This document shows positions 1-64,000 of a stretch of DNA of 64,000 nucleotides, in pieces. Each line of letters begins with the position of its first letter. The first letter of the stretch is position 1. The stretch lies in the NCBI RefSeq assembly GCF_002252445.1, contig NZ_NNRJ01000019.1, positions 248,001 to 312,000 of the forward strand, read 5' to 3'. The position numbers and the translations under genes were made by a program. Origin of the DNA: Brucella thiophenivorans. GTDB lineage: Bacteria > Pseudomonadota > Alphaproteobacteria > Rhizobiales > Rhizobiaceae. Below the pieces are notes generated by a model. It was not told the origin of the DNA. It saw only the letters and a list, made by a program, of their open reading frames with translations, and searched no databases.

Positions 1-612
1 ACTATTAACAAATTCAAGCCAATAGTAGTGTCAGAAGTGAATGATGTTAAAGAGGGCGTTGATCTATACAATGCACTAAAATCATTTAATTATGATGTGT
101 GGTTGGTGCAATCAGATGCGTTTAATCCAGGCAATTTTTATGGCAATAAAAATAATATATTCGGACACGCTGCAGAACTCTCAATTATTTCAGCCCATCC
201 TTCCAATCAATTATGCGTCGACCCCGATACATTTGGAAGTAAAATACTTTCTCATGATCAGCTGGCCAGTTTGATTCTTGCGTGTCCCAGATACGGTGAT
301 GCGACACCCCATGATCGCAATCCTATCGAGCTTAATAGAAAGAATGAAAGTCTATTGTCTAAGTTGGAAGTTTTGGAAGACAACTGTAATCGCCTCTCAT
401 ACCGCAACAAATTATTGGAGACCAGAATTGCTGATTCTAGCCATTTAAGATCACAAATCGAAGATCTTAAAACCACACTATGCGAAGTTAGGCATGAATA
501 TGAAGCTGTGCATGCGCAGTTATCTCGTGTGTATTCGTCCCGTTCGTGGTGGCTTACTAAGCCATTTCGTTTTTGTGCTCGGACACTTCGTAAAATGATC
601 GGGGGTGTTTAG
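1..612 (+). CDS. C-terminal part of an FkbM-like methyltransferase (truncated by window edge)
   Basis: The reading frame is open from the first base, so the gene starts outside the window; an internal GTG at 28 is probably not the start. The visible part begins with a strand-turn like the end of an FkbM-type methyltransferase (KPIVVSEVND). It continues into a predicted coiled coil (about residues 105 to 165 counted from base 28) and ends in a SRSWWLTKPFR motif. Such coiled-coil plus SWWLTKP tails are common at the C-termini of polysaccharide glycosyltransferases and methyltransferases. It overlaps or abuts the next glycosyltransferase, so the two are probably co-transcribed for a surface glycan. 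The family call is inference from a short end piece; a glycosyltransferase tail is the main alternative. The gene is AT-rich compared with the core chromosome to the right. Confidence 0.5.
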   Translation, partial: TINKFKPIVVSEVNDVKEGVDLYNALKSFNYDVWLVQSDAFNPGNFYGNKNNIFGHAAELSIISAHPSNQLCVDPDTFGSKILSHDQLASLILACPRYGDATPHDRNPIELNRKNESLLSKLEVLEDNCNRLSYRNKLLETRIADSSHLRSQIEDLKTTLCEVRHEYEAVHAQLSRVYSSRSWWLTKPFRFCARTLRKMIGGV

Positions 613-613
613 C

Positions 614-2686
614 ATGCAACATTTGCAGCCTGTTATTCCCACAAATCAGGAGTGGGAAGCGTTATTGTTGAATGCTTCAAAGTCCGATGATCATCCTGCC
701 CTCCTTGATGTAATCATCCCCGTTTATAAAGGGCTAGAAGAAACAATGCGCTGTTTGTACAGCGTATGTTCTGTTAAGCAGCATGTATCGTTCAATATTA
801 TAGTAATCAATGACCAGTCGCCTGATGATGAATTGGTCGAACAACTCAAGTGCTTGTCTCAGTCTGGTTTGATCGAATTACACCATAACGAAGAGAACTT
901 AGGATTTGTTGGTACCGTAAATTATGGTATGAATCTCTATCCTGAAAGAGATGTCCTTCTGTTAAACTCCGACACTGAAGTATACGGAGACTGGCTTGAT
1001 AGAATACATGCGCATGCCTATTCAAGCCGAGATATAGGCACTGTTACCCCACTGTCGAATAATGCGGAGATTTGCAGCTATCCTCACTTCATTCAAGATA
1101 ACAATTATGAACTTGAGATATGCGGATTTGAATTAGATCAACTGGCAGCCAAGGCCAATCCCGGTTTCGGAGTTGATGCTCCAACGGGTGTAGGTTTTTG
1201 CATGTACATAAAGCGAGAATGCCTTTCAAGGGTTGGATATTTTGACAAAGAGGCGTTCGGGCGTGGATATGGTGAGGAGAATGATTTCTGCCAGAGGGCA
1301 ATAAAACTAGGATATCGAAATTCAATTTTGGCCGACACTTATGTTCGCCACTATGGCACTACGTCCTTTGGACCCGAGAAGGCTGAGCGCATCCAGGGGG
1401 CAATAGATACATTGTCGGCAAAGCACCCAAAATATCAGTCAGATGTCTCTGAGTTTATTAAACACGACCCACTTTTTCAAGCTCGGCGTACATTAGATGT
1501 TGAACGCCTACGCAGTTCTGGACGTCCCGTTCTAATATTTATCACCCATAACTGGGGTGGGGGTACTGAAAGGCACGTTCAAGACATGAAAGGTGTCATC
1601 GAGGCGTCCGGTGAAGGGTTAGTCTTGATCATGCGACCTAAACAAGATTCTAACGACATACTATTTGTTGATGATGAGAGGTACCCAAATCTTGGTGATT
1701 TTAGTCTAAAAGATGACGTTAAGTGCTTTGTGACATTCCTCTCCGATTTATCGGTAAAACTGATTCATGTACATCAATTGGTAGGAGCCGATGTAGAACT
1801 TTCCGATTTTATTCGTCAGTCCTGCTCGGTATCGAATATTCCTTATGATTTCACAGTCCACGACTATTACACTTACTGTCCTCGTATTCATTTATGGGAT
1901 CATTATAAGCAGTATTGTGGTGAACCTGACCAGAGCAGTTGCGAGGTGTGCTGCAAAGAGGGTGGTTATTTAGAAAGTTTAGGAGCAGCATCGGTTTGGC
2001 GCTGGCGTCAACGAAATCATGAGTTCCTCTTAGGTGCGCGTAAGATTTTCGTCCCGAACGATGATGTATTGCGACGCCTAAAGCGCCAGTTTTCGGGTAC
2101 CGAACCAATTGTAAAAGCTCATATTGAGCCACACTTGAGGGATTGTGCAGCAAACCTGACATTTACCGGACGTCGGTTGGGAGGCAAATATAAGATAGGT
2201 CTTATTGGAGCGCTGGGCACTCATAAGGGATCTATGTTGTTGCTCGAAGTTGCGCAATTGGCGAAAAAGAAGTCACTTGATTTGGAATTTATTGTGGTCG
2301 GGTACACCGATCGCGACGATGAACTCGAAAGAGTGGGAAATGTGAAAATCACTGGAAGCTATGATGATTCAGAATTAGATGGAATTTTGGCCAAAGAAAA
2401 TCCAGATATTTTCTGGATGGCAAGTATATGGCCAGAGACATTTAGTTATACTCTGTCAGAAGTGTTGACGCATGGGCGTTGGCCAGTAGCATTTGATTTT
2501 GGTGCCATCGCGCAACGGATCAAAACACTTGGTTTCGGTTCCGTTCTTGATATAGATCTCATGCTCGATCCAGAAGCATTGCTTGTGACACTATACAACC
2601 ATTGCGTATCTGAGAGGCGAGGTAGTTTGCGATATAAGAGCGCCAAATATGGTTCCTTTATTTCAGATTACTATGAGCTCTGCTAG
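614..2686 (+). CDS. Bifunctional glycosyltransferase: GT2 domain followed by a GT4-like domain
   Basis: The protein has about 690 residues. The N-terminal part (about 30 to 270) is a GT2/rhamnosyltransferase-like GT-A fold: a DVIIPVYKG start strand, a NDQSPDDE loop, NLGF, the DXD-like stretch LLNSDTEVYGDW, and GRGYGEENDFCQRA as the catalytic-site region. The second half (about 305 to 690) resembles a GT-B enzyme, with HNWGGGTERHVQDM at its start, VHDYYTYCPR in the middle and a nucleotide-sugar side resembling GT4. It probably adds two sugars to a surface polysaccharide at the inner membrane face. I chose ATG 614, about 7 nt after GGGGGTG; an in-frame GTG at 605 overlaps the previous stop. It is AT-rich and looks horizontally acquired. 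Donor and acceptor cannot be told from the sequence. Confidence 0.85.
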   Translation: MQHLQPVIPTNQEWEALLLNASKSDDHPALLDVIIPVYKGLEETMRCLYSVCSVKQHVSFNIIVINDQSPDDELVEQLKCLSQSGLIELHHNEENLGFVGTVNYGMNLYPERDVLLLNSDTEVYGDWLDRIHAHAYSSRDIGTVTPLSNNAEICSYPHFIQDNNYELEICGFELDQLAAKANPGFGVDAPTGVGFCMYIKRECLSRVGYFDKEAFGRGYGEENDFCQRAIKLGYRNSILADTYVRHYGTTSFGPEKAERIQGAIDTLSAKHPKYQSDVSEFIKHDPLFQARRTLDVERLRSSGRPVLIFITHNWGGGTERHVQDMKGVIEASGEGLVLIMRPKQDSNDILFVDDERYPNLGDFSLKDDVKCFVTFLSDLSVKLIHVHQLVGADVELSDFIRQSCSVSNIPYDFTVHDYYTYCPRIHLWDHYKQYCGEPDQSSCEVCCKEGGYLESLGAASVWRWRQRNHEFLLGARKIFVPNDDVLRRLKRQFSGTEPIVKAHIEPHLRDCAANLTFTGRRLGGKYKIGLIGALGTHKGSMLLLEVAQLAKKKSLDLEFIVVGYTDRDDELERVGNVKITGSYDDSELDGILAKENPDIFWMASIWPETFSYTLSEVLTHGRWPVAFDFGAIAQRIKTLGFGSVLDIDLMLDPEALLVTLYNHCVSERRGSLRYKSAKYGSFISDYYELC

Positions 2687-2925
2687 TCTCGGCTTTTTGG
2701 TGTTTTCCCTCCCAAGTGTTATTCATTTAGATTTCTATCCAGCGGGTTATGGGTTGCCGTTTTTGGGGTGCTGGCGGCAGGATGCAGTTTTGAGCCATTC
2801 CTGCTTTGCAGCGTCACATTACGTCGTGAATTGATTTTCTTAGCGAACACGGCATCTGACAGCCAGACGAGGCCAGAATATAGTCGAGTCGCTGAACCAA
2901 GTTGAAAACGCTTTCTCTGCGATAA
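2687..2925. other. Gap after the glycosyltransferase, no intact gene
   Basis: All frames here contain stops. A fragment reading NTASDSQTRPEYSR in frame 2 near 2840 to 2880 may be a further scrap of the decayed tail-fibre gene, but this is weak. No clear terminator or promoter was seen. Confidence 0.4.
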
Positions 2926-3236
2926 GGTACAGGAGTTCCATTTAATGTTCCTTACTCGTGGTTGCAAAATGGTTATAGGGCCCCCGGATCAATAAAATTC
3001 ACGTATTCAAATGGCATCGTCCGTTTGGAGGGTGCTATGGCTCCGGGGACACTCACAGATGGAACTACCTTCTTGCAACTTCCCATCGGCTTGCGCCCGA
3101 CAAGTGCAATCCGTTGAACTCTAGTCGCCCCCGGTTCGACATCTCAGCCCTACGCACTGATTGCGGCAGATGGCACGGTGAAAATTTATCGGGGAGCGGG
3201 GACGACCACTCTTGACTTAGGTTTCATGGAGTATTG
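2926..3236 (+). pseudogene. Decayed phage tail-fibre C-terminal domain with in-frame stop
   Basis: Frame 1 read by eye gives a stretch with SWLQNGYRAPGSIKF, GIVRLEGAMAPGTL, LPIGLRPTSAIR and, after an in-frame TGA at 3115 to 3117, TLVAPGSTSQPYALIAADG and LDLGFMEY before a natural TAA-less end (TGA at 3234). The W..NGY, V.L.G and LP.G.RP pattern is what many phage tail-fibre or collar C-termini show, and the pattern runs on in the same frame beyond the stop. Upstream, from 2687 to 2925, all frames are broken and I see no start, so this looks like a remnant. The last 20 bases overlap the 3' end of the convergent acyltransferase. A short real gene with readthrough is possible but unlikely. Confidence 0.5.
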
Positions 3237-4296
3237 AACTTGAGCCACGATGGATAAAGAAGCGGAAAACCCTATTGACGTGGAAGCACAGAAAAGCCGT
3301 CACAGCTATGCAAACTGCGACGGTTAGTGGACCTAGTAGGTATGAACTAGAGATATGGGTATGCGTAAGGTAACCCCACGCCTCGCCAACTAAGAAAATA
3401 ACAGGGACGTGACAAAGGAAAACGGTGAAAGAATATTTTGATAAAGGGGATACAAATCGGAATAATCGATTGCCAGCAAAAAAAACAGCAGTCACCAAAA
3501 TTGTTAACGGTCCAAAAATATTGACCAGCTTTTGATACTGCAAATAATCTGCGGGTTTTGCACATAGGCAATAAAATGTAGCTGTAACAGCGATTGCTAA
3601 ATAGACGCAAGCCAAAGTGCGCACTGTCGTTCCATCCACGGACCATGAGGTAGGCCATCCATGGCGCGCAAAATATAGTCCGACAACGAACCACGCCAAG
3701 ATATCAACCCTCATGAAAAGCGGCGGGTTAATTAAAGCTACTGTCATTGCAATTAAAGTAAGGCATAAAAGCGCTCCGACAATCTTGTTGGACGTTAACA
3801 ATACGATGCCGTATATAAATAAGAAACAAAGCATGAGATCATGCAAAAAATATAGCGGACCATTTGCTGGGAGCGCATTATATCCGGTTAAAGCCCTAAA
3901 GTAGGTGAATAGGCTGCCATTAACGAGCGGTAAATCTGTTCGTAGTGGTAGGTTTTGCTGTTGTTTCCAGATAATCAGCGCGATCATGACGCCGTTCCAG
4001 ACAAGCATTGGCAGGAGGATGGTTTTAATTTTTTGAAAAAGAAGACGGATGTATCCGCGCTTTTGATACGATGACCATGCGAAATATCCCGATATAATTG
4101 ACAGGGTTGGAACTGCAGACGAAGCAAGAACAAACGTTATAAAAGTCAACATGAAAGAAGTAGGGCTTAGTTCGAAGTCTCTCTTATATGCATTGTAGTA
4201 CGTCCAAGGTACATGCGTAGTGACAACCATTAGTATCAACAGTGGCCTCAAAGGTGTTGTGACATTGCCGACACTCTTTGCGTTGATTAAATTCAT
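3217..4296 (-). CDS. Acyltransferase family 3 membrane protein (probable O-acyltransferase)
   Basis: The 359-residue protein has about ten hydrophobic segments and the layout of the acyltransferase 3 / OafA-like family: an N-terminal helix with LRPLLILMVVTTHVPW (the family's conserved histidine lies at the end of the first helix), a second helix with SIISGYF, a conserved GPLYFLHDL segment near residue 145 and a C-terminal helix with FTVFLCHVPV. Members move an acetyl or succinyl group onto sugars of lipopolysaccharide, glucans or exopolysaccharide at the inner membrane. Its place between a tail-fibre remnant and phage lysis genes suggests a cargo gene that alters the host surface, as in serotype-converting phages; that is inference. 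It is AT-rich like the left end of the window. Confidence 0.85.
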   Translation of the reverse strand: MNLINAKSVGNVTTPLRPLLILMVVTTHVPWTYYNAYKRDFELSPTSFMLTFITFVLASSAVPTLSIISGYFAWSSYQKRGYIRLLFQKIKTILLPMLVWNGVMIALIIWKQQQNLPLRTDLPLVNGSLFTYFRALTGYNALPANGPLYFLHDLMLCFLFIYGIVLLTSNKIVGALLCLTLIAMTVALINPPLFMRVDILAWFVVGLYFARHGWPTSWSVDGTTVRTLACVYLAIAVTATFYCLCAKPADYLQYQKLVNIFGPLTILVTAVFFAGNRLFRFVSPLSKYSFTVFLCHVPVIFLVGEAWGYLTHTHISSSYLLGPLTVAVCIAVTAFLCFHVNRVFRFFIHRGSSSILHET

Positions 4297-4437
4297 GAAA
4301 TTATCCCCAGTTTATGGTCGTCTTCCGCAAGTTTGCGAAACTCCGTGGGGTTATCATAATTATAAATAAAACGAACGGTCTTTTAGTCGCAGGCTGGGAA
4401 CAAAGGCCTGACTGACAGCACCGCGCTTGAGGCGGTT

Positions 4438-4536
4438 TTATGCCGTGCGCCATATCCAAAAGCAGATAGCCAGAGCTATTGCTGCCCCTACAGTCAGTAG
4501 CGCAATTTCTTGCTCAATGACGACGATAAAAAACAT
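4438..4536 (-). CDS. Possible 32-residue single-span membrane peptide
   Basis: An ATG at 4536 is preceded about 6 nt upstream by a very strong Shine-Dalgarno stretch (GGAGGGG). It opens a 32-codon frame: a short N-terminus FFIVVIEQEI, a hydrophobic helix (ALLTVGAAIALAICFWIW) and a short basic end RTA. The same frame is open further upstream but without a good start. Two terminator-like hairpins lie upstream on the same strand. The form fits a small phage membrane peptide, a leader peptide or a type I toxin. I do not recognise a family, and translation is inferred only from the ribosome site and hydrophobic pattern. Confidence 0.35.
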   Translation of the reverse strand: MFFIVVIEQEIALLTVGAAIALAICFWIWRTA

Positions 4537-4580
4537 GTTCCCCTCCGTCAGATCGGTTGAGAGGGTAACAGCCAGTAAGC

Positions 4581-4616
4581 AAAATAAAAACCCCAGACGC
4601 TTGGGGCGATCTGGGG
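4581..4616 (-). terminator. Terminator-like hairpin with U-tract
   Basis: On the minus strand a CCCCAG...CTGGGG stem is followed by TTTTTATTTT. It lies upstream of the small membrane peptide, so it could be an attenuator or the end of a short transcript. Confidence 0.45.
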
Positions 4617-4713
4617 CTGCACCCTGCAAGCGTTCCCCCGCCTGTAAAGCGCATCTAGTATTTATCTGACAGTAAAAGAATAGCATTCCCTACTTTGGGA
4701 TAATGCCAATGCA

Positions 4714-4750
4714 CAAAAGAAAGCCCCGGTGCTTGCGGGCGCTACCGGGG
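4714..4750 (-). terminator. Second terminator-like hairpin with related sequence
   Basis: A 7-bp stem CCCCGGT/ACCGGGG encloses a GCTTG-containing loop and is followed on the minus strand by CTTTCTTTTG. It resembles the hairpin about 130 bp away, down to the GCTTG in the loop. Confidence 0.45.
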
Positions 4751-4817
4751 ATGGGCGTTCTTGAAACTGGGGCTTCAACCGCTCCTAATAATCATCTCAC
4801 AAAAATAGGAAAACACT

Positions 4818-5645
4818 ATGGACAGAACCGTACCAGCTGGCGCGGCGCTTTTGCTTGATTTCGTTCGTCTCATTGAAACAGGCAAAACCGACCGCTCGTC
4901 TTACGATGCGATCTATGGCCACAACGAAGATAAGATATCGAAGAAAGTTACCTTGATGTCGATTGATGAACTTATCGGAATTCAGACGACCTTTACTAAA
5001 CGTTTTAAATCGTCGGCTGCGGGTGGTTATCAGTTTATGCGCAATACGCTGCTCGATCTGAAGGCAGAATTACGTTTGCGCGGTGGGCAGATAATGGATC
5101 CAGATTTACAAGATCGCCTTGGTTATCATCTGGCTATTCGCCGGGGCTATAACGATTTCATTTCCGGCAATATCAGCCGTACTGAGTTTGGTCGGCGGCT
5201 CGCGCAGGAATGGGCTTCATTTCCTGTTCTCGCTCCGACAAAGGGCGCGCACCGAGCATTGCAGCGTGGTGAAACTTTCTATGCTGGCGACAAGCTCAAT
5301 AAAGTTTTGGTGACACCGCATCGCATGGAAGCCATTCTTGATCAAGTGAAGGCGGCAGGCGCTTCAATGGCACCAAATGATTCTGCGCTTGTTGTAGAGA
5401 AAGTGCCAATCGTTGCGGATCCGGGTGAGCTTGGCGCTTCTCCTGCAAAATCGAAAACTGTCATCACAAATGCTTTGACTGCCATAGGCATGGCTGTGAC
5501 CGGTATAGGGGCTTTCCTCGGCGGATTGGATTGGCGCGTGCAGCTATTACTCTGTGCGATGGTTAGTTGTTTTGCGGTCTATGCGATCAAGCGCCGCTTC
5601 GATCTCTTTAAGGCTGTTAAAGATCTTTCCAATGAGTTTGCCTGA
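4818..5645 (+). CDS. Phage endolysin, lambda-R-like lytic transglycosylase with C-terminal membrane hairpin
   Basis: The N-terminal 150 residues match the lambda R fold of peptidoglycan lytic transglycosylases: a helix with a probable catalytic glutamate (RLIETGKT, E20), SSAAGGYQFM at 65 to 74 (lambda R has STGAGRYQLL) and QEWASFPV at 130 to 137 (lambda has NIWASLPG). The enzyme cuts the glycan backbone during lysis. Unlike lambda R, it has a C-terminal extension with two hydrophobic helices (about 217 to 236 and 239 to 257) followed by a basic end. It is therefore probably membrane-tethered, and the hairpin may do part of a holin's work. It stands first in a lysis operon, its stop codon adjoining the i-spanin start. 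The ATG follows an A-rich GGAAAAC stretch. Confidence 0.8.
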   Translation: MDRTVPAGAALLLDFVRLIETGKTDRSSYDAIYGHNEDKISKKVTLMSIDELIGIQTTFTKRFKSSAAGGYQFMRNTLLDLKAELRLRGGQIMDPDLQDRLGYHLAIRRGYNDFISGNISRTEFGRRLAQEWASFPVLAPTKGAHRALQRGETFYAGDKLNKVLVTPHRMEAILDQVKAAGASMAPNDSALVVEKVPIVADPGELGASPAKSKTVITNALTAIGMAVTGIGAFLGGLDWRVQLLLCAMVSCFAVYAIKRRFDLFKAVKDLSNEFA

Positions 5646-5932
5646 TGGCGATCATCTGGAACTTCATTCCTGCCTGGCTGAAGTATCTTCTTGCTGGAAT
5701 CATCGCCGCCTGCATCATTGCGGGTGGCGGATACCTGATCGGTAAGCGTGAAGGTCGGCAGGAAGTCAAAACCGAGCAACTGCAATCTGACATTAACGCT
5801 GAACGCGAAAGGACGAAGGACGATGCGAAGCTACGTTCTCTGTCGAATTATGATTTTTGTGTCTTGTCTCTTCGTCGTCGCGGCATGCAATCCGAAGACT
5901 GTGAGCAACTGCGCGGGGTGGCGGCCGAATAA
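5645..5932 (+). CDS. Inner-membrane spanin (Rz-like)
   Basis: This 95-residue protein has an N-terminal membrane helix (about 8 to 32, WLKYLLAGIIAACIIAGGGYLIG) and then a charged, probably coiled-coil periplasmic part (KREGRQEV...INAERERTKDD). It ends with two cysteines in the last third. This is the form of a phage i-spanin, which spans the periplasm together with an outer-membrane lipoprotein to fuse the two membranes in the last step of lysis. It begins at the last bases of the endolysin gene, and the o-spanin gene starts inside it in another frame, the classical Rz/Rz1 arrangement. Spanins diverge strongly, so the call rests on form and place. Confidence 0.75.
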   Translation: MAIIWNFIPAWLKYLLAGIIAACIIAGGGYLIGKREGRQEVKTEQLQSDINAERERTKDDAKLRSLSNYDFCVLSLRRRGMQSEDCEQLRGVAAE

Positions 5933-6038
5933 TCTCAGTGCGTCCGGATTAGTTGCGCTTACTGCGGTGGATCGGGCAGGGGCCGAACGCGTCGAGGGTA
6001 ATGATGAAAATGGAAAACAGCGGGGGTGCTGGAAGTGA
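5823..6038 (+). CDS. Outer-membrane spanin lipoprotein (Rz1-like), overlapping the i-spanin gene
   Basis: ATG 5823 opens a 71-residue frame, +1 relative to the i-spanin. It encodes a lipoprotein signal, MRSYVLCRIMIFVSCLFVVA, followed by the lipobox cysteine in VVAAC (about residue 22). The mature part is about 50 residues, with cysteines in KTVSNCAGW and a C-terminal GCWK. The first 110 bp lie within the i-spanin gene and the rest runs past its stop, so this is an overlapping rather than fully embedded pair. The protein should sit in the inner leaflet of the outer membrane and bind the i-spanin. The frame is open further upstream to 5748, but the 5823 start alone gives a proper signal peptide. 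Confidence 0.75.
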   Translation: MRSYVLCRIMIFVSCLFVVAACNPKTVSNCAGWRPNNLSASGLVALTAVDRAGAERVEGNDENGKQRGCWK

Positions 6039-6046
6039 GTTCTATT

Positions 6047-6346
6047 ATGCCAGAGACAGATTCCGATCTTCGTGCTCGTGTTGTTGGGCTTGAACAAGCA
6101 GCACAAACAAACAATCAGCGACTGGCTACGCTTGAGACTTGGCAACGCCAGCGTGAAATTGATAGCGCTCGAAATGATGAAAAATGGGTCGCAATGGAAG
6201 CTCGTATTGATACGCGCTTTTCCGGGCTAGAAGGATCCGTGCAAAGCATTATGTCTTCGCTGTCTCGTATTAATTGGATGATTATCGGCGGATTGGTTGC
6301 GGCTTTTGTTGCATTTGTGGTTGGCGGGGGGTTGAAGTCTCTCTGA
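6047..6346 (+). CDS. XhlA-like lysis-associated membrane protein
   Basis: The protein has about 99 residues. An N-terminal coiled-coil-like part (DLRARVVGLEQAAQTNNQRL, then charged heptads up to about residue 75) is followed by one C-terminal membrane helix (INWMIIGGLVAAFVAFVVG) and a short tail. This is the form of the haemolysin XhlA family, found in prophage lysis cassettes, where XhlA works with a holin and an amidase. I chose ATG 6047, eight bases after the o-spanin stop; a GTG at 6026 in the same frame would overlap the spanin gene. No separate holin gene is visible, so this protein and the endolysin's hairpin are the candidates for membrane permeabilisation. Confidence 0.7.
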   Translation: MPETDSDLRARVVGLEQAAQTNNQRLATLETWQRQREIDSARNDEKWVAMEARIDTRFSGLEGSVQSIMSSLSRINWMIIGGLVAAFVAFVVGGGLKSL

Positions 6347-6391
6347 CCTGTAAATGTCTAATCTGCGATTAATCGAAAACTGCCCGTTTAC

Positions 6392-6415
6392 AACCCCGCT
6401 GCGGCGGGGTTTTTG
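6392..6415 (+). terminator. Rho-independent terminator of the lysis operon
   Basis: CCCCGC/GCGGGG stem with a TGCG loop followed by TTTTTGTT, about 45 bases after the XhlA-like stop. Confidence 0.8.
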
Positions 6416-6544
6416 TTATGCGCAGTGAGGCAGGCGGATTAAAATACATAATCAAATCATAAGGGCTATTTCTGTCCCACTTTTCTGCAAGCGTTTGAAT
6501 TGGCTCATTTTCCGTAGAACCTCCGGGACTCCAACCCCTGTGCA

Positions 6545-6826
6545 TCACTCGTCTGGTTCTGTGCCGGTGTAACCGCGATACATGCCAGCCGAAACAACTT
6601 TAATGGCTGTTGCTGTTTCTTCAGCTGACCAGCCAGCTGCGACCGCATCATCGATGAGATCTCGTATGCCGGGAACGCCGGTGTCAGCTATTGCAGCTGC
6701 AGCATCGGCTTCCGATGTGCCTGATAATGTCGCTTGCTCGATCAAGTCCGCGATGCCTTGCGCTACCGCCTCCTGACAATCCAGTTCGCGATCTGGGTAA
6801 ATGCCTGCTTGTTCCGGTTTCATCAT
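6545..6826 (-). CDS. Small acidic hypothetical protein, last gene of the SOS-type operon
   Basis: A 93-residue acidic, alanine-rich protein without membrane helices or cysteine clusters (one Cys near residue 17). Its pattern of short helices (EAVAQGIADLIEQA, EADAAAAIADTG, IRDLIDDAVAAGWSAEETATAI) suggests two similar helical hairpins of about 35 residues, each ending in an A..G or W-rich turn. I recognise no family. It lies 38 bp downstream of the small zinc-binding protein on the same strand and is probably expressed with the Y-family polymerase. It starts with two adjacent ATG codons after GAGAGAG-type purines. Function unknown. Confidence 0.6.
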   Translation of the reverse strand: MMKPEQAGIYPDRELDCQEAVAQGIADLIEQATLSGTSEADAAAAIADTGVPGIRDLIDDAVAAGWSAEETATAIKVVSAGMYRGYTGTEPDE

Positions 6827-6864
6827 GGTGCTCTCTCTTTTTAAGAGAGCAGGTAGCGCACTTA

Positions 6865-7047
6865 TTACCTTCGTCCAGCCAAGGCTTCTTCACCTTCCTG
6901 CTTATGTTCGTAGCAAAACCAGAGTTGGCCATATTTTGTTTTGTAGCCGTACGTGCCCCACGCTTTGCATCCGTCAGCATCGCACCAATGTTCCCACTTA
7001 CCTCCGGGCTTTGAAACACGGCCATTGTCCGTTCCATATCCGCTCAT
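6865..7047 (-). CDS. 60-residue probable zinc-binding phage protein
   Basis: The small protein has the metal-site pattern WCDADGC (C-x4-C) at about residues 21 to 27 and FCYEHK (C-x2-H) at about 44 to 48, with aromatic residues between. This is what short treble-clef or zinc-ribbon proteins of phages look like. Its ATG overlaps the stop of the upstream small gene by four bases, so the two are translationally coupled. No family name can be given. In an operon driven by the polymerase promoter, it may bind nucleic acid or a repair protein; that is inference only. Confidence 0.65.
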   Translation of the reverse strand: MSGYGTDNGRVSKPGGKWEHWCDADGCKAWGTYGYKTKYGQLWFCYEHKQEGEEALAGRR

Positions 7048-7298
7048 GCTAAACCACCGACAAAGCCGCTCATTTCTTTAAGGCGCACCATGGATAGGCG
7101 CATATTGCCTTTACAGCCGCGTCCTTTGCAGCGTGCCATGCTCTCGATCTGATCGAGATAGAGCTGTGAGCGATCAACCGTCTCGCAGAGCAATAGCTTA
7201 TCGGTATAGGCCATCCGGTTACATTTCCGGCAAATCAGCTCAAGCTTTTGATCGTCTGCCAGATCTCCGACTTTGATATGAGTTTTCCAGTTTCCCAT
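7044..7298 (-). CDS. 84-residue cysteine-rich protein coupled to the Y-family polymerase
   Basis: The start ATG overlaps the polymerase stop codon (TGATG), the best evidence for this start; the frame is open upstream but inside the polymerase gene. The protein has two cysteine pairs, CRKC near residue 25 and CKGRGC near residue 62, which would make one four-cysteine zinc site separated by about 35 residues (LLLCETVDRSQLYLDQIE). It ends in a hydrophobic GFVGGLA. It resembles small phage zinc-finger proteins in general form, but I cannot assign a family. Tight coupling to the polymerase suggests similar amounts of both proteins and perhaps a common task in lesion bypass. Confidence 0.7.
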   Translation of the reverse strand: MGNWKTHIKVGDLADDQKLELICRKCNRMAYTDKLLLCETVDRSQLYLDQIESMARCKGRGCKGNMRLSMVRLKEMSGFVGGLA

Positions 7299-8572
7299 CA
7301 CCAGAAGTCCTCGGCTGATGGAATGCGGGTATAGCTGATCTTTCCGCCAACGTGTCCGCCTGCCGGTGGCTTCCATTCTCCCATGCTGACGATTGTGCTG
7401 GAATATTTGCTGTTAAGCTTATCGACAGCACCGTTGGCGCGTTCCCACTTCTGGCGCAGTTTGTCGTCATTATTGAGGAGATCAATCTGGCGCTCATCAG
7501 CCGGCGAAAGATCATATAGGGTGACGCCAACCCGGAAGATTGTCGTGCCTTTCGGAAACTCTCGGCGGACACGATTCCATAGCGCATTAAGACCAGCCAA
7601 GATGGCTTGATCGTCATTCACGACGGATAGTCCTTGTTTGCCCAGCCATGAGCCTTCATGGATCGACAGCCAGAGCCATAAGCCACCAGCATAGAAGTTT
7701 TCACGGCGCAGGCGACGCGCGGCCTTAGTGAGTAGCAGGCGTGAGATCTCGTAAGCGCCATCGATTTTGCGGGATTCTGGCGGCAGCACGCGCCCATGGC
7801 CAAACATACCGCGCTGTTGCTCTGGCGCTTGGATGTCATATCCATGCAGGGCATACCACAGCCGCTCACCATTCACGTTGTTCCAGATCTTGCGCATATG
7901 CTTCGGCTGTAAAGCGTAAAGCTGCTCTGTGGTGTAGACGCGGTTTTTATAGAGGCGTTGCGCCAAGCTCGATCCAATGCCGGGAATGTCTTCTAGCTGA
8001 ATTTTCAGCAAAGGTGCTGGCATCGATGCAGGATGCCAGATCGCAAGGCCATTGCCATAGCTGCCGTGACGCTTGCTTTCGTCTTTCCCAGCCTTGCAGG
8101 CAATCTTCGCCAGCTGGCGGTTCGCAGCGAAACCGATAGAGCTGGTGATGTATGGCCCGATATTGTCAGCTATAGCGGCCTTGATGCGGGCGGAAAGTAA
8201 TTCAGGATCTCGCTTGCCACTATCGTCCAGCACGCACGTCAGCTCATCGATGCTCTTGGCTGTATCAATCGCGATGACGGTTTCAATCTCGCAGAGCAGC
8301 GCGTTATGCGCTCGTCGGTATAGATCTGGGTTCTGTGGCACGAGAATGAGATCCGGACAAACCCGAAGCGCGTCCTTGATTGGCATCACATTCTTCACGC
8401 CCATCGCTTTCGCCTCTTTTGAGCAGGCGATTACGGCGGTTCGATTGGTGCCTTCAAAAGGAACAACACCGATTGGCCGACCCCGCAGACGCTTGTCGCA
8501 CTGTTGCTCGACCGACGCAAAGAAACCGTCAAAGTCGAGGTACAGCCGTTCAATAGTCTCAGGCAGTCGCAT
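7298..8572 (-). CDS. Y-family translesion DNA polymerase (ImpB/MucB/SamB type)
   Basis: The protein has 424 residues. Catalytic carboxylates are in place: RLYLDFDGFFASVEQ (Asp13 and the steric-gate aromatic at F17/F18) and SIDE at 107 to 110. The palm/finger part continues with ITSSIGFAANRQLAKIA; the helix-hairpin-helix-like LEDIPGIGSSLAQRLY lies near 210; then comes a little-finger domain. Such enzymes copy past DNA damage and are usual SOS genes. I chose ATG 8572 because a TGAGG ribosome site precedes it; a GTG at 8623 is in frame but lacks one. No umuD-like partner gene is visible, so it may use the host clamp directly or host factors. It is the first gene of a four-gene operon with small overlapping genes, under a LexA-type box. 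Confidence 0.9.
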   Translation of the reverse strand: MRLPETIERLYLDFDGFFASVEQQCDKRLRGRPIGVVPFEGTNRTAVIACSKEAKAMGVKNVMPIKDALRVCPDLILVPQNPDLYRRAHNALLCEIETVIAIDTAKSIDELTCVLDDSGKRDPELLSARIKAAIADNIGPYITSSIGFAANRQLAKIACKAGKDESKRHGSYGNGLAIWHPASMPAPLLKIQLEDIPGIGSSLAQRLYKNRVYTTEQLYALQPKHMRKIWNNVNGERLWYALHGYDIQAPEQQRGMFGHGRVLPPESRKIDGAYEISRLLLTKAARRLRRENFYAGGLWLWLSIHEGSWLGKQGLSVVNDDQAILAGLNALWNRVRREFPKGTTIFRVGVTLYDLSPADERQIDLLNNDDKLRQKWERANGAVDKLNSKYSSTIVSMGEWKPPAGGHVGGKISYTRIPSAEDFW

Positions 8573-8625
8573 AGAAACCTCAGAAAAAAGGTCGAGCGAA
8601 ACCTGCCGCAAGTGCATAGGCACTC

Positions 8626-8659
8626 AGGAACATATTCCGCTCAATGTGGATATGTTCCT
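8626..8659. repeat. 10-bp perfect inverted repeat in the polymerase leader
   Basis: AGGAACATAT and ATATGTTCCT are separated by 14 bases, between the promoter and the polymerase start. One arm includes half of the LexA box. It could form a leader hairpin or a second operator. Confidence 0.55.
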
Positions 8660-8668
8660 AAAATGTTC
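8654..8668 (-). promoter_or_regulatory. LexA (SOS) box, GTTC-N7-GTTC
   Basis: On the plus strand GTTC CTAAAAT GTTC fits exactly the direct-repeat LexA site known for alphaproteobacteria. It lies about 80 bp upstream of the Y-family polymerase start and overlaps the predicted -10 element, as expected for repression. Confidence 0.75.
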
Positions 8669-8688
8669 TCATTTTGAAGAATAGTCAA
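8660..8688 (-). promoter_or_regulatory. Sigma-70-type promoter of the polymerase operon
   Basis: On the minus strand: TTGACT at 8688 to 8683, a 17-base spacer, then CATTTT at 8665 to 8660. The -35 is close to consensus, the -10 is weak and lies within the LexA box. Confidence 0.6.
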
Positions 8689-8714
8689 TCCACGTTTTAG
8701 CGCTTGTGGAAATG

Positions 8715-8735
8715 AGGTGGATAACAGGTGGATAA
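8715..8735. repeat. Two direct copies of AGGTGGATAA, period 11 bp
   Basis: Read on the minus strand each copy gives TTATCCACC, one base off the DnaA-box consensus TTATCCACA. The 11-bp spacing puts both on about the same helix face. No replication gene is close by, so the meaning is uncertain. Confidence 0.45.
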
Positions 8736-8782
8736 GCGACGATTAATTGCATGGGAAAGCTGCATTGCAATTGCGTTGCCAA

Positions 8783-8834
8783 GTTCCAACTTTCGCCATT
8801 ATAGGGATCCGTTCAGCTCGCAGAAAGTTGGAAC
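8783..8834. repeat. 12-bp perfect inverted repeat, spacer 28 bp
   Basis: GTTCCAACTTTC at 8783 and GAAAGTTGGAAC at 8823 are exact complements. It lies in the 530-bp intergenic stretch 8573 to 9107 between two minus-strand operons. Apart from the LexA box, the promoter and the repeats listed here, I see no gene in that stretch. A phage-repressor operator or the end of a small transcript is possible. Confidence 0.6.
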
Positions 8835-9107
8835 ATTCATTGAAAACGTTGGTAATCTTACCGCCTTCTAAGCCGGTGCTGCGAATAATTCTTGCATGAA
8901 AATTGATGCCTACACATTAAAATCAGGTCGGGTTAGACTAAATAACGCATAAAAAGCGTCACATATCGGGTTACCAGATGTGATACAAAGCTTTGATTAA
9001 TTCTTGCTATCTAGTTGAAATATATAGCTTGGTTTTTGGTGCGGTTGCACGCCGACCGCAACGAGCATATTTGCAGCTATAATACGATTGCTTTGCACCG
9101 AAAAATA

Positions 9108-9587
9108 TTAAGCCATAAATTTTCTTTTTAAGTTGCGTCGAGCCTTTTTAGCTTTACGCTCCAGAGATCGCGAAGCAATCAATACTTCACTTAACCGCCC
9201 GGCTTCAACCTCGCGATCAGGATCACCAAAGCTACCACCGGTCGCGGCTGAGGCTAATTTGAGAAACTCATCATTGCACTCTGATACCTCAGGACCTTTG
9301 AATAGATCTGAGATTATTTGCGTTACTTCATGTTGCTGCGCAACCATATGGGCTCGAAGAACGATGTCTTCACTTCCCAAATCTTTAGCAGAGTTTAACC
9401 AAAACTTTTCGGTATACTCTCCCAAAAGTTGGATGCTCTTTATCATATCCTGCAGATCAGCGTCTCGCTGCGCTTCAACGCTCTGGCTTGAACGCGACCA
9501 AGACTCAATCCACTTAGCAGTGAAGTTTGCTATCAAGGCTCCGGTGCCAGCTAAAAAAATCGTGCCAAATGCCCCGCCGATGTCCAT
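9108..9587 (-). CDS. Membrane-anchored protein of the STAS/ATPase cassette, unknown family
   Basis: The 159-residue protein has one N-terminal hydrophobic segment (about 3 to 24, IGGAFGTIFLAGTGALIANFTA) and then a mostly helical, charged cytoplasmic part. This part has WIESWSRSS just after the membrane and a long helix around AQRDADLQDMIKSIQLLGEYTEKFW. It ends in a strongly basic tail (about 138 to 159, SLERKAKKARRNLKRKFMA). It starts five bases after the DUF4325 gene, with the Shine-Dalgarno GGGATGA inside the end of that gene, so it belongs to the same transcript. I do not recognise a family. As the third gene after a kinase-like ATPase and a STAS-like switch protein, it is the natural candidate for the output or target of the switch, but this is inference. 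Confidence 0.7.
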   Translation of the reverse strand: MDIGGAFGTIFLAGTGALIANFTAKWIESWSRSSQSVEAQRDADLQDMIKSIQLLGEYTEKFWLNSAKDLGSEDIVLRAHMVAQQHEVTQIISDLFKGPEVSECNDEFLKLASAATGGSFGDPDREVEAGRLSEVLIASRSLERKAKKARRNLKRKFMA

Positions 9588-9592
9588 TTAGG

Positions 9593-9919
9593 TCATCCCA
9601 AATTTTTGCTAGGGGATGAATCGACATATCTCCAAATAAGACTTTCGTAGGCAAGAAATGGACCGCTAGCTTTAATGCTTATAAGTTTATGCACCAATTC
9701 TTTACCAAACCCACTGCGCACTAAACCGCCAAAAGCCTCTTCCAAGAACGATGAAGAATAGCCGACCGTGCCGTCAAGTATGATCGTCAAAGGCTCGTTA
9801 TTCTGAAGGGCTGGAACAAGATATCTGTTTCGAAATTCTTCCCCGCTGCCATTACCGTGCTTCCGATATCGGCCTCCCGGATATTTGGTAAAATCGTTAG
9901 CGATGCTGATCGTTTTCAT
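9593..9919 (-). CDS. STAS-like domain protein (DUF4325)
   Basis: The 108-residue protein is almost wholly one DUF4325 domain: FTKYPGGRYRKHGNGSGEEFRN at its start (residues 10 to 31), a hydrophobic strand LTIILDGTVGY, and the signature SSSFLEEAFGGLV at 55 to 67. STAS-like domains form an alpha/beta sandwich, as in anti-anti-sigma factors of the SpoIIAA type, where a serine at this loop is phosphorylated by the partner kinase; here a run of serines sits at that place. The start ATG 9919 lies inside the 3' end of the ATPase gene, so translation is probably coupled. DUF4325 genes are often next to or fused with histidine-kinase-like ATPases. What this pair controls is unknown. Confidence 0.85.
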   Translation of the reverse strand: MKTISIANDFTKYPGGRYRKHGNGSGEEFRNRYLVPALQNNEPLTIILDGTVGYSSSFLEEAFGGLVRSGFGKELVHKLISIKASGPFLAYESLIWRYVDSSPSKNLG

Positions 9920-10985
9920 TGGGTAGTTCCTCTGACGAATCTTTAAATGCGTCTGCATTCATGCTCCATTCAATGAGCGTTCCGCCTATGTGGTAATCAT
10001 GATCTCGCGTCTCTATCGTATCATCTGCATGGTAAACTATTTCACCTTTACCACTCAATATTCTTAGGTAACCATTCGGAGCTCCAGTTACCACATCACT
10101 CATCCTCTTCAAACCCAACCCGCGGTGGCTAAGGCCGGTTCTTGTCCTTCCAACCTCAAGAGCTGCACGTAGCATGTGTGAATCGTTCGGAATGAGATCA
10201 CTTGTCCATGAAGCTATTTTCGCTCGCACATTTTCATATAGGCTCGCTTGAGGCAAAGTGAATGGTATCCCTGCACCTTGATCGAATACAAAGAACCTCA
10301 AGGAAGTCGTATTTAAGTCTAGGCTACTAGCGGCCCACCATCTGTGGTCTGCAAATGGATGCCTAGGGGTGAAATTGTCTGGGTATGCATGATTAATAGC
10401 ATTTTCTGCGGCTTCCATAAGTCCTGCGAACATTTCAGGATTGGCTGTGAAGCCCTCTAACACACCTCGGAATTGTTCTTGGATTTGGTTGATTTTATAA
10501 CCATCCGTTTTAACCCCTGACGTCAGAGGAGTGAGTGTAAAATTATGAGGAGCAAATTCGAGCGTCACAGGCTTCAGGCCGAGGAGCTCAAACACTCCCA
10601 AATCAGACAATAAGCTTCTAACAGTTGGATCCCATTGTTGGGAGTCGCGTACTCGTAATCTCGTTTTTTTGACGAGTGACCATCTGTGAAACTCGGCTGC
10701 AAGTACGATGGCGACAGGCACAGACAGGCTTTTTATTGACTTCAAATCAATGAAAACATTAGTTGTTTTAGGATCAGACGCTAGCGTTCCATCTCGAAAA
10801 GCGTCGAGAAATTGGACGGTCTCAGCAAAATTATCCTTAAAACTGAGTATACTTGGCGCAGAAATCAACACTTCTTGTCGCGGAATTCTTGAGTGAGTTT
10901 TGTTCTTCCGATTCAATGCTCTTCGCCAGCGCTTAATCGCCCTTGCGATGAGTCTTATCTTCAGCTTCTCGTTTATCTTTTTCAC
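9897..10985 (-). CDS. STAS-like plus histidine-kinase-like ATPase protein
   Basis: The protein has 362 residues. A strongly basic N-terminal helix (1 to 35, KIRLIARAIKRWRRALNRK) is followed by a STAS-like alpha/beta half (about 36 to 137, VFIDLKSIKSLSVPVAIVLAAEF). Then comes a GHKL ATPase domain: N-box LMEAAENAINHAYP at 189 to 202, G1 box DQGAGIP at 235 to 241, G2 region GLSHRGLGL at 284 to 292 and a GTLIEW end. There is no phospho-acceptor histidine domain or sensor, so it is not an ordinary two-component kinase but looks like an anti-sigma-type serine kinase of the SpoIIAB kind, with its own STAS half. Its start is GTG 10985, preceded by GAGGGG. It is first in a three-gene operon. The basic N-terminus may bind membrane or nucleic acid. 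Confidence 0.85.
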   Translation of the reverse strand: MKKINEKLKIRLIARAIKRWRRALNRKNKTHSRIPRQEVLISAPSILSFKDNFAETVQFLDAFRDGTLASDPKTTNVFIDLKSIKSLSVPVAIVLAAEFHRWSLVKKTRLRVRDSQQWDPTVRSLLSDLGVFELLGLKPVTLEFAPHNFTLTPLTSGVKTDGYKINQIQEQFRGVLEGFTANPEMFAGLMEAAENAINHAYPDNFTPRHPFADHRWWAASSLDLNTTSLRFFVFDQGAGIPFTLPQASLYENVRAKIASWTSDLIPNDSHMLRAALEVGRTRTGLSHRGLGLKRMSDVVTGAPNGYLRILSGKGEIVYHADDTIETRDHDYHIGGTLIEWSMNADAFKDSSEELPNENDQHR

Positions 10986-11088
10986 AGTCGCCCCTCGCTC
11001 TGCTCCGCAAATTTGTTGAATAACCTCAATAAAAAGAAAATCAAATTTAAATCACTGAGCGTCGCTATTTGCGGCATAATTAGAAGTT

Positions 11089-12165
11089 TCAGCGGCAAGG
11101 GGGGGCGAGCCATTTCCATCCAGTATATTTATCGCCCGTCTGACGAATATGTGTATAACGCTTCAAGGAACTCCATGAGCGATGTCCAGAAACCATCGCG
11201 ACGTGCGGAATATTCCAACCCATCTCAAAAAGGCGTGAAATACCTTCATGTCTAAGATCGTGGAAATGCAAGTCTTCTATACCAAGAAACTGACAGGTTC
11301 TTGTAAACCGAGCGCTTACGGTGTTCGGGTGGTAAGGGAAAATAGATTCCTTCTTGCGTGGCATTGATTCTATAATTGCAATGGCCTCGTCAGTCAGATC
11401 ACACCAAACGTCATTACCCATTTTCTCACCAGGGTTTTTCATATCGCGAACAAGAACTCGCTTGTGATCCTTCTCATAATCAACCCATCTAATGCGGCAA
11501 ATTTCGTCCTGGCGACGGGTCGAAAAGATGGCGAACAATGTGACTTTGCACATTGGCATGTGCTGCTTCACTCGCGTCTCGCGATCTGTGAAGTAGTCTA
11601 AAATTTTATCTAGTTCGCCGAGTGTTGGACGGCGGTTCCGCTGTTTGGACTTCGTTATCAGTCCCAATCTCTTCATAACAAGCTGTGCATCAATCATCGC
11701 TTGCTGGTCTAACGGCAATCCCCATGCAGGACGAGCAAGCGCAAAAACGGATGCAAGGTGAGAGATCCAGTTTCCTACGGTTTGCGGCTCACGACCATCA
11801 TTAAGAAACTCTGCAAACTTAATGATGTCTTGGCTAGTGATGGATGAACATTCTTTGTCGGCAATAGGAAAGCTCTTAATAGCATTCAAAACTTGTCCCT
11901 TAGTGCGGCCAATTTCTCTAAGGCTGGTCTCAATGTATTTATCAATCGCGTCGGAAAGTTTGCTCGACGGGCGTTTCGGGCGGCCAAGTTGGGCGGTGTC
12001 TTTCTTCAATTCCGTTTCGCGCTTTTTAATCCAGGCTGTTGCTGCTGCCCTCCTGTCGAATGTACGCGATTCGCGATGGACAACTTTTCCATCACTTTTC
12101 AGTAGGATTTGTGCTAGGTACGCGATTGATCCGTTCGATCGCGGGCGTTCGATTATGGTTCCCAT
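11089..12165 (-). CDS. Tyrosine recombinase, dusA-associated integrase
   Basis: The 358-residue protein has an N-terminal arm-binding part, a core-binding domain (about 65 to 165) and a catalytic domain with the tyrosine-recombinase residues: Arg in FSTRRQDEICRIRW (about 217), HDLRH (302 to 306), SGHRSW (His about 328) and the nucleophile Tyr in KRYTHI (about 337). I start it at ATG 12165, after a GGAGGA site; the frame is open to 12258 but without good support. It is transcribed away from dusA, and its start is less than 100 bp from the dusA start. Integrases of prophages and islands that use the 5' end of dusA as target are known in Proteobacteria, and this gene has exactly that position. 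Confidence 0.93.
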   Translation of the reverse strand: MGTIIERPRSNGSIAYLAQILLKSDGKVVHRESRTFDRRAAATAWIKKRETELKKDTAQLGRPKRPSSKLSDAIDKYIETSLREIGRTKGQVLNAIKSFPIADKECSSITSQDIIKFAEFLNDGREPQTVGNWISHLASVFALARPAWGLPLDQQAMIDAQLVMKRLGLITKSKQRNRRPTLGELDKILDYFTDRETRVKQHMPMCKVTLFAIFSTRRQDEICRIRWVDYEKDHKRVLVRDMKNPGEKMGNDVWCDLTDEAIAIIESMPRKKESIFPYHPNTVSARFTRTCQFLGIEDLHFHDLRHEGISRLFEMGWNIPHVAMVSGHRSWSSLKRYTHIRQTGDKYTGWKWLAPPCR

Positions 12166-12400
12166 CGGTACAACATCCTCCAAAAGTACAACAGCCGTGT
12201 TGTACTCTACGTCAAAACAGACGTAAAGAGGCCTAAATGAGATGAAATAAGCAGGCAAGAAATGGCGCTAAGTTACGGAAAAGAAAAGAACTCATTGATT
12301 TCTAATGAGCCGAAATTTGCCGTAGCGCCTATGCTGGATTGGTCCGATAGACATTGTCGGTATTTTCACCGGCTGTTTTCAAAGCGCACACTTCTCTACA
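12166..12400. other. Probable right attachment junction at the dusA 5' end
   Basis: The stretch between the integrase start and the conserved MLDWSDRHC codons of dusA should contain the attR core, because known dusA integrases recombine at the 5' part of the gene. I looked for a second copy of the 12320 to 12365 sequence in the left 12 kb and found none, so the exact core cannot be given and the other end probably lies outside the window. Confidence 0.35.
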
Positions 12401-13284
12401 CGGAAATGGTTGTGGCCGATGCAGCCATCCATGGCCCGCGTGACCGGCTGATGGGTTTTGATGCGGCAGAGCACCCAATTGCTTTGCAGCTTGGCGGCTC
12501 TGACCCGGTTAAATTGCAGGAAGCAGCGCGGATTGGCGCGGGCTTTGGCTATGATGAAATCAATCTCAATGTCGGTTGCCCTTCTGATCGTGTGCAGTCG
12601 GGAACTTTCGGCGCGTGTCTCATGCAGACACCGGATGTGGTTGCCCGCTGCGTCGCCGCAATGAAAGAAGTTGTTTCAGTGCCTGTAACTGTCAAATGCC
12701 GAATTGGTGTTGATGATCAGGATCCGGAAGTAGCTCTTGATGCTGTTGCAGATCAGGTGCTTAACGCAGGAGCGGATGCGCTTTGGGTGCATGCCCGCAA
12801 AGCATGGCTAAAGGGCCTTTCGCCCAAGGAAAACCGCGATATTCCGCCGCTGGATTATGGTCGTGTCTATCGTCTTAAGCAGCGTCTGCCGGGGATATTT
12901 ATCGGCATCAATGGTGGCATTGCTACGCTTGAAGAGGCCGTTTCGCATCTTGATCATGTTGATGGCGTCATGCTGGGGCGCGCTGCTTATCACAATCCGG
13001 CAATTCTCGTAGATGTTGATCAGCGTATTTATGGTAGTGAAGAAAAGCCGAAAGACATTTCAGAAGTTATTGAATCAATGTGTGAATATGTTGACAGGCA
13101 TATTGCCGATGGCGGCAGGCTTTCGCATATCAGCCGACATATGATTGGCTTGTTCACGGGGCAGCCTGGCGCACGTCGCTGGCGTCAGATGCTCTCGACC
13201 GATGCATCAAAGCCCGATGCTAATAGTAATTTGTTGCGTCAAGCCTACGCGTCGGTCATGGAAGCCAGCGCTGAGGCAGCCTGA
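12262..13284 (+). CDS. dusA: tRNA-dihydrouridine synthase A
   Basis: This FMN enzyme reduces U20/U20a in the D-loop of tRNAs. The 340-residue protein shows the usual layout: VAPMLDWSDRHCRYFHR near 21 to 37, EMVVADA, ALQLGGSDP, the active-site cysteine in LNVGCPSDRVQ (about residue 107) and a phosphate-binding end INGGI...GVMLGRAAYHNP. Its start is next to a divergent integrase, and the first 15 to 20 codons (ALSYGKEKNSLISNE) are less conserved in character than the rest, so they may have been supplied by the integrated element. Its stop lies directly against the stop of the convergent aspartic-protease gene. The enzyme itself looks intact. Confidence 0.95.
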   Translation: MALSYGKEKNSLISNEPKFAVAPMLDWSDRHCRYFHRLFSKRTLLYTEMVVADAAIHGPRDRLMGFDAAEHPIALQLGGSDPVKLQEAARIGAGFGYDEINLNVGCPSDRVQSGTFGACLMQTPDVVARCVAAMKEVVSVPVTVKCRIGVDDQDPEVALDAVADQVLNAGADALWVHARKAWLKGLSPKENRDIPPLDYGRVYRLKQRLPGIFIGINGGIATLEEAVSHLDHVDGVMLGRAAYHNPAILVDVDQRIYGSEEKPKDISEVIESMCEYVDRHIADGGRLSHISRHMIGLFTGQPGARRWRQMLSTDASKPDANSNLLRQAYASVMEASAEAA

Positions 13285-13989
13285 TTAGTCCATCATGATC
13301 AATTGATCGCCGCGAACGCTGAAACCACCCAGCGTTTGCAGGAAATTCATGCCAAGCAGACTACCAGTCATCAGACCTTCTTGCGTGACCATTGCGCGGA
13401 TATTCTGACGTTCGATGTCGCCAATCTGCAAGCTTGCAATGGTGATGCTTGTTGCCGTCGCCCTGCCATTGGCTGTGCTGATCGGCACGTTATAGGCAAG
13501 CGATGATGTGTCGATGCCAGCGCGCTCGGCATCTTCTTTTGAAAGCACAACCGAAGATGCACCCGTATCGACGAGGAAATGCACACGTGCGCCGTTTACG
13601 CGACCATTGACGTCAAAATGGCCATTGGCAGATTTTGCGAGCGTCACAGTCAGCGAGCCATCGGCGGCACGACCGGAAATCGGGCTACCGGGAATAAGCC
13701 CAGCGGTGACGCGACTTCCAACATCCTGAAGCTCATAACGATATTGATAGGCCGCAACGAGAGCTAGGATAATCACCGCCCAAACGGCCATGTTGCGCGC
13801 GAAATCGCTGAGTTTTATGCCGGAACCCAATATGCCCGCCGCAAGCACGACGCCCCAAATGCCCATATAGGCGGCTTGACCAAAAGCATCATTGGTCATT
13901 CCAAGCGTTGTGCCGCTGTCATCGTTTGCCATAAGCAGCAGAATGACCACCGCAATGGCGGCAATTACGATCCAGAACAAACGCCCCAT
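13285..13989 (-). CDS. Membrane-bound clan AA aspartic protease
   Basis: The 234-residue protein has hydrophobic segments at about 4 to 21, 40 to 58 and 67 to 82. A retropepsin-like domain follows, with the catalytic motif FLVDTGASSVVLS (about 136 to 148), a flap-like VPISTANGRA and the second-half GSLLGMNFLQTLGGF. This is the TIGR02281-type bacterial family, common in alphaproteobacteria, which acts as a homodimer with one catalytic Asp per subunit. Its substrates are unknown. The ATG overlaps the end of the DUF1289 gene upstream by one base, so the two are probably co-transcribed. Confidence 0.85.
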   Translation of the reverse strand: MGRLFWIVIAAIAVVILLLMANDDSGTTLGMTNDAFGQAAYMGIWGVVLAAGILGSGIKLSDFARNMAVWAVIILALVAAYQYRYELQDVGSRVTAGLIPGSPISGRAADGSLTVTLAKSANGHFDVNGRVNGARVHFLVDTGASSVVLSKEDAERAGIDTSSLAYNVPISTANGRATATSITIASLQIGDIERQNIRAMVTQEGLMTGSLLGMNFLQTLGGFSVRGDQLIMMD

Positions 13990-14180
13990 CAGTTTTCTCT
14001 CTTTTCCAGTCTCTCATGTCGCTGAGCTAAAAGCATCATGACTGCACGCCGTTCATCATTGCCCATAGTGGACCAACCGGCAATTTCATCGAGCGTCCGG
14101 GCGCAGCCGAGACAAAATCCGCTCTCACTGTCTATCACGCATACGAGGATGCATGGCGATTCGATGTCTACAGCATTCAT
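13989..14180 (-). CDS. DUF1289 domain protein
   Basis: A 63-residue protein with the DUF1289 pattern: SPCILVCVID near residues 8 to 17, then FCLGCARTLDEIAGW at 22 to 36 and a helix DERRAVMMLLAQR. The four cysteines (C-x3-C ... C-x2-C) probably form a metal site. Small DUF1289 proteins are widespread in Proteobacteria and have no settled function. Here it leads a two-gene unit with the aspartic protease and follows cobS on the same strand with an 18-bp gap, so all three may share a transcript. Confidence 0.85.
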   Translation of the reverse strand: MNAVDIESPCILVCVIDSESGFCLGCARTLDEIAGWSTMGNDERRAVMMLLAQRHERLEKREN

Positions 14181-14198
14181 AGGCTCAATGTGGTTTCA

Positions 14199-14981
14199 TC
14201 AAAGCGACATGACAAGGCCGAGTAGCACGGCTAGCGCACATATCTGTTGTGCCGCACCCAGCGTATCGCCAGTTTGTCCGCCAATTTTCGCGATACAAAG
14301 CTTTGCAAATCCATAAAGCAGAACGCTGCTGATGATGAGAGCTTTGATAAGGCCGACAAACCCGCCCGAAGGAATGATTGTGACGAGAAGTATACCAAGA
14401 CCAATTGTGCAGGCGCAGACGAGCGTTTCCCAACTCGGTCGTCCGACATTATCTGCAAGACCGCCGGGACGGGCGGAGGGCAGGCCATGCCACAGCGCGA
14501 GCATGGCAGCGCGACTGGCAGCTTCTGCGCCAATCAAGGCAAGGGCAGCATAACACGCGCCTGCACGATCAATAATTGCTGCCAGCAGTGAAACTTTGAT
14601 ACCCGTCCAGATGATGAGTGCAAGCGCTGCGAAAGTACCGATGCGGGAGTCTTTCATGATGGTGAGGCGGCGTTCGGGGGTAGAAGCACCAAAGAAGCCG
14701 TCCGTAGTATCGCCAAGACCATCTTCATGCAAAGCCCCAGTCATGGCTGCGAGCATTCCGACGGCGATAAGGCCGGAAACAACAGACGGCAGCTTCAGAT
14801 AATCAGATATGAGCAGTGCAATGCCAGCCAGAAGCCCAAGAACAGCACCTGCAAGCGGAAAAGCGCGCACGCTCGTTTTGAGCGAATCGCCTGCACCATC
14901 AAACCAGTTGTTTGGCAGCGGCAATCGGCTCAGAAATCCGAGAGAACGAATTGTGTCGCTTAGGAAGCTGTTTTTGTGCAA
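14199..14981 (-). CDS. cobS: Adenosylcobinamide-GDP ribazoletransferase (cobalamin synthase)
   Basis: This integral membrane enzyme joins adenosylcobinamide-GDP and alpha-ribazole in the last steps of B12 synthesis. The protein shows [10 protein letters not shown] at the start, [36 protein letters not shown] with its acidic metal-binding cluster (about 65 to 100), [12 protein letters not shown], and the C-terminal [16 protein letters not shown]. It has several membrane helices. I chose TTG 14981, preceded by a GGGAG site, which gives 260 residues, the usual length for the family; the open frame continues 350 bp further but only as antisense to cobT. It is divergent from cobT, whose product supplies the alpha-ribazole phosphate precursor. 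Confidence 0.9.
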
Positions 14982-15114
14982 CGGCTTGCTCCCGAAAGGA
15001 ATATTTGCGGCCAATATGGCTTGGCGCAAAGAGGTGATTTGAAAATTTGCGTAAGTGCTTATAGGACGAGCACAGTTATTTTGCATCCTCCATTGATTGA
15101 TTGGACCAGACGAT

Positions 15115-16137
15115 ATGAGCGCCAGTGGCCTTCCTTTTGACGATTTCCGTGAACTTATCCGAAATCTTCCGGGACCTGATCTTGATGCGGAAGCGGCTGT
15201 GCGGGCGCGGGAAGCGACATTGACCAAGCCTGCAGGTTCGCTCGGACAGCTTGAAGAGATCGTAGCATGGCTTGCAGCATGGACTGGCAAGTCAATCCCG
15301 CAAATCAATCGCCCGCTGGTCGCCGTTTTTGCAGGCAATCACGGCGTCACGGCCAAGAACATTACGCCATTCCCATCAAGCGTCACCGCGCAAATGGTTG
15401 AAAATTTTGCCGCTGGTGGTGCTGCGATCAACCAGATCTGCATAGCACATGATCTGGGGCTTAAGGTTTTCGATCTGGCGCTTGAACATCCAACTGCTGA
15501 CATCACCGAAGAAGCAGCCATGGACGAGCGTACCTGTGCGGCCACGATGGCCTTCGGCATGGAAGGCATTGCGGGCGGCACTGATCTTTTGTGTATAGGC
15601 GAAATGGGAATCGGCAATACAACCATTGCCGCAGCCATTGCGCTTGCGCTGTTTGGTGGCGCGGCTGAGGATTGGGTTGGCCCCGGCACAGGCTCAACAG
15701 GTGAATTGATGCAGCGCAAGCTTGCGGCGGTTCGTGCAGCAATTGCGCTGCATCAGGCGCACCTCAAAGACCCGCTGGAGGTTCTGCGTCGTCTTGGTGG
15801 ACGTGAAATTGCAGCGATGGCAGGTGCCATCCTTGCCGCACGCATGGAAAAAATACCGGTTATCGTCGATGGTTTTGTGGCCAGTGCTGCTGCTGCTGTG
15901 CTTTATGCGGCGAACCCCGTCGCGTTGGATCATTGCCTTTTCGGCCATGTATCGGCAGAGCCGGGCCACCGCCTGTTGCTCGAAAAAATGGGCAAGAAAC
16001 CCCTTCTGGATATTGGTATGCGGCTGGGCGAGGGCACAGGTGCGGCGCTCGCTGCGGGTATCGTCAAAGCCGCAGCCCTTTGCCATAGCGGAATGGCAAC
16101 ATTCGAACAGGCAGGTGTCACAAGCGCCACGAAATGA
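15115..16137 (+). CDS. cobT: Nicotinate-nucleotide--dimethylbenzimidazole phosphoribosyltransferase
   Basis: The enzyme makes alpha-ribazole 5'-phosphate from dimethylbenzimidazole and nicotinate mononucleotide, which feeds the CobS reaction. The 340-residue protein shows [13 protein letters not shown] near 42, [12 protein letters not shown] near 80, [15 protein letters not shown] near 162, GPGTGS near 190, [12 protein letters not shown] near 250, and the catalytic-end [12 protein letters not shown] and [13 protein letters not shown] 15115 is preferred over the in-frame TTG at 15097. The 133-bp divergent gap to cobS holds both promoters; I see no cobalamin riboswitch in it, and it is too short for a typical one. 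Confidence 0.95.
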
Positions 16138-16140
16138 ATA

Positions 16141-16171
16141 AAAAAGGCCCGGAGTTTTCAGGGCCTTTTTT
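16141..16171. terminator. Bidirectional terminator between cobT and the Lrp-type regulator
   Basis: AAAAAGGCCC/GGGCCTTTTT stem around a GGAGTTTTCA loop, between two convergent genes; U-tracts are present in both directions. Confidence 0.85.
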
Positions 16172-16185
16172 GTGACAACGAGTGA

Positions 16186-16665
16186 TTAGTTGTTTTCCTT
16201 GTCGAGCACCATGTAATCAAGCGGTAACTCAGTCGTGTATTTGATCTGTTCCATCGCAAAGGAAGAGGAGACATCACGAATTTCGATTTTGCTGATTAGG
16301 CGTTTATAGAAAGCATCATAGGCACCAATATCCGGCACGGCCACACGCAACAGGTAATCGACATCACCGCTCATGCGGTAGAATTCAATGACCTCTGGAA
16401 ATTCCTGAACAACTTCCGAAAAGCGCTTGAGCCATTCATTGCTGTGCGAGCTGGTGCGAACCGATACAAACACCGTCACCCGTGTATTCACCCGTATTGG
16501 ATCGAGGATGGCGACGCGACGTTTGATAACGCCGTCTTCCTCGAGTTTCTGGATACGGCGCCAGCAAGGGGTGGTGGATAGGCCAACCTTCTTTGCGACA
16601 TCGGCGACCGCCAGTGTTGCGTCTTCCTGCAATAATCGCAGTATTTTTCTGTCTAGCCTGTCCAT
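16186..16665 (-). CDS. Lrp/AsnC family transcriptional regulator
   Basis: The 159-residue protein begins with an AsnC-type helix-turn-helix (LDRKILRLLQEDATLAVADVAKKVGLSTTPCWRRIQKLEEDGVI, residues 4 to 47). It is followed by the RAM ligand-binding domain with SGDVDYLLRVAVPDIGAYDAFYKRL. The family senses amino acids and forms octamers. Neighbours give no clear target: the gene is convergent with cobT and separated by 127 bp from the gene upstream. The unusually conserved TTPCWRRIQ turn is typical for the rhizobial members near amino-acid metabolism genes, but the ligand cannot be predicted. Confidence 0.92.
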   Translation of the reverse strand: MDRLDRKILRLLQEDATLAVADVAKKVGLSTTPCWRRIQKLEEDGVIKRRVAILDPIRVNTRVTVFVSVRTSSHSNEWLKRFSEVVQEFPEVIEFYRMSGDVDYLLRVAVPDIGAYDAFYKRLISKIEIRDVSSSFAMEQIKYTTELPLDYMVLDKENN

Positions 16666-16793
16666 GCGTTTTTTATCCCGGTATTAGAAATCGTTTCCCG
16701 AACTGTCCGGATGAATGAAACTTATTACCTTATCGACTGCATCGGTCCGAAATTACAGGAAAAATATTCTGTTGAGAATGGTTGTTATAAAAA

Positions 16794-17426
16794 TTATTTT
16801 CCGGGATTGATTAGTCTGCGTATTTTTTGATGAAGGACGGGCACAACTTCTGCGTCAAACCATGGATTTCGCTTGAGCCAGCCGCTGTTGCGCCAGGAAG
16901 GATGGGGCAGCGGTAGCACAATGCGTCCAGCAGCGTTTGGTGTCTCTATGAAGCTGCGCCAGTTCTGAACCGTTTCCGTTAGGCTGGTCTTGCGCCATTC
17001 CGGCAGATGATAGGCAAGCGAATATTGTCCGACAACGAGGATGAATTCAAGTTGCGGCATAGAAGCAAAAACACGATCATGCCATGTCAGTCGGCATTCT
17101 CGGCGCGGCGGGAGATCGCCGCCATGCTTGTCATAGCCGGGAAAGCAAAAGCCCATCGGTACGATTGCAAAAAGCGAGGGGTCATAGAATTCCTCGCGCG
17201 TCGTGCCGAGCCACTGCCGCAGGCGATCACCGGAAGGGTCGTTAAAGGGCAGGGACGTATTATGCACACGAATGCCGGGGGCCTGCCCGCAGATCGCAAT
17301 GCGCGCAGTATCCGAAATGATGCAGACCGGATTTGGCTCATGTGGCAAAGACGGCAGAAACTGAGGCGTGTCACGGCAAATCCGACATGCCCGGATCGCG
17401 TGCCTCAGCTCGTCCAGATTTTCCAT
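16794..17426 (-). CDS. Uracil-DNA glycosylase superfamily protein
   Basis: The 210-residue protein shows the uracil-DNA glycosylase fold: a GQAPG motif (about 47 to 51) with the nearby SLPFNDPSGDRLRQWLG, a central strand FILVVGQYSLAYHL and the late LPLPHPSWRN (about 170 to 179), where the histidine would contact the base. An N-terminal C-x2-C (CRICRD, about 14 to 19) recalls the iron-sulfur families of the group, but the other two cysteines of such a site are not clear. It probably removes damaged bases in repair. It lies upstream-free on the minus strand with a staphylococcal-nuclease-like gene 20 bp upstream. Confidence 0.8.
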   Translation of the reverse strand: MENLDELRHAIRACRICRDTPQFLPSLPHEPNPVCIISDTARIAICGQAPGIRVHNTSLPFNDPSGDRLRQWLGTTREEFYDPSLFAIVPMGFCFPGYDKHGGDLPPRRECRLTWHDRVFASMPQLEFILVVGQYSLAYHLPEWRKTSLTETVQNWRSFIETPNAAGRIVLPLPHPSWRNSGWLKRNPWFDAEVVPVLHQKIRRLINPGK

Positions 17427-17446
17427 TTTTTCAATTCTGCTCCAGA

Positions 17447-18103
17447 TCAGAATGAATTCAGAAGGATAAAGACTTTCGACCTGATATAATCGCGCAACTG
17501 GCTGATTACATCGGCTAACGGCACTTCATGCCCTGTTTCGGCCTCTTCAGACGATTTTTGATGCTCCTTGCGCCATTGCTGGGGCACCTGAAAGCTTCCC
17601 GCCCATATGCCGCGCTTGTCGCGCCGGGCGGTTGCTTCTTCGCTGCGATAATCTCCGTAGGATACAGCCCAGCCTTGTTCCACCATCCATCGGTTGAGAT
17701 CACTCTCGCCGAGTGCGCATCGACCAAGATCGCGGCCATATTTATCGATGCCTTCTTTCTCGCAACGAATCGCGGCGCCTTTGATTCTGGCTTGCAGCGC
17801 ATTACGGGCATCTCTGCCACAAAGGTAATCACGACCAGCGCGTTGACAACTTTGCCCCATCTCCGGCGCGTCTATGCCTAACAGTCGGATATGAACCTTG
17901 TTTAGAATGACTGTGTCACCATCAATTACATAGACGGTGCCTGATAATGATTCTTTTGGCTGGCGATTAACTGGCAGCGATACAATGATTGCTAGAAGCG
18001 TGAAAAAGATGAGTAAAGTTAAGAGGATACTGCGGAAGGCTCCACCTCTTCTTCGCGTTCTTGGATGATAAGATCGCCTGTAATAGCGTCGCCTGTTGGT
18101 CAT
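17447..18103 (-). CDS. Membrane-anchored thermonuclease-like (SNase) protein
   Basis: The 218-residue protein begins with a very basic stretch (RRRYYRRSYHPRTRRR), then one membrane helix (about 24 to 44). The SNase domain follows: GTVYVIDGDTVIL, HIRLLGIDAPE with its conserved arginine, KYGRDLGRC and EQGWAVSYGDY. Such proteins cleave DNA and RNA with calcium, usually outside the cytoplasm. The positive-inside start suggests the nuclease faces the periplasm. Cysteines in GQSCQRAGRDYLCGRDA may form a disulphide, as suits that place. The end is an extra 50 residues of unclear use. It is close upstream of the glycosylase gene, and the pair may be one transcript. Confidence 0.85.
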   Translation of the reverse strand: MTNRRRYYRRSYHPRTRRRGGAFRSILLTLLIFFTLLAIIVSLPVNRQPKESLSGTVYVIDGDTVILNKVHIRLLGIDAPEMGQSCQRAGRDYLCGRDARNALQARIKGAAIRCEKEGIDKYGRDLGRCALGESDLNRWMVEQGWAVSYGDYRSEEATARRDKRGIWAGSFQVPQQWRKEHQKSSEEAETGHEVPLADVISQLRDYIRSKVFILLNSF

Positions 18104-18563
18104 TTCCGATGCCCCCGATCAGGAGCAGCATTATATATTAATCAGAAGCTCTGCGGAATTGATCAGCTTTCAGACGATCGGGAACCCGCAATTTTTTGGG
18201 ATAATAACAGACGGTTTTGTGTTGATTCAGCAACAGTCTTTATCATTGCTTTCAGCTAGAAAGATGCGAGTGCATTTTGCCTATTTCCCGCCACAAAGGG
18301 GCGTCACCGCTAGGGAAAGGCGAAAGCTGATAACGACTTCGGAAAACTTTGGTTCCCTCAGGACAGGAAAAAATGAAGAAAGACGCATTGTTTTACAACG
18401 ATCCGTTTTCAGGCAGCAAAAACACTGCCCCGTCTTCCTTTTGTCCTTTTGGTAAAGTTCGAGCTTTTTTCGGTCAAAATCGGGTCGCAGTGTTGACGAA
18501 AAGACAATGCACTCTGTCACTTATGTCATCAACTTCCAACAATTATGAAAGACCCGCGTTGTG
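18104..18563. other. Intergenic stretch upstream of the exoR-like gene
   Basis: About 460 bp without a supported gene. TTGACG near 18494 could be a -35 element for the gene downstream, but no good -10 follows. AT-rich and free of the palindromic repeats seen elsewhere. Confidence 0.4.
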
Positions 18564-19352
18564 ATGCGTATCCGCAGTTTTTCATATCCTCTGATTGCTG
18601 CAGCGCTTGGCCTAGCCATCGTGTGCAGCAGCGCTCAGGCCTTTGATCTTAATGATGACTCTGAAAAATCACGTAGCCCGTTCGAGCTCTTCAAGTTTGG
18701 TTTCTCTGCTTATAAAAGCGGCCACAAAGATGAAGCTATCAAAGCGCTGCGTTATGCTGCTGAGCGCGGTCATCAGGGTGCGAAGTGGAAGCTGGCCCGT
18801 ATGTATGCCGATGGCGACGGCGTGACAGAGAATGACTACGAAGCCTATCAGATTTTCGAAAAGATCGTCCGTGACGGTGCAGAGCCTGGTTCCGAGAATG
18901 AACCCTATGTCGCTGATGCGCTGGTTGCGCTTGCAGGCTATGTGAAGCGTGGCATTCCCGGCTCTCCTGTAAACTCTGATCCAAAGTTTGCGCGCAATCT
19001 CTATGTGCAAGCCGCATCGAATTTTGGCGATCCGGCAGCCCAGTATGAACTTGGCAAGATGCTTCTTGATGGCGAAGGCGGTGAACGCAACTCAATGCAG
19101 GCCGCACGCTGGTTCCAGCTTGCCGCCAAGAAGGGCAACGCCAGCGCTCAGGCAATGCTTGGCAATATGCTGTTTCAGGCCGGAAAGACTGTTCGTGGCC
19201 TTGCCATGCTCACCGCAGCTTTTGAACGTTGCCCGACAGAAGATTGCATCTGGATTCGCGACATGCAGGAACAGGCCTTCTCTATCGCGGGTGAAGCAGA
19301 TCGCCGCAATGCAATCGCGCTTTCGAGTAATTACGCTACAAACAGCGATTAA
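18564..19352 (+). CDS. exoR: ExoR-like periplasmic Sel1-repeat regulator
   Basis: The 262-residue protein has a signal peptide ending near SSAQA (about residue 26). Sel1/TPR-like repeats follow: FELFKFGFSAYKSGHKDEAIKALRYAAERGHQGAKWKLARMYADGDGVTENDYEAYQIF, then AQYELGKMLLDGEGGERNSMQAARWFQLAAKKGNASAQAMLGNMLFQAGKTVRGL. Order, spacing and length fit Sinorhizobium ExoR, which holds down the ExoS/ChvI two-component system from the periplasm; the Brucella counterpart of that system is BvrS/BvrR. The gene therefore probably controls exopolysaccharide, envelope and virulence functions. ATG 18564 follows an in-frame GTG; either may be used. A tandem array of repeats begins directly after its stop. Other Sel1 proteins are the alternative. 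Confidence 0.75.
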   Translation: MRIRSFSYPLIAAALGLAIVCSSAQAFDLNDDSEKSRSPFELFKFGFSAYKSGHKDEAIKALRYAAERGHQGAKWKLARMYADGDGVTENDYEAYQIFEKIVRDGAEPGSENEPYVADALVALAGYVKRGIPGSPVNSDPKFARNLYVQAASNFGDPAAQYELGKMLLDGEGGERNSMQAARWFQLAAKKGNASAQAMLGNMLFQAGKTVRGLAMLTAAFERCPTEDCIWIRDMQEQAFSIAGEADRRNAIALSSNYATNSD

Positions 19353-19508
19353 AGCGCATCCCGAAAAGTGTGAAACGGTTTTTGGATAAGATGCGCGTTA
19401 AATAAAGCGCATCCCGAAAAGTGTGAAACGGTTTTTGGATAAGATGCGCGTTAAATAAAGCGCATCCCGAAAAGTGTGAAGTGGTTTTCAGATAAGACGC
19501 GCGTTAAA
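19353..19508. repeat. Tandem array of three 53-bp palindromic units
   Basis: Three copies of a unit starting AGCGCATCCCGAAAAGTGTG and ending GATGCGCGTTAAATAA follow each other at an exact 53-bp period, the third somewhat diverged. Each unit can fold: GCGCATC pairs with GATGCGC and CCGAAAA with TTTTCGG. Single copies lie elsewhere in this window. The array starts right behind the exoR stop. Confidence 0.9.
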
Positions 19509-19516
19509 ATATATGA

Positions 19517-20299
19517 TTAGACCGCCAATGTTACCGTAACCGGAACGTGATCTGACGGTTTTTCCCACGCTCTGACGTGTTTTTCGATGTCTGTTGCAAC
19601 GAAATGGTTGGCCGCTTCTGGTGATAGCATCAGATGATCGATGCGAATGCCATTGTTCTTAGGCCATGCTCCGGCCTGATAATCCCAGAAAGTATAAACG
19701 CCGACATCGTCGGTTGCCGCACGCACGGCTTCGGTAAAGCCCATGTTTTCAAGTCTGCGCAGCGCCTGACGCGATTGCGGTTGAAACAACGCATCGCCCA
19801 GCCATTGCTGTGGGTTTTTTGCGTCGTAGGGTTCAGGGATGACATTGTAATCGCCTGCAAGAACCAGAGGCTCTTCCAGTTCAAGCCTTTGCTTCGCCCA
19901 TGTTTCCAAGCGCTGCATCCATGAAAGCTTATATGGAAATTTTTCGGTATCGATTGGATTGCCGTTTGGCAAATACAACGACACGACACGAAGAACACCC
20001 TTATCAGTTGAGAACACAGCTTCAATGAAGCGGGCCTGTTCATCGCTGTCATCACCGGGAAGACCGCGATTGACTTCGTCAGGCGATTTCTTGGAAAGAA
20101 TCGCGACGCCGTTGAAGCCTTTCTGGCCATGAGTCTCGACATGATAGCCAAGCGTTTCGATCTCGAGCCGCGGAAACAGATCGTCCACCGACTTAATTTC
20201 CTGAAGGCAGGCGATGTCGGGCGATGATTCCTTCAGCCAATGCTGGAGGTTTTCGATACGCGCCTTGACGCCATTAATGTTCCATGTCGCGATTTTCAT
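19517..20299 (-). CDS. xthA: Exodeoxyribonuclease III (AP endonuclease)
   Basis: The 260-residue protein starts MKIATWNINGVKARIENL and shows the catalytic set of the family: CLQEIKS with the metal-binding glutamate (about 34), LYLPNG near 107, LAGDYNVIPEPYDAKNP near 149, RIDHLMLS near 226 and SDHVPVTV at the end. It cuts at abasic sites and trims 3' ends in base-excision repair. I start at ATG 20299; the 19 extra upstream codons look non-coding. The convergent repeat array separates it from the exoR-like gene. Confidence 0.93.
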   Translation of the reverse strand: MKIATWNINGVKARIENLQHWLKESSPDIACLQEIKSVDDLFPRLEIETLGYHVETHGQKGFNGVAILSKKSPDEVNRGLPGDDSDEQARFIEAVFSTDKGVLRVVSLYLPNGNPIDTEKFPYKLSWMQRLETWAKQRLELEEPLVLAGDYNVIPEPYDAKNPQQWLGDALFQPQSRQALRRLENMGFTEAVRAATDDVGVYTFWDYQAGAWPKNNGIRIDHLMLSPEAANHFVATDIEKHVRAWEKPSDHVPVTVTLAV

Positions 20300-20454
20300 G
20301 TTCAAATGATTAGGCGTAAGACGCCGCAAGGGCAAGCGTTGCCCGCTCTCCATCACAGAATTTCCGCTTATTCAGATAATTATCGAATAGCCATTTGTAT
20401 TGTGGCTTTTGCGTTCCTATCTCCCGATTAGAGTAGCCAAATTAGGAGATTTGA

Positions 20455-21162
20455 ATGTTTGACGCCAAAAAGCTTCTTGATCAGTTTCTGGGATCGCAAA
20501 TTCCGGGCATGTCCGGGAGCGTTCGCGACAAGGCAGGGCAGGCGACTGGTCTCGCCAAGAAAAATCCTTTGGCTACTGGCGCAATTGCTGCCGCCATCCT
20601 TGGCACAAAGACCGGACGTAAGCTGGCTGGCAATGTCGCAGCCGCAGGCGGTATCGCTGCAATCGCTGGTCTCGGCTATCTCGCTTATAAGAATTACAAA
20701 TCCGGTCAGTCCCCGCAGGCTGCCGAGCAGCCGGTAACAAAAGAACCGGAATTGCTTCCACCGCCACCTGTCGATTCTCCGTTTCACCCGCAATCACCCG
20801 CCATGAGCAATAGTTTTGCGCTCACACTCGTTCAGGCTATGATCGCTGCTGCAAAAGCTGACGGTCATATCGATGCGAGCGAACGCGCGCATATCATGGA
20901 AAAGGTGCAGATTTCCGGGCTTGATGAAGAAGCAGAAGCTTTTTTCGAGAAGGAACTGGCTGATCCTATCGATATTGATGCGCTGGTTGCAGCTGCTCAG
21001 ACAGAAGAGCAGAAAGTTGAGCTATATACTGCTTCGCGCCTGACCATCGATCCTGATAGCCGCGCAGAGCGTGGTTATCTCGATATGCTGGCCGGACGCC
21101 TTGGTTTGCCGGATGCGCTGGTCGATCATATTGATGCGACGGTTTCGTCCGTCAAAGCCTGA
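20455..21162 (+). CDS. DUF533 (YebE-like) TerB-fold membrane protein
   Basis: The 235-residue protein begins FDAKKLLDQFLG, the usual DUF533 start. It has a glycine/alanine-rich hydrophobic stretch (about 58 to 80, GNVAAAGGIAAIAGLGYLAY), a proline-rich linker (ELLPPPPVDSP) and a C-terminal helical domain of the tellurite-resistance TerB fold: FALTLVQAMIAAAKADGHIDASERAHIM, with its acidic turn near residue 140. Function is unknown; YebE in enterobacteria belongs to envelope-stress regulons. The gene has its own promoter region and ends before a perfect palindrome. Confidence 0.88.
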   Translation: MFDAKKLLDQFLGSQIPGMSGSVRDKAGQATGLAKKNPLATGAIAAAILGTKTGRKLAGNVAAAGGIAAIAGLGYLAYKNYKSGQSPQAAEQPVTKEPELLPPPPVDSPFHPQSPAMSNSFALTLVQAMIAAAKADGHIDASERAHIMEKVQISGLDEEAEAFFEKELADPIDIDALVAAAQTEEQKVELYTASRLTIDPDSRAERGYLDMLAGRLGLPDALVDHIDATVSSVKA

Positions 21163-21176
21163 CAGAATAAATAGAT

Positions 21177-21207
21177 AGAGCGGTTTCAGTTAAACTGAAA
21201 CCGCTCT
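21177..21207. repeat. Perfect 31-bp palindrome (intergenic repeat, possible terminator)
   Basis: AGAGCGGTTTCAGTT and its exact complement around one central A, between two convergent genes. Its AGAGC...GCTCT ends match the second repeat family seen at 29100, 31448, 41184 and 55465. It can act as a terminator stem, but no long U-tract follows. Confidence 0.8.
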
Positions 21208-21241
21208 CATCAGCTGTTTTCGTTTTAGATCATAGGTTTGA

Positions 21242-21568
21242 TCAGATAGCGAAGCTTGTGCCGCAACCACATGATGCCGTGGCATTGGGATTGCGAATCT
21301 GGAACGATTGTCCCATGAGGTCATCGACAAAATCGATTTCTGAACCGTCTATATAAGGAACCGAAATCGAGTCGATTAATACCTTTGCGCCCAGCCTTTC
21401 GATAATGATGTCATCATCCGACTGTTCATCGACAAGTTCATATTTATAAGAGAAGCCAGAACAGCCGCCGCCTTCGACAGAAACGCGAAGTGCAGTTTTG
21501 CCGGGTTCGGAATTGATAATCTTTGCAATCCGCTTGGCTGCGGATTCAGAAACGGTAATATCTGTCAT
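21242..21568 (-). CDS. erpA: Iron-sulfur cluster insertion protein, A-type carrier
   Basis: The 108-residue A-type carrier has the three cysteines that hold the cluster: GGGCSGFSYKYE (about residue 34) and SCGCGTSF (about 99 and 101). ErpA passes Fe-S clusters to client enzymes. The assigned start MTDITVSESAA gives the family's usual length; an upstream in-frame extension is probably not translated. It diverges from dgt. SufA/IscA would be hard to tell apart; the short free-standing context and sequence favour ErpA. Confidence 0.88.
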   Translation of the reverse strand: MTDITVSESAAKRIAKIINSEPGKTALRVSVEGGGCSGFSYKYELVDEQSDDDIIIERLGAKVLIDSISVPYIDGSEIDFVDDLMGQSFQIRNPNATASCGCGTSFAI

Positions 21569-21734
21569 CTGCCTTGTTCCGCTTGCAATTGCGTTTGTCG
21601 AGTTGGAATTTTCAATAGCCACACCCCAACGCATACTTGCTTTCATGTTTAGCTGATAGCTATGAACGCGAGGTGTGGAAGTCAATGACTACCTTGATTG
21701 AGCGTAATCATATTACAGTGAGGAATGCATCGCA

Positions 21735-22961
21735 ATGTCCCCGGAAGGAATTGGGTCACTTGAAGGAATAGGCTTCGGTTATCGCGAACGTGCGCCCTAT
21801 GCCTGTAACCCGTCTTTGAGCCGTGGGCGACTGGTTCCGGAGCCAGAAAGCGCCACACGAACGCCGTTCCAGCGTGACCGCGACAGAATCATTCACTCCA
21901 CCGCATTTCGCCGCCTCAAGCACAAAACGCAGGTTTTTATCGCCCATGAGGGCGATCATTATCGAACGCGTTTGACCCATACGATAGAAGTGGCACAGAT
22001 TGCACGCGCTTTGGCGCGAGCCTTGCGGCTTGATGAAGACCTCGCGGAAGCTGTGGCGCTTGTGCATGATTTTGGCCACACACCGTTTGGCCATACCGGT
22101 GAAGACGCGCTTAACGAGCGTATGAAAACCTATGGCGGCTTCGATCACAACGCGCAGTCCTTGCGGATTGTGACCAAGCTTGAGCATCGCTATGCTGATT
22201 TCGACGGGTTGAACCTATCATGGGAAACACTCGAAGGATTGGTGAAGCATAATGGTCCGCTGATTGGTCCTTTTGCGACCCATTCGGATGAACCCGTGCC
22301 ACAGCCGATTCTCGATTTTAATGAACGCTACGATCTTGAATTGTCGCGTTTCGCAAGCCTTGAAGCGCAATGTGCGGCGATTGCCGATGACATTGCCTAT
22401 AACGCACACGACATCGACGATGGACTTCGTTCTGGCCTGCTGACGCTTGATGGTCTTGATGAAGTACCATTGACCAAGCGACTTCTTGATATTGTCAGAA
22501 CCCGCTATCCCGCACTTGATCCGGTGCGCACGGGCCACGAGCTTGTGCGCAGGCAAATTACCATCATGGTTGAGGATGTCATTGCTGAATCGCAACGCCG
22601 TATCGCAAGTGCCAATCCGAAGAAACTTGAAGATGTGCACGCTCAGCCGCGTGCGCTTGTCGGCTTCTCAGAGACCATGCGTGATGAAGAAAAAGTGCTG
22701 AAACGTTTTTTATTCAAGAACCTTTATTTTCATGAAAGCGTCATTGTTCGCAGACATGCGGCAGATAAGATCGTGCAGGACTTGTTTGATATTAGCTTCG
22801 ATGATCCATCACTCATGCCTGCCGAGTGGCAATCAGGCTGCGAAATGCTGGATATGGTCGCGCGCGCGCGCCGTGTTGCCGACTATCTCGCCGGCATGAC
22901 TGACAATTATGCCGTGCGCGAACACCGACGATTGTTTGACCATACACCCGATTTAGCTTAA
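21735..22961 (+). CDS. dgt: Deoxyguanosinetriphosphate triphosphohydrolase-like protein
   Basis: The HD-domain enzyme splits dNTPs, mainly dGTP, into nucleoside and tripolyphosphate. The protein shows [22 protein letters not shown] near 47 to 69, the metal-site histidines in [16 protein letters not shown] (about 81) and [17 protein letters not shown] (HD at 109 to 110), and [25 protein letters not shown] supplies later ligands. At 408 residues it is the usual length of the alphaproteobacterial type 2 form. It is divergent from erpA and precedes argS by 118 bp. Confidence 0.93.
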
Positions 22962-23079
22962 TCGGGTCCCTACGAAGCGGGTTTTGGCGCTCAAATGCGT
23001 CGGAATCTCCGCTATTTTTATGACGAGCCAACGCCGGAAACGACAATAATTGCCGGACGGAAGCCTGACAGGACGAACC

Positions 23080-24837
23080 ATGAATATCTTTGCAGATTTC
23101 GACGCACGTATCAAAAAAACGTTGCAAGATATTGATCTGAAAGCGAAAGATGGCGGCGAACTCGATTTGTCGCGTATCAGCGTGGAACCTCCGCGAGACG
23201 CGACGCATGGTGATATTGCAACCAATGCTGCCATGGTGCTTTCCAAGGCCGTGGGTCAAAATCCGCGTGAGCTGGCAACGGCTATTGCCGATGCACTCAA
23301 AGGCGATTCAGACGTTGCAAGTGTCGATGTTGCAGGTCCCGGCTTTATCAATCTGCGTTTGAAAGATGTCTATTGGCAGCGCGAATTGGCCACGATGCTG
23401 AACGAAGGCAGAGACTTCGGTCGCTCGAAGCTTGGCGCAGGCACCAAAGTCAACGTGGAATATGTTTCCGCAAATCCGACTGGTCCGATGCATGTCGGCC
23501 ATTGCCGCGGTGCAGTCGTCGGTGACGTGTTGGCAAATCTGCTCAAATTTGCAGGCTTCGACGTCGTAAAAGAATATTATATCAACGATGCTGGCGCACA
23601 GATCGATGTGCTGGCCCGTTCAGTGATTCTGCGCTACCGGGAGGCACTCGGCGAAACCATCGGTGATATTCCTGCCGGTCTTTATCCCGGCGATTATCTT
23701 GTTCCGGTAGGTGAGGCGCTTGCCAAGGAATTCGGTAATAAGCTTCTTGAAATACCGGAAGAAGAAGCGCTGGCGCTCGTGAAAGAGCGCACAATCGACG
23801 CTATGATGGCGATGATCCGTGCCGATCTCGAGGCGCTCAATGTCCATCATGATGTATTCTATTCAGAGCGTAAGCTTCATGCCGATCATGCGCGTATAAT
23901 TCGCGCCGCAATCAATGACCTGACCTTGAAGGGGCACGTCTATAAGGGCAAGCTGCCGCCGCCAAAGGGACAGTTGCCGGAAGAATGGGAAGATCGTGAA
24001 CAGACGCTGTTCCGCTCGACCGAAGTTGGCGACGATATTGATCGTCCGCTGATGAAGTCCGACGGCACATTCACGTATTTTGCGGCTGATGTTGCTTACT
24101 TTAAAGACAAATATGATCGTGGCTTCAATGAGATGATCTATGTGTTGGGCGCCGACCATGGCGGCTACGTCAAGCGTCTTGAAGCTGTTGCGCGTGCTGT
24201 CTCCGATGGCAAGGCCAAGCTTACCGTGCTGCTTTGCCAGTTGGTCAAACTGTTCCGCGATGGCGAGCCGGTGCGCATGTCAAAACGTTCAGGTGAATTC
24301 ATCACGCTTCGCGATGTGGTGGAAGAAGTCGGGCGCGATCCTGTTCGTTTCATGATGCTTTATCGGAAGAACGACGCGCCGCTCGATTTCGATTTTGCGA
24401 AAGTGACAGAGCAGTCCAAGGACAATCCGGTTTTTTACGTGCAATATGCTTCTGCGCGTTGCTATTCGGTTTTCCGGCAGGCGGTTGACCAGCTTGGACT
24501 GACGGATCTGGATCGTGTTTCGTTGGGTGCGCATCTTCACAAACTGACCGATGAGAGCGAAATTGCGCTTATCCGTAAGCTTGCTGAATATCCGCGTTTG
24601 ATCGAATCGGCTGCTACCCATCAGGAGCCGCATCGCCTGGCTTTTTACCTTTATGATCTCGCCAGTTCGCTTCATTCGCAATGGAATAAGGGTACAGAAA
24701 ACCCAGACTTACGTTTTATTAAGGTTAACGATCCAGAATTGACTTTAGCAAGGCTAGGGTTGGTACAGGTGGTTTCCGATGTGCTGACGTCCGGTTTGAC
24801 AATAATCGGTGCAGATGCTCCGACGGAAATGCGCTAA
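23080..24837 (+). CDS. argS: Arginyl-tRNA synthetase
   Basis: A class I synthetase of 585 residues. The N-terminal domain has [12 protein letters not shown]. The HIGH signature is [12 protein letters not shown] (about 132 to 143). The KMSKS counterpart reads [10 protein letters not shown], complete with its serine. The C-terminal anticodon-binding domain has [17 protein letters not shown] start at ATG 23080 after an AGGACG site, ten codons downstream of another ATG, because it gives the family's usual start [11 protein letters not shown]. It stands alone between dgt and the SPOR-domain gene. Confidence 0.96.
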
Positions 24838-25039
24838 GACAGTTTCGTTACCCGCAAGATCAATCAAGGTTTTATGCGGGTGCGGATAAGTCAAAAAGAT
24901 GGAAGATCAGCGAATGTATAAGTCGTCGATCTTCCTTCAGGTGCAAGAAACTTCCGTCAACTTTTGCCCACATTGCCTCGCTACAATGTAATGTATCGAG
25001 ACGTCTTGCGGCGTCCAGGGTTTGAGTTAGGAACACACC

Positions 25040-27874
25040 ATGACGGACAGCAGTGCTAATCCCCGTAATTACGGCGAGCGTCCGCTGCACGAAGACGATC
25101 CGCTGATGGAACTTTCGCGGATCATGGATTTCGGCGCGTCTGCTGATAACAACGTTGCGCCAGGCGATCATCATCGTGAACCGAATTTTGATTCTCGCGA
25201 TGATGCGCTTTCCTTTGATCTTGAACGCGAGTTACTGGGCGATTTTGGTGAAGATTTGCAGCCGGAAACGCGCGCAGCGCCTTTTGCGCATTCGCCATCC
25301 TACGATGGGCATTCCTATCAGGCCGCAGAGACAGAGCTCACAGAAGACGATCTCGCATTTACGCTGGACGAAGAGCTTGATCTTAATCTCGATGCAAACG
25401 AGCCGCTTGCAGCCGTCGAATCTTATGAGTTTGTTGAACCCGAGCGTTTAGATTCCAGCACGGCTTATGTTTCTGAACCTGTTGCGCAGGACTATGCGGA
25501 TTATCGCCCTGCTGCCTATCAGCCGTCAGACAACCTTTATAGCGATGCATATGCAGGCGAACCGGAGCCTGAGATTAATACAGCTTTGGGCGATGACTGG
25601 GAAATCCAACCCGCTGAGCCGTTTGAACATAGCGCTGCGAACGCCCCTGTTCACCAGTCCTTGTCGCTGGAAGACGAGCTTGAAAACCTGCTTTTCAGTG
25701 ATGAGCCACGGCAAACCTATCAAGATCAGCCGGAGCAAGCCGCATCTTTCGCGCCTCAATATGAGGAAAATGTCGCTGAAGTGCCGTTTCATGCAGCGCC
25801 AGCGCAATATAACGAAGCAGAGCCTGTTTTCGATAATTTCCAGCTTGAAGATCCGCAAGCTTATGAGCCCGTGGAACGGACAACAAGTTTCGCGCCTGAA
25901 ACTTATGATGTGCCTCAAACGGCATCTTCAGAAGCTCCGATCTATCCGCACTACACGCTGAGCAATTTTGCGCCTGGTGGTGCAACAGCGGGTGTGCTTT
26001 CGGCCGAACCTGCTCAGGTCAACCATGCTAGCTATGAAGATGAGCAAACCGAGCTGAATGATGACTTCTCGTTTGGGGATGATTTCTCTCTGGAGAGTGA
26101 AACGGCTTTTGCACCTGTGGCTGCGGAAGCAACGGGGGACGAACTATCCGGCCTCGACGAAATCTCGTTCAATGAAGATGACTTCGGATTTGAGGCTTCC
26201 GGTGATGTTTCGTCATCACCGGCAGTAGACGATGCGAACATCTTCACTGAAGAAGACTTCTTCATCGAAGACGATCTGGACTTGTCACCGGAAACCGCTG
26301 AAGAGCCCGTCTATGCGCATGCAACGTATAACGAACAGGAACAAACGACGGCTCCATCCTTTACAAATTATGCCGATCCGCGTTCGGCTTTTGCCGCTCC
26401 TGCTCCTGAAATCGAAACATTGAGCGTAGCTGACAGCAAGGTCGAGCAAACCCATTCGCTTGATCTGCCTGATGTGAATTACGGCGAAGAAGACCCCGCC
26501 GCTTCGTTGACTGATCTGGAAGCCGAGTTTGCGGAAGTTTTCAGCACCATCAATGTCGATGACACAGCTGCGAAAACGGAAGTTCAAAGCGAGGCAGATC
26601 GAGCTTTTGAAGATATTTTCCGCGAAAGCGCGTCGTCCTATCTCCCGAATGCGGGTGTAGCAGCGGGTGCAGCACTCGGTGCCGGAGCTGCAGCAGCAGC
26701 TTACGGGCGTTATTCGTCTCCAACTCAACCGTCTGCTCCACAAGCCTCGGTTACGGAAACAAGTGCCAGCCAAGATGATTTCTATAATCATTGGGCCGCA
26801 CAGGGCGCACAGACAATCGAAAACGCAGACTTGGGCACACGTGCTTCCATGCAGCCGGAAGACGATCTGGGCAAGGCTTCGGAAGCCTATCTCAATCGTC
26901 CAGTGCGTGGTCGTCGCGGTCTAATTCTGGCAAGTGTTGCTGGTCTCGTAGTGCTTATCGGCGGCATCGGTTACCACTTCCTTGGTGGCAGCGGATCAGG
27001 CGAGCCAGTGGTGATTCGCGCCGATAACCAGCCGATCAAGGTCCAGCCTGAAAATCCGGGCGGCGCTACCGTTCCTAATCAGGACAAAGCCGTCTATGAT
27101 CGCGTTGCAGGTACATTGCCGAACAACCCTGAACAGAAGGCTCTGATTTCGTCCGGTGAGGAGCCTGTGGACCTCGGTGCACAGGATAATGACGTCGGCA
27201 CCAATGACTTCCAAGAGCCCGGTCAGACGGCGGAGACACCTGCGGCTTCCGGTCAAAACGCGCCTTTGATCCAAACGCGTGAAGTTCAAACAATGATCGT
27301 TCGCCCAGATGGCTCCATTGTTCAATCACAAGAACCAGCGAGTGCGCCACAACAGGCGGCGGCGGCAGATGATTCGTCCTTAATCGCACCACCTGCTGAA
27401 ACCGATGAAATTGCAGCCATTGCCGCAGGAAATGAACCACAGCAATCAACTGTCAATACACCAGCAGCACAGCCTGAACCGGTCGCCCAAACGCCGGCAA
27501 CGCCTGCAGTACGTGCGCCAGTGGTTCCGTCACGTCCGGCTGAACAGCCGACAAACATTGTTGGAAATGTACCACAGCGTACGCAGACTCAGACAACCGC
27601 ACCAGCAGCACAGGTCGCTTCGGCCGCAGGTGGTGGATATTTTATCCAGATCGCTTCGCAGCCTTCTGCTGAGCTTGCACAGCAGTCCTATGCCAATATG
27701 GCACAGCGCTATGGCAGCGTAATCGGTGGTCGTGCAGTGGACATCAAGCGTGCCGACATTCCAAACAAAGGCACGTATTATCGTGTCCGCGTTCAGGCAG
27801 GCTCTAAAGAGGATGCAAATGCACTTTGTGGTCGCTTCAAGGGCGCTGGCGGTAGCTGCTTTGTGACGCAATAA
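25040..27874 (+). CDS. Large acidic SPOR-domain membrane protein
   Basis: The protein has 944 residues and three parts. The first 620 are very acidic and probably disordered, with many D/E-rich short motifs (ELDLNLDANEPL, NEDDFGFEASGD, FIEDDLDLSP). There follows one membrane helix (about 630 to 650, GLILASVAGLVVLIGGIGYHFLGG). The periplasmic end is proline/alanine/glutamine-rich, with a SPOR domain over the last 80 residues (YFIQIASQPSAELAQQSYANM ... RVRVQAG ... CFVTQ). SPOR domains bind denuded glycan strands at the division septum, so the protein probably belongs to the divisome. The long acidic cytoplasmic part is a known alphaproteobacterial feature of unclear role. A terminator follows. 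Confidence 0.85.
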   Translation: MTDSSANPRNYGERPLHEDDPLMELSRIMDFGASADNNVAPGDHHREPNFDSRDDALSFDLERELLGDFGEDLQPETRAAPFAHSPSYDGHSYQAAETELTEDDLAFTLDEELDLNLDANEPLAAVESYEFVEPERLDSSTAYVSEPVAQDYADYRPAAYQPSDNLYSDAYAGEPEPEINTALGDDWEIQPAEPFEHSAANAPVHQSLSLEDELENLLFSDEPRQTYQDQPEQAASFAPQYEENVAEVPFHAAPAQYNEAEPVFDNFQLEDPQAYEPVERTTSFAPETYDVPQTASSEAPIYPHYTLSNFAPGGATAGVLSAEPAQVNHASYEDEQTELNDDFSFGDDFSLESETAFAPVAAEATGDELSGLDEISFNEDDFGFEASGDVSSSPAVDDANIFTEEDFFIEDDLDLSPETAEEPVYAHATYNEQEQTTAPSFTNYADPRSAFAAPAPEIETLSVADSKVEQTHSLDLPDVNYGEEDPAASLTDLEAEFAEVFSTINVDDTAAKTEVQSEADRAFEDIFRESASSYLPNAGVAAGAALGAGAAAAAYGRYSSPTQPSAPQASVTETSASQDDFYNHWAAQGAQTIENADLGTRASMQPEDDLGKASEAYLNRPVRGRRGLILASVAGLVVLIGGIGYHFLGGSGSGEPVVIRADNQPIKVQPENPGGATVPNQDKAVYDRVAGTLPNNPEQKALISSGEEPVDLGAQDNDVGTNDFQEPGQTAETPAASGQNAPLIQTREVQTMIVRPDGSIVQSQEPASAPQQAAAADDSSLIAPPAETDEIAAIAAGNEPQQSTVNTPAAQPEPVAQTPATPAVRAPVVPSRPAEQPTNIVGNVPQRTQTQTTAPAAQVASAAGGGYFIQIASQPSAELAQQSYANMAQRYGSVIGGRAVDIKRADIPNKGTYYRVRVQAGSKEDANALCGRFKGAGGSCFVTQ

Positions 27875-27900
27875 GTGTTGCTAAAGATGATATTTGAAGA

Positions 27901-27923
27901 GGGCGGCATTGGCCGCCCTTTTT
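27901..27923 (+). terminator. Rho-independent terminator after the SPOR gene
   Basis: GGGCGGC/GCCGCCC stem, ATTG loop, then TTTTTC. Confidence 0.85.
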
Positions 27924-27997
27924 CATATGCTACCATGCGGTGGATTTTTAGTTTAAATCGCTAAAGACCCAAGCGCAAACAGATCAAGGAATGTTGC

Positions 27998-29017
27998 ATG
28001 AAAGAGTGCAAGGCGTGGATTGCCGGTGTAGCTGGAACAAAACTGACGCCCGACGAGATAGCCTTTTTCAAAGATGAAAAGCCTTGGGGCTTCATTCTCT
28101 TTGCACGCAATGTCGAAAGTCTTGAGCAGGTCGCTGATTTGACAGCGCAATTGCGCGATGTGACAGACCGTCCGCAAACGCCCATATTCATTGATCAGGA
28201 AGGGGGGCGCGTTCAGCGTCTTCGTCCGCCACTTGTGCCGAATTATCCTGCGGCTGCTGAAATTGGTGCGATTTATGATCGGGATGCCGAGGCTGGTCTT
28301 CGCGCCGCATGGCTTCATGCGCGTCTTCATGCCTTCGATCTTTTAAAAGTCGGCGTCAATGCCGACTGTCTGCCGGTTCTCGACGTGCCGATTGAAGGCG
28401 CACATGATGTTATCGGAACGCGCGCCTATTCCAAAAACCCTTATAATGTGGCGGCGATGGGCCGGGCTGCCGCCGAAGGGTTGCTTGCAGGCGGTGTGCT
28501 ACCAGTGATCAAGCATATGCCCGGTCATGGCCGTGCGTTTAGCGATACGCACAAGGAACTGGCGCGTGTGGATGTTCCGCTTTGTGATCTCATCGCGCAT
28601 GATTTTGTGCCATTCAAGTCGTTGAATGATCTGCCAATGGCCATGACGGCGCATGTGATCTTCGATTGCATCGACCCGAAGCGCCCATCAACCCTTTCAC
28701 CAACTGTAATCAACACCATTATTCGCGATGTCATTCAGTTTGATGGACTGGTCATCAGCGACGATATTTCGATGAAAGCTCTCTCGGGCGATCTTGGAGA
28801 TATAGCCGAAGGCATCACCAATGCAGGCTGCGACATTGTTCTTTATTGCGCAGGCGTGATGGAAGAGCTGGTGAAGGTTGCAGCACGCGTACCGGTGCTC
28901 GAAGGGAAACCACGCAAGCGCGCAGACCTTGCAGAAGTCTATGCTGGCGATCCTGATCTCTCAGACGAGCAAGAATTGCGCGACGAGTTTGGACAGATGT
29001 TCAACCTGGTAGCTTAA
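27998..29017 (+). CDS. nagZ: Beta-N-acetylhexosaminidase (muropeptide recycling)
   Basis: A GH3 enzyme of 339 residues that removes N-acetylglucosamine from recycled anhydro-muropeptides in the cytoplasm. Key parts: FIDQEGGRVQRLRPP (about 65 to 79), the NagZ loop KHMPGHGRAFSDTHKELARVD (about 171) with the His-Asp general acid/base pair and LVISDDISMKAL (about 250) with the nucleophile Asp. It is not obviously in an operon with scpA, because a palindromic repeat mosaic lies between them. It belongs with the other peptidoglycan genes in this window. Confidence 0.93.
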   Translation: MKECKAWIAGVAGTKLTPDEIAFFKDEKPWGFILFARNVESLEQVADLTAQLRDVTDRPQTPIFIDQEGGRVQRLRPPLVPNYPAAAEIGAIYDRDAEAGLRAAWLHARLHAFDLLKVGVNADCLPVLDVPIEGAHDVIGTRAYSKNPYNVAAMGRAAAEGLLAGGVLPVIKHMPGHGRAFSDTHKELARVDVPLCDLIAHDFVPFKSLNDLPMAMTAHVIFDCIDPKRPSTLSPTVINTIIRDVIQFDGLVISDDISMKALSGDLGDIAEGITNAGCDIVLYCAGVMEELVKVAARVPVLEGKPRKRADLAEVYAGDPDLSDEQELRDEFGQMFNLVA

Positions 29018-29037
29018 TCACCAAGATTTGGTAGATT

Positions 29038-29143
29038 AGAGTGCATCCCGAAAAGTGTGAAACGGTTTTCGGAAAAAGATGCGCGTTAAAACAAATATTT
29101 AGAGCGCTGATCCGATCCAATCAGATTGAAACGTGCTCTAACG
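29038..29143. repeat. Mosaic of two palindromic repeats between nagZ and scpA
   Basis: A copy of the AGTGCATCCCGAAAAGTGTG...GATGCGCG unit is followed after about 10 bases by the AGAGCGCTGATCCGATC...GTGCTCT palindrome. The same pair recurs between tatA and tatB. Confidence 0.85.
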
Positions 29144-29171
29144 CACTGAAATTATCAGTCAGGACAAACGG

Positions 29172-30023
29172 GTGGCTCAATCGGAAACCGACACAAGTGG
29201 CAAAGACGGCATCAATGTGCCGATGGATGCCTTGTGGCAGGATGAAGCCAAACGTCCCGATAAAGAGCCGTCACTGCTGGTTGATGTGCAGGGGTTTGAA
29301 GGACCGCTTGATTTGTTGCTGCATCTGGCGCGCAATCAGCGGGTTGATCTTTCGCGCATTTCGGTTCTGGCACTGGCCGAGCAATATCTGGGCTTTGTTG
29401 AACAGGCGCAGGCACTCCAACTTGAGCTTGCTGCCGATTATCTCGTCATGGCTGCCTGGCTTGCATATCTCAAATCAAAATTGCTGATTCCCAAGCAGAA
29501 GGACGACGATGGAGCGACGGGCGAGGACTTAATTGCTTCGCTGCAATTTCGACTCAAGCGCCTTGAGGCGATGCGGGATGCTGCGGCAAAGCTTGTAAAT
29601 CGTAACCGGTTGGGCAGGGACGTGTTTGCACGTGGCATGCCTGAATTGGTTGTCGTTGATCGCTCCAGCCAGTTTTCAGCTTCGCTTTATGAGTTGCTGA
29701 CCGCCTATGCTTCACAACGCCAGCGGCAGGCGGTGTCGCATGTGCAGATCGAAAAGCGCACCGTCTGGTCTTTGAAAGAAGCGCGAGCGGCACTTGTACG
29801 CCTGATGGGAGGAAGTGCTGACTGGGTCGCGCTTGACCGCTTTCTCATCAATTATGCGCTGACGCCGCAAGAGCGGGCTTCTGCTTTGGCAAGTTCTTTT
29901 GCTGCGAGTCTGGAATTGGTGCGTGAAGGCAAGCTGGAAGTGCGACAAAGCGCACCATTTGAACCAATCTACATGCGGGCATCGGTTGAAATCAGTGAAT
30001 TTGATGAGGACGACAATGTCTGA
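29172..30023 (+). CDS. scpA: Chromosome segregation and condensation protein ScpA
   Basis: ScpA is the kleisin that bridges the heads of SMC dimers. The 283-residue protein shows the N-terminal kleisin sequence VDVQGFEGPLDLLLHLARNQRVDLSRISVLALAEQYL (about 36 to 72) and the following helix DYLVMAAWLAYLKSKLLIPK. A C-terminal winged-helix part ends in PFEPIYMRASVEISEF. The start is GTG 29172, with an AGGA site 7 bases upstream. Its last eight bases overlap scpB, so both are made together. Confidence 0.93.
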   Translation: MAQSETDTSGKDGINVPMDALWQDEAKRPDKEPSLLVDVQGFEGPLDLLLHLARNQRVDLSRISVLALAEQYLGFVEQAQALQLELAADYLVMAAWLAYLKSKLLIPKQKDDDGATGEDLIASLQFRLKRLEAMRDAAAKLVNRNRLGRDVFARGMPELVVVDRSSQFSASLYELLTAYASQRQRQAVSHVQIEKRTVWSLKEARAALVRLMGGSADWVALDRFLINYALTPQERASALASSFAASLELVREGKLEVRQSAPFEPIYMRASVEISEFDEDDNV

Positions 30024-30723
30024 CATACAGCCGCAAATCCATGATTCTGAAAATCACAACAATCATCCGACCACCACTGATTTGGTCGATGCTGCGCGAA
30101 TGGTGGAAGCAATCATTTTTGCTTCATCAGAGCCGGTTTCCGAACGTGCTCTTTTGGAGCGCTTGCCGACTGATACGGATATTCCGGCAATCATGGATCA
30201 TTTGCAAAAAATCTATGATGGACGGGGGGTGCATCTGGTTCAGGTGGGGGCGGCCTGGGCTTTCCGCACGGCACCCGATCTTGGATTTTTGATGAGTCGC
30301 GAGACTGTTCAGCAGCGCAAGCTTTCGCGTGCGGCAATGGAAGTGCTCGCAATCATTGCCTATCATCAGCCTGTGACACGCGCAGAACTTGAAGATATTC
30401 GCGGCGTTGAAACCTCCAAAGGCACGCTGGATGTTTTGATGGAAACAGGCTGGATAAAATTGCGTGGTCGCCGCCGCACGCCGGGGCGTCCTGTGACCTA
30501 TGGAACAACGGATACGTTTCTCGATCAGTTCGGCTTGCCGGAGATCCGCGATCTGCCGGGTCTGGAGGAATTGCGTGGGGCGGGGCTTTTATCGGCGCGT
30601 ATACCATCGAGTTTTTCGGTACCTGTGCCCAATTTAGACCCCGATGAATTGACCGAGGATGAGGAGCCTCTAGAAGATATTGATCTTGAAGGGCTGGGCT
30701 TGCTCGCGCCACGCGGAGATTAA
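30016..30723 (+). CDS. scpB: Segregation and condensation protein ScpB
   Basis: The 235-residue protein carries two winged-helix domains: ARMVEAIIFASSEPVSERALLERL near the start, then LSRAAMEVLAIIAYHQPVTRAELEDIRGVETSKGTLDVLMETGWI in the middle. The family's GRPVTYGTT...FLDQFGLPEIRDLP element closes the fold. The last 35 residues are acidic. ScpB dimers bind ScpA in the SMC condensin complex. I start at ATG 30016, inside the end of scpA, rather than the longer open frame upstream. Confidence 0.95.
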   Translation: MSDIQPQIHDSENHNNHPTTTDLVDAARMVEAIIFASSEPVSERALLERLPTDTDIPAIMDHLQKIYDGRGVHLVQVGAAWAFRTAPDLGFLMSRETVQQRKLSRAAMEVLAIIAYHQPVTRAELEDIRGVETSKGTLDVLMETGWIKLRGRRRTPGRPVTYGTTDTFLDQFGLPEIRDLPGLEELRGAGLLSARIPSSFSVPVPNLDPDELTEDEEPLEDIDLEGLGLLAPRGD

Positions 30724-30957
30724 TAAGCATATCTCTAAAAGATTTTCGGATGGAGGGCTGCGCACAATAAAAAATGAAAGCGTTTGGTTTGGTTCGGGCA
30801 ATGGGCGAAAGGCTTTCGAAAATTGAGATACAACAAAGAAATTCGTAGTATCTTGGTTCACAGTCATACTTCTGTTTGAAAGATTTGTTGAAAGCGCTTA
30901 AATCGTTATCAGCAATAAAGGAATAAGCCGTGGTTCCACGGCAATGAGAGGAATGAA

Positions 30958-31188
30958 ATGGGTAGCTTTTCTATCTGGCACTGGCTGATCGTTCTCGCAG
31001 TTGTGCTGCTTCTGTTTGGCCGTGGCAAAATCCCTGAACTGATGGGCGACGTTGCCAAAGGCATTAAGAACTTCAAGCAGGGCATGAATGACGAAGATGC
31101 CAAGGACGATGCCAAGGCTGATTCACGTACAATTGATGCCAAGGCGGATGAAACCGTCAACGACGTCAAGAAGACGACAAAGTCCTGA
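30958..31188 (+). CDS. tatA: Sec-independent protein translocase TatA
   Basis: The 76-residue protein has the TatA build: a short N-terminal membrane helix ([24 protein letters not shown], about 4 to 27, with the FGRGKIPEL hinge), an amphipathic helix ([14 protein letters not shown]) and a charged, lysine/aspartate-rich tail. TatA multimers form the export path for folded proteins with twin-arginine signals. Its ATG follows GAGAGGAAT. tatB and tatC follow, but tatB begins only after a 317-bp gap filled with palindromic repeats. Confidence 0.95.
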
Positions 31189-31505
31189 TTTCATGTGGAA
31201 TCGGCTGCGTGCAGTTGTGTACGCAGCATTTTCTGGCATGTTAGTAGGATCCCGAAAATTACAGACCAGTTTTCGTGGTGGATCATACTCAGTATCGACA
31301 GGTTGATTGCATCGGCACTTTAATTGAGAGTGCGTTGTGAATTGGATTGCGGTTTTCCGCCGAAAGACGGGACGCGCGCATCATTGGAGCTCATCCCGAA
31401 AAGTCTGAAACGGTTTTCGGAAAAGATGTGCGTTGAAATATATGATTAGAGCGCCGATCTGATCCCAATCAGATCTCAACGCGCTCTAAGCGCGGAGTAT
31501 CAAAT
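31189..31505. repeat. Repeat-filled gap between tatA and tatB
   Basis: Holds a unit of the GAGCTCATCCCGAAAAGTCTG type (31388 to 31435) and the AGAGCGCCGATCTGATCCC...GCGCTCT palindrome (31448 to 31488), the same pairing as at 29038. A degenerate GATCCCGAAAATTACAGACC piece lies near 31248. No gene seen. Confidence 0.8.
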
Positions 31506-32168
31506 ATGTTGGATATCGGTTGGTCTGAACTGCTGATAATCGCGATTGTCATGATCGTGGTGGTTGGCCCCAAAGATTTGCCGAAGATGCTCAGGGCTTT
31601 CGGGAAGGCGACTTCGCGTATGCGCAGTACAGCCAATGAGTTTCGTAATCAGTTTAACGAAGCTTTGAAAGAAGCTGAACTCGAAGACGTCAAGAACATC
31701 GTCGATGAGGCACGCAAGCTTGATCCGCGCTCGAAGCTTACACAGGTCTTCGATCCCATTCGCAGTGCCGGTGAGGATATTCGTGCAGGCCTTCAGTCTA
31801 CGACGTCTATGTCGCCGTCTGAGCCTGCAAATATTGCCGAAGTGACTATGCCGGTTGAGGCAAATGGCGCGACTGTTCCGGTTGAAGCGCCCGCTGAAAA
31901 GCCTGTCGTCAAGCCAAAGGCGATGAAGCCAAAGGTGGCGCGCAAGAAGGCACCAGCTGCTTCGGTAGAGGACATTTCAGGCTTATCTGCGCCCGAAAAA
32001 GCCAAGACGGCACCGGCTAAAACAACAAAGCCTAAAGCTACCGCTGTTGCAAAAGCTGCTGCGCCCAAACAAGCAGCTCCAGCAAAGCCATCAGCACCGA
32101 AGGCTGCGGCCTCTGCTGCAAAAAAGACCACGAAAAAGACGACTGAAAAGACAGGAAGCAAAGCGTGA
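31506..32168 (+). CDS. tatB: Sec-independent protein translocase TatB
   Basis: TatB receives twin-arginine signals together with TatC. The protein has the N-terminal helix MLDIGWSELLIIAIVMIVVVGPKDLPKML with the family's GPKDLP hinge, then an amphipathic helix (FRNQFNEALKEAELEDVKNIVDEARKL). A long alanine/lysine/proline-rich tail takes up the second half (APAKTTKPKATAVAKAAAPKQ). At 220 residues it is longer than the enterobacterial protein, as is usual in rhizobia. The GTG of tatC overlaps its stop. Confidence 0.94.
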   Translation: MLDIGWSELLIIAIVMIVVVGPKDLPKMLRAFGKATSRMRSTANEFRNQFNEALKEAELEDVKNIVDEARKLDPRSKLTQVFDPIRSAGEDIRAGLQSTTSMSPSEPANIAEVTMPVEANGATVPVEAPAEKPVVKPKAMKPKVARKKAPAASVEDISGLSAPEKAKTAPAKTTKPKATAVAKAAAPKQAAPAKPSAPKAAASAAKKTTKKTTEKTGSKA

Positions 32169-32989
32169 AACGGGATGAGGCAGAAATTGAACAGAGCGCC
32201 GCGCCTCTGCTCGAACACCTGATTGAACTGCGCCGCCGCCTAATCTGGGCGATTTTGGCGTTTTTCATCGCCTTTGTGGTCTGTTTTGCCTTCGCAAAGC
32301 ACCTCTTCAATTTGCTCGTCTTGCCTTACCAGTGGGCAATTGACTGGGCAGGAATGGATCGCTCAAAGGCAGAGCTTATCTATACGGCACCGCAGGAATT
32401 CTTTTTCACGCAGGTCAAGGTTGCCATGTTTGGCGGCATTGTGCTGGCTTTTCCGATCATCGCCGCACAGATTTACAAGTTTGTAGCTCCGGGTCTTTAC
32501 AAGCATGAGCGCATGGCATTTCTGCCTTTTCTCATTGCTTCACCGGTACTGTTTCTGATTGGCGGCGCACTCGTTTATTTCTTCTTTACGCCAATGGTGA
32601 TGTGGTTCTTCCTCGCCATGCAGCAGAGCGGCGGGAATGGCGAAGTTCAGATTTCGCTTCTGCCGAAGGTTTCTGAATATCTGAGTCTCATCATGACGCT
32701 CATTTTTGCCTTTGGTCTCGTTTTTCAGTTGCCGGTTATCACGAGCCTGATGGCGCGTGTCGGGCTTGTCACGTCCCAAGGCTTGAAAGATAAGCGCAAA
32801 TACGCGATCGTTATCGCTTTCGTTGTGGCGGCAGTTCTCACGCCACCCGATCCTGCCAGCCAGATCGGTCTTGCCATCCCTGCGATCCTTCTCTACGAGA
32901 TTTCCATCATATTGGCTCGGATGATCGAAAAGCAGCGAGAAGGGGCGAAGGATGACGTTGACGCCGAAGACAGCGCTTCCACTTCCTGA
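32165..32989 (+). CDS. tatC: Sec-independent protein translocase TatC
   Basis: The 274-residue protein has six membrane helices and the TatC signature EHLIELRRRLIWAILAFFIAF near the start; the L-EL-R motif binds twin-arginine signals. Helix positions are about 30 to 52, 85 to 110, 121 to 145, 165 to 190, 205 to 222 and 228 to 245. YTAPQEFFFTQVKVAMFGGIVLAFP is the conserved periplasmic loop. The start GTG overlaps the tatB stop by four bases (GTGA). A clear terminator follows, so tatABC ends here. Confidence 0.96.
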   Translation: MKRDEAEIEQSAAPLLEHLIELRRRLIWAILAFFIAFVVCFAFAKHLFNLLVLPYQWAIDWAGMDRSKAELIYTAPQEFFFTQVKVAMFGGIVLAFPIIAAQIYKFVAPGLYKHERMAFLPFLIASPVLFLIGGALVYFFFTPMVMWFFLAMQQSGGNGEVQISLLPKVSEYLSLIMTLIFAFGLVFQLPVITSLMARVGLVTSQGLKDKRKYAIVIAFVVAAVLTPPDPASQIGLAIPAILLYEISIILARMIEKQREGAKDDVDAEDSASTS

Positions 32990-33007
32990 TCCGGACATAT
33001 GTTAAAC

Positions 33008-33040
33008 AGAGGCTGCATGATCGCAGCCTCTCTTGTTGTT
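33008..33040 (+). terminator. Rho-independent terminator after tatC
   Basis: AGAGGCTGC/GCAGCCTCT stem with ATGATC loop, followed by a CTTGTTGTT tract. Confidence 0.8.
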
Positions 33041-33063
33041 AATTTCATGAAACGGCTTTTCCC

Positions 33064-34347
33064 ATGCTCGACATCAAATGGATTCGCGAAAACCCTGAAG
33101 CTTTTGACAATGCGCTTGCTAAGCGCGGTGCAGGGCCGCTCTCGTCCGAACTGATCGCACTGGATGAAAAGCGTCGTGAGCATGTCAGCAAGGTTCAGGC
33201 TGCACAGGAACGCCGCAATGCGGCTTCCAAGGAAATCGGCAAAGCCATGGCCGAAAAAGATGCAGCGACCGCCGATAAGCTCAAGGCCGAAGTTGGTGAA
33301 TTAAAGACCTTTCTTACCGATGCCGAGGAAGAAGAGCGCCGCCTCATCCGTGAACTCAATGACGCGCTTTCACGTTTACCGAACGTTCCGGCAGACGATG
33401 TGCCGCTCGGCGAAGATGAGGCCGGAAATGTTGAAATCCGCCGTGTTGGAAGTCAGCGCAATTTCTCGTTTGAGCCCAAAGAGCATTATGAGCTTGGCGA
33501 GGCGCTTGGCTATATGGATTTTGAGCGAGCAGCAAAGATTGCCGGTGCGCGTTTCACTGTTTTGAAAGGCCCACTTGCGCGTCTTGAACGCGCGCTGGGT
33601 CAGTTTATGCTCAACCTGCACACAGAAGAACATGGCTATACCGAAACCATGCCGCCTTTGATGGTGCGTGATGAAGCCGTGTACGGCACAGCCCAGCTGC
33701 CCAAGTTTTCGGAAGACCTGTTTCGCACCACAGACGGGCGCTGGCTCATTCCAACAGCGGAAGTGCCGCTGACCAATCTGGTTGCCGATGAAATCGTTGA
33801 CGTTAAGACCCTGCCGCAGCGCTATACGGCGCTCACGCCTTGTTTCCGTTCAGAAGCGGGTTCTGCCGGTCGCGATACCCGCGGTATGCTGCGTCAGCAC
33901 CAGTTCCTGAAAGTGGAGATGGTGACAATTTCGGATGCCGATAGCTCGATTGCTGAGCATGAGCGCATGACGGCCTGTGCGGAAGAGGTGCTTAAGCGTC
34001 TCGGTCTGCCATTCCGCACGGTTGTTCTGTGCACCGGCGATATGGGCTTTGGCGCACAGAAGACCTACGACATTGAAGTCTGGATGCCCGGCCAAAATGC
34101 TTACCGCGAAATTTCAAGCTGCTCGATTTGCGGTGATTTTCAGGGTCGCCGTATGAATGCGCGTTATCGCCCGGAAGGCGAAAAGGGTACGCGCTATGTT
34201 TATACACTGAATGGCTCCGGCGTTGCTGTCGGACGTGCGCTCATAGCCGTGATGGAGAATTACCAACAAGAAGATGGCAGCATTCATATTCCTGAAGCAC
34301 TACAGCCATACATGGGCGGGCTGACGCGCATTGAGAAAGCTGCCTAA
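33064..34347 (+). CDS. serS: Seryl-tRNA synthetase
   Basis: A class II synthetase of 427 residues. The N-terminal long coiled-coil arm (about 30 to 105, [25 protein letters not shown]) binds the long variable arm of tRNA-Ser. Motif 2 lies in [30 protein letters not shown] (about 257 to 287), and motif 3 in [26 protein letters not shown] (about 377). The usual C-terminal [11 protein letters not shown] is present. It heads a run with surE and pcm on the same strand and probably shares transcription with them. Confidence 0.97.
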
Positions 34348-34385
34348 CCCAATACATTTAAAGATCTCGATCAAGGAGTGACGAC

Positions 34386-35153
34386 GTGCGAATTCTGCTG
34401 ACGAACGATGACGGTATCCATGCTGAAGGCCTCGCAGTTCTGGAGCGAATCGCACGCCAAATCTCCGATGATGTTTGGGTGGTTGCTCCTGAAACAGACC
34501 AGAGCGGTCTTGCACATTCTTTGACTCTGTCCGAACCACTCCGCTTGCGTCAGATTGATGAGCGTCATTTTGCACTGCGCGGTACGCCGACAGATTGCGT
34601 CATCATGGGTGTGCGCCATGTGCTGCCGGAAGTGCCAGACCTCATACTTTCGGGCGTCAATTCCGGTGCGAATATGGCCGATGATGTGACCTATTCGGGC
34701 ACTGTTGCAGGTGCAATCGAAGGCACGCTTCTTGGTGTTAAATCAATCGCACTGTCGCAGGAATATGATTACGATGACGGGCTTCGTGTTCTGCCGTGGG
34801 AAACAGCAGAAACGCACGCGCCAACACTGATCAAGAAATTGATCGAAGCTGGTTGGCCGGAAGGCGTTCTGATCAATTTGAATTTCCCAAATTGTGCACC
34901 CGATGCAGTCCAAGGCACACGCGTCACCGCACAGGGAAAACTGAGCCATGATGCACGTCTTGATGAGCGTCGCGATGGTCGCGGTTTCCCATATTTCTGG
35001 CTACAGTTTGGCCGTATGAAAGCGGAAGTTGCAGCGGACAGCGATGTCGCCGCAATTAAAGATGACTATATTTCCGTAACACCGCTTCAGCTTGATCTGA
35101 CTGCACACAAAGTTCGCGCTGAACTGAGCAAGGCACTTGGGGTTGAAGCATGA
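34386..35153 (+). CDS. surE: 5'-nucleotidase SurE
   Basis: The 255-residue protein starts with the SurE signature [21 protein letters not shown], whose two aspartates bind the catalytic metal. It continues with [45 protein letters not shown] and the family's [11 protein letters not shown]. SurE hydrolyses nucleoside monophosphates and is often linked with the repair methyltransferase Pcm and NlpD, as here. The start codon is GTG, following a GGAG site. Its stop overlaps the pcm ATG. Confidence 0.96.
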
Positions 35154-35818
35154 ATCAGGCTGTGTCTGAACGCCCGCAGCTTTCGGACAGGGAAGGATTT
35201 GCATCCTTCGTCATGCGCATGCGAGCGCGGGGCATCAATGATGCCCGGCTCTTTGCAGCAATTGAATTGACGCCGCGCCAGAGTTTTATGGGTTCTGCGT
35301 GGGGGCATATGGCGTTTAGCCAGCGCACTGTGCCGCTTGATTGCGGTGAATATATTGAAGGCATTGACGATCAGGCACGAGTTATCGCTTCATTGAATTT
35401 GGAGCCGGGCCATCGTGTTCTGGAAATAGGCACAGGTTCCGGGTTTTCAGCCGCAGTTATGTCGATGCTGTCGGGCCGTGTTACAACGGTCGAGCGCTAT
35501 CGCAAATTATGTGACCGTGCCTTGCAGCAATTTGTGACGCTCAAGCGCGAAAATATCATGGTCAAACATGCTGATGGTCGCCATGGCATGCCGGGTGGTC
35601 CCTTCGATCGCATCGTGATTTGGCTGGCTTGTGAAGATATTCCGCGTCATTTCATAGAGCTTCTGGCAACGCATGGCGTGCTGGTTGCACCCATAGGGCC
35701 GGGCGATGGTCAGCAAATCGTGACGCGCATTGCCAAGGTCGGTAGCCGTTTTGAGCAGGAGAACATCATGCCTGTACGCTACCAGCCCTTTATCGAAGGC
35801 ATGTCCGCGGTTTTGTGA
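35150..35818 (+). CDS. pcm: Protein-L-isoaspartate O-methyltransferase
   Basis: The enzyme starts repair of isoaspartyl residues in aged proteins with S-adenosylmethionine. The 222-residue protein shows the motif I region [26 protein letters not shown] (about 84 to 107), then [11 protein letters not shown], and the family's upstream [11 protein letters not shown]...DCGEYIEGI. The closing [12 protein letters not shown] carries the VRYVP-type element. It overlaps surE by four bases (ATGA), and the nlpD-like gene follows 118 bp later. That order is the classical surE-pcm-nlpD block. Confidence 0.95.
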
Positions 35819-35935
35819 CCTTATGGTATCCAATTGGTGAATAATTTTTCGAAGAATTAGCTCTTCTTAACGGTCGAGTAACATTAACGGGTTTTAATGA
35901 GTCCAAGTGAGTTTCAGAGTATGGGCGAGTTGAAC

Positions 35936-37153
35936 ATGCGTTTTCCAATATTGCAGCATACGTCCGAACGTCTCCTGCGGAATGCAGCGATCGTTCTGAT
36001 TGCCGGTTTTGGTGCAGGGTGCAGCGCCGATACGATGCGCTTCACCGATGGGCTTTTTACCGGGTCCACATCCAACCAGCAGCGAGTTGTGCAACAGTCG
36101 GCCAGCAATAATTATCCGCCGGTTGCAGCTATTCAGCCTGCTTCAAGTGGGTCGGTTCAGCGCAACAGTTTGCCTCCGGTGGGTTCTGCACCTGTTGCTG
36201 CCACGCAGGCACAGAATCAGGTCAATCAGGCACAAAACGTTGCGGCCAATCGGGTGAATGGTGCTGTGAATAGCACGACGACCCAGGTCGCAAGTGCTGC
36301 AGGCACGGCAGTTAATGCAAATTCCAAAGTTTTGGGACAATTGCCATCGACTGCAGACGGTGTGCCACTTCCTGCTGCTAGTCATACTCCGGCACCTCAG
36401 GTGCAATCGCCAGTTGCAGCTCCACAGACTGCTGCGGCAGGTGGGGGGTACACGGTCAAGTCGGGCGAATCGCTTTTCTCAATCGCGCAGAAGCATAACG
36501 TGCCGGTCGAGCAGCTTAAGCAGGCCAATGGTCTAACCAACGGTGCCATCCGTGTCGGTCAGAATCTGGTCATCCCAACCGCAGCAGGTGCAGCTACTCA
36601 GGTTGCAGCCACGTCACCTCAGTCGGTGAAGCCAGCCGCAGCAGCCCCCGTGCAAACCGCCTCAATTGCTCCAAACGAAGCATCAAACGTGAAGCCTTAC
36701 ACGCCGCCGCAGGCGAGCAACAAGGTCATCGAAGATGCTGAAAAGGATCAGGCCGCAGCTCCATCCTCGACAGGCATTTCGCAGATGCGCTGGCCGGTGC
36801 GTGGTCGGGTGCTCACAAGCTTCGGTCAACGCGATGGCACATCGGTTAATGACGGCATAGACATTATGGTGCCGGAAGGCACGGCCGTTAAAGCTGCCGA
36901 AAATGGCGTCGTCATCTATGCCGGCGATGGTTTGAAGGAATTCGGTCAGACTGTTCTGATCCGCCACGACAATGGCCTTGTGACTGTTTACGGCCACAAC
37001 AGCCAGATCTTGGTGCAGCGTGGCCAGAAGGTCCGCCGCGGCGAGGATATTGCGAAGTCCGGCATGAGTGGCAACGCAAAATCACCGAAGCTGCACTTTG
37101 AAGTGCGTAAGAATTCGTCGCCGGTCAATCCTTCCAAGTACTTGGAAACCTGA
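35936..37153 (+). CDS. nlpD: NlpD-like lipoprotein: LysM plus degenerate M23 (LytM) domain
   Basis: ATG 35936 begins a lipoprotein signal that ends in GFGAGC (Cys about 29); two upstream in-frame ATGs are possible. After a long A/Q/V-rich linker comes a LysM domain (about 180 to 222, YTVKSGESLFSIAQKHNVPVEQL). The C-terminal M23 domain keeps the fold (GIDIMVPEGTAVKAAENGVV, VYGHNSQI, LHFEVRKN), but the zinc site is broken: the first His reads Asn in VNDGID, and the HxH pair reads KLH. Such LytM proteins do not cut peptidoglycan but switch on amidases, as NlpD does for AmiC in enterobacteria; an AmiC-type gene lies near the right end of this window. Confidence 0.85.
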   Translation: MRFPILQHTSERLLRNAAIVLIAGFGAGCSADTMRFTDGLFTGSTSNQQRVVQQSASNNYPPVAAIQPASSGSVQRNSLPPVGSAPVAATQAQNQVNQAQNVAANRVNGAVNSTTTQVASAAGTAVNANSKVLGQLPSTADGVPLPAASHTPAPQVQSPVAAPQTAAAGGGYTVKSGESLFSIAQKHNVPVEQLKQANGLTNGAIRVGQNLVIPTAAGAATQVAATSPQSVKPAAAAPVQTASIAPNEASNVKPYTPPQASNKVIEDAEKDQAAAPSSTGISQMRWPVRGRVLTSFGQRDGTSVNDGIDIMVPEGTAVKAAENGVVIYAGDGLKEFGQTVLIRHDNGLVTVYGHNSQILVQRGQKVRRGEDIAKSGMSGNAKSPKLHFEVRKNSSPVNPSKYLET

Positions 37154-37181
37154 TCGAATTGAAATCTAAGAAGTAAAAAAA

Positions 37182-37206
37182 GGCGGGTCTCAGACCCGCC
37201 TTATTT
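37182..37206 (+). terminator. Rho-independent terminator after nlpD
   Basis: GGCGGGTCT/AGACCCGCC hairpin followed by TTATTT. Confidence 0.8.
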
Positions 37207-37220
37207 GCATTAGAACGTTT

Positions 37221-37271
37221 GCCGCGCGTCTGATCCGAAAACCGCCTCACACTTTTCGGGATGCGCTCTAC
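37221..37271. repeat. Inverted copy of the 53-bp-type repeat
   Basis: CGCGTCTGATCCGAAAACCG...CACTTTTCGGGATGCGCTCT is the reverse complement of the units at 19353 and 41069. It overlaps the last bases of the next, convergent gene. Confidence 0.85.
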
Positions 37272-38131
37272 ATCGCCTTGCCAAGTCGGCCAGCGAGATC
37301 CTGAATATATTGCCACGCAACACGTCCCGAACGGTTTCCGCGTGTGGTAGCCCAGGTCAGTGCTTCTGCATGAATTTTCTGCGGGTCATAGTCGAGCTTG
37401 TAATAGGTGACATAGCCATCGACCATGGCCAAATAGTCATCCTGACTGCACTTATGAAAACCGAGCCACAGGCCAAAGCGATCTGACAGCGATACTTTTT
37501 CTTCAATCGCTTCTGATGGATTGACCGCCGTTGAGCGTTCATTGTCGATCATATCACGTGGCATCAAATGCCGACGATTGGACGTTGCATAAAAAATCAC
37601 ATTGTCTGGGCGACCTTCGACCCCCCCTTCCAGCGCTGCTTTAAGCGATTTGTAGGACGTGTCATCATGATCGAATGAGAGATCATCGCAAAACAGGATG
37701 AAACGATAAGGCGTTTCCTTAATGAGGTTCATCAGGGCAGGCAGGCTGTCGATGTCTTCACGATGAATTTCGACAAGCTTGAGAGGCAGTTTGTCGACCT
37801 GTTCGGCATTGACGCTAGCCTGTGCGGCTTTGACGAGCGATGATTTGCCCATACCGCGTGCGCCCCAGAGCAGAACATTGTTCGCTGGAAAGCCATTGGC
37901 AAAGCGGCGTGTATTATCGACAAGCTGGTCTCGCACCAGATCGACGCCGCGAATAAGCCCAATATCGACGCGATTAACACGTTTAACGGCATCAAGCGTT
38001 AGTCGCTCCGGCGCCCAGACGAAGCAATCAGCCGATTCAAGATCGGGTACGCTCGGTTGTGGCGGTGCAATACGCTCAATTGCTGCGATCAGGCGGTCGA
38101 GTTTCTGGCTGAGTATGTTTTCGGTCGTCAT
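37268..38131 (-). CDS. DUF815 family AAA-type ATPase
   Basis: The 287-residue protein has a Walker A (LLWGARGMGKSSLVKA, about 88 to 103), a Walker B (RFILFCDDLSFDHDD, about 140 to 154) and a sensor-like VIFYATSNRRHLMPRD. The start helix SQKLDRLIAAIERIAP precedes an FVWAPERLTLDAVKRVNRV element that is typical of the DUF815 family. The function of these ATPases is unknown; they are near-universal in Rhizobiales. Its last codons run into an inverted copy of the palindromic repeat, so its C-terminus may have been shaped by that insertion. Confidence 0.88.
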   Translation of the reverse strand: MTTENILSQKLDRLIAAIERIAPPQPSVPDLESADCFVWAPERLTLDAVKRVNRVDIGLIRGVDLVRDQLVDNTRRFANGFPANNVLLWGARGMGKSSLVKAAQASVNAEQVDKLPLKLVEIHREDIDSLPALMNLIKETPYRFILFCDDLSFDHDDTSYKSLKAALEGGVEGRPDNVIFYATSNRRHLMPRDMIDNERSTAVNPSEAIEEKVSLSDRFGLWLGFHKCSQDDYLAMVDGYVTYYKLDYDPQKIHAEALTWATTRGNRSGRVAWQYIQDLAGRLGKAM

Positions 38132-38290
38132 TCCATCCCCTCATATAATGCGGAGGAGGGCTTAACATGCCACAGCTGGCAGGAAAAGTGTGCGACCTTG
38201 GCGCAGGAGTGGCTTCGCCGGTTGCAATTGGTTCACTAACCATTGTAATGCCATGAAGAATTTGTCTTCAAGACTTCAGAGGAGTTCCTA

Positions 38291-38632
38291 ATGTTTGTAA
38301 CACCGGCTTATGCACAAGCCTCCGGCGGCCTTGGCGGGCCAGACATGCTCATGAGCATTCTGCCTTTCGTTCTGATTTTTGTTATCATGTATTTCCTGAT
38401 CATCCGTCCACAGCGGACTCAGATGAAGAAGCGTCAGGAGATGCTCGCAGCAGTTCGTCGCGGGGATACGGTTGTGACGGGTGGTGGCATTGTGGGTAAG
38501 GTCCAGAAGGTCCACGAAGACGGCGAACTCGACGTTGAAATCGCTGAAGGCGTTAAGATTCGCGTTCTGCGCAGCGCTCTTTCGGAAGTGCGCGTTAAGG
38601 GCGAACCAGTCGCCGATAACAAGAATAAGTAA
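38291..38632 (+). CDS. yajC: Preprotein translocase subunit YajC
   Basis: The 113-residue protein has one N-terminal membrane helix (about 20 to 38, MLMSILPFVLIFVIMYFLIIRPQ) and the YajC signature RPQRTQMKKRQEMLAAVRRGDTVVTGGGIVGKV. It accompanies SecDF in the Sec translocon's holo-complex. secDF follows, with a terminator-like hairpin in the gap that may lower readthrough. The family's usual length is close to this. Confidence 0.96.
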   Translation: MFVTPAYAQASGGLGGPDMLMSILPFVLIFVIMYFLIIRPQRTQMKKRQEMLAAVRRGDTVVTGGGIVGKVQKVHEDGELDVEIAEGVKIRVLRSALSEVRVKGEPVADNKNK

Positions 38633-38649
38633 TTTTTTACCATAAAACG

Positions 38650-38684
38650 AGCCCCGGTAAGGATTCCATAACCGGGGCTTGTTC
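38650..38684 (+). terminator. Terminator between yajC and secDF
   Basis: AGCCCCGGT/ACCGGGGCT stem, 12-base loop, then TGTTC; a weak U-tract, so partial readthrough into secDF is likely. Confidence 0.6.
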
Positions 38685-38730
38685 ATTATCGTGATGCAAA
38701 TTCGAAGCGATTTGCATTCATTAGGGTCAG

Positions 38731-41070
38731 ATGGCGTCGAATAGCGATGCAGTCAGACATGCGTTCTTCCAGCCAAAACGGAATTGCTGCTCGATGCTTT
38801 ATTTTTCACGTTGGAAATCGGCTCTGATCTGGTTGGCAATCATCGCCAGCTTCATCATCGCTTCGCCTAATTTTTTCTCGCGTGAAACACTGGCAAATCT
38901 GCCCGGATTTTTGCCAACGAAGCAGGTGGCACTTGGGCTTGATCTGTCCGGTGGTTCCCGGCTTGTCCTTCAGGTGCAGACTGCTGGCAGGGGCGACCTT
39001 GATCGCACCAAAGAAATTATGCGCCAGCGCCTTGAAGAACTGGGCTATGGCGATCCGATTGTTGAGGAAGAGGGACGCAACCGCATTCGTGTTGAAGTAC
39101 CCGGCCTTTATGATGCGCAGCTTCTCAAAGATATTCTCAGTATTCGTGGCAATCTTTCGTTCCGTGCGGTTGATGACAGCATGTCACCCGACGACGCGAT
39201 CCGCGGTACACCTCCTGCTGATAGCACCATCATCTATTCCTATGATGATCCGCCTGTCGGCTATCTCGTTAAAAACGAGCCTGTTTTCACTGGTGAGGAT
39301 GTCACCGACGCTAAAGCCACACTAGCCGAAGACGATAACGAGCCCATCATTACGCTAACGCTTGATGAGAAAGGACGCAGTGCACTTGCTGCTGCGACCG
39401 CTCAGGCGACAGAAAAGACATTTGCAATTGTTGTCGATAACCAGGTCGTATCGGCCCCGGTTGTCAATGAACCGCTTGATACCGATGAATTACAGATTTC
39501 TGGTGCGTTCGACCTGCAATCAGCCAACAATATGTCGGTTGTTTTGCGTTCGGGTGCGTTGCCCAAGGCAGTAACGGTTCTTGAGGAACGCACAATCGCG
39601 TCGGCCCTCGGTGATGATTACGCAAGTGCAGCCGTTTCTGCAGCGCTTCTGGCTGCGCTCCTTGTCGGCCTGTTCATGGTGCTGTCGTATGGCATCCTTG
39701 GCGTGATCGCCATGGTCGCACTCGCAGTCAATATGATCATTCTGGTCGCGATCATATCGCTGATCGGCGCATCCATTACACTCGCAAGCGTTGCCGGTAT
39801 TGTACTGATCATCGGCATGGCAGTTGATGCGAATATCCTGATTTATGAACGCGTGCGCGAAGATCGGCGCAAAGGCTATTCCGTTGTTCAGGCGATGGAA
39901 TCAGGCTTTTACCGCGCGCTTTCAACGATTGTTGACGCCAATCTCACAACGATGATTGCGGCATTGGTGCTGTTCCTGATGGGGTCTGGCCCGGTTCATG
40001 GCTTTGCACTCACCGTGACGATCGGTATTCTGACAACGCTGTTTACAACGCTTACCTTCACACGCTTGCTGATCGCGCAATGGGTGCGCACGGCAAAGCC
40101 AAAGGAAATCCCCAAGCGTCGCCTGAAATTGGTGCCAACCGTCACACATATTCCGTTCATGCGTCTTCAATTCGTAACGCTTGGTATCTCGGTTCTGGCT
40201 TCCGCAATCGTTGTCGCACTTTTCGTCAATATTGGCTTCAATTACGGCATTGATTTCCGTGGTGGTTCGATGGTCGAATTGCAGGCGCGTAGCGGCGATG
40301 CAAATCTGCCCGATATTGAAGAACGCATGAGCGAACTCAATATCGACAGCGCGCGCGTTCTGCCCGCCAAATCGCCACGCTCTGCCCTTGTCATCATCGG
40401 CAGTCAGGAAGTGGGCGACGATGCCGAACAGACGGTTGCAGTGAAACTGCGGGGCGAGTTCGAGCAGGATTATTCGTTCCAGCGTGTTGAAGTGGTTGGC
40501 CCCACGGTTTCAGAGCAGCTTTCACAGGCCGGGCTTCTGGCGCTGTTCCTGTCGCTTGCCGGTATTTTCGTCTATGTCTGGGTGAGATTCCGCTGGCAAC
40601 TGGCACTTGGTGCGGTGCTATCCACTTTGCACGACGTTATTATTCTGGCTGGCGTTTTCATTGTTTTCCGAATGGAATTCAATCTGTGGAGTGTCGCAGC
40701 TGTCCTCACGATTATTGGTTATTCATTGAACGATACCATCGTGATCTATGACCGCGTGCGTGAAAATCTGCGCCGTTATAGCAGTGCGCCATTGCCCGCG
40801 ATTATCGATGCCTCGATCAATCAGACCCTGTCGCGTACCTTGCCGACAGCCTTTGTGACTTTCATTGCGCATATTCCGCTCTATATGTTTGGTGGAGCCG
40901 ATATTCGGATGTTCGCGCTCGCATTGAGCGTCGGTATTATCGTTGCGACTTATTCTTCGATCTTTATTGCAGCACCTCTGCTTGTGCAGTTTGGCCTCAA
41001 GCCGCGTGTAGCCGATGGAGATGATACGATGGGCGATGACCTTGCGCAGTCGCTCAATCTGGAAAATTAG
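38731..41070 (+). CDS. secDF: Fused protein translocase subunit SecDF
   Basis: One chain of 779 residues joins SecD and SecF. The SecD half has the first membrane helix (about 28 to 46), the [15 protein letters not shown] signature, the large periplasmic P1 part and the helix bundle with [50 protein letters not shown]. The SecF half has [15 protein letters not shown] and ends with a second bundle, including [17 protein letters not shown]. These charged residues in the membrane carry the proton path that pulls proteins out of SecYEG. ATG 38731 follows an AGGG site; ATG 38794 would give the shorter MLYFSRWK start and is the alternative. Confidence 0.95.
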
Positions 41071-41225
41071 AGCGCATCCCGAAAAGTGTGAAACGGTTTT
41101 CGGATAAGATGCGGGTAAAATCAAAGCGCATCCCGTAAAGTGTGAAGCGATTTTCGGACAAAGATGCGCGCAAAACAAATGGATAGAGCATTTCTAATGA
41201 CTCAATCTAAACTGGAAATGCTCTG
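41069..41225. repeat. Three palindromic repeats after secDF
   Basis: Two units of the AGCGCATCCCGAAAAGTGTG type (41069 to 41115 and 41124 to 41170, the second diverged) and then an AGAGCATTTCTAATGACTC...GAAATGCTCT palindrome. The next gene begins three bases later, so its upstream region is wholly repeat-made. Confidence 0.85.
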
Positions 41226-41227
41226 AG

Positions 41228-41617
41228 ATGGCCAAAGGCATAGAAATCCGCGAAGCCCATTTTCCGGGCCGTGCACCCATTGATGCGTATGGCAATGGCG
41301 GTTTTCGCTTTGCCGATATGTCGCATATTGGGTCTATACTTTGCCTGCCGTCTGGCATTCATGGCTGGGAGCCGCAGACACCACCGATTATTTCGCGTCA
41401 CGACCTTGGTGCTATTTTAGAACAGGCAAGTGACATCGAAATTCTGTTGGTTGGCACTGGCATGGATCTGCGACGCATCCCGGAAGATGTACGTGCTATC
41501 CTTCGCGAACATCGTATTTCGTCTGATCCGATGAGCACGGGTGCAGCAGTGCGCACTTATAATGTGCTGCTCGCAGAAGATCGCGCGGTTGCGGCGGCAC
41601 TGATTGCGGTAGACTGA
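41228..41617 (+). CDS. Mth938-like (DUF498, NDUFAF3-type) protein
   Basis: The 129-residue protein matches the Mth938 fold: ISRHDLGAILEQASDIEILLVGTGMDLRRIP near 60 to 90, then LREHRISSDPMSTGAAVRTYNVLLAEDRAVAAALIAV. Its mitochondrial relative NDUFAF3 helps assemble respiratory complex I, and gene order next to secDF has been noted for bacterial relatives. The next gene is related to another complex I assembly factor. The ribosome site lies in the end of a repeat. The molecular activity of the family is unknown. Confidence 0.85.
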   Translation: MAKGIEIREAHFPGRAPIDAYGNGGFRFADMSHIGSILCLPSGIHGWEPQTPPIISRHDLGAILEQASDIEILLVGTGMDLRRIPEDVRAILREHRISSDPMSTGAAVRTYNVLLAEDRAVAAALIAVD

Positions 41618-41622
41618 TATTC

Positions 41623-42456
41623 ATGAACCAGAATGAGGAACATTGCCTTGCGCTTCTGCGCGAAGCGGACAAGGATCGTTATCTTTCAGTGCTTTATGCG
41701 CCGGAAGAGAAACGCGGCGCGCTCGCAGCCCTTTATGCATTCAATGCAGAAATTGCCCGCATTCGCGATCTTGTGCACGAACCATTGCCCGGCGAAGTGC
41801 GTTTGCAATGGTGGCGCGATCTCATCAATGGTGAAGAGCGTGGAAGTGCGGATGCCCATCCGGTTGCAGCAGCGTTGGTTGAGACGATCACCCGTTATGA
41901 ACTGCCACGCAACGCTTTCGACAATTATTGCGAAGCACGCATTTTCGATCTCTACGACGATCCAATGCCAAGCCGCAACGATCTTGAAGGTTATTGTGGT
42001 GAAACTGCTTCTGCTCTTATCCAGCTTGCGGGCTTTATTCTCGACCGCGATGCAGCACAATCGCATACCGAGACGGCAGGTCATGCAGGGGTTGCACAAT
42101 CTGTGACGGGTCTGCTGCGGCTTATGCCAATCCATCGTCGCCGAGGACAGGTCTATGTTCCAGCCGATATGTTGCAGGCCGTGGGCGTCACGCGTGATGC
42201 GTTTCTCACCAATGATGACAAGTCCGCGCATCAGCGTGTTATCAGCGTTATGACGGCTTTAGCGCGCGAACATCTTTCGGTTTTCGAGACGGCCAAAAAG
42301 GATTTGCCAAAAACTCTGGCACCGGCCTTTTTGCCAATGGCGCTTGTACCGGCATATCTGAATGCGATCGAACGAATGGGCGAAAAAGCAGTCGATGAAG
42401 TGGCCGATCTCTCGGCGTTGCGCAAACAATGGCTTATGTTTAAGGCTGGATTCTAA
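41623..42456 (+). CDS. Squalene/phytoene synthase family protein (NDUFAF6-like)
   Basis: The 277-residue protein has the synthase fold: YAPEEKRGALAALYAFNAEIARIRDLVHEPLPGEVRLQWWRDLI (about 25 to 68), ARIFDLYDDPMPSRNDLEGYCGETASALIQLA (about 106) and GLLRLMPIHRRRGQVYVPADML. In true synthases DXXXD motifs bind prenyl diphosphates; here the first reads IRDLVHE and the second YDDPMPSRND, so the active site is altered. The mitochondrial NDUFAF6 is such a non-enzymatic relative that helps build complex I. It starts six bases after the NDUFAF3-like gene. A carotenoid or hopanoid role cannot be ruled out but has no gene support nearby. Confidence 0.8.
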   Translation: MNQNEEHCLALLREADKDRYLSVLYAPEEKRGALAALYAFNAEIARIRDLVHEPLPGEVRLQWWRDLINGEERGSADAHPVAAALVETITRYELPRNAFDNYCEARIFDLYDDPMPSRNDLEGYCGETASALIQLAGFILDRDAAQSHTETAGHAGVAQSVTGLLRLMPIHRRRGQVYVPADMLQAVGVTRDAFLTNDDKSAHQRVISVMTALAREHLSVFETAKKDLPKTLAPAFLPMALVPAYLNAIERMGEKAVDEVADLSALRKQWLMFKAGF

Positions 42457-42498
42457 AAAATAGGGCCGATTTCTCGTTTAAGGAAACGGCCCTATTTT
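42457..42498. terminator. Bidirectional terminator between convergent genes
   Basis: AAAATAGGGCCG/CGGCCCTATTTT, 12-bp perfect stem, with A-tract and T-tract on either side. Confidence 0.85.
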
Positions 42499-42503
42499 AT
42501 AAA

Positions 42504-43910
42504 TCATGATTCACTTTCAAGCCATTGCCTGAAATCTGCTAGCGCACGTGCAGACAGAGCGCGCTTTTTCGCAATCGTCTTTTCCTTGCCGCGAAGACGC
42601 TTACCTTCGGTCTTAGGAACTTCGATTGGCGGGAACAGGCCAAAATTCACATTCATCGGCTGGAACGAACGCTTGCCAGGTTCGGCATCGTCGGCAACGA
42701 TGTGACCGCCAGTAATGTGGCCGAGCAGTGCGCCAAAAGCAGTGGTTACCGGTGGTGCAATTGGTGTTTTGCCAAGCTTTTCAGCCGCTGTGAAGCGTCC
42801 AGCCAGAAGACCAATGGCTGATGATTCGACATAGCCCTCGCAGCCCGTAATCTGACCTGCAAAGCGCACGCTCTCACGTGATTTGAGACGGAGCACATTA
42901 TCAAGCAGCACTGGTGAGTTGAGGTAGGTATTGCGGTGCAATCCACCGAGACGCGCAAATTCTGCATTTTCCAAACCGGGAATCATCTTGAAAATGCCGG
43001 TCTGCGAGCCGTATTTAAGCTTCGTCTGGAAACCGACCATATTATAGAGCGTGCCCAACGCATTATCCTGACGCAATTGCACGACCGCATATGCTTTCAC
43101 TGTAGGATTATGCTCGTTGGTGAGACCCATCGGCTTCATCGGACCATGACGCAAGGTTTCAGCCCCGCGTTCGGCCATCACTTCAATTGGCAGACATCCA
43201 TCGAAATAGGGCGTACCTTCCCATTCCTTAAACTCGGTCGTGTCGCCCTCAATGAGGGCAGCAACAAAAGCCTCATACTGCTCCTTGTCCATAGGGCAGT
43301 TGATATAATCCTTGCCAGTGCCGCCCGGTCCGACCTTGTCATAACGCGACTGGAACCAGCAGACATCCATATTGATCGAATCAAAATGCAAAATCGGTGC
43401 AATAGCATCAAAAAATGCCAGCGCATCGGCGCCGGTTTGTGCCTGAATTGATTCTGCCAGTGACGGAGCGGTCAAAGGGCCGGTCGCGACAATCGACGTG
43501 CCCCATTCTTCCGGTGGCAGGCCGGTCACTTCCTCGCGCTCAATGGTGATGAGCGGATGCGCTTCGAGTTTCGAAGTCACTGCCTGCGAAAAGCCTTCGC
43601 GATCAACTGCCAGAGCACCGCCGGCCGGAACCTGATGCGCATCGGCACAAGCCATGATCAGCGAGCCTGCTAGGCGCATTTCGGCATGCAACACGCCAAC
43701 GGCGTTGGTTTCAGCATCATCCGAGCGGAAAGAATTCGAGCAGACAAGCTCGGCAAGCTGCTCTGTCTTATGCGCATCGGTGCCGCGAACGGGGCGCATT
43801 TCATGCAGAATGACCGGAACGCCGGCTTGCGCGATTTGCCATGCGGCTTCCGAGCCTGCAAGGCCGCCGCCAACGATATGTACGGGGGAGAGATTTGTAT
43901 CTTTTAACAT
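42504..43910 (-). CDS. trmFO: tRNA (uracil-54-C5) methyltransferase, folate/FAD-dependent
   Basis: The enzyme makes ribothymidine at position 54 of tRNAs, using methylene-tetrahydrofolate and FAD. The 468-residue protein starts with the FAD dinucleotide fold [19 protein letters not shown] and shows [15 protein letters not shown] and CSNSFRSDD. The catalytic cysteine lies in [17 protein letters not shown] YINCPM (near 195). [15 protein letters not shown] and [19 protein letters not shown] are also present. I start at ATG 43910; a longer frame begins with a hydrophobic stretch that is not like the family. No thyX-type partner lies near it. Confidence 0.93.
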
Positions 43911-44148
43911 GGCAAACCCAATACCGTTTTTGCCTGTCGCCTTCAATGGGAAGAGAAGCACAAAAACAAATGGCATCCGGCGCGGGAGGAGGTGCGACGG
44001 ATGCCATTATTGTCAGACCGAAACTTGGGAGGGAATCCGGTCTTGTTACCGCAAAGCTTGGGAGGAGGAGTGCTTTGCGATAAACTAGGCCTGATGGGAG
44101 GAGGATTCAGGCCTAGCAAATCTGAATTTCGTTTAGCGTCCCTTGGAC

Positions 44149-44295
44149 TTAACGACCTTTAGACTGGCGCGCTACATATGGAATGTCTGCGCGGGAAATG
44201 CCAAGGTCGTTGAGTTCGCGAGTCGAGAGCTGGTTCAGCTCGTTGACAGTATCGCGGTAACGGCGCCAGTTGTTGTAAGAGCGTACGAGGTTCAT
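44149..44295 (-). CDS. DUF1127 small arginine-rich protein
   Basis: A 48-residue frame, MNLVRSYNNWRRYRDTVNEL at the start and STRELNDLGISRADIPYVAR near the end. This is the typical DUF1127 pattern: a basic helix with paired aromatics, then L.DLGI.R.DI. Proteins of this length are abundant in Rhizobiales, and some bind RNA and modulate phosphate or sRNA responses. The ATG is followed upstream by a GAAGGAAT ribosome site. The 250-bp region upstream, to 44566, holds its promoter and that of the divergent gene; I see nothing else in it. Confidence 0.85.
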   Translation of the reverse strand: MNLVRSYNNWRRYRDTVNELNQLSTRELNDLGISRADIPYVARQSKGR

Positions 44296-44566
44296 GGTAT
44301 TATTCCTTCATCGTTGAGGAACTGGTTGTTCAATTCATCTTGTCTGCTGCACATTATATAACCCATTGTTTTCGCTACTTGCAGACACGAGTTTGCATAG
44401 CTGCCTTGCGGGTTCTGCACGACACGTTAAATCGATTAGACTAGTCGAGCACAAAATTGCCTTAAACTGACTTGAGCTAACTCTTTGCCGGCTGGTGAGT
44501 TTCCTATATGTTCCCAGCAACTTAAGTTTGCCTTGGTGTCAACGGATAGATTGATCGGGAGTTGTT

Positions 44567-45691
44567 TTGTCGTTTTCAGTTTCTGTAGAGCGCTTGGTTA
44601 AGCGTTGGCAGCAAGAAGGCCTTATCGATGCTGAAACCGCATCACGGCTGAATGCTGATCTTGAAAAACGTGGCCCCCGGTTCAGTCTGGGCTCGGTTCT
44701 TGCAACCCTTGGCGGCTTGTTGTTGGGGGCTGCAGTTATCATGCTGGTCGCTGCCAATTGGCAGGATATGCCGCGCATCATGCGCATCGGTTTAATCTTT
44801 GTGCTGATCTGGGGCTGTTATCTGGGGGGCGCGTGGCGCGAGCTGCGCGGCGACAAGGTGCTCCCACAAGCGCTCTATATAGTAGCAGCAGCATCGTTTG
44901 GTGCGGGTATTGCACTCGTGGGGCAGATGTATCACCTGTCAGGCGACGTGCATTCCGCAGCCCTTGTGTGGGCTGGTGGCGTTTTGGCCTCTGCCTTTTT
45001 GTTGCGTTCTCCGGTTTTGGCGGCTTTCGGAGCAGGCGTTGCGTGCTTTTACCTCTCCACCTTTGCATTTGATAATGATTATGGCGACATGAGCTACCGC
45101 TGGATTGCACCGATATTGGTGCTGGCTGGCGCCGGGGCTGCACGATTTACAAGGTCACGGAACGCGGCACATATCTGGTGCCTGTTCGTTCTTGGCTGGG
45201 CTGCTCTTCTTTATGCTGAACATAACAGTCGAGAAGTTCTGGGAATGATGCTGGTTGTCGGCATAGCTTTGATGCTGGCAGATGCATTCGCCCATCAAGC
45301 GCTGCAAAAGCTAACGCGTTTTGCGCATCCGCTCGCTTCGTATGGACTGTTGCTGGCATTGCTTGCGCTTGGCATTTTGCAGGTGGATATTATGGTCTCA
45401 TCCGTTTTCGACCAAAATATCGCCCATGACGTTATCTATGGCATTCTCATTCTGGCGCTTTCAATCGGCGCACTTGCAGTCTGTGGGCGCGATAATGGTA
45501 GCTTGCGGGCAATCGCTTATATCGCATTCTCATTTGAGGTGCTTTATCTCGCATTCTCCACCGTTGGTTCGATGATCGGCACTTCCGGCTTCTTCCTGAC
45601 AGCTGGCGTGCTTGTGCTGCTGCTTGCAGCCTTTGTGCGCCGTATGGAAAACCGGTTTGGTAAAAAACGCGGCTTGGAGGTGCGGCCATGA
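44567..45691 (+). CDS. DUF2157 polytopic membrane protein
   Basis: The 374-residue protein opens with a cytoplasmic helix pair (ERLVKRWQQEGLIDAETASRLNADLEKRG, about 7 to 35) that defines DUF2157. It then has about 11 hydrophobic segments, including LGGLLLGAAVIMLVAANWQDMP, ALYIVAAASFGAGIALVGQMYHLSG and VLALVFAA-like later spans. The start codon is TTG after a GGGAG site. The GDYXXLXY gene follows with a four-base overlap. The two families are joined in many genomes, which suggests one complex of unknown purpose. Confidence 0.85.
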   Translation: MSFSVSVERLVKRWQQEGLIDAETASRLNADLEKRGPRFSLGSVLATLGGLLLGAAVIMLVAANWQDMPRIMRIGLIFVLIWGCYLGGAWRELRGDKVLPQALYIVAAASFGAGIALVGQMYHLSGDVHSAALVWAGGVLASAFLLRSPVLAAFGAGVACFYLSTFAFDNDYGDMSYRWIAPILVLAGAGAARFTRSRNAAHIWCLFVLGWAALLYAEHNSREVLGMMLVVGIALMLADAFAHQALQKLTRFAHPLASYGLLLALLALGILQVDIMVSSVFDQNIAHDVIYGILILALSIGALAVCGRDNGSLRAIAYIAFSFEVLYLAFSTVGSMIGTSGFFLTAGVLVLLLAAFVRRMENRFGKKRGLEVRP

Positions 45692-46260
45692 GTTTTGTCA
45701 AAAGCAAATGGCTCTATGCTGGTGCCGTCGCTGCTGCCGTACTCCAGACTGGTGTTCTGTATGCAAGTATCGAAAAACGCGCTTCGGTGCTGCGATCCGG
45801 TCATGAAGTCGTCCTGCAGACGCGACCGATCGATCCTCGTGATCTGATGCGCGGCGACTATGTGATCCTTGGCTACGATATTACATCAATTGACCGCAAA
45901 GACATTCAGGGCACTCCTGAAGCTGGGTCACGCACCGTCTATGTGGCGTTGAAAGCGGATGCCAATGGCATATGGCAAATCTCGCGGGCGTCTTTTGTAT
46001 CATTCCCTGATCTTGGCTCGAACGAAGTGCAGATCCGCGGGCAATCAGCTTATGCAATTTCCGATTATCCCGATGGAAGTATCAATCTCCTCTATGGGAT
46101 AGAGCGCTACTATGTACCGGAGGGTGAGGGGCGAGAAATCGAAGATAGCCAGCGCGATTTTGACATTACCGCGGTGGTTTCCGTCGATGATGAGGGCACG
46201 GCGGTCATGAAAGCTTTGCGTGATAATGGTCAGCAACTTTACCAGGAACCACTCTATTAA
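45688..46260 (+). CDS. GDYXXLXY domain protein
   Basis: The 190-residue protein has an N-terminal membrane helix (about 6 to 25, WLYAGAVAAAVLQTGVLYASI) and the family's motif MRGDYVILGYDITSI (about 52 to 66). The rest is a beta-rich domain with VYVALKADANGIWQISRASF and YYVPEGEGREIEDSQRDF. It is probably exposed to the periplasm. Function unknown; the gene overlaps the DUF2157 gene by four bases, so the products are very likely made together. Confidence 0.85.
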   Translation: MSFVKSKWLYAGAVAAAVLQTGVLYASIEKRASVLRSGHEVVLQTRPIDPRDLMRGDYVILGYDITSIDRKDIQGTPEAGSRTVYVALKADANGIWQISRASFVSFPDLGSNEVQIRGQSAYAISDYPDGSINLLYGIERYYVPEGEGREIEDSQRDFDITAVVSVDDEGTAVMKALRDNGQQLYQEPLY

Positions 46261-46487
46261 TAGGCTTATAAGAAAAGGGGCTTGGCTAAGTCGCCAAGAT
46301 CGCTATATAGGGGCGCAAAGCACGGAAGCGCTTCGGCTTGAATGAGCTGGCAAATCTAAGCTGGTAAAACGAGTTTTTTCCTTTGAACCGGAAAAATTGA
46401 GTGTTATAGAGACGCGCGCTTTCGAGAAGGCGGTTCAATATCTGAGACGAATTCAGTGCGTTCGGTTGAATGCACTTCGGCTTAGAA

Positions 46488-46570
46488 GCGGATATGGCGA
46501 AATTGGTAGACGCACCAGATTTAGGTTCTGGCGGGAGACCGTGGGGGTTCGAGTCCCTCTATCCGCACCA
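46488..46570 (+). tRNA. tRNA-Leu (anticodon UAG)
   Basis: The cloverleaf can be drawn by hand: acceptor stem GCGGATA/TATCCGC, D-loop AAATTGGTAGAC, anticodon stem CCAGA/TCTGG around TTTAGGT (anticodon TAG), a short variable arm GCGGGAGACCGT and the T arm GGGGG TTCGAGT CCCTC. Discriminator A and encoded CCA end the gene. The length and variable arm fit a class II leucine tRNA. Confidence 0.95.
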
Positions 46571-46658
46571 ACTGCCTTAAGGCAAAGAATTTTTCTCCCG
46601 CGACGAGGCATATAAGGCCGGAAACGGCGGGACAATGACAAGAAGTGAAGGTTTGAAC

Positions 46659-48086
46659 ATGCAGGTTACCGAAACGCTCAATGAAGGGCTGAAGCGCGAG
46701 ATTAAAGTCGTGGTTCCGGCCGGAGATCTCGAAGCCAAGCTCTCCGAGCGGCTCGAAACTGCCCGTGGTCGCGCCAAGATCAATGGTTTCCGTCCGGGAA
46801 AAGTGCCAACGACGCACCTGCGCAAGACCTACGGTAAGTCCTTCATGGCTGAGATCGTGAACGAAATCCTCAACGATTCGTCGCGCTCGATTCTTGCTGA
46901 CCGCAACGAAAAATCGGCAACGCAGCCTGTTGTTTCGATGTCGGAAGACGAAAAAGAAGCTGAAAAGGTTCTCGACGGCAAGGCCGATTTTGTTTTCTCG
47001 CTGAGCTACGAAGTTCTGCCAGCAATTGAAGTTAAAGATTTCTCCAAGATCGCTGTGACTCGTGAAGTTGTCGACATTTCGGAAGAAGAAGTTGACGAAC
47101 AGGTTAAGCGCATTGCGTCCTCGACCCGCACCTATGAAGCCAAAAAGGGCAAAGCCGAAAACGAAGATCGCGTAACGATCGACTATCTCGGCAAGATCGA
47201 TGGCGAAGCATTTGAAGGCGGCGCAGACACAGACGCGCAACTCGTTCTTGGTTCGAACCAGTTCATTCCTGGCTTTGAAGAGCAGCTCGTTGGCTTGAAG
47301 GCTGGCGACGAGAAGGTTATCAACGTAACTTTCCCTGCTGAATACGGCGCAGCACATCTTGCTGGCAAAGAAGCGACCTTCGACATCACCGTTAAGGGCG
47401 TTGAAAAGGCTGGCGAACTCGTTCTTGACGATGAAACCGCAAAGAAACTCGGCATCGAGTCGCTTGAGCGTCTGCGTCAGGTTGTTCGTGAGCAGATTGA
47501 AAGCCAATACGGCCAGATCACTCGTCAGAAGGTAAAGCGTCAGATTCTTGACGCGCTTGATGGCGATTACGCTTTCGAAACCCCTGAAAAGCTGGTTGAA
47601 GCCGAATTCAACAACATCTGGCAGCAGATCAACTTCGACCTGCAGCAGGCTGGTCGTACGTTTGAAGACGAAGAAACCACGGAAGAAGCTGCTCGCGAAG
47701 AATATCGCAAGCTTGCTGAACGCCGCGTTCGTCTCGGTCTGGTTCTCTCCGAAATTGGTGAGAAGGCTGGCGTAGAAGTGACAGAAGAAGAACTGCAGCG
47801 CGCAGTTTACGATCAGGTACGTCGCTATCCAGGTCAGGAAAAGGAAATCTACGAATTCTTGCGCAAGACGCCGGATGCAGTTGCTAACCTTCGCGCACCG
47901 ATCTTCGAAGAAAAGGTCGTTGACCACCTGCTCGCAAACATCAACGTGACCGATAAGAAGGTCTCGAAGGAAGAGCTGACTGCAGAAGACGAAGACGGTT
48001 CGGAAGCAAAGCCAGCTAAGAAGGCAGCAGCCAAGAAGAAGGCCGCTCCTAAGAAGAAGGCAGAAGAAAAGTCCGACGAGGCTTAA
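46659..48086 (+). CDS. tig: Trigger factor
   Basis: This ribosome-bound chaperone has 475 residues. The N-terminal ribosome-binding domain includes [19 protein letters not shown] (about 43 to 61, the G-F-R-x-G-K-x-P signature). The FKBP-type prolyl isomerase domain spans about 160 to 250 ([38 protein letters not shown]), and a helical C-terminal chaperone domain follows. The last 45 residues are a lysine/alanine tail ([19 protein letters not shown]) common in rhizobial proteins. ATG 46659 follows a GAAGG site; the longer in-frame start is less like the family. Confidence 0.97.
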
Positions 48087-48112
48087 TTCTTCCTTTGATA
48101 TGATTACGAATT

Positions 48113-48137
48113 GGCCGCGCATTGCGCGGCCTTTTCT
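48113..48137 (+). terminator. Rho-independent terminator after tig
   Basis: GGCCGCGC/GCGCGGCC stem with ATT loop, then TTTTCTGTT. Confidence 0.85.
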
Positions 48138-48244
48138 GTTTGACCGCACTGAATTGACTGGCCGAAAAGCTTGCATCCTATGGGGGTTTGCTCTAGCCAG
48201 TAAACAATCAGTTTTTAGCTCAATCCGAATATTTGCGAGCCAGC

Positions 48245-49747
48245 ATGACCCTTATTGATACGCGCACACCAGAACCGAAACGATTCATCTCTGGCGCCAC
48301 CGGCGACTGGGAAGTCGTCATTGGCATGGAAGTCCACGCACAGGTCACGTCCGAATCAAAGCTCTTTTCTGGTGCTTCCACATCGTTTGGCGCCGCGCCA
48401 AATGCCAATGTCTCTTTAGTCGATGCGGCCATGCCTGGCATGTTGCCGGTCATCAATATTGAATGCGTCAAGCAGGCAGTTCGTACCGGCATTGGCCTTA
48501 ACGCACAGGTCAATCTGAAGTCTGTTTTTGACCGTAAGAACTACTTTTATCCTGATCTGCCGCAGGGCTATCAGATTTCGCAGTTCAAGCAGCCGATTAT
48601 TGGCGAAGGCAAGATCATGATCTCGGTTGGTCCTGACAATAAGGGCCAGTTCGAAGACGTCGAGATCGGTATTGAACGTCTCCATCTGGAGCAGGATGCG
48701 GGCAAGTCGATCCATGATCAGCATCCGACTATGTCCTATGTCGATTTGAACCGTTCTGGTGTGGCGCTGATGGAAATCGTGTCCAAGCCGGACCTGCGTT
48801 CGTCTGACGAAGCGCGTGCTTATCTGACTAAGCTGCGCACGATTGTCCGCTATCTCGGCACGTGTGACGGCAACATGGACGAAGGCTCGATGCGTGCTGA
48901 TGTGAATGTCTCGGTTCGTCGTCCGGGCGGTGAGTTTGGGACGCGCTGCGAAATCAAGAACGTCAATTCAATCCGCTTCGTTGGACAGTCGATTGAATAT
49001 GAAGCACGTCGCCAGATTGCTATTCTGGAGGATGGAGGCTCCATTGATCAAGAAACGCGCCTGTTTGATCCGGTAAAGGGTGAAACTCGTTCGATGCGCT
49101 CCAAGGAAGAAGCGCACGATTATCGTTATTTCCCGGATCCTGATCTGCTGCCGCTTGAATTCGATCAGGCATTCGTTGATGCACTTGCTGCTGATCTGCC
49201 GGAACTGCCAGACGTCAAGAAAGACCGTTTTGTCGAAAAGCTCGGCATCTCGGTTTACGATGCGTCGATTCTGGTGAGTGAAAAGGCGATTGCTGACTAT
49301 TACGAAGTCGTTTGTGACGGTCGTGATGGCAAACTGGCTGCAAACTGGGTCATCAACGATCTTCTTGGCGCACTGAATAAGGCCGGCAGAGACATTGAAG
49401 AATCGCCTGTTTCGCCAGCGCAGCTTGGTGCGATTATTGATCTGATCAAAGACGGAACAATTTCCGGCAAGATTGCCAAGGAACTGTTCGAGATTGTCTG
49501 GAACGAAGGTGGCGACCCGAAAAGCCTCGTTGAAGAACGCGGCATGAAGCAGGTTACCGATACCGGCGCGATTGAAAAGGCTGTTGACGACATCATTGCA
49601 GCCAACCCGGAAAAGGCTCAGCAGGCCAAGGAAAAGCCAAGCATGGCTGGCTGGTTTGTTGGTCAGGTGATGAAGGCAACGGGTGGCAAGGCCAACCCGC
49701 AGGCCGTCAACGATCTGGTCAAGGCCAAGCTGGAGATTGAAGAATAA
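48245..49747 (+). CDS. gatB: Aspartyl/glutamyl-tRNA amidotransferase subunit B
   Basis: GatB activates Glu-tRNA(Gln) or Asp-tRNA(Asn) for amidation with ammonia from GatA. The 500-residue protein shows [22 protein letters not shown] near 24, [20 protein letters not shown] near 95, [36 protein letters not shown] and, in the cradle, [22 protein letters not shown]. The C-terminal YqeY-like tail domain ends in [17 protein letters not shown] 48245 is preferred over a TTG 12 bases upstream. Its stop overlaps the next start (TAATG). Confidence 0.97.
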
Positions 49748-50250
49748 TGTGGGTTCGCAGCGCCAGTGAAGCCGATTTGAAGGCCGTACATGAACTGCTG
49801 GTTTCAACCTGGCATGCGACCTTTGATGACGTTCTTGGTCGGGAGACAGTGAATGCTGTTACCGGAAAATGGCATTCGATTGCGGCTTTGAAAGCCAATC
49901 TTAAGAAGCCATATTCAGAGTTCATCGTCGCCGATAACGGCGAGGGCGGCATCAACGGCATGGCATTTGCGAGCCAGACTGGTGATGGCAAGGCCTCGCT
50001 GCATCAGCTTTATGTGCGCCCTGAAGGGCAGGTGCAGGGCATAGGCACTATGCTTCTCGCGGAAGTCGAAATGGCTTTTCCGGGTGTTAACACGATGCGG
50101 CTCGAAGTCATCGAGCGCAATGCAAAGTCTATTCGCTTTTACGAGCGTAAAGGTTATGTGCAGGTTGGCCGCAGCGAAGATTGGGGCGATCCCAATTGCA
50201 AAGAACCCGTGCTGATTATGGAAAAGTCCCTCGAAGGCTGGAGTATGTAG
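49747..50250 (+). CDS. GNAT family N-acetyltransferase
   Basis: The 167-residue protein shows the GNAT fold: SASEADLKAVHELLVSTWHATFDDVLG at the start, LHQLYVRPEGQVQGIGTMLLAEVE (about 80 to 103, with the acetyl-CoA pyrophosphate loop Q-x-x-G-I-G-T) and TMRLEVIERNAKSIRFYERKGYVQVG near 117. It is coupled to gatB by stop-start overlap. The substrate is unknown; such genes beside translation genes may modify proteins or small amines. Confidence 0.88.
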   Translation: MWVRSASEADLKAVHELLVSTWHATFDDVLGRETVNAVTGKWHSIAALKANLKKPYSEFIVADNGEGGINGMAFASQTGDGKASLHQLYVRPEGQVQGIGTMLLAEVEMAFPGVNTMRLEVIERNAKSIRFYERKGYVQVGRSEDWGDPNCKEPVLIMEKSLEGWSM

Positions 50251-50382
50251 CAACTCTTTGCTGCTGCATCATACTCTTGTGACAGCGGCAACTTGCCCCT
50301 TGCCTTGGGCCTTTGATAGGGCCATAAGCGTTCAAAACCCGGCAGTTATTCTGCCTGTGGCAATAACGGATCTGGATAGGTC

Positions 50383-50793
50383 ATGAAAACATTTATTACG
50401 CAAGTCTTCACATGGTGGAACAGCCAGACACTCGGTACCCGCCTGCATACCTGGCGCAAAGGCGAACGGGTTGGCGAAGACGAGTTTGGTAATATCTACT
50501 ATCAGGGCGGCAAAGACTCTGAAGGTCGCACGCGCCGCTGGGTCATTTTCAACGGCTATGCGGAAGCAAGCGCCATTCCTCCGGGCTGGCACGGTTGGAT
50601 GCACCATCGCGTCGATACGCCGCCGAGCAAGGAAGACTACAAGCCACGCGATTGGCAGAAGCCTCATTTGCAGAACCTGACTGGTTCGCCGCTGGCCTAT
50701 CGTCCAAAGGGTGCGATTGCAATTCCGGGAACGACGCCTGGGGAACGTCCGCGCGTGACGGGCGAATATGACGCCTGGACACCGGGTAGCTAA
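50383..50793 (+). CDS. NADH:ubiquinone oxidoreductase NDUFA12-type subunit
   Basis: The 136-residue protein is a full homologue of the accessory complex I subunit NDUFA12/B17.2: WNSQTLGTRLHTWRKGERVGEDEFGNIYYQGG at its start, then RRWVIFNGYAEASAIPPGWHGWMHHRVDTPPS, with the conserved W.HGWMH core. In mitochondria it links the matrix arm; in alphaproteobacteria the gene stands apart from the nuo operon, as here. The end is rich in proline and turns. The next gene, a DUF2155 protein, often keeps it company. Confidence 0.93.
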   Translation: MKTFITQVFTWWNSQTLGTRLHTWRKGERVGEDEFGNIYYQGGKDSEGRTRRWVIFNGYAEASAIPPGWHGWMHHRVDTPPSKEDYKPRDWQKPHLQNLTGSPLAYRPKGAIAIPGTTPGERPRVTGEYDAWTPGS

Positions 50794-50804
50794 GTTTTCT
50801 GCGA

Positions 50805-50838
50805 AGACCGGCATGAGTTTTTCTGCCGGTCTTTTTCT
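50805..50838 (+). terminator. Rho-independent terminator after the NDUFA12-type gene
   Basis: AGACCGGCA/TGCCGGTCT stem followed by TTTTCTTTT. Confidence 0.85.
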
Positions 50839-50934
50839 TTTGCACCATAACGCAAAAGGTTTGAGGATAGATGCGCTGCACAGACGGTTGTAAAGCATTG
50901 TTGCTTGCGACCGGGCCACGAATCGTCACAATTG

Positions 50935-51444
50935 ATGATTAGGAATTGTTGCGGCTCTATATTTAACCAGATTATACGGATATCCGTTTTGACGAAGCAT
51001 TCTCCCGGCACGGTTGTTAACGGAAAGAACTGGATTACAAGCGCTGCGAAACTCGCTTTGCTTACCGTTCTCGCCGGAACATTGAGTTTCAATTCGGCCT
51101 TTGCAGAACGCATTTCTAATCCGGTTGCCGAATTTTCCGGGCTCGACAAGATCACAGGCCGCATCACGACATTCGATGTCTATATCAACGAGACTGTGCA
51201 ATTTGGTGCGCTTCAGGTTACGCCAAAAGTTTGCTACTCGCGCACCGAGAATGAAGCGCCACGTACAGATGGTTTTGTAGAGGTTGATGAGATTACGCTC
51301 GACCGTAAAATTCGTCGTATTTTCACAGGCTGGATGTTTGCCGATAGCCCGGGTCTCAATGCTGTCGAACATCCGATTTATGATGTGTGGCTGAAGAACT
51401 GCAAGCAGTCGTCTGACGTTCCGCCGCCTAATCAGCGTCAATAA
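50935..51444 (+). CDS. DUF2155 exported protein
   Basis: The protein has a long signal-like N-terminus with a hydrophobic core (about residues 35 to 55, ALLTVLAGTLSFNSAFA) and cleavage after AFA. The mature part of about 110 residues has the DUF2155 pattern: LDKITGRITTFDVYINETVQFGALQVTPKVCYSR, then IFTGWMFADSPGLNAVEHPIYDVWLKNC. Two cysteines may pair in the periplasm. The family is typical of alphaproteobacteria, with no known function. The start is unsure: ATG 50935 is chosen, but TTG codons lie up- and downstream, nearer to the signal's usual length. Confidence 0.8.
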   Translation: MIRNCCGSIFNQIIRISVLTKHSPGTVVNGKNWITSAAKLALLTVLAGTLSFNSAFAERISNPVAEFSGLDKITGRITTFDVYINETVQFGALQVTPKVCYSRTENEAPRTDGFVEVDEITLDRKIRRIFTGWMFADSPGLNAVEHPIYDVWLKNCKQSSDVPPPNQRQ

Positions 51445-51451
51445 TCAAACT

Positions 51452-52066
51452 TCAGAATGTTGCGCTGCCCTGAAGCGCTTCATCAAGAAGAACTTCATAT
51501 TTTTTGCGCTTCACTTCAATTGCACCAAACCGTTCAAGATGCGCTGTTGTAAACTGTGTATCCAGCAGCACAAAACCTTGCTTATTCAGATGCTCGACCA
51601 GAAAAGCAAGGCAGACCTTTGATGCGTCGCGTTTACGCGTAAACATGCTTTCGCCAAAAAAAGCTCTACCAAGTGTTACGCCATAAAGCCCGCCAACGAG
51701 TTGCCCCTCGTGCCAGGCTTCGACCGTGTGGCAATGTCCGGCATCAAAGAGCTTGCCATAGGCCTCACGGATGGGAGCATTGATCCATGTTCGCGCACGT
51801 TCGCCAGAGCCACTCGCACAGCCGTCGATGACGCCCTCGAAATCACTGTCGAGCCTAATTTCAAAAACTGCTTGTCGGATGGTTTTTTGCAGGCTTTTCG
51901 GAACGTGAAAGCCGTCAAGCGGGATGATGCCGCGCTTATCAGGTCGAACCCAGAAAATCTCGGGATCGTCTGCTTCTTCTGCCATTGGGAAAACCCCGGT
52001 GGCATAGGCCCGCAGGAGCAATTCCGGGTCGATTGTATGGTCGTCCGGGGAAGCTCCTGCGGTCAC
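51452..52066 (-). CDS. aat: Leucyl/phenylalanyl-tRNA--protein transferase
   Basis: The enzyme puts Leu or Phe on N-terminal Lys/Arg of proteins and so marks them for ClpSAP. The 204-residue protein shows [44 protein letters not shown] (about 16 to 58), [41 protein letters not shown] (about 106) and the closing [16 protein letters not shown]. The start codon is GTG. It is convergent with the DUF2155 gene and separated from accC by 21 bp. Confidence 0.95.
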
Positions 52067-52087
52067 TTTATTTATGCGCCCATGTTC

Positions 52088-53446
52088 TTATGCATTTGGG
52101 GTTTCTGACTGCTTAGCCAGATATTTTTCCAGCCAATGGATGTCGTAATCACCATTGGCAATGTCCTGATTGGAAATCAGGTCCTGGAACAGCGGTAGGG
52201 TCGTTTTCACGCCATCAACCACGAACTCATCGAGTGCACGACGCAAACGCATCATGCATTCAACGCGGTTGCGGCCATGAACAATGAGCTTGCCGATGAG
52301 GCTGTCATAGTAAGGCGGGATGCGGTAGCCGGAATAAACGCCCGAATCCACGCGGATACCAAGGCCACCCGGGGTATGATAATGGGTGATCAGGCCCGGT
52401 GAAGGCGTGAAGTTGCGTGGGTCTTCAGCATTGATGCGGCACTCAATGGCATGGCCAGAGAAACGCACGTCATCCTGCTTGACCGAAAGGCCAAGGCCAG
52501 CTGCTACGCGGATCTGCTCGTGAACAAGATCGATGCCGGTAATGGCTTCAGTGACCGGATGTTCCACCTGAAGACGGGTATTCATTTCGATGAAATAGAA
52601 CTCGCCATTTTCATAGAGGAACTCGATTGTACCTGCACCCCGATAGCCCATGTCAGCAACAGCATTGGCACATATCATGCCAATCTTGTCACGTGCTTCA
52701 GCATTCAGCGCTGGTGAATTGGCTTCTTCCCAGACCTTCTGGTGGCGACGCTGCAAAGAACAATCGCGCTCACCCAGATGGATTGCATTGCCAGCGCCGT
52801 CACCCATGACCTGCACTTCGATGTGACGCGGCTTTTCGAGATACTTCTCGATATAAACAGCATCATCGCCGAAGGCCGCGCCTGCTTCGGTACGCGCAGT
52901 TGCAAGGGCAACGGCCAGATCGTCTTCGGTCTTCGCAACTTTCATGCCGCGACCGCCACCACCGGCAGAAGCCTTGATGATGACTGGATAGCCGATTTCT
53001 TTTGCGATGCGCTTGGCTTCGTTTTCGTCCGTCACGCCGCCATCTGAACCCGGAACGACTGGAATGCCGAGGCGCTTTGCGGTGCGCTTGGCTTCGATCT
53101 TGTCGCCCATGGTGCGGATATGCGCAGAGGTCGGTCCGATAAAGGTAATGCTGTGTGCTTCAAGAATCTCAGCAAATTTAGCATTTTCCGATAGGAAGCC
53201 ATAACCCGGATGGATTGCATCAGCGCCGGTTATTTCACAGGCTGCAACGATTTGATGAATATTCAGATAGCTGTCGCGTGATGGAGGCGGTCCAATGCAA
53301 ACGCTTTCGTCCGCAAGGCGAACATGCATCGCATCGGCATCGGCTGTGGAATGGACTGCGACCGTCTTTATGCCCAGTTCTTTACAAGCTCTGAGCACAC
53401 GAAGAGCGATTTCGCCACGATTGGCTATGAGTATCTTTTGAAACAT
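52088..53446 (-). CDS. accC: Acetyl-CoA carboxylase biotin carboxylase subunit
   Basis: The ATP-grasp enzyme carboxylates biotin on AccB, the first step of fatty-acid synthesis. The 452-residue protein starts [25 protein letters not shown] and has the glycine-rich ATP loop [15 protein letters not shown] (about 159 to 173). [26 protein letters not shown] holds the metal ligands and the catalytic arginine region. [10 protein letters not shown] and [19 protein letters not shown] complete the fold. I start at ATG 53446. accB lies 57 bp upstream on the same strand, the usual accBC order. Confidence 0.97.
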
Positions 53447-53503
53447 TGCGCTTTGCTGCCCGTTCATTGAATAAGCCCGGATTCTATTGACCAGATGGTC
53501 ATC

Positions 53504-53965
53504 TTATTCGATGACGACAAGCGGTTCGCCGAATTCAACAGGCGCTGCATCTTCAATCAGAATAGCCTTGACCGTACCGGCGCGTGGTGCCGAAATCTGG
53601 TTCATGGTCTTCATGGCTTCGATGATGAGAAGGGTCTGACCTTCTTTGACCTGCGTACCAACTTCGATGAAGTTGCGTGCGCCGGGTGCTGGTGCCAGAT
53701 AAGCGGTGCCGACCATTGGCGAAGGAACTGCGTTCTTCGAAATTTCTGCCTTGGTTGGCTCTGCTGCAACAGCAGCGACAGGTGCAGCAGCGACAACGGG
53801 TGCTGCCTGCATCACGGTGGCCGCAGCCTGAACCGTTACCTTGCGCGAAACGCGAATACGCAGATCGCCATGCTCGACTTCGATGTCGGTCAGGTCGGTT
53901 TCATTGAGGATATCCGCGAGATCGCGAATAGTTTCCTTGTCGATGACGGAGGTTTTGCTGGACAT
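53504..53965 (-). CDS. accB: Biotin carboxyl carrier protein of acetyl-CoA carboxylase
   Basis: The 153-residue protein carries biotin on the lysine of the AMKTMNQI motif (about residue 119) in the C-terminal biotinyl domain ([40 protein letters not shown]). The N-terminal third has [29 protein letters not shown], the usual start of AccB, joined by an alanine-rich linker. It is followed by accC and preceded by aroQ at a distance of one base, so all three probably share an operon. Confidence 0.97.
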
Positions 53966-53966
53966 A

Positions 53967-54440
53967 TTAGGCCCCTTTTAAGCTTTGCCCGTTGTTTTCT
54001 TCTTCTTTGGCAATTGCCGCGAGTGCGCGCAGGCCGAGCTGGTATCCCTCCGCGCCAAAGCCGCAGATAACGCCCTTGGCGACTGCGGAGACATAAGAGT
54101 GATGCCGGAAAGCTTCACGCGCATGAATGTTCGATAAATGCACTTCCACGACCGTAACCTTGGCCGAGCGAATGGCATCTTGAATAGCAATCGAAGTGTG
54201 GCTGTATGCAGCCGGATTGATCAGGACATAAGCGTTTTTTTCACCCGCTTCCTGAATCCAGCTCACAAGATCACCCTCATAATTGGTTTGGCGAAATTCG
54301 ACGAATAAGTCCAGTTCTGCAGCGACACGTTTGCAGCTCGCTTCGATATCATCGAGCGTCGCTACACCGTAAATGCCTGGCTCACGTCTCCCAAGAAGAT
54401 TGAGATTGGGGCCATTGAGAACAAAAACCGTTTTTGTCAT
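53967..54440 (-). CDS. aroQ: Type II 3-dehydroquinate dehydratase
   Basis: The enzyme makes 3-dehydroshikimate in the shikimate pathway. The 157-residue protein shows the type II signature [21 protein letters not shown] (catalytic Arg and Tyr near 19 and 24), [35 protein letters not shown] with the conserved His, and [36 protein letters not shown]. It lies one base upstream of accB. Confidence 0.96.
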
Positions 54441-54614
54441 ATTCGTCCGTGATCGATAACGGGCCTATTACGAAAGTTCAATTACACTTCGCATTTCATA
54501 TAGAGGGCTTGGAGGCAAGTCGAAACCCTCTAATTCAATGCATCTGATTTACCACAGCGTTTTTCCCGCTATTCTTTGTGGAATGAACACAATTTGTGGC
54601 AAAAATAGATATTC

Positions 54615-55421
54615 TCAGCTTTTGCTGGCAGCGCGTGCAGCGGCGATTCTTTCAATCAGACCTTCCGCACCAATTGCACCGGGAATAAGTTCGTTTCCGA
54701 TGATATAGGATGGCGTGCCGGTGATGTTGAGCTTTTGAGCGAGCTGATATGTGTCCTGAAATGAACCCGTGATCGCCGGATCCTGCATCTTTTCACGAAG
54801 CTGCGCTTCATCGGCTCCGAGCTTGACTGCATCGGCAATCGCAGAAGCTTCGGTCGCGCGTTCTGGTGCGCCAAGCAGCAACTGGTGAAACTCAGCATAT
54901 TTTTCAGGCACAAGCGCTTTGAAGGCCTGTGCCACGATATGCGCGCGGGTGGAATCTGGTCCCAGGATCGGCAGTTCCTTCATCACGAAACGCACATTTG
55001 GATCATGCTTGATGATCGCCTGCATATCGGGCAGAGCGCGTTTGCAATAGCCGCAATTATAATCAAAGAACTCGAATATAGTCACATCGCCCTTTGGATT
55101 GCCGAAGACGGCATCATGAGCGGGGTTGAAAAGCTGGTCCTGACTTGAGGTCAGAACATTCTTGACGTGCGCCTCTGCTGCTTCGGCCTGCTTTGTTTCA
55201 AGCGCCGTCTGCACCTCAATCATGATCTCTGGGTTTTGCAGAAGATAGTTTCGAACAATATTCTCAACGGCCTGTTCAGACGTGGCTGTTGAGGCGGCGG
55301 CCTGAATGGGCGCTGGCTGATTGACCGTGCCTGCATAATAACCCAGAGCAAGGGCTGCGGCACCAACGATCCCACCAGCCAACGACCCCAAAATCACATT
55401 CTTCATAGTCTTCACTTTCAT
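54615..55421 (-). CDS. DsbA-family thiol-disulfide protein, membrane-anchored
   Basis: The 268-residue protein begins with a short basic start and a hydrophobic helix (about 8 to 29, NVILGSLAGGIVGAAALALGYYAG), so it is probably anchored in the inner membrane and faces the periplasm. The thioredoxin fold of the DsbA family follows: VTIFEFFDYNCGYCKRALPDM with the CGYC active site (about 125 to 128), VRFVMKELPILGPDS with the cis-proline region, and LNITGTPSYIIGNELIPG. A preceding helix (about 45 to 85) resembles Com1/ScsC-type proteins, which dimerise there. Substrates are unknown. The ATG at 55406 is an alternative start. Confidence 0.88.
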   Translation of the reverse strand: MKVKTMKNVILGSLAGGIVGAAALALGYYAGTVNQPAPIQAAASTATSEQAVENIVRNYLLQNPEIMIEVQTALETKQAEAAEAHVKNVLTSSQDQLFNPAHDAVFGNPKGDVTIFEFFDYNCGYCKRALPDMQAIIKHDPNVRFVMKELPILGPDSTRAHIVAQAFKALVPEKYAEFHQLLLGAPERATEASAIADAVKLGADEAQLREKMQDPAITGSFQDTYQLAQKLNITGTPSYIIGNELIPGAIGAEGLIERIAAARAASKS

Positions 55422-55464
55422 ACGTTCTGAAAAGCCGTATCGGTATTCGCTAGTATCGCGTCTT

Positions 55465-55570
55465 AGAGTATTCCCTGTTTTGATTGAATCATAGGAAACG
55501 CTCTAATTATTTGTCTTTCGCATTATCCCACGCAAAAAGCACACGCACTTTTGCTGGGAATGCTCAAGCT
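55465..55570. repeat. Two adjacent palindromic repeats upstream of the DsbA-like gene
   Basis: AGAGTATTCCCTGTTTTGATTG...GGAAACGCTCT belongs to the AGAGC family. Right after it, TCGCATTATCCCACGCAAAAAGC...GCTGGGAATGCTC is a third family that recurs at 57191. Confidence 0.75.
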
Positions 55571-55572
55571 TA

Positions 55573-56988
55573 TTACTTTTTTGTCTTCGCATTGATAATA
55601 TCTTGCGCACGTAGCCAGTCCGGCGTTCCCCGTTTTAACTGCTTTTGCGCACGTATCGCAAATATCTGAGCCTGTTGTATTTTCCCGGAATAATAGTTCA
55701 TGTCTGCGGTTGCAAGGTCTGCGCGTGCCATGTCGCCCGACTGACCATAGGCCTGTGCGAGAAAACCGTATCCGCCTGGAAATTCCGGGTCGGCTGCAAT
55801 ACCTGCTTTCAACTCTCTGATTGCTGTTGGCATGTTGGCTTTCGTGCCGGTGAGCATCAAAGCGCGGCCATAGCTCATGCGAAGGAGCGGTGATTTGCGC
55901 GTATCAAGTGAAACTGCACGCTGAAAAGCCTTGGCCGCCCCTGCAGGATTATTTGCCTTGATCAGAACTTCTCCCATCATTTCCTGAAAATACGGGTTCT
56001 TGGGCTGCTCTTTAATCAGTGCTTCGAATTTCGGCATTGCGGAGCGTGCCGAGCCGTTCAGATAAGTTGTAATTGCGCTGCCATAACGGGCAGGCAATCC
56101 TCCGGGACTGCTTCGAGATATGCGTTGCAACGCGCCCATATTGTTGGAATAGGCAGCGATTTTAACCCGCGCCATATCATGTCTAAGCTGGAGAGCCGCA
56201 GAATCCGTCTTATTATAGTTCGGGCTTTTTCTGGCAAGTTCCTCAAGATTGGCAATACGTTCACGCGGCAATGGATGGCTTATCCGATATTGATCGATTT
56301 GTGTGCCTGACAGGGAAAGGGCTGAAGCGAAACGCTGAAAGGTGTCAAGCATGCCCTTTGTCGATTGACCAGTGGCATTAAGATAGTTCACCGCCAAACG
56401 GTCCGCAGTTATCTCTTCGGTGCGCTGATAGCTAAGCAAATTGCGCATCGCCATTTCGGTACTTCCCATGGCGATACCACCACCAGCGCTTGCAGCTGCA
56501 CCGCTGCCTGCCGCAGCCCCTGCAACGCCAGCGCCGACGCCAAGAAGCATACCGATGACCGCCATGGTGCGTGCGCGGCTTAGCTGCTCGCGCAAGCGAT
56601 CCTGATGACCACCTGCAATATGTCCGGCTTCATGGGCAATGACACCGATGATTTCATTAGGCGTTTCTGACTGCATGATCGCGCCGGTATTGATGAAAAT
56701 GCGGCGACCATCGACGAAAGCATTGAAACTTTGAGAGTTGACGAGAATGACGCGAACACCGCGCCCACCCAATCCGGCAGCTTTGAGGATTGGGGCTGCA
56801 TAATCTGCAACAAGCGCTTCAATTTCTGCATCACGAACGATGGGAACGCCCCCGCCACGTGATTGCGCCTCGGCGGGCACTATGCCAGTTATAGCAATAG
56901 TGAGGGCTGCAAATGCCGCAACCGAGCGGCGCATCATATTTTGAAAAGAAAAAGCTCTGGCCGAGAAAGTTGCAGTCATGCTTCTCAT
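55573..56988 (-). CDS. M48-family periplasmic metalloprotease with TPR repeats (BepA/YfgC-like)
   Basis: ATG 56988 follows GAGGAG and leads into a signal region ending near PAEAQ. The M48 domain carries IIGVIAHEAGHIAGGHQDR, the zinc-binding HEXXH (about residue 108), and a later EITADRLAVNYL with the third ligand. The C-terminal half has TPR-type helices (AMPKFEALIKEQPKNPYFQEMMGEVLIKANNPAGAAKAFQRAVSLD, MPTAIRELKAGIAADPEFPGGYGFLAQAYGQSGD). This is the build of BepA, which checks outer-membrane protein assembly and cuts stalled LptD. A GA-rich stretch VGAGVAGAAAGSGAAASAGGG makes an unusual hydrophobic loop. At about 470 residues the length fits. Confidence 0.88.
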   Translation of the reverse strand: MRSMTATFSARAFSFQNMMRRSVAAFAALTIAITGIVPAEAQSRGGGVPIVRDAEIEALVADYAAPILKAAGLGGRGVRVILVNSQSFNAFVDGRRIFINTGAIMQSETPNEIIGVIAHEAGHIAGGHQDRLREQLSRARTMAVIGMLLGVGAGVAGAAAGSGAAASAGGGIAMGSTEMAMRNLLSYQRTEEITADRLAVNYLNATGQSTKGMLDTFQRFASALSLSGTQIDQYRISHPLPRERIANLEELARKSPNYNKTDSAALQLRHDMARVKIAAYSNNMGALQRISRSSPGGLPARYGSAITTYLNGSARSAMPKFEALIKEQPKNPYFQEMMGEVLIKANNPAGAAKAFQRAVSLDTRKSPLLRMSYGRALMLTGTKANMPTAIRELKAGIAADPEFPGGYGFLAQAYGQSGDMARADLATADMNYYSGKIQQAQIFAIRAQKQLKRGTPDWLRAQDIINAKTKK

Positions 56989-57325
56989 AGTGCTCCTCAT
57001 CTTCCCCAAACCAGACTGACGCGAATCTTAATGTCTGCCGCCACTGTAAGGATTTTACAGCAATCTTCATCGTCGTTTTTACGAAAGCATAGGCTCAAAA
57101 ATCGCTTGCGATTTTTGGAAGACACGATGCGTATTTAAACTAGTTTAGAACATCTTTTATGCGTCCAATGGGACGCTTGGTACTCTATCTATCTGTTTTG
57201 CCGCATTGTCCTACGCAAAACCGCTAAGCACTTTTGCAGGAAATCCTCTAAAGCTGTTGCTTTACCAATCCGGCGATTATAGGGCGGGGGAGTTGCATCG
57301 CATTCCCTGCTTTTTGGAGGCCAAG
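56989..57325. other. Gap between the M48 gene and the aminotransferase
   Basis: Holds divergent promoters by position, a perfect 10-bp palindrome (CAAAAATCGC/GCGATTTTTG, 57096 to 57117, 2-nt loop) and, at 57191 to 57253, the second copy of the CCGCATTGTCCTACGCAAAAC repeat family. No gene seen. Confidence 0.65.
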
Positions 57326-58489
57326 TTGAATACTCTTTCCAACCGTAGCGCAGTCGAACCATTTCACGCTATGGATGTTCTGGCGGAGGCCAATCGTCGT
57401 CGCGCTGCGGGCCATCCGATTATTTCTATGGCAGTCGGGCAACCGGCAGATCCTGCACCACAAATTGTGCGGCTGGCTGCGGAACGCGCTCTGAAAGATG
57501 GGCGTATTGGCTACACTGATGCGCTTGGTCTTATTGAATTGCGCGAGGCAATTGCTGCGCATTATGCGCAAAATTATAGTGTAAGCGTGTCGCCTGAGCG
57601 TATCGCAATCACCACAGGGTCGTCAGCGGCGTTTAATCTGGCATTTTTGGTTTATTTTGATCTGGGTGATCGTGTTGCAATCACGCGTCCCGGTTATCCT
57701 GCCTATCGTAATATCTTGACGGCGCTTGGTCTTGAAGTGGTGGAAATAGCCAATGAAACCGGCGCATCTGGTGCGTTGACGGCTGAAGCCTTAGCTTCGG
57801 CCCATGCCGAAAAGCCGCTCAAAGGCGTGCTTTTCGCAAGCCCTGCGAACCCAACGGGCGCCGTCATCGACAAGCCGGAATTGCAGGCGATTATCGAGAC
57901 TGCACGCGATCTCGGCATTCGCGTTATTTCGGATGAAATCTATCATCGTCTTTCCTATGAAGCGGAAGATGTGACCGCATTGCAGATTTCCAATGATGTT
58001 ACCGTCATCAATTCATTCTCAAAATATTATTGCATGACCGGTTGGCGTATTGGCTGGATGGTTCTGCCAGAAGCCGATGTTCGCGCTGTCGAATGTCTCG
58101 GTCAAAGCCTATATATTTCTGCCCCTGAACTCTCGCAGCGCGCAGCAATCGAAGCATTCCATGCGACAGCCGAACTGGAACTTGTAAAAGACCGTTACCG
58201 TCAAAACCGCAAAATTCTGCTTGAGAATCTGCCGCACATGGGGCTAAGCCTTGCTGCACCTATGGATGGTGCATTTTATGCGTATTGCGATGTGTCGCGC
58301 TTTACCAATGACAGTATGCAATTCGCACGCCGCATGATTGCCGAAACCAATATCGCAGCCACACCTGGACGCGATTTTGATCCAGTCGACGGGCACCGCA
58401 CCATGCGATTTTCGTATGCGGGCAAGGTCGAGGAGATCGAAGAAGCGGTACGTCGTCTTGAAGAGTGGCTTCCACGGCAAAAAGCCTGA
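57326..58489 (+). CDS. PLP-dependent class I/II aminotransferase
   Basis: The 387-residue protein has the fold type I build: MAVGQPADPAPQIV near the start, GSSAAFNLAFLVYFDLGDRVAITRPGYPAYRNIL (about 92 to 126), FASPANPTGAVID, VISDEIYHRLSY with the cofactor Asp, and the PLP lysine in INSFSKYYCMTGWRIGWMV (about residue 231). GRDFD...HRTMRFSYAG carries the substrate-carboxylate arginine. I chose TTG 57326 because GGAGG lies 7 bases upstream and the product then starts like family members; the open frame goes further, through repeat sequence. The amino donor is unknown. No biosynthetic partner lies nearby. Confidence 0.9.
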   Translation: MNTLSNRSAVEPFHAMDVLAEANRRRAAGHPIISMAVGQPADPAPQIVRLAAERALKDGRIGYTDALGLIELREAIAAHYAQNYSVSVSPERIAITTGSSAAFNLAFLVYFDLGDRVAITRPGYPAYRNILTALGLEVVEIANETGASGALTAEALASAHAEKPLKGVLFASPANPTGAVIDKPELQAIIETARDLGIRVISDEIYHRLSYEAEDVTALQISNDVTVINSFSKYYCMTGWRIGWMVLPEADVRAVECLGQSLYISAPELSQRAAIEAFHATAELELVKDRYRQNRKILLENLPHMGLSLAAPMDGAFYAYCDVSRFTNDSMQFARRMIAETNIAATPGRDFDPVDGHRTMRFSYAGKVEEIEEAVRRLEEWLPRQKA

Positions 58490-58506
58490 AATCATAAAGC
58501 AAAAAG

Positions 58507-58530
58507 AAAACCGGCGTTTCCGCCGGTTTT
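58507..58530. terminator. Bidirectional terminator between the aminotransferase and rne
   Basis: AAAACCGGCG/CGCCGGTTTT stem with TTTC loop, between two converging genes. Confidence 0.85.
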
Positions 58531-58560
58531 CTTGTGTCTCAAATGAGAGATGAGCTTGGC

Positions 58561-61335
58561 TTAGAAGAAGCCCTTTTTCTGCCACCAGCCGCCGCGCTTC
58601 GTCTTCTTTTCCTCAGTTTCACTTGAGGTAACAACAGCCTCGGTAACTTTCTGTGGTTCTATAACTTTTTGTGGCTCAACAACCTTTTGCGGTTCTGCAA
58701 CAGGTGCAGTTTCCTCTACGGTTTCTTCCACTTCAACCTTGGTTGCAGCCTTGCGAGTACGGCGCTTTGGTTTTTCCGCTTCGGCTTCTTCCTCGGCTTG
58801 AACCGCTGCTTCCACAGACGCTTCTTCTTCAACAAGCTTCTTACGTGAGCGTCCCCTGCGAGCAGGCTTTGCAGGCTCTTCGCTCGGATCAGCCGCAACG
58901 ACATCGTCGTTCGCTGCTTCTTCGCTTTTCGCGGTCTTGCGACCACGTGGCTTGCGAGCTGGCTTTGACGGCTTTTCGTCTGTCTCGACAGCCACTGGAG
59001 CCTCAATCACCTCAACGCTTGCGGTTTCAACAGCAACATCCTCCGTTACGGCAGGCTTTTCTTCTGCCTTTACCGGTATCACTGGTGTGTAACCGACGAA
59101 TTCAGGATCAGGCACTTTTTTGACCTGAATTTCGTCTTCACGACGGTTCTTGCGTCCACCACGACGACCGCGACGACGCTTCTTGCGACGATCTTCTTCA
59201 CTCAGCGAAGCATTGCTCTGAGGGTTAGTATCCTCATCGCCTTCGTCGTCGGTACCTTCCGAACCCGCTTCGGTATTTTCGGTCTGTTCGCCGTTTTCAC
59301 GATCGCGACCACCACGACGACGACGACGGCGACGCTTGTTGCGATCACCTTTTTCGCCATTCTCTTCGCGAGGCTGTGCATCGGTTTTGATTTCCTCTTC
59401 GGCCTCGTCATCCTCTAGTGGAATATCAGGGTCGTTGAGGTCATCTTCATAAACAATAGCCTGAACCGGCTGTATAGTCACAGGACGTGTCGATGGTGCG
59501 CCCTTGTCGATGACAAAATGCTGGTGACCAACACTATCGTCAGCATCAATGCTGATGTCGAGGCCGAAACGACCTTCCAGATCAGCCAGCAGCTGCCGCT
59601 TGTTGTTGAGCACGTAAAGTGCAGAAGCAACAGGCGTACGTACGGTAATATCGTAGCCCGTATGACGCAGCAGATAATCTTCAATGCCGCGAATAATATG
59701 CAGCGCCATTGAGGAATCTGAACGGACATGTCCGGTGCCGCCGCAATGCTGGCAAACCTGCATTGTGCTTTCGAGAACGGATGCACGAATACGCTGGCGC
59801 GACATTTCGAGAAGACCGAAATGCGAAATGCGGCCAACCTGAATGCGCGCACGGTCGTCTTTCAGGCAGTCCTTCATCCTTTTTTCGACAGCGCGATTGT
59901 TGCGCTTTTCTTCCATGTCGATGAAGTCGACAACGATTAGACCGGCGAGATCGCGCAAACGCAACTGACGCGCAACTTCTTCAGCCGCTTCCAGGTTGGT
60001 CTGGAGTGCCGTGTCTTCAATCGAATGTTCACGGGTCGAGCGACCCGAGTTCACATCGATGGCAACCAGAGCTTCGGTCTGGTTGATGATCAGATAACCA
60101 CCGGATTTGAGTGTTACCTGTGGCACCAACATGCGATCAAGCAGCGCTTCCAGGCCGTAACGTGTAAAGATTGGAACCTGTTCGCGGTAGGGTTGAACAA
60201 CTCTGGCATGGCTCGGCATGAGCATACGCATGAATTCTTTTGCTTCGCGATAACCGGTTTCACCTGAAACGAGAATCTCGGTGATGTCCTTGTTATAAAG
60301 ATCGCGGATCGAGCGCTTGATCAGGCTGCCTTCTTCATAGACGAGCGAAGGTGCCATCGACTGTAGCGTTAGTGTGCGCACATTTTCCCACATACGCATC
60401 AGATATTCATAGTCGCGCTTGACTTCGGCATTGGTTCGGTTTGCACCAGCCGTACGCAGGATTACACCCATGCCCTGCGGCACTTCGAGATCCTTGACGA
60501 TGTCCTTAAGACGCTTGCGATCCTGTGGACTGGTAATCTTGCGTGAAATGCCGCCACCGCGAGCAGTATTTGGCATCAAAACCGAATAACGGCCAGCCAG
60601 CGACAGATAGGTAGTCAGAGCAGCGCCCTTATTGCCGCGCTCTTCCTTAACCACCTGAACCAAAATGATCTGACGGCGCTTGATCACTTCCTGAATATTA
60701 TACTGACGGCGATTGGTCCGACCATGCGAGGGAAGCTCTTCCATGGCATCTTCAGAACCAACCGATTCAACGATGTCTTCTTCGTTCTCTACGTCCGAAT
60801 CATCATCATCGTCATCATCAGAGTCAACGGCTTCCGAAATGACGTTGCCGCTCTGCTTCATCAGCGCGATGGCAGGCGTGCCCGGAATGTAGTTTTCAAA
60901 CGCCGGGCCAACAGGTTCTGCCGCAGGCAAACCGTTATTGGCTTGCTGATCACCATTTTGACCATCACGGCGTCCGCGACGGCGATGACGGCGCGAGCGA
61001 TCGTTGCTTTTAGCCTTTGGTTCGTCTTCATCGTCTTCCGCGCGGGCAGCTTTCGCTTCCGCTTCAAGAAGGGCTAAACGATCCGCAGCCGGGATCTGAT
61101 AATAATCAGGATGAATCTCGGAAAATGCGAGGAAGCCATGGCGATTGCCGCCATACTCCACGAACGCAGCCTGAAGAGATGGTTCGACGCGGGTAACGCG
61201 TGCGAGATAAATATTACCTTTTAACTGCTTCTTGTGTTCCGACTCGAAGTCGAATTCTTCAATTTTGTTCCCACGCGTTACGATAACGCGTGTCTCCTCC
61301 GGGTGGGAGGCATCTATAAGCATTTTGTTGGACAT
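58561..61335 (-). CDS. rne: Ribonuclease E
   Basis: The 924-residue endonuclease starts the decay and processing of most RNAs and scaffolds the degradosome. The S1 domain near the start (about 30 to 235) is split by a long acidic/arginine insertion (RSRRHRRRGRRDGQNGD, SDDDDDDDSDVENEED), as in other alphaproteobacteria. The catalytic core has SGETGYREAKEFMRMLMP, VAIDVNSGRSTREHSIEDT and LAGLIVVDFIDM (the two metal-binding Asp), and the zinc-link CQHCGGTGHV (about 532 to 541) that joins subunits. The last 270 residues are unstructured, arginine-rich and acidic (KRRRRRRRGGRDRE). A repeat of VEPQKV/IEPQKV closes it before the end GWWQKKGFF. The ATG 61335 follows AAGAAAGA. Confidence 0.96.
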   Translation of the reverse strand: MSNKMLIDASHPEETRVIVTRGNKIEEFDFESEHKKQLKGNIYLARVTRVEPSLQAAFVEYGGNRHGFLAFSEIHPDYYQIPAADRLALLEAEAKAARAEDDEDEPKAKSNDRSRRHRRRGRRDGQNGDQQANNGLPAAEPVGPAFENYIPGTPAIALMKQSGNVISEAVDSDDDDDDDSDVENEEDIVESVGSEDAMEELPSHGRTNRRQYNIQEVIKRRQIILVQVVKEERGNKGAALTTYLSLAGRYSVLMPNTARGGGISRKITSPQDRKRLKDIVKDLEVPQGMGVILRTAGANRTNAEVKRDYEYLMRMWENVRTLTLQSMAPSLVYEEGSLIKRSIRDLYNKDITEILVSGETGYREAKEFMRMLMPSHARVVQPYREQVPIFTRYGLEALLDRMLVPQVTLKSGGYLIINQTEALVAIDVNSGRSTREHSIEDTALQTNLEAAEEVARQLRLRDLAGLIVVDFIDMEEKRNNRAVEKRMKDCLKDDRARIQVGRISHFGLLEMSRQRIRASVLESTMQVCQHCGGTGHVRSDSSMALHIIRGIEDYLLRHTGYDITVRTPVASALYVLNNKRQLLADLEGRFGLDISIDADDSVGHQHFVIDKGAPSTRPVTIQPVQAIVYEDDLNDPDIPLEDDEAEEEIKTDAQPREENGEKGDRNKRRRRRRRGGRDRENGEQTENTEAGSEGTDDEGDEDTNPQSNASLSEEDRRKKRRRGRRGGRKNRREDEIQVKKVPDPEFVGYTPVIPVKAEEKPAVTEDVAVETASVEVIEAPVAVETDEKPSKPARKPRGRKTAKSEEAANDDVVAADPSEEPAKPARRGRSRKKLVEEEASVEAAVQAEEEAEAEKPKRRTRKAATKVEVEETVEETAPVAEPQKVVEPQKVIEPQKVTEAVVTSSETEEKKTKRGGWWQKKGFF

Positions 61336-62030
61336 TATAATCTTTCTTACCGGCGCAAAGACGCAAGCCGCTTAAGCCTGACGAGGCCGCGAAGGCTGTC
61401 GTTCTGGCTGGGGTGCATCTGCCGAATGATATTGGGTTCGTCGGAATAAAAGCTGCTGTCCTTGCGCGCGATGGCCTCATGGCAATCACGGTCTCCAGGC
61501 TTGCAATGGTCAGTCTTGCTTGACCCATAGCTGTTCCGAACGAAACGACCTCGTATATGACCCGAAAAAGCCGGGCCGACCTGTTTGCTCTTTCAGAGCG
61601 CTGGCGACAGCGCGTATCCATGCGCAGTCGGCCGATTAAAAAACGGAGGCGGCGGGGAGCCGTATTCCGCTGAATTCTGTGCGGGTTAATGGGTGGAGAT
61701 CTTACTACGCCACTGTTTTTGCTGACTTTCCTCGCGCTCCGTTTTAAAAACCGGCAAACGATTCTGGTAGCTAATCCATAACCTACCTTAGCTTTTATGG
61801 CGTAGTTCGAACTATGACAAGTATGAATATCAGTTGACACCTTGATCGTAATTTTGCCGAAAGGTGTTTATAGAGCTTATTTGAGCTCATCGTTAGCTCG
61901 GAAAGTCGGCCGAGAAGTCTTCGTTAACCATAATTTTGTACGGATAGATTTATGAAAGACATGCAATCACTGTTCGAAGTGCAAATGTCTGATCGAAAAT
62001 TATTCCCTAGAGTTTAGATCGCGATTACGG
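61336..62030. promoter_or_regulatory. Long leader of rne and promoter region of the divergent amidase
   Basis: About 700 bp hold no supported gene. In enterobacteria the rne leader is long and lets RNase E control its own mRNA; a similar role would explain the space here. Frames that look open on the minus strand (to about 61840) have odd, arginine-rich composition and partly overlap rne. Region near 61900 to 62000 is AT-rich and is the likely amiC promoter. Confidence 0.5.
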
Positions 62031-63293
62031 ATGTCTTGCGTGAACCAGAAAAGCGGCTTCAAAAAAATATTGGTGGCACCAAAACTCATCATGCTTCTGG
62101 CAATGATGTGCGCTGCTGTTTTTCACATTGGTTCCGCTAAAGCCGAAGATACTGCTCCGCTTTCAGCATTAACATATCGCATGGCAGGCGATGATTTGCG
62201 TATGCGGGTTGTGATCATGTTTGATCGCGAACCGAAATTTTCGACGCTGTTGCTAGCCAATCCGCATCGACTAATTTTTGATTTACCAGAAACCCGTTTC
62301 GGCTTTGATGACAAAAGCCTTGAGGCGAGGGGCATTGTTTCGCGTGTGCGCTATGGGTTGGTCGGCGAAAATCGCTCCCGTCTCATTCTGACACTGCGTG
62401 GCCCATTCAACGTTGAAGATATTCAGGTGCTCAAGAATGAAACTGCGCCTGGCTACCGGCTTGTCGCTGATATAGTGGCTTCATCGGATCGTGAGTTTTC
62501 TGAAAAGCTTGCTTCTCAACATGAAGTCACAGGATCGACTGAGCGCAAACAAACTGCTGGAACGGCGGTTCGAACGCCCGGTGCCGACACTACGCATCCA
62601 TTCATCGTGATGATTGATCCCGGTCATGGTGGCATCGATAGCGGTGCGGAGAGCCTGAGCGGTATCAAGGAAAAAGATCTGACACTGGCTTTTGGTAAGG
62701 AATTGCGGGATCGTCTGGCGAAAGAAAAGAACATCAAGGCTCTGATGACGCGCGATGACGATACGTTTCTGCGTCTTTCAGAGCGTGTGCGCCTTGCTCG
62801 ACAGCAGTCGGCAGATCTCTTTATTTCGATTCATGCAGACACGATCAATCAGGGCGATATTCGTGGGGCGACCGTCTATACAATCTCCGACAAGGCGTCG
62901 GATTCCGTTGCTCGCGCTATGGCTGAGCGTGAGAACAAGTCGGATAGTATTGCAGGCGCTGCTCCGGAAGCATTACCCGAAGTTGCCGATATTCTGCTCG
63001 ATCTGACCCGCCGCGAGACGCATACATTTTCATTGAGCTTTGCCGAAAAAGTCATCCACTCGCTTCAGGGTGAAGTGAATCTTATCAACAATCCGCATCG
63101 CTTTGCTGGGTTTCAGGTTCTGCGGGCCCCGGACGTACCGTCAGTTTTGATCGAAATTGGCTATTTGTCTAATGCCGAGGACGAGAAGCTTATCAGCAAT
63201 CCGGAGTGGCGCCGAAAGCTCGCAGATCGCATAGCTCTGGCAATTCGAGCGTTTGAAATTCAAAAACATCCAGATATTTTGTCAAAAGGCTGA
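62031..63293 (+). CDS. amiC: N-acetylmuramoyl-L-alanine amidase, AMIN domain plus Amidase_3
   Basis: The 420-residue protein has a signal segment ending near SAKA (about residue 36). An AMIN domain follows (about 45 to 150, TYRMAGDDLRMRVVIMFDREPKFSTLLLANPHRLIFDLPET), which places the enzyme at the septum. The zinc amidase domain has IDPGHGGIDSGAES (His about 199), then EKDLTLAFGKEL, LFISIHADTIN, and the end PSVLIEIGYLSNAEDEKL with the catalytic Glu. It cuts the septal peptide bridge to let daughter cells part. It is likely switched on by the degenerate LytM lipoprotein found elsewhere in this window. The penicillin-binding protein gene follows 250 bp later. Confidence 0.93.
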   Translation: MSCVNQKSGFKKILVAPKLIMLLAMMCAAVFHIGSAKAEDTAPLSALTYRMAGDDLRMRVVIMFDREPKFSTLLLANPHRLIFDLPETRFGFDDKSLEARGIVSRVRYGLVGENRSRLILTLRGPFNVEDIQVLKNETAPGYRLVADIVASSDREFSEKLASQHEVTGSTERKQTAGTAVRTPGADTTHPFIVMIDPGHGGIDSGAESLSGIKEKDLTLAFGKELRDRLAKEKNIKALMTRDDDTFLRLSERVRLARQQSADLFISIHADTINQGDIRGATVYTISDKASDSVARAMAERENKSDSIAGAAPEALPEVADILLDLTRRETHTFSLSFAEKVIHSLQGEVNLINNPHRFAGFQVLRAPDVPSVLIEIGYLSNAEDEKLISNPEWRRKLADRIALAIRAFEIQKHPDILSKG

Positions 63294-63543
63294 AATAGTG
63301 TAGATTTCAGTGGGATTTAATTTCCGCGGTTACTTATAAGATGCACGCTTGCAACAGCGTTAAGTATTTTTGTCGGCCTTTTCGTATTGTGTGGGTTTAA
63401 TTGGTAAAAATTGGGAAACGATCTTGCCTTTGACGCATTTGGTGGTCACTAAACCATCTGTTGGTTAAAGGGTTTTGATCGGCGGGAGATATTAGTATTG
63501 CTCCCTTGTTTTACGGATAATCTGAAGGCGGGATTCCGGGTTC

Positions 63544-64000
63544 ATGGTAAGGCTTATCGGATATTTCTTTGGAATTGGAACGGTTCTGGCGCTTATAGTT
63601 GCCGGAGGTGTTGCCATTTATATTGGAAGTCTCACCAAGGATTTGCCTGATTACGAGGTGCTCGCAAAATACGAGCCCCCGGTGATGACGCGCGTTCATG
63701 CGTCGGACGGTAGCCTAATGGCGGAATATGCGCGTGAACGCCGCATGTATTTGCCAATTCAGGCTATACCGAACCGCGTTAAGGCGGCTTTTATCTCTGC
63801 TGAAGACAAAACTTTTTATGAGCATCATGGACTGGATTTTGGTGGTCTCGCCCGTGCAATAGTTACAAATGTCAAGAATATGGGATCAGGTCGTCGCCCG
63901 GTTGGTGCTTCCACCATTACGCAGCAGGTCGCAAAGAACTTTCTTCTCTCATCGAACCAGACTTATGACCGCAAGATCAAAGAAGCAATTCTTGCGATGC
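63544..64000 (+). CDS. mrcA: Penicillin-binding protein 1A, N-terminal part (cut by window edge)
   Basis: The frame is open to the right end of the window, so only the first 152 residues are seen. They hold a membrane helix (about 2 to 26, RLIGYFFGIGTVLALIVAGGVAIYIG) and the start of the GT51 glycosyltransferase domain: FISAEDKTFYEHHGLDFGGLARAI, with the catalytic Glu in the AEDK-FYEH motif (about residue 83), and RRPVGASTITQQVAKNFLL. The family then carries a transpeptidase domain, outside this window. ATG 63544 is close behind a GGATTCCGGG stretch. It is preceded by amiC, an order seen in many alphaproteobacteria. Confidence 0.93.
   Translation, partial: MVRLIGYFFGIGTVLALIVAGGVAIYIGSLTKDLPDYEVLAKYEPPVMTRVHASDGSLMAEYARERRMYLPIQAIPNRVKAAFISAEDKTFYEHHGLDFGGLARAIVTNVKNMGSGRRPVGASTITQQVAKNFLLSSNQTYDRKIKEAILAM

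What the first reader, a model, noticed from the sequence alone, without database searches (positions are those of the whole stretch)
9108..10985. Three-gene STAS/ATPase/membrane cassette beside the integrase: candidate partner-switching or anti-phage module
Seen: one minus-strand operon with overlapping or nearly touching genes. It encodes a GHKL ATPase fused to a STAS-like half, a free DUF4325 STAS-like protein, and a protein with one membrane helix and a basic tail. Known: SpoIIAB-type kinases and STAS antagonists form partner switches. Inference: the ATPase phosphorylates or sequesters the DUF4325 protein, and the membrane protein is output or effector. The spot next to the integrase is where prophages often keep defence or superinfection cargo. 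I know of no described system with this exact trio.
Basis: partly seen in the sequence, partly recalled or inferred. Interest (0 to 1): 0.75.

Follow-up and report, generated by a model that had tools for sequence, protein, structure and literature searches.

The report
Prophage kinase switch with membrane effector
A virus sleeping in this bacterium carries a three-gene set, seen again in many other phages and plasmids, that looks like a kinase-controlled safety catch on a membrane-anchored protein, probably a sister of a recently described anti-phage toxin switch.

Summary
The trio is real and conserved. Kinase, STAS (DUF4325) and small third gene lie in the same order in 18 of 19 kinase relatives found by kinase-only queries (the 19th is cut by a contig end) and in 70 of 79 viral contigs found through DUF4325. 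It occurs in Alpha- and Gammaproteobacteria, in 8 of 5,426 E. coli genomes, and, with a third gene that my profile does not recognise, on a Leptospira plasmid. The closest described system is VapKSC (EMBO J 2026): STAS-GHKL kinase, STAS antitoxin, PIN nuclease. The window kinase family is homologous to vapK-type kinases over both halves (hhalign 98.9%), and Escherichia VapS is itself a DUF4325 protein. Only the effector differs: not PIN but an N-terminally anchored helical protein. The trio fills a cargo slot: two same-genus prophages keep the same flanks but carry a methyltransferase or a PADLOC defence candidate there; one E. coli prophage has a PDC-S20 KAP NTPase where others have the trio. 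Best reading: a phospho-switch toxin-antitoxin or defence module with a membrane effector, a new variant of a known kind. Kinase-substrate pairing is strongly inferred; toxicity, trigger and phage protection are untested.

The parts
9897..10985 (-). STAS-GHKL kinase-like protein, 362 aa: basic N-terminal helix (res 6-31), STAS-like half, GHKL domain with E191/N195 (N box), D235/G237 (G1), G289/G291 (G2); box names recalled
9593..9919 (-). STAS-like DUF4325 protein, 108 aa, candidate phospho-acceptor/antitoxin (column S56 Ser in 61 of 68, column S57 Ser in 68 of 68)
9108..9587 (-). Third protein, 159 aa: N-terminal hydrophobic anchor, helical remainder (inferred), T-G-x-x-F-E motif; candidate effector
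11089..12258 (-). dusA-type tyrosine integrase of the prophage (one border of the cargo slot)
12262..13284 (+). dusA, the integration target
   Evidence: homologous dus genes beside related integrases; the name dusA is recalled from the protein sequence; dusA-integrase family: PMC4482086
7298..8623 (-). DNA polymerase gene (phrog_1268; UmuC-like by recall), conserved other border of the cargo slot

Best explanation
A prophage-borne phospho-switch module of the VapKSC type with a different effector. At rest the DUF4325 STAS protein binds the membrane-anchored third protein and keeps it inactive. When the kinase senses infection or DNA damage (a single-stranded nucleic acid signal is the leading guess), it phosphorylates the STAS protein on the Ser56/Ser57 pair. 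The modified STAS protein lets go, and the third protein acts at the inner membrane to stop growth or kill the infected cell before a competing phage is released. Steps by status: kinase-STAS relationship strongly inferred from homology to an experimentally tested kind of pair; third protein as the controlled output inferred from an operon position equal to VapC and from close co-occurrence; membrane damage, trigger and phage protection are inference only.
For: Conserved gene trio: 18 of 19 relatives from kinase-only queries and 70 of 79 viral loci. The third family, searched alone in 385 genomes, gives 11 hits, 9 of them credible (the window's own included), and all 9 lie beside DUF4325. Kinase profile vs five vapK-type kinases: hhalign 98.9%, E 2.7e-17, both halves aligned; of those five, two have a third gene with a PIN hit over Pfam's cut-off (L183, L186) and one a PIN hit below it (L184). 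DUF4325 vs the five matching STAS proteins: 94.2%, E 1.2e-7; a 66-aa piece of the Escherichia VapS chain is PF14213 at E 1.1e-14. In VapS, S48E mimics phosphorylation and abolishes inhibition of VapC, and the operon protects E. coli about 2 logs from phage Bas42 (PMC13373217, section 13). E191, N195, D235, G237, G289, G291 invariant in 65 of 65. GHKL fold closest to SpoIIAB. Short gene overlaps, e.g. -4 nt in 24 of 71 kinase-STAS junctions when the nearest start is taken. Kinase-DUF4325 fusions in other subfamilies (L024; L188, L191, L197, L199). Cargo slot with defence-type genes in related prophages and in E. coli.
Against: No phenotype was measured. The third protein shows no similarity to any known toxin or pore: the window member has no hit in Pfam, NCBIfam or PADLOC and Pfam hits over 68 members are singletons. 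Its structure could not be predicted. 10 of 68 members lack a clear N-terminal hydrophobic stretch by my threshold. Third genes of L010, L011 and the Leptospira plasmid L173 are not recognised by the viral-contig profile A4, so 'one family' is not shown for every locus. The aromatic residue that VapK/CapK use for ssDNA could not be placed. In VapK itself the paper could not test ssDNA activation. No promoter-like or terminator-like site was found in 8900-11200. No PADLOC model matches the trio proteins tested. One locus (L218) has DUF4325 plus the third protein with no kinase seen.
Confidence: 0.55

Rival explanations
1. Membrane sensor model: the third protein is the receptor, not the effector. 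It senses an event at the envelope (for example injection by another phage) and tells the kinase/STAS pair, whose output is a host or prophage regulator outside the operon.
For: The third protein has an N-terminal anchor followed by net positive charge in 59 of 68 members and no evident conserved catalytic residue set. In classical partner switches the pair regulates a protein elsewhere (general knowledge).
Against: In the homologous VapKSC operon the third gene is the controlled toxin. The kinase has its own candidate sensor part, a basic N-terminal extension with net charge +6 to +22 in 62 of 62 members measured. No one regulator gene recurs beside the trio in the annotated loci opened, though single loci do have regulators nearby.
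Confidence: 0.2
2. Superinfection exclusion without killing: the membrane protein blocks entry or DNA injection of related phages, and the kinase/STAS pair tunes it.
For: Prophage location on the strand opposite to the late genes in E. coli and next to repressor-type genes in Marinobacter phage AS1; membrane anchor.
Against: Also on plasmids with no phage genes in the stretches opened; a phospho-switch is more than an exclusion protein needs; the homologous pair holds back a toxin.
Confidence: 0.15
3. Phage-physiology function: the trio regulates prophage induction or lysis timing of its own element.
For: In the four E. coli regions opened it lies between antiterminator Q and holin; the window copy lies beside the integrase.
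Against: Opposite strand to the late genes; the same spot holds unrelated cargo (KAP NTPase of PDC-S20 type, TIGR04255 set, a 343 + 179 aa pair) in other E. coli prophages; also occurs on plasmids.
Confidence: 0.08

Closest known systems
VapKSC (Chambers et al., EMBO J 2026, PMC13373217; outline, sections 12-14 and passages read)
   Same: Three-gene operon of kinase, STAS protein, output; STAS-GHKL kinase homologous over both halves; STAS protein of the same Pfam family DUF4325; 103 of its 289 instances lie within 10 kb of a defence gene according to the paper
   Different: Third gene is a membrane-anchored protein, not a PIN nuclease; kinase has a basic N-terminal helix, while the comparators L183 and L186 begin at the STAS half; invariant Trp216-Trp217 pair; STAS protein has a conserved P-x-G-R-Y...S-G-E-x-F-R block
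CapK + CapS (same paper)
   Same: GHKL kinase with STAS half phosphorylating an STAS protein, linked to immune operons
   Different: CapK has an HTH, CapS a wHTH and acts as repressor; the window STAS protein is 108 aa with DUF4325 only
SpoIIAB-SpoIIAA / RsbW-RsbV partner switches
   Different: No gene annotated as a sigma factor in the operon; kinase carries its own STAS half; a third gene encodes an anchored protein
dusA-associated integrase islands (Farrugia et al. 2015, PMC4482086; abstract and section 16 read)
   Same: Carrier of the window copy: integrase abutting dusA with variable cargo
   Different: Only the vehicle, not the system

Membership tests
VapKSC | STAS-GHKL kinase (VapK-type) | tested here: met
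   hhalign A5 vs A7 98.9%, E 2.7e-17; kinase profile hits L184, L186, L183 at E 5e-14, 2e-9, 4e-8
VapKSC | STAS-domain partner of the VapS family | tested here: met
   PF14213 in the window protein and in a piece of Escherichia VapS; hhalign 94.2%; direct profile-to-VapS chain hit is weak (E 0.27)
VapKSC | Third gene encodes a VapC-like PIN nuclease | tested here: not met
   A4 vs PIN set probability 0.2%; no PIN family among the Pfam hits of 68 members
VapKSC | Conserved Ser/Thr at the phospho-site of the STAS protein | tested here: inconclusive
   The column aligned with a VapS Ser is S56: Ser 61, Thr 1, Ala 4, Pro 2 of 68; the neighbour S57 is Ser in 68 of 68. That this VapS Ser is the paper's S48 is my inference from tag length
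VapKSC | Kinase activated by ssDNA through a conserved aromatic (F54/W68) | tested here: inconclusive
   No aromatic among the conserved columns of the aligned STAS stretch that I could match to it; Escherichia VapK sequence was not at hand
VapKSC | STAS protein neutralises a toxic third protein until phosphorylated | not testable with these tools
   Needs bench work
CapK/CapS | HTH on kinase and wHTH on STAS protein | tested here: not met
   Kinase N-terminus is one helix 6-31 before the alpha/beta half, no HTH family among Pfam hits; STAS protein is 108 aa with DUF4325 only
SpoIIAB/RsbW partner switch | GHKL kinase fold of the anti-sigma type | tested here: met
   SpoIIAB fills ranks 1-5 and RsbW rank 6 of the structural rows
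SpoIIAB/RsbW partner switch | Cognate sigma factor in the operon | tested here: not met
   No gene annotated as a sigma factor beside the trio in the loci opened; in the window the neighbours are integrase and polymerase
Described defence systems in PADLOC-DB 2.0.0 (2023) | Match to a model | tested here: not met
   No hit for the window trio nor for two E. coli copies (L207, L206); newer systems are not in that release

The most novel reading that the evidence does not exclude
A widespread, undescribed prophage and plasmid immune module in which a nucleic-acid-sensing STAS-GHKL kinase releases a new class of single-anchor membrane killer from an STAS antitoxin: the kinase/STAS pair would be a plug-in trigger that evolution has coupled to at least two unrelated effectors (PIN RNase and membrane protein), with the basic N-terminal helix as a new sensor part.
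Probability: 0.45. Interest if true: 0.8.

Novelty: new variant of a known kind. Interest (0 to 1): 0.66.

Why it matters
It ties an unannotated gene trio, present even in some E. coli prophages, to a kinase/antitoxin logic that was shown experimentally in a 2026 paper. If right, phosphorylation-controlled toxins are a modular class with interchangeable effectors, and the E. coli and Marinobacter phage copies make this testable in ordinary laboratory strains.

Tried and rejected
Rejected or led nowhere. (1) L002, a viral contig hit, is a chance match inside a large unrelated protein. (2) The viral scan with the kinase alignment failed because no stretch was conserved enough; the DUF4325 alignment, sent in the same batch, worked. 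(3) Attachment repeat: only a 13-bp match to the dusA start was found 37.7 kb away and the flanks do not match, so the prophage end stays undefined. (4) Integrase adjacency as a general rule: 6 of 79 within 4 kb with a dusA-type profile; this undercounts other integrases. Trio copies do lie near contig ends more often than expected: 17 of 51 contigs of at least 30 kb have it within 3 kb of an end, 7.0 expected. A first version of this count was faulty: it let in two shorter contigs and left out four long ones. IMG/VR contig ends are not always prophage ends, and near-duplicates remain. (5) The promoter/terminator scan found nothing. (6) Weak kinase hits L024-L028 are not trios; L024 is a kinase-DUF4325 fusion. 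(7) Third-gene hits L225 and L226 were dropped as probable coiled-coil chance matches. (8) Foldseek on the kinase model gave GHKL proteins, most with low TM-scores; it did not test the STAS half. (9) Searches for print: DUF4325 (2 papers, one of them the Francisella phage), STAS-like domain + phage + ATPase (1), VapS (674 papers from 2020 on, 30 listed, none on this protein by title), GHKL + STAS domain + anti-phage (1), STAS-like domain-containing protein + prophage (1), VapK/CapK/partner-switching/anti-phage, two of four (1), STAS domain + GHKL + toxin-antitoxin (1), a six-term search (0). The library lacks most subscription papers, and its tool says no bioRxiv preprints are held.

Full report
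Observation. The kinase-like gene (9897-10985) ends inside the DUF4325 gene (ATG 9919), and the third gene starts 5 nt after the DUF4325 stop. 103 nt upstream lies a tyrosine integrase (11089-12258) that abuts dusA (12262). DUF4325 is confirmed by Pfam (E 5e-12); the kinase and third protein of the window have no Pfam, NCBIfam or PADLOC match; the kinase matches phrog_3364 of unknown function (E 8e-44).

Conservation, searched from the kinase. Kinase-only queries gave 19 relatives outside the window genome: one phage and five plasmids (the two weakest, L010 and the IS-cut L012, at E 5e-7 and 7e-4), three of 99 related genomes, one Shinella contig and nine of 384 other genomes of the class at E below 1e-50. 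In 18 of these 19 a DUF4325 gene and a small third gene follow directly; the other, L016, is cut by its contig end. Nine of these third genes seeded my first profile (A3), so their match to it is by construction, and the iterated profile took in further loci. Independent recognition comes from profile A4, built from the window, Shinella and viral contigs: it finds the third gene in L004-L009 and L012 but not L010 or L011, and in six of the eight class genomes with a trio (L015, L017-L020, L023) but not L021 or L022. The Shinella third protein is 45% identical to the window's. So homology of the third gene is shown without circularity for 14 of 18; the other four rest on position, size and the iterated profile. 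In Novosphingobium the third ORF is absent from the gene table of the collection. Five weaker class hits (L024-L028) are not trios. The low class-wide frequency fits mobile cargo.

Conservation, searched from DUF4325. The viral scan found 225 stretches, 215 relatives, of which the best 80 were returned; one is the window's own prophage. Of the other 79, the script counted 69 with all three genes in order; L088 is a seventieth, its STAS ORF only being called too long. The nine others: L035, L060 and L070 start at the DUF4325 gene, so the kinase side is cut off; L036 and L075 have about 500 nt before it; L098 has only a partial kinase 333 nt away; L064 has a 151-aa ORF that my profile does not recognise; L087 and L106 show neither partner. 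The 79 include near-duplicates (69 distinct DUF4325 proteins by my k-mer filter), and the sample is the part of DUF4325 most like the window's, so it does not describe the family at large.

Conservation, searched from the third gene. Profile A4 run over 385 genomes of the class gave 11 matches. Two (L225, L226) look like chance coiled-coil matches. The other nine all lie beside a DUF4325 gene: seven in trios already known (the window's own included), one at a contig end (L222), one without a kinase seen in the 1 kb available (L218). So the third family looks like a dedicated partner.

Breadth. A kinase-DUF4325-small gene trio also occurs on a Leptospira interrogans plasmid just before a nucleotidyltransferase/HepT pair, with a third gene that my profiles do not recognise, and in 8 of 5,426 E. 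coli genomes by DNA similarity to one viral copy, a lower bound; profiles find all three genes in the three E. coli loci checked (L206, L207, L209; L206 is nearly identical to a profile member). In print, the Francisella phage KIRK table lists a 293-aa AS1-like protein, a DUF4325 protein and a 125-aa TM protein in a row (PMC7924643, one passage seen), with no function given there.

The link to a tested system. A 2026 paper describes CapK/CapS and VapKSC: GHKL kinases with an STAS half that phosphorylate an STAS partner, with ssDNA activation shown for CapK and proposed for VapK. In VapKSC the partner is an antitoxin of a PIN nuclease, a phosphomimic abolishes inhibition, and the operon protects E. 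coli from phage Bas42 (PMC13373217, sections 12-14). The word transmembrane does not occur in that paper. My DUF4325 profile found the crystallised VapS only weakly (E 0.27), but the printed VapS piece is itself PF14213 at E 1.1e-14. In a scan of 398 genomes of the phylum for DUF4325 (29 with a match; 30 loci fetched for 31 matches), I found three kinase-DUF4325-PIN operons (L183 and L186 with PIN over the Pfam cut-off, L184 below it), eight trios of the window's type counting the window's own (L179, L182, L185, L189, L195 with a partial kinase ORF, L196, L198, L202) and several other arrangements. Profile comparison gives 98.9% for the kinases across both halves, 94.2% for the STAS proteins and 0.2% for third gene against PIN. 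Two of the five kinase comparators (L192, L194) have no PIN gene identified, so A7 is a vapK-type set rather than pure VapK.

Phospho-site. A VapS serine in the alignment falls on window S56 (Ser 61, Thr 1, Ala 4, Pro 2 of 68), while S57 is Ser in 68 of 68. Either may be the acceptor.

The third protein. Across 68 members no residue is invariant and only the start Met passes 90%. The strongest other columns, named by the window residue, are T116 (Thr 57), F120 (Phe 51), A24 (Gly 50) and a consensus R-E-x-R-K-E-x-R stretch after the anchor. 58 of 68 have an N-terminal hydrophobic stretch by my threshold and 59 have net positive charge just after the best such stretch, which suggests the bulk lies in the cytoplasm; 5 have a second hydrophobic stretch further on. 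No conserved set of catalytic residues is evident, so a structural or membrane-perturbing action is likelier than an enzyme. PDB profile hits were a designed coiled coil (E 4e-7) and weaker ones such as syntaxin and Cas10, none taken as homologous.

Genomic setting. Two prophages in the same genus share the backbone dusA-integrase-[slot]-polymerase-small genes with the window. In G006 (integrase 87%, polymerase 92%) the slot is about 4.9 kb and holds four ORFs over 200 aa, one a strong PDC-S31 match; in G017 (integrase 70%, polymerase 82%) it holds a D12 methyltransferase that also matches PD-Lambda-5_B. Ten proteins from integrase-side spots of these and more distant relatives were scanned with PADLOC: five had hits, two strong (those same two), one a DnaG-type zinc-finger part of a VapE-domain protein, and two weak ATPase matches. 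In the four E. coli regions opened the trio lies between antiterminator Q and holin on the opposite strand. Of six other E. coli prophages opened at that spot, three have opposite-strand cargo (a KAP NTPase that is PDC-S20 at E 4e-175; a TIGR04255 set; a 343 + 179 aa pair), two have a same-strand methyltransferase or ATP-binding protein, and one has only a small gene of unknown function. PADLOC has no hit for the TIGR04255 set or the pair.

Judgement (my estimates). Kinase acting on the DUF4325 protein: about 0.85. Third protein as the output that the STAS protein restrains: about 0.6. The whole model including defence or abortive infection as benefit: about 0.55. Hence new variant of a known kind.

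Noticed in passing
L183, L184, L186: Three vapKSC-type operons (kinase, DUF4325, PIN or PIN-like) in sampled genomes of the phylum; L184 (G541) is from the window's own bacterial family.
   Followed up: partly
L024, L188, L191, L197, L199: Single ORFs that match both the kinase and the DUF4325 profile, without the third gene.
   Followed up: no
L174:6001-6723 and L175:6001-6723: Large Vibrio plasmids carry a DUF4325 gene of the trio type without a kinase just upstream, followed by a 126-aa protein (L174) with a strong hydrophobic stretch that my third-gene profile does not recognise.
   Followed up: no
L192, L194: Kinase-DUF4325 pairs of the vapK type with no PIN gene identified next; in L192 the downstream gene is a UbiE-type methyltransferase.
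   Followed up: no
L178, L180, L181, L190, L193: DUF4325 at the C-end of proteins of about 334-373 aa, apparently another fused family, not matched by the kinase profile.
   Followed up: no
L212:1223-2786: Unknown two-gene cassette (343 + 179 aa) on the opposite strand between Q and holin of an E. coli prophage, the same spot as the trio; no PADLOC match.
   Followed up: no
window 7298-8623: Prophage DNA polymerase gene (UmuC-like by recall) kept beside the cargo slot in both same-genus relatives (82% and 92% identity).
   Followed up: partly
L173:3994-6796: Trio-like operon on a Leptospira plasmid just before a nucleotidyltransferase/HepT pair.
   Followed up: no
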